Positions 1 to 8,589 of a stretch of 8,589 nucleotides of DNA are shown in pieces. The notes beneath the pieces were generated by a model. The model did not search any database. It saw nothing but the letters and a program-made list of their open reading frames with translations, and was not told the origin of the DNA. Source of the DNA: Candidatus Parcubacteria bacterium (lineage in GTDB: Bacteria > Patescibacteriota > Minisyncoccia > Minisyncoccales > JAGLUP01); assembly GCA_023134715.1 (NCBI GenBank), contig JAGLUP010000001.1, positions 1-8,589 of the forward strand, in the 5' to 3' direction. The position numbers and the translations under genes were made by a program. Numbering within the stretch: the stretch's first letter is position 1; every line of letters starts with the position of its first letter.

Positions 1-2
1 CT

Positions 3-932
3 CAATTAGCATATATGTCAATGCTAAAAAGAGGAGTAAAAGATATTTCTAAAATCAGACCGATTAATGGATTTTTAATTACTCCTGGTTTTGATAAACA
101 AGGAACGTCCCACGATTTTCAGATATTGGAAGGAGTAACTTCTATTTCTAAAACCGCTTTAAGAATTCAAGGAGGAGGATTGTGTGAAGGGTTTAGTAAA
201 GAAACTGCCGGGGCATTACCTGGCTTTACCTTTTATAATGGGAAGATTCATCAGGGAGCAGTGGTATCAGTAATATTAGGTTCAGAATTAGAAATTGGTT
301 ATGGGGCAGAAACAGGGATTAAACCTATAGCTAATATTGGCTTAATTACTAAAATAAGAAATCCTTGGATTATAGAAGAAATTAATGGAAAGCCAGCAAC
401 AGAGGTTATGTTAAAAGTGTATAAAGAGCATACTAAAATTAACACAGAGAGGTTAATAAAAACACCTGATTGGTTAACTCCTATTCTTAGTGGATATGCT
501 ACAGCTATTCCTGAATCTACTGGTAATTTCTGCTGGCCAATAATACAAGGTATAGAAAAAGAACATCTTAGATGCGCAACTCCGGTAAAAGAGGGAATTA
601 CTTTAGTTCTCGGCCAAATTACCAAAGAATCCTGCAAACAAGCTACTTCAAAAGCTACTCAATTAATGATTAAGGATATTGACTCTAAAAATTTTGGTTT
701 TGTTTTATTTTTTTCTTGTGCAGTTAGAGGAATGATATTAGGAAAAGATTATATGGCAGAAATTAAAAAAATAAAGGAGACATTAGGGAATAAAGACATT
801 CCTGTCTTTGGTATTGCTTCGGCAGGAGAACAAGCATTTTATAAAACCGGTTCGCCAATTGGAACAGCTTTAACTATTACTATGATGGGTATTTCCAATG
901 AATCAATCTTTATCAGTAAAGAAGCGAGATAA
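3..932 (+). CDS. FIST-domain protein (FIST_N + FIST_C), 5' end outside the window
   Basis: The reading frame is open to the left edge (codons Q-L-A-Y precede the Met at 15), and the visible protein starts in the middle of a FIST_N domain, so the true start is probably upstream; ATG 15 and ATG 21 are unlikely starts. Numbering from the Met at 15, about 40-140 is the rest of FIST_N, with a Gly-rich GAETGIKPI segment near 95-105 followed by an EINGKPA turn. FIST_C covers about 160-300, with its typical FSC..R core (F233, S234, C235, R238) and the late AGE motif (A270-G271-E272) before a threonine-rich closing strand. FIST domains are known as predicted small-ligand sensors in bacterial signalling proteins. 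No output domain is visible after FIST_C; an N-terminal one cannot be excluded. The protein looks cytoplasmic, with no signal peptide or membrane segment in the visible part. It ends 9 bp before acs, so the two are probably co-transcribed. The ligand is unknown. Confidence 0.82.
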   Translation, partial: QLAYMSMLKRGVKDISKIRPINGFLITPGFDKQGTSHDFQILEGVTSISKTALRIQGGGLCEGFSKETAGALPGFTFYNGKIHQGAVVSVILGSELEIGYGAETGIKPIANIGLITKIRNPWIIEEINGKPATEVMLKVYKEHTKINTERLIKTPDWLTPILSGYATAIPESTGNFCWPIIQGIEKEHLRCATPVKEGITLVLGQITKESCKQATSKATQLMIKDIDSKNFGFVLFFSCAVRGMILGKDYMAEIKKIKETLGNKDIPVFGIASAGEQAFYKTGSPIGTALTITMMGISNESIFISKEAR

Positions 933-941
933 ACTATACTT

Positions 942-2873
942 ATGATTAAAAAAGGAAATTTATATTATCCGTCTAAGGATTTTCAAAAAAAAGCCATAAT
1001 AAATAACCCGTCAATTTATAAGAAGGCAGAGAGAAACCCAGTTAAATTTTGGGAGGATTTAGCCAAAGAACTTTTTTGGTTTAAAAAATGGAAAAAGGGA
1101 TTTGTTCACAATCCTCCATATTTTGAATGGTTCAAGGGAGGCAAAATTAACATAACCTCAAATATTTTTGAAAATAATCCTTTGGGATTTGATAAAATAA
1201 AAAATAAAGCCGCTCTAATCTGGGAACCAGAACCAATTGAAGAGCGACCTCGCATTTTAACTTATTATGAGCTTTTTAGAGAGGTCAACCGTTTGGCTAA
1301 TGGCTTAAAAGATTTGGGAGTGAAAAAGGGGGATAGGGTAGGAATTTATTTACCAATGATACCTGAAGCAATAATTTCAATGCTTGCATGCGCGAGAATT
1401 GGAGCTGTCCACGCTGTTGTTTTTTCAGCTTTTTCTCCTCACGCGCTTCAGGTGCGGCTTCAGGATACCCAGGCAAAAGTTTTAATTACTGCTGATGGAT
1501 ATTATCGCAGAGGAAAAATTATTGATTTAAAAAAGAATGCTGATAGGGGAACAAAAAATACAAAAGTAAAAAAAGTAATTGTGGTAAATCGAACAGACGA
1601 TAAAGCTTACCCTGTGAAATGGAATAAAGGAAAAGATATTTGGTATGAAGATTTAACAAAAAATCAAAAAGATTATTGCAAACCGGAAATAATGGATAGC
1701 GAGGATATTTTTTTCATTCTTTATACGAGCGGTTCAACCGGCAAGCCAAAAGGATGCATTCATACATGCGGCGGCTACACTGTTCAGGCAAAATTTACAG
1801 CGAAATGGATATTTGATTTAAAACAAGACGATATTTTTTGGTCAACTGCTGATTTGGGCTGGGTAACAGGCCACACTTATAGCTGTTATGGTCCGCTTTT
1901 AAATGGAACTACATTTATTATGTTTGAGGGAGCTCCGAACTGGCCTGTGCCGGACAGATGGGGTCAAATTATTGAAAAATATGGAGTAACTACTTTCTAT
2001 ACCGCGCCAACCGCAATTAGAATGTTTCAAAAATATGGAACGGATTTATTGAAAAAGTATAAATTTGAAACTTTGCAAATTTTAGGTTCAGTAGGAGAGC
2101 CAATAGACGAGGCCGCTTGGAAATGGTATTTCAAAGAAATAGGAAAAAATAAGTGTCCTTTAGTTGATACATGGTGGCAAACAGAAACAGGAGGAATTTT
2201 AATTACTTGCTTGCCTGGAATCGGGCCGTTTAAGCCATCTTTTACGGGATTGCCTTTCCCGGGAATAAAATTTGAAATTCTAAATAAAAAAGGAGAGAAA
2301 TGCAAAACAGGGGAGCATGGAAATTTGATAATGCTTCCGCCATTTTGTCCCGGACTTTTGCGGGGAGTTTATAAAAATCCTAAAAAATATTTAGATACTT
2401 ACTGGAAAGAATATGGCAAGGAAATCTATTTTACCTCTGACGGAGCGTTAAAAGACAAAAACGGGTTGATTAGAATTATAGGAAGAATAGATGATGTGAT
2501 TAAAGTTGCCGGCCATAGGGTTACTACCGGTGAATTAGAAAGCGCGATAACTAAACTTCATTTTATTACTGAATGCGCTGTAATTGGAATTCCTGACGAA
2601 ATTAGAGGAGAGATACCGGTAGTTTTTATAATTTCTAAAAATAAAATTAAAGACATTGAAAAACAAGTAATCAGTCAAATAAGAAAAGAAATAGGGCCTA
2701 TTGCTTTGCCTAAAAAGATTTATTCTGTTTCTGATTTGCCTAAGACCCGTTCCGGTAAAATAATGCGCCGCATTCTGAAAAAACTATTCAGCAAAGAACC
2801 ATTAGGAGATCTTTCTACCTTAGCTAATCCAGAAACCGTAGAACAAATCAAGAAAGTGATTATTGATAAATGA
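942..2873 (+). CDS. acs: Acetyl-CoA synthetase, AMP-forming
   Basis: Activates acetate: acetate + ATP + CoA gives acetyl-CoA + AMP + PPi, through acetyl-adenylate. The protein has 643 residues, close to the usual ~650. An ACAS_N cap (about 28-85, with NPVKFWEDLA and PYFEWFKGGKINI) precedes the adenylate-forming core. The phosphate-binding loop YTSGSTGKPKG is at 261-271, WVTGH at 307-311, GSVGEP around V384, and DTWWQTETGG at 409-418. By alignment from memory, V308, T309, V384 and W412 match S. enterica V310, T311, V386 and W414, which form the small acetate pocket; this favours acetate over longer acyl chains. The mobile C-terminal domain has GRIDDVIKVAGHR and ends with PKTRSGKIMRR, where K606 matches the catalytic lysine (S. 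enterica K609) that is commonly acetylated, so reversible acetylation is possible. The VAGHRVTTGELE stretch is slightly propionyl-CoA-synthetase-like, so propionate as a second substrate is not excluded. No clear Shine-Dalgarno site precedes the ATG. It stops with TGA. Confidence 0.95.
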   Translation: MIKKGNLYYPSKDFQKKAIINNPSIYKKAERNPVKFWEDLAKELFWFKKWKKGFVHNPPYFEWFKGGKINITSNIFENNPLGFDKIKNKAALIWEPEPIEERPRILTYYELFREVNRLANGLKDLGVKKGDRVGIYLPMIPEAIISMLACARIGAVHAVVFSAFSPHALQVRLQDTQAKVLITADGYYRRGKIIDLKKNADRGTKNTKVKKVIVVNRTDDKAYPVKWNKGKDIWYEDLTKNQKDYCKPEIMDSEDIFFILYTSGSTGKPKGCIHTCGGYTVQAKFTAKWIFDLKQDDIFWSTADLGWVTGHTYSCYGPLLNGTTFIMFEGAPNWPVPDRWGQIIEKYGVTTFYTAPTAIRMFQKYGTDLLKKYKFETLQILGSVGEPIDEAAWKWYFKEIGKNKCPLVDTWWQTETGGILITCLPGIGPFKPSFTGLPFPGIKFEILNKKGEKCKTGEHGNLIMLPPFCPGLLRGVYKNPKKYLDTYWKEYGKEIYFTSDGALKDKNGLIRIIGRIDDVIKVAGHRVTTGELESAITKLHFITECAVIGIPDEIRGEIPVVFIISKNKIKDIEKQVISQIRKEIGPIALPKKIYSVSDLPKTRSGKIMRRILKKLFSKEPLGDLSTLANPETVEQIKKVIIDK

Positions 2874-2891
2874 TTATTGATTGCTTCTCCC

Positions 2892-2958
2892 TTGTCATTC
2901 TGAGCCAGCAGGCGAAGAATCTATAATACGGGATTCTCCACTTCGTTCAGAATGACAA
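2892..2958. repeat. Palindromic intergenic repeat (REP/MITE-like hairpin)
   Basis: Perfect 12-bp inverted arms lie at 2892-2903 (TTGTCATTCTGA) and 2947-2958 (TCAGAATGACAA). A nested 6-bp inner stem pairs AGAATC (2916-2921) with GATTCT (2932-2937) around a 10-nt loop. It fills most of the 97-bp acs-ppsA gap. I recall very similar TGTCATTCTGAGC...GAAGAATC...TTCAGAATGACA elements dispersed through many candidate-phyla and other environmental genomes; their minus-strand reading gives a CHSERSGESRI-like peptide that is often mis-annotated as protein. There is no T-run after the stem, so it is not a typical intrinsic terminator, although as RNA it could slow transcription or stabilise one side of the message. 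The right arm carries the in-frame TGA (2953-2955) that limits how far upstream ppsA can start. Confidence 0.85.
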
Positions 2959-2970
2959 TTTAAAAATACT

Positions 2971-5436
2971 GTGAAAAAATCAGAAAAATATATTCTTTGG
3001 TATAAGGAAATCTCTAAGAAAGATGTTTCTTTGGTTGGAGGCAAAAATGCGTCTTTAGGGGAAATGTTTTCCAAGCTATCTAAAAAGGACATCCGAATTC
3101 CTGATGGTTTTGTTTTAACTTCCCAAGCATATTGGTATTTTCTAAAACAAAACAAAATTGATAAAAAATTAAAACAAATTTTTAAAACCTTTAACCCTGA
3201 AAGCATTAGAAGTTTGCAAAAAACAGGGGAAAAAGCGCGCAATCTAATTTTAAAAAAAGAATTTCCAGAAGATTTAGAAAAAGAAATTATTGAAAATTAT
3301 AAAAAATTATCAAAACAATATAAAGAAAAAAATATCAGTGTTGCCGCGAGAAGCTCGGCTACGGCAGAAGATCTTCCGAGCGCGTCTTTTGCAGGACAGC
3401 ATGAAACCGAGCTTAATGTATCAGGAGAAAAAAACTTGTTAAAAGCCATTAAAAAATGTATGGCTTCTTTATTTACAGACAGAGCAATCGCTTATCGGGA
3501 AGAAAAAGGATTTGAGCATTTGAAAATCGCTTTATCAGTGGGAATTCAAAAAATGATTAGATCTGATTTAGCTTCTTCGGGAGTAATGTTCACATTAGAC
3601 ACAGAAACAGGCTTTCAAGGTGTAGTTTTAATTAATTCTATTTATGGGATAGGTGAAATGATTGTTAAAGGAAAAGTTATTCCAGACGAATTTTATGTTT
3701 TCAAGCCAACTCTTGAGAAGGGTTTTAAGCCGATAATTTCTAAAAATCTCGGAAAGAAAAATAAAAAGTATTTATATAATAAAAAGGGGGGATTAGAAGA
3801 GGTAAAAGTTCCCCAAAAAGACCAAATAAAATTTTCTATTGAAGATAAAGAAGTTTTAACTTTGGCAAAATGGGCATGTTTAATTGAAGAGCATTATGGG
3901 ACACCACAAGATATTGAATGGGCAAAAGACGGAAAAACAGACCAACTTTTTATAGTTCAAGCAAGACCGGAAACAGTGCATAGTTTAAAAAATAAAAACT
4001 TTTATGAAAAATATGAAATAAAAAGCAAGAAAAAGCCGATTTTAACAGGCATTGCTGTTGGAGATAAAATCGGACAGGGGAATATTCGCATTATTAAAAA
4101 TGTCTCTCAAATTAGTGAATTTAAAAAAGGAGAAACTTTGGTAACAAAAATGACTGACCCCGATTGGGTGCCAGCCATAAGAATAGCTTCAGCCGTAATT
4201 ACTGACGAGGGCTCTAAGGTTTGTCACGCGGCAATAGTATCTAGAGAATTAGGTGTTCCCTGCATAGTCGGCACGCTTAATGGTACCAAAATCCTAAGAA
4301 CAGGACAAATGATAACTGCTGATTGCGCTCAAGGAGCAACTGGAAAAATTTATTCAGGAAAAATTTCTTTTAAAATTAAAAAACGCAATCTGAAAAAAAT
4401 ACCTAAATTAAAAACAAAGATAATGGTTAACATTGGCGCCCCGGAAATTGCTTTTAAAACTTCATTTTTACCAAATGACGGAGTAGGGCTGGCAAGAGAA
4501 GAATTTATTATTGCCGAGAAAATTAGAATTCATCCGCTTGCTTTGTATTATTATAAAGAAATCAAAAACTCAAAAACATCCCTGCCAGGAATTTCAAACT
4601 TTATTCAATCTAATAAAAACTCAAAAACAACTCTGCCTGGCGGAGTATTCGGCTCCAATAAAAGCATAGTTAGACAAATTGATGAATTAACAATCGGCTA
4701 TGAAGATAAAAAGAAATACTTTGTTGATAAACTGGCTGAAGGGGTAGCAATGATTGCAGCGGCTTTTTATCCCAAAGAAGTAATCGTCCGTTTTTCTGAT
4801 TTTAAAAGCAATGAATATAAAAATTTAATTGGCGGAAAAATATTTGAAAATGAAGAAGCAAACCCAATGCTTGGTTTTAGAGGAGCTTGCCGCTATTTAG
4901 ATAAATCATTTCAGCCAGCTTTTAGAATGGAATGTCAGGCAATAAAAAAAGCAAGAGAGGAATTCGGATTGGAAAACATTACATTAATGATTCCTTTTTG
5001 CAGGACGATAAAAGAAGGAAAAGCAGTACTTAAACTAATGAAGCAGTTTGGCTTAGAAAAAGGAAAACAGGGTTTAAAAGTTATCGTAATGTGCGAGATT
5101 CCTTCCAATGTTATTTTAGCTGAAAAATTTTTAGAGCTTTTTGACGGAATGTCAATTGGCTCAAATGATTTAACTCAATTAACATTAGGTATAGACAGAG
5201 ATAATGCCAGAATAGTTTATATTACTGACGAACGAGATAAAGCTGTTAAAAAAATGATTAGCAGTGTAATTAAGCTTTGCCGCAAAAAGAAAAAATACTG
5301 CGGAATCTGCGGCCAAGCGCCGAGCGATTTTCCGGAATTCGCTGAATTTTTAGTTAAACAAAAAATTGAATCTATTTCCTTAAACCCTGACACAATAATC
5401 AAAACAATTTTAAATTTAGCTAAGATAAAAAAATAG
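2971..5436 (+). CDS. ppsA: Phosphoenolpyruvate synthase (pyruvate, water dikinase)
   Basis: Makes PEP for gluconeogenesis: pyruvate + ATP + H2O gives PEP + AMP + Pi. Three domains are visible. The ATP-grasp nucleotide-binding domain (about 8-345) has VGGKNASLGEM at 22-32, AARSSATAEDLPSASFAGQ from 125, QDIEW at 313-317 and QARPET at 330-335. The swivelling phosphohistidine domain (about 355-460) has CHAAIVSRELG, with H419 as the phosphorylated histidine (E. coli H421). The C-terminal PEP/pyruvate TIM barrel (about 470-820) has GVGLAREEF, SDFKSNEY, NPMLGFRGACRY, MCEIPSN with E709, GSNDLTQ at 730-736, and CGICGQ with C780 matching the catalytic cysteine of PPDK. The GTG start gives a typical N-terminus (EKYILWYKEI); an in-frame TGA at 2953 blocks longer starts and the next Met is M32. 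At 821 residues it is about 29 longer than the E. coli enzyme, explained by a duplicated insertion at about 532-563. The usual Gly-Gly before the active His reads Gly-Ser (G414-S415). It ends 7 bp before fbp. Confidence 0.95.
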   Translation: MKKSEKYILWYKEISKKDVSLVGGKNASLGEMFSKLSKKDIRIPDGFVLTSQAYWYFLKQNKIDKKLKQIFKTFNPESIRSLQKTGEKARNLILKKEFPEDLEKEIIENYKKLSKQYKEKNISVAARSSATAEDLPSASFAGQHETELNVSGEKNLLKAIKKCMASLFTDRAIAYREEKGFEHLKIALSVGIQKMIRSDLASSGVMFTLDTETGFQGVVLINSIYGIGEMIVKGKVIPDEFYVFKPTLEKGFKPIISKNLGKKNKKYLYNKKGGLEEVKVPQKDQIKFSIEDKEVLTLAKWACLIEEHYGTPQDIEWAKDGKTDQLFIVQARPETVHSLKNKNFYEKYEIKSKKKPILTGIAVGDKIGQGNIRIIKNVSQISEFKKGETLVTKMTDPDWVPAIRIASAVITDEGSKVCHAAIVSRELGVPCIVGTLNGTKILRTGQMITADCAQGATGKIYSGKISFKIKKRNLKKIPKLKTKIMVNIGAPEIAFKTSFLPNDGVGLAREEFIIAEKIRIHPLALYYYKEIKNSKTSLPGISNFIQSNKNSKTTLPGGVFGSNKSIVRQIDELTIGYEDKKKYFVDKLAEGVAMIAAAFYPKEVIVRFSDFKSNEYKNLIGGKIFENEEANPMLGFRGACRYLDKSFQPAFRMECQAIKKAREEFGLENITLMIPFCRTIKEGKAVLKLMKQFGLEKGKQGLKVIVMCEIPSNVILAEKFLELFDGMSIGSNDLTQLTLGIDRDNARIVYITDERDKAVKKMISSVIKLCRKKKKYCGICGQAPSDFPEFAEFLVKQKIESISLNPDTIIKTILNLAKIKK
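4564..4660 (+). repeat. In-frame duplicated palindrome-bearing insertion inside ppsA
   Basis: Two direct copies 51 bp apart, 4564-4589 and 4615-4640, share 15 identical bases (AAAAACTCAAAAACA) and match at 23 of 26 positions. Each copy ends in a small GC-rich palindrome: CCTGCCAGG at 4581-4589, and CTCTGCCTGGCGGAG at 4631-4645 with one G-T pair. The encoded residues are KNSKTSLPG (532-540) and KNSKTTLPG (549-557), within a low-complexity Asn/Ser/Lys stretch that runs to about 563. The stretch lies between the conserved HPLAL..YKEI segment and the QIDELTIGYEDKK segment of the TIM-barrel domain, where the E. coli enzyme has only a short linker. Its length is close to the excess of this protein over E. 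coli PpsA. The frame is kept and all catalytic motifs downstream are intact. The reading as an inserted element is an inference. Confidence 0.7.
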
Positions 5437-5443
5437 AAAATCT

Positions 5444-6325
5444 ATGGCAAGAACTTTAAAACAACATTTAAAAACAATTGATAAAGAATTAGCATCTTTG
5501 ATTCTTAAGATAAGCGATTCGTCTAACACAATAAGCAAAGAGCTTCCTAATAGAATGGGTAAGTCAGACACAAAAAATGTGTATGGAGAAACTCAGTTAA
5601 TTGCTGACAAATGGGCAGATGAATTTTTAATTGATGAATTTAAAAAAACAGGCATAGTTAAATCAGTGGTATCAGAAGAGCGTTCAGAAGTGGTAAAACT
5701 TAATAAAAAAGGAATATTTAACGTTACATTGGATCCTTTAGACGGCTCTTCAAATATTGAAAGCAATAATATGGTTGGAACCATAATTGGAATATATGAA
5801 AAAGATTTACCAACACAAGGGAAACATCAAATAGCCGCTTTATATGTTCTATATGGCCCGACGACAACATTGGTTTATACAGCGGGAAACGGTGTTCATG
5901 AATTCGTGCGCGCGGAAAAAGCATTTTTGTTAAAAAAAGAGAATATAAAACTTCCTGAGCCAGGGATATTATACGGCATTGGCGGATTGCGAAAAGATTG
6001 GCTTCCATTATTTAAAAAATATATTAAAGAATTAGAAGCGCAGGGTTATAAATTAAGATATGGCGGTTCATTTGTCGGAGATGTTAACCAGATACTTCAT
6101 TATGGCGGCATTTTTGCTTATCCATCGCTAACCACAAAACCAGATGGAAAGTTAAGGTTGTTAGTTGAAAGCAATCCAATATCTTTTATAATAAAACAAG
6201 CTGGAGGCGCTTCAACAAACGGCAAATGTTCTATATTGGAAATTAAGCCGGAAAATATAACGCAAAGAGTTCCAACATATATTGGAAATAAAAATTTAAT
6301 TGAAAAACTAAAAAAATTATTATAA
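5444..6325 (+). CDS. fbp: Fructose-1,6-bisphosphatase, class I
   Basis: Hydrolyses fructose-1,6-bisphosphate to fructose-6-phosphate, the committed step of gluconeogenesis; cytosolic and metal-dependent. The family signature DPLDGSSN is at 97-104. Aligned from memory to pig liver FBPase, the metal ligands E97, E98, D118, D121 and E280 match E78, E79, D97, D100 and E242. The substrate residues R243, Y244, Y264 and K274 match R205, Y206, Y226 and K236 (within RYGGS, GGIFAYP and DGKLRLL). The catalytic loop D74 matches D55, while D68 is Glu (E49). The AMP-site residues K112, Y113 and R140 are replaced by I91, F92 and E119, and the N-terminal TGELT AMP loop is not recognisable, so AMP inhibition is predicted to be lost. 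At 293 residues it is shorter than the usual ~330, mainly from trimmed N-terminal and mid-protein loops. It starts 7 bp after ppsA, so they are surely co-transcribed. No Shine-Dalgarno site is evident. Confidence 0.94.
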   Translation: MARTLKQHLKTIDKELASLILKISDSSNTISKELPNRMGKSDTKNVYGETQLIADKWADEFLIDEFKKTGIVKSVVSEERSEVVKLNKKGIFNVTLDPLDGSSNIESNNMVGTIIGIYEKDLPTQGKHQIAALYVLYGPTTTLVYTAGNGVHEFVRAEKAFLLKKENIKLPEPGILYGIGGLRKDWLPLFKKYIKELEAQGYKLRYGGSFVGDVNQILHYGGIFAYPSLTTKPDGKLRLLVESNPISFIIKQAGGASTNGKCSILEIKPENITQRVPTYIGNKNLIEKLKKLL

Positions 6326-6381
6326 TTAACCGAATAGATTATAAAAACTTTGAAAACGAAATTTTAAAATCTTTCTAGCTC

Positions 6382-6481
6382 AAATTCTGTCTTTTCTTCG
6401 CGCTTTATCCCTTCCCGTCCCGATAGGCGGAAACTATCGGGACGGGAGGGAGCCCTACGCGTCTCAGAAAATCCAGAATTT
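6382..6481. repeat. Long nested hairpin element in the fbp-aldolase gap
   Basis: The core is a 17-bp stem (6410-6426 with 6434-6450, one G-T pair), of which CCCGTCCCGATAG / CTATCGGGACGGG is a perfect 13-bp inverted repeat, closed by a 7-nt loop GCGGAAA. Further out, TTTTCT (6392-6397) pairs with AGAAAA (6466-6471), CGCG (6399-6402) with CGCG (6458-6461), and AAATTCTG (6382-6389) with CAGAATTT (6474-6481). The element is about 100 nt and GC-rich against an AT-rich background. The core resembles dispersed GTCCCGATAG...CTATCGGGAC palindromes that I recall from Parcubacteria-like genomes. No T-run follows on either strand, so it is not a standard terminator. It takes up most of the 177-bp gap (6326-6502); nothing else is recognisable there. 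It could separate the expression of fbp and the aldolase gene by RNA processing. Confidence 0.8.
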
Positions 6482-6502
6482 TCGCTTTGAAAAATTTGCT
6501 TT

Positions 6503-7414
6503 ATGAAAAAAACAAATGTTAAAGTTCCATTAGATGTTCCTAAAAAAGCGCGGGCAAAATACATTAAAAATTATCTGAATATGACTCATGGTTCTGGACG
6601 GCTGATGCTTTTTGCGGGCGACCAAAAAATAGAACATCTTAACAAGGATTTTTATGGCGAAGAAATTCATCCTGACGACGCTAATCCTGAACACTTATTT
6701 AAAATCGCGAGCAAAGCAAAAATTGGTGTTTTTGCGACTCAGCGCGGTCTTATCGCGCAATATGGCGCTGATTATAAAAATATCCAATATCTTGTAAAAC
6801 TTAACTCAAAAACAAATCTTATAAAAACAGTAGATAAAGATCCTTGCAGCGGGAAAATTTCTGATGTTGACGAAATTGTTGAATTTCAAAAAAATTCCGG
6901 ATTAAAAATACCTGCTGTGGGATATACTATTTACTTAGGAAGTAAATACGAATATCAAATGTTAAAAGAGGCGTCAAAAATAGTATATGAAGCGCATAAA
7001 AACGGGCTTTTAACAGTTCTCTGGATATACCCGAGGGGAAAAGCTGTAAAAGATGAAAAAGACCCTCATCTTATTGCGGGCGCGACAGGCGTTGCGGCAT
7101 GTCTTGGAACAGATTTTGTTAAAATTAGTTATCCGAAAGAGCAGGGAAAGGAATCAAAAGAAATTTTTAAAGAAGCGATAAAAGCCGCTGGCAGAACTAA
7201 TGTTGTTTGCGCTGGCGGGTCTTCTACTGATGTGAAGGTTTTTCTGCAACGGCTTTATGACCAAATTCAAAGCGGCGCCAAAGGAAACGCAACAGGAAGA
7301 AATATCCACCAAAAAGGACTTAAACAAGCAATCGCTATGTGCAACGCGATTTACGCGATAACAGTTGAAAATAAAACCGTTAGTCAGGCATTAAAGGTTT
7401 ACAATTCCTGCTAA
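6503..7414 (+). CDS. fbaB: Class I fructose-bisphosphate aldolase, DhnA/FbaB (archaeal) type
   Basis: Reversibly joins dihydroxyacetone phosphate and glyceraldehyde-3-phosphate to fructose-1,6-bisphosphate, the substrate of the phosphatase encoded just upstream. It is a single TIM barrel of 303 residues: AGDQKIEH at 38-45 (first strand, catalytic-Asp region), LNSKTNL in the middle, LWIYPRG (W174, Y176, R178), DFVKISYP with the Schiff-base lysine K207, and two phosphate-binding segments, CAGGSS (236-241) and TGRNIH (264-269). These match the DeoC/LacD/DhnA superfamily of lysine aldolases rather than the zinc-dependent class II enzyme. Related enzymes make 2-amino-3,7-dideoxy-D-threo-hept-6-ulosonate or process LsrF substrates; the fbp neighbour makes fructose-bisphosphate the best guess. 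ATG 6503 is the only reasonable start, as an in-frame TGA lies at 6488. No Shine-Dalgarno site is seen. GCG, CGC and GGC codons seem more frequent than in the flanking genes, by eye only. Confidence 0.88.
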   Translation: MKKTNVKVPLDVPKKARAKYIKNYLNMTHGSGRLMLFAGDQKIEHLNKDFYGEEIHPDDANPEHLFKIASKAKIGVFATQRGLIAQYGADYKNIQYLVKLNSKTNLIKTVDKDPCSGKISDVDEIVEFQKNSGLKIPAVGYTIYLGSKYEYQMLKEASKIVYEAHKNGLLTVLWIYPRGKAVKDEKDPHLIAGATGVAACLGTDFVKISYPKEQGKESKEIFKEAIKAAGRTNVVCAGGSSTDVKVFLQRLYDQIQSGAKGNATGRNIHQKGLKQAIAMCNAIYAITVENKTVSQALKVYNSC

Positions 7415-7434
7415 AAATGGTAAGTTAAATTATT

Positions 7435-8097
7435 ATGTTGACTATTTTAGTAAAAATTAGAGATGGAAAAGAAAAACTAAACACTCTTAGAGAAAAGGGA
7501 GGATTGCCTGCTGTGTTATATGGGCATGGAGTAAAAAATTTACTTTTATCTGTAAGTGAAAAAGAATTTGAAAAAATCTATAAACAAGCGGGACAAAGTT
7601 CTTTAATTACTCTTGAGATTAAAGCTCAAAAAGAAAAACCTTTGGTTTTAATTCATGAAACCCAAAAAAATCCTTTAACTGATAAATTTATTCATATTGA
7701 TTTTTATCAGCCATCTTTGAAAGAAAAAACTGAAGCAAGGATACCTTTGGTCTTTGAAGGAATAGCGCCAGCTGTAAAAGAATTAAGCGGAACCTTAATT
7801 AAGAGTATCCAAGAAATAGAAGTTAGAGCTTTTCCTCAGGATCTTCCTCGTGAAATCAAGGTTAATATAGAGTGTCTTAAAACATTTGAGAATAATATTT
7901 TGGTCAAGGACTTAAAAGTAGAAAAGGATGTAGAAATTTTACAACAAGCTGAAGAAATTGTAGCTTCTGTCGCTCCTCCGACAAAAGTTGAAGAAGAATT
8001 AGAAAAACCAATTGAGGAAAATGTTGAAGAAGTGGAGAAAGCAGGGGAAGAGAAACCAGAAAAAAATGAAGATGAAACAACAGAGACCAATGCATAA
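7435..8097 (+). CDS. rplY: Large-subunit ribosomal protein bL25, CTC (long) form
   Basis: Binds 5S rRNA in the central protuberance of the 50S subunit. Residues 1 to about 92 form the L25 domain, with the signature GGLPAVLYGHG followed by a QSSLITLEI strand and NPLTDKFIHIDFYQ. About 98-182 is the C-terminal beta domain of CTC-type proteins (IPLVFEGIAPAVKE, VRAFPQDLPREIKVNI, ILVKDLKV). About 183-220 is a low-complexity tail dominated by Glu and Lys, probably disordered and common at the end of CTC-type L25. The start lies 20 bp after the aldolase stop, so it may be the downstream member of the same transcript, although its role in translation is unrelated to the metabolic genes. Only a weak GGTAAG precedes the ATG. 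The 3' end overlaps the next gene by 26 bp. Confidence 0.93.
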   Translation: MLTILVKIRDGKEKLNTLREKGGLPAVLYGHGVKNLLLSVSEKEFEKIYKQAGQSSLITLEIKAQKEKPLVLIHETQKNPLTDKFIHIDFYQPSLKEKTEARIPLVFEGIAPAVKELSGTLIKSIQEIEVRAFPQDLPREIKVNIECLKTFENNILVKDLKVEKDVEILQQAEEIVASVAPPTKVEEELEKPIEENVEEVEKAGEEKPEKNEDETTETNA

Positions 8098-8589
8098 ATT
8101 CATATTCGGACTTATCTTAGTTCTGGTTTTGGTTTTGCCGAATTTTACAGGATTTGCTCAAGATAAAGCTGAAGAGCGTAAGCTTTTAGAAACAGAATTG
8201 CAAGAATTAGAAGAGTTAATCGCTAAATACGCGACAGATATAACTAAGACAGAGCAGGAAAAGAAAACCCTTCAAAACCAAATTTATATTTTAAGAAATA
8301 AAATTACTAAGCTGAATCTTCAAATCAAAGAAAGCAATATAATGATTAAGGACATTGGCTTTCAGATAGGGGATACTGAGCATTCAATTGATAAAACCAG
8401 TTTAAGAATTGAAGATTCTAAGGAAAAATTAATTAAAATTCTAAGAACCATTAATGAAGAAAATCAGAAATCGCTTATTGAGGTTTTACTTTCAGAAGAA
8501 GAAATATCCAGTTTTTATAATAACTTAATCGCTTTAGAAATTCTTAATAAAAAAAATAAAGACCTTTTAAAAAATATTAAAAGCTTAAA
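8072..8589 (+). CDS. Exported coiled-coil protein, EnvC/PcsB-like N-terminus (3' end outside the window)
   Basis: The frame runs off the right edge, leaving 172 codons from ATG 8072. ATGs at 8066, 8072 and 8090 are all in frame; I chose 8072 because it gives a positively charged n-region (MKQQRPMHK) before the hydrophobic core FIFGLILVLVLVLP. An AGGGGAAG stretch at 8043-8050 would suit 8066 about as well. A signal peptidase I site is likely after GFA, before QDKAEE. The rest, from about residue 31 on, is nearly all heptad-like Leu/Ile/Glu/Lys coiled coil, with a segment LIEVLLSEEEISSFYNNL near 130-147. This resembles the coiled-coil domain of EnvC/PcsB-type murein hydrolase activators, which usually precedes an M23 peptidase or CHAP domain. 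That catalytic part would lie beyond the window, so the function is an inference. The start overlaps the L25 gene by 26 bp, suggesting translational coupling. Confidence 0.75.
   Translation, partial: MKQQRPMHKFIFGLILVLVLVLPNFTGFAQDKAEERKLLETELQELEELIAKYATDITKTEQEKKTLQNQIYILRNKITKLNLQIKESNIMIKDIGFQIGDTEHSIDKTSLRIEDSKEKLIKILRTINEENQKSLIEVLLSEEEISSFYNNLIALEILNKKNKDLLKNIKSL

Follow-up and report, generated by a model that had tools for sequence, protein, structure and literature searches.

To our knowledge, discussion of palindromes that lie within protein-coding genes has so far centred on Rickettsia and Wolbachia. The Rickettsia palindromic elements (RPEs) are described as 105–146 bp long and as forming in-frame fusions with genes of Rickettsia (Ogata et al., 2000; 2002; as summarized in PMC2229807 and PMC10969869), and the same summaries report that the RPE-carrying enzyme Gmk is still active. 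An initial annotation likened to RPEs a repeated, palindrome-containing segment within ppsA of a Patescibacteria genome. The analysis described here indicates that this segment is probably an in-frame insert, neutral and specific to its lineage, that occupies a permissive surface loop of PpsA predicted to be disordered.

The DNA analysed (the window) comprises positions 1–8589 of contig 1 of a genome of 761,603 bp in 12 contigs. Between positions 942 and 7414 it encodes, in this order, acetyl-CoA synthetase, PEP synthase, fructose-1,6-bisphosphatase and a DeoC/LacD-type aldolase, a compact cluster leading from acetate to sugar within a genome of 0.76 Mb. At 6407–6450, the intergenic spacer that separates fbp from the aldolase gene contains a perfect palindrome, CCCGTCCCGATAG...CTATCGGGACGGG. 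The intergenic positions 2894–2957, immediately upstream of ppsA, hold an inverted repeat of the type TGTCATTCTGAGC...GAAGAATCT...AGAATGACA, and one of the same kind is found inside the ppsA loop of a relative (G109). The features of ppsA that concern us are as follows.

2971–5436, + strand: ppsA, phosphoenolpyruvate synthase, 821 aa, GTG start (open reading frame; PPDK_N, PEP-utilizers and PEP-utilizers_C domains; match to 2OLS)
4564–4589, + strand: direct repeat copy 1, encoding KNSKTSLPG (sequence comparison; codon shuffles)
4615–4640, + strand: direct repeat copy 2, encoding KNSKTTLPG, 51 bp downstream of copy 1 and 23/26 identical to it
4567–4662, + strand: in-frame insert of 32 codons in the loop flanked by KEIK and SIVRQ (orthologue alignments; pLDDT; single copy)
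4630–4646, no strand assigned: palindrome ACTCTGCC-T-GGCGGAGT, 8-bp arms with one T-G mismatch, lying within and beyond copy 2

The two near-identical 26-bp copies of the initial annotation were borne out, with 23 of 26 positions shared at a spacing of 51 bp, which is 17 codons of one open frame. An equally good direct repeat within ppsA, at a distance of up to 150 bp, arose in only 5 of 2000 codon shuffles, and the duplication is therefore beyond chance. The two repeat units encode KNSKTSLPGISNFIQSN and then KNSKTTLPGGVFGSN; the tandem duplication is imperfect, unit 2 being two codons shorter than unit 1, and the unit is rich in A and T and contains an 8-bp TCAAAAAC doublet. The GC-rich palindrome that was thought to end each copy was recovered at copy 2, where the 8-bp arms extend 6 bp beyond the 26-bp repeat, but not at copy 1, the end of which (CCTG-C-CAGG) has 4-bp arms and is trivial as a palindrome. 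The palindromic part accounts for 17 bp of about 96, and the insert is not palindromic over its element length. When the whole insert was folded as single-stranded DNA, its folding was somewhat more favourable than that of shuffled sequences (z −2.24; 4/200).

The initial annotation had also proposed a search of the host genome for further copies of the segment. Neither BLAST nor patterns allowing three mismatches recovered a second copy there, the segment itself being the only match. The best secondary match (C5:211281–211313) is apparently ordinary Mur-ligase coding sequence, judged from the protein. No convincing match to the segment was obtained in 60 relatives; the matches seen in two of them, G051 and G021, are AT-rich and look fortuitous. 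The palindrome at 4630–4646 is the only perfect match to its own pattern in the genome, and a pattern search there with its core, ACTCYGCCWGGCRGAGT, returned five other sites, all with three mismatches, versus none for the reversed pattern, which does not amount to a clear family. With gathering scores as the cut-off, Rfam reported nothing in the window or the loci with the repeats described below.

The insert adds about 22–31 codons to PpsA beyond its relatives, which here are members of the same order from families other than that of the window's genome. In comparison with the solved PpsA of N. meningitidis (2OLS), 40 residues (529–568) stand in place of 9, so that the insert accounts for the length excess of the protein, as had been proposed. 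Across 28 orthologues from the order, the region bounded by AEKI and KLAE measures 46 residues in its commonest form, 54 in the second form and 76 here, and the loop form that is longer by 8 residues (KKKAKKDGKIKKIV) is widespread across the order. The alignment of relatives thus found the segment missing or different, with most sequences having a short turn only. A structure model of PpsA, built from a 32-row alignment (mean pLDDT 87.4), has 2OLS as its best solved match. Modelled residues 536–561 have pLDDT values below 50 and link helices 528–533 and 563–573, two helices of the PEP-binding domain. The insert is accordingly modelled as a disordered surface loop, its exposure being judged from the secondary structure, which agrees with the location first suggested for it; a low pLDDT value is an indication of disorder rather than evidence that establishes it.

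Of the 247 genomes of the order, 204 gave a match to a profile of the short-loop form, and the sizes of inserts were taken from the spans of the profile matches, together with the alignment for the window. At least 22 genomes carry 14 or more extra codons in the PpsA loop, a lower bound, and inserts occur in ten families if that of G039 (12 extra codons) is counted. The inserts differ between families and are often unrelated in sequence. Relative to a short-loop orthologue, 170 inserted residues fall at this loop in 13 of 27 orthologues; the next internal site has 30. One occupant of the loop is a 31-bp palindrome, CCCGCCTTCGCTAAAGCTTCGGCGGGCAAGC, for which we coined the label FAKA; it is present in the loops of G039 and G015 and as two tandem copies in that of G078. 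The loop of G037 holds a 36-bp palindrome, AGTTGACTTTTTCTACAGGTGTCGTAAAAGTCAACT, with at least eight copies in the G037 genome, one of them 100% identical, and that of G109 holds a TCATTCTGA..GAAGAATCT repeat. Arrays of 7-bp units (TTCCAAA/TTCCAAG type, read as SKFQIPNKSQI) occupy the loop in G045, G104, G106, G077, G068 and G064, and inserts of further kinds were seen as well. With nine loop inserts as one concatenated query and the reversed sequence as a control, 50 matches were obtained, all to the forward half; the heptad-type inserts matched many genome sites and, among the matches listed, none lay in the reversed half beyond junction self matches. The occupants of the loop in G037, G039, G015, G078 and G109 are copies of dispersed repeats and, because several unrelated repeats of this kind occupy it, the PpsA loop is an insertion hotspot. 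In other relatives (L009, L003, L015, L016 and L026), too, the PpsA loops contain peptides that resemble inserts, for example SLPAGRQG, TLRQAQGK and TSAEAAKATAGEE.

The FAKA palindrome was aligned as 17 distinct 31-bp sequences, taken from copies that were reached via the PpsA loop, and a covariance model was built. In the hairpin, 97% of cells pair, versus 26–47% with slid partners, and compensatory changes are seen at two pairs. The model matched in 143 of the 247 genomes, at up to 25 copies each (11 in that of the window). The element has a 31-bp core and a 37-bp unit when in tandem, and its length is not near 100–150 bp. As a source for the insert in the window FAKA was rejected, the family model giving no match there with filters off. 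The proposal of an RPE-like, gene-invading repeat therefore stands in one part, such a palindromic family being present in the order and in this genome, and fails in the other, since the single-copy ppsA segment is no member of it.

Among 92 well-conserved FAKA copies, a sample biased by that selection, 79 lie within open reading frames of 120 aa or longer, with a minimum of 20 codons flanking the element on each side. The frames used are sense 0 (PAFAKASAGK) in 42 cases, sense 1 (RLRQGYGGQA) in 16 and sense 2 in 3, together with antisense 1 (LPAEALAKAG) in 11 and antisense 2 (ARRSLGEGG) in 7; the sixth frame is unused because it contains TAG in the common form. Since the genomes are mostly coding, the fraction within frames reflects tolerance of FAKA inside genes rather than a preference for them. 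Pfam domains were found in 19 of the 20 FAKA-bearing frames scanned, and in 12 of the 20 the element falls within a domain. The genes hit include those for tRNA synthetases, RecR, a TRCF-like helicase, topoisomerase I, Mur ligases and MnmA, and solved homologues show gaps opposite FAKA for peptidyl-tRNA hydrolase (Pth) of the window's genome, for enolase of G078 and for RecG. The G078 enolase (L193) carries three tandem copies at 37-bp spacing, which add about 39 residues with the frame unbroken. The five copies read from the window's genome are all within frames, in gatA, pth, the C-terminal tail of rplV, the N-terminus of rpsI and an Fe-S ATPase gene; copies L258, L259, L260, L261 and L262 (contigs C9, C6 and C7) use two reading frames. 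Opposite the copy in GatA the homologue carries its own residues, and FAKA may therefore have replaced sequence there rather than lengthened the protein. Copies from different genomes share a protein position in threonyl-tRNA synthetase (L243, L300 and L290) and in RecG (L283 and L310), which suggests further hotspots or common descent. No description of the FAKA peptide, or of palindromic repeats in CPR genes, was found in the open-access literature searched, a scope that leaves most subscription papers outside, and FAKA is apparently a coding palindrome family so far undescribed. FAKASAGK-like peptides are presumably familiar from CPR protein sets, which we treat as a lead and not as evidence.

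How, then, might the ppsA insert have arisen? Founding material may have entered the PpsA loop once, to be tandem-duplicated by slippage or unequal recombination and to drift afterwards. The insert would have survived because its length remained divisible by three and because the loop tolerates extra residues; it would be without a function of its own, merely tolerated by the enzyme. As the segment is in single copy and matches neither relatives nor FAKA, the founding material would be either slippage of the AT-rich codons of the loop or a small palindromic repeat now decayed past recognition. Local growth through slippage of those codons and their tandem duplication, without a mobile element, has close to an even chance of being correct. 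The AT-rich unit with its internal doublet, the local nature of the duplication and the absence of dispersed copies point this way, although the GC-rich core CTGCCNGG, which is unlike the AT-rich gene, is kept in both units, and the neighbours' inserts at the site are often dispersed repeats. Alternatively, a small mobile palindromic repeat from some family besides FAKA may have entered the loop, as the repeats of relatives did, and may since have been duplicated in tandem and decayed; this is a serious possibility that we nevertheless place below even odds. The dispersed-repeat copies in the same loop of five relatives, the tandem doubling of the element in G078, the folding of the insert and a GC-rich palindrome flanked by AT-rich words of the CAAAAAC type, as around FAKA copies, are all consistent with such an origin. 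Against it stand the single copy in the genome, the lack of a family match in relatives and a palindrome that has no clear family and is not FAKA.

A selected role for the loop extension in the regulation or assembly of PpsA is very improbable: the Asn/Ser/Lys-rich loop has been retained with an intact reading frame, but its sequence and length vary between families, most relatives are without the extension and the loop is predicted to be disordered. An ordinary family linker that is just unusually long here is very improbable since the insert is absent from most relatives and, although loop length does vary across the order, exceeds even the longer form by 22 residues, resembles none of the loops read and holds a duplication beyond chance.

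Taken alone, the probably neutral insert is of modest interest; the loop hotspot together with the coding palindrome family is of interest to specialists. A 31-bp family in conserved genes of well over 100 candidate-phylum genomes, with one loop that has independently taken up several repeat families, offers a natural experiment on how proteins gain loops and on how short repeats can spread when no transposase is obvious. Moreover, length variants of CPR proteins may reflect invasion by repeats and not function. Tentatively, and on balance with more doubt than confidence, we propose that this Patescibacteria order harbours an undescribed RPE-like system, in which FAKA and other short palindromes spread within conserved genes in almost any open frame, a few protein loops, for instance the PpsA loop and sites in ThrS and RecG, are recurrent landing sites and the insert in the window is a decayed occupant.

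Several known systems invite comparison. In the mitochondrial genes of Nematomorpha (PMC6649704), inverted repeats are likewise kept within protein-coding genes; those repeats are long, perfect and mitochondrial, and form no dispersed sequence family. The bacterial MITEs (ERIC and the short form of Correia/NEMIS; PMC2229807) are, as here, small repeats that give in-frame gene fusions, but they measure 107–127 bp and longer, have terminal inverted repeats and TA target sites and are mostly intergenic, whereas the FAKA copies sampled are mostly in open reading frames. The protein-coding palindromic repeats of Wolbachia (Ogata et al., 2005, as cited in PMC2229807) are coding palindromes outside Rickettsia; by that description, they belong to another phylum. 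With respect to RPEs, the ppsA segment lies in frame in a conserved gene, occupies a loop and is absent in relatives, features of which in-frame loop insertion alone is shared with them; it has no further genomic copies and is weakly palindromic, with no palindrome over its full length. The likeness is closer for FAKA and for the G037 palindrome, which are palindromes read in frame in conserved genes and extend surface loops. RPEs, compared here by description, have 105–146 bp and a favoured reading frame, whereas FAKA has 31 bp and uses five frames. Overall, length apart, FAKA appears by analogy to work like an RPE in the features tested, RPEs being known here by description.
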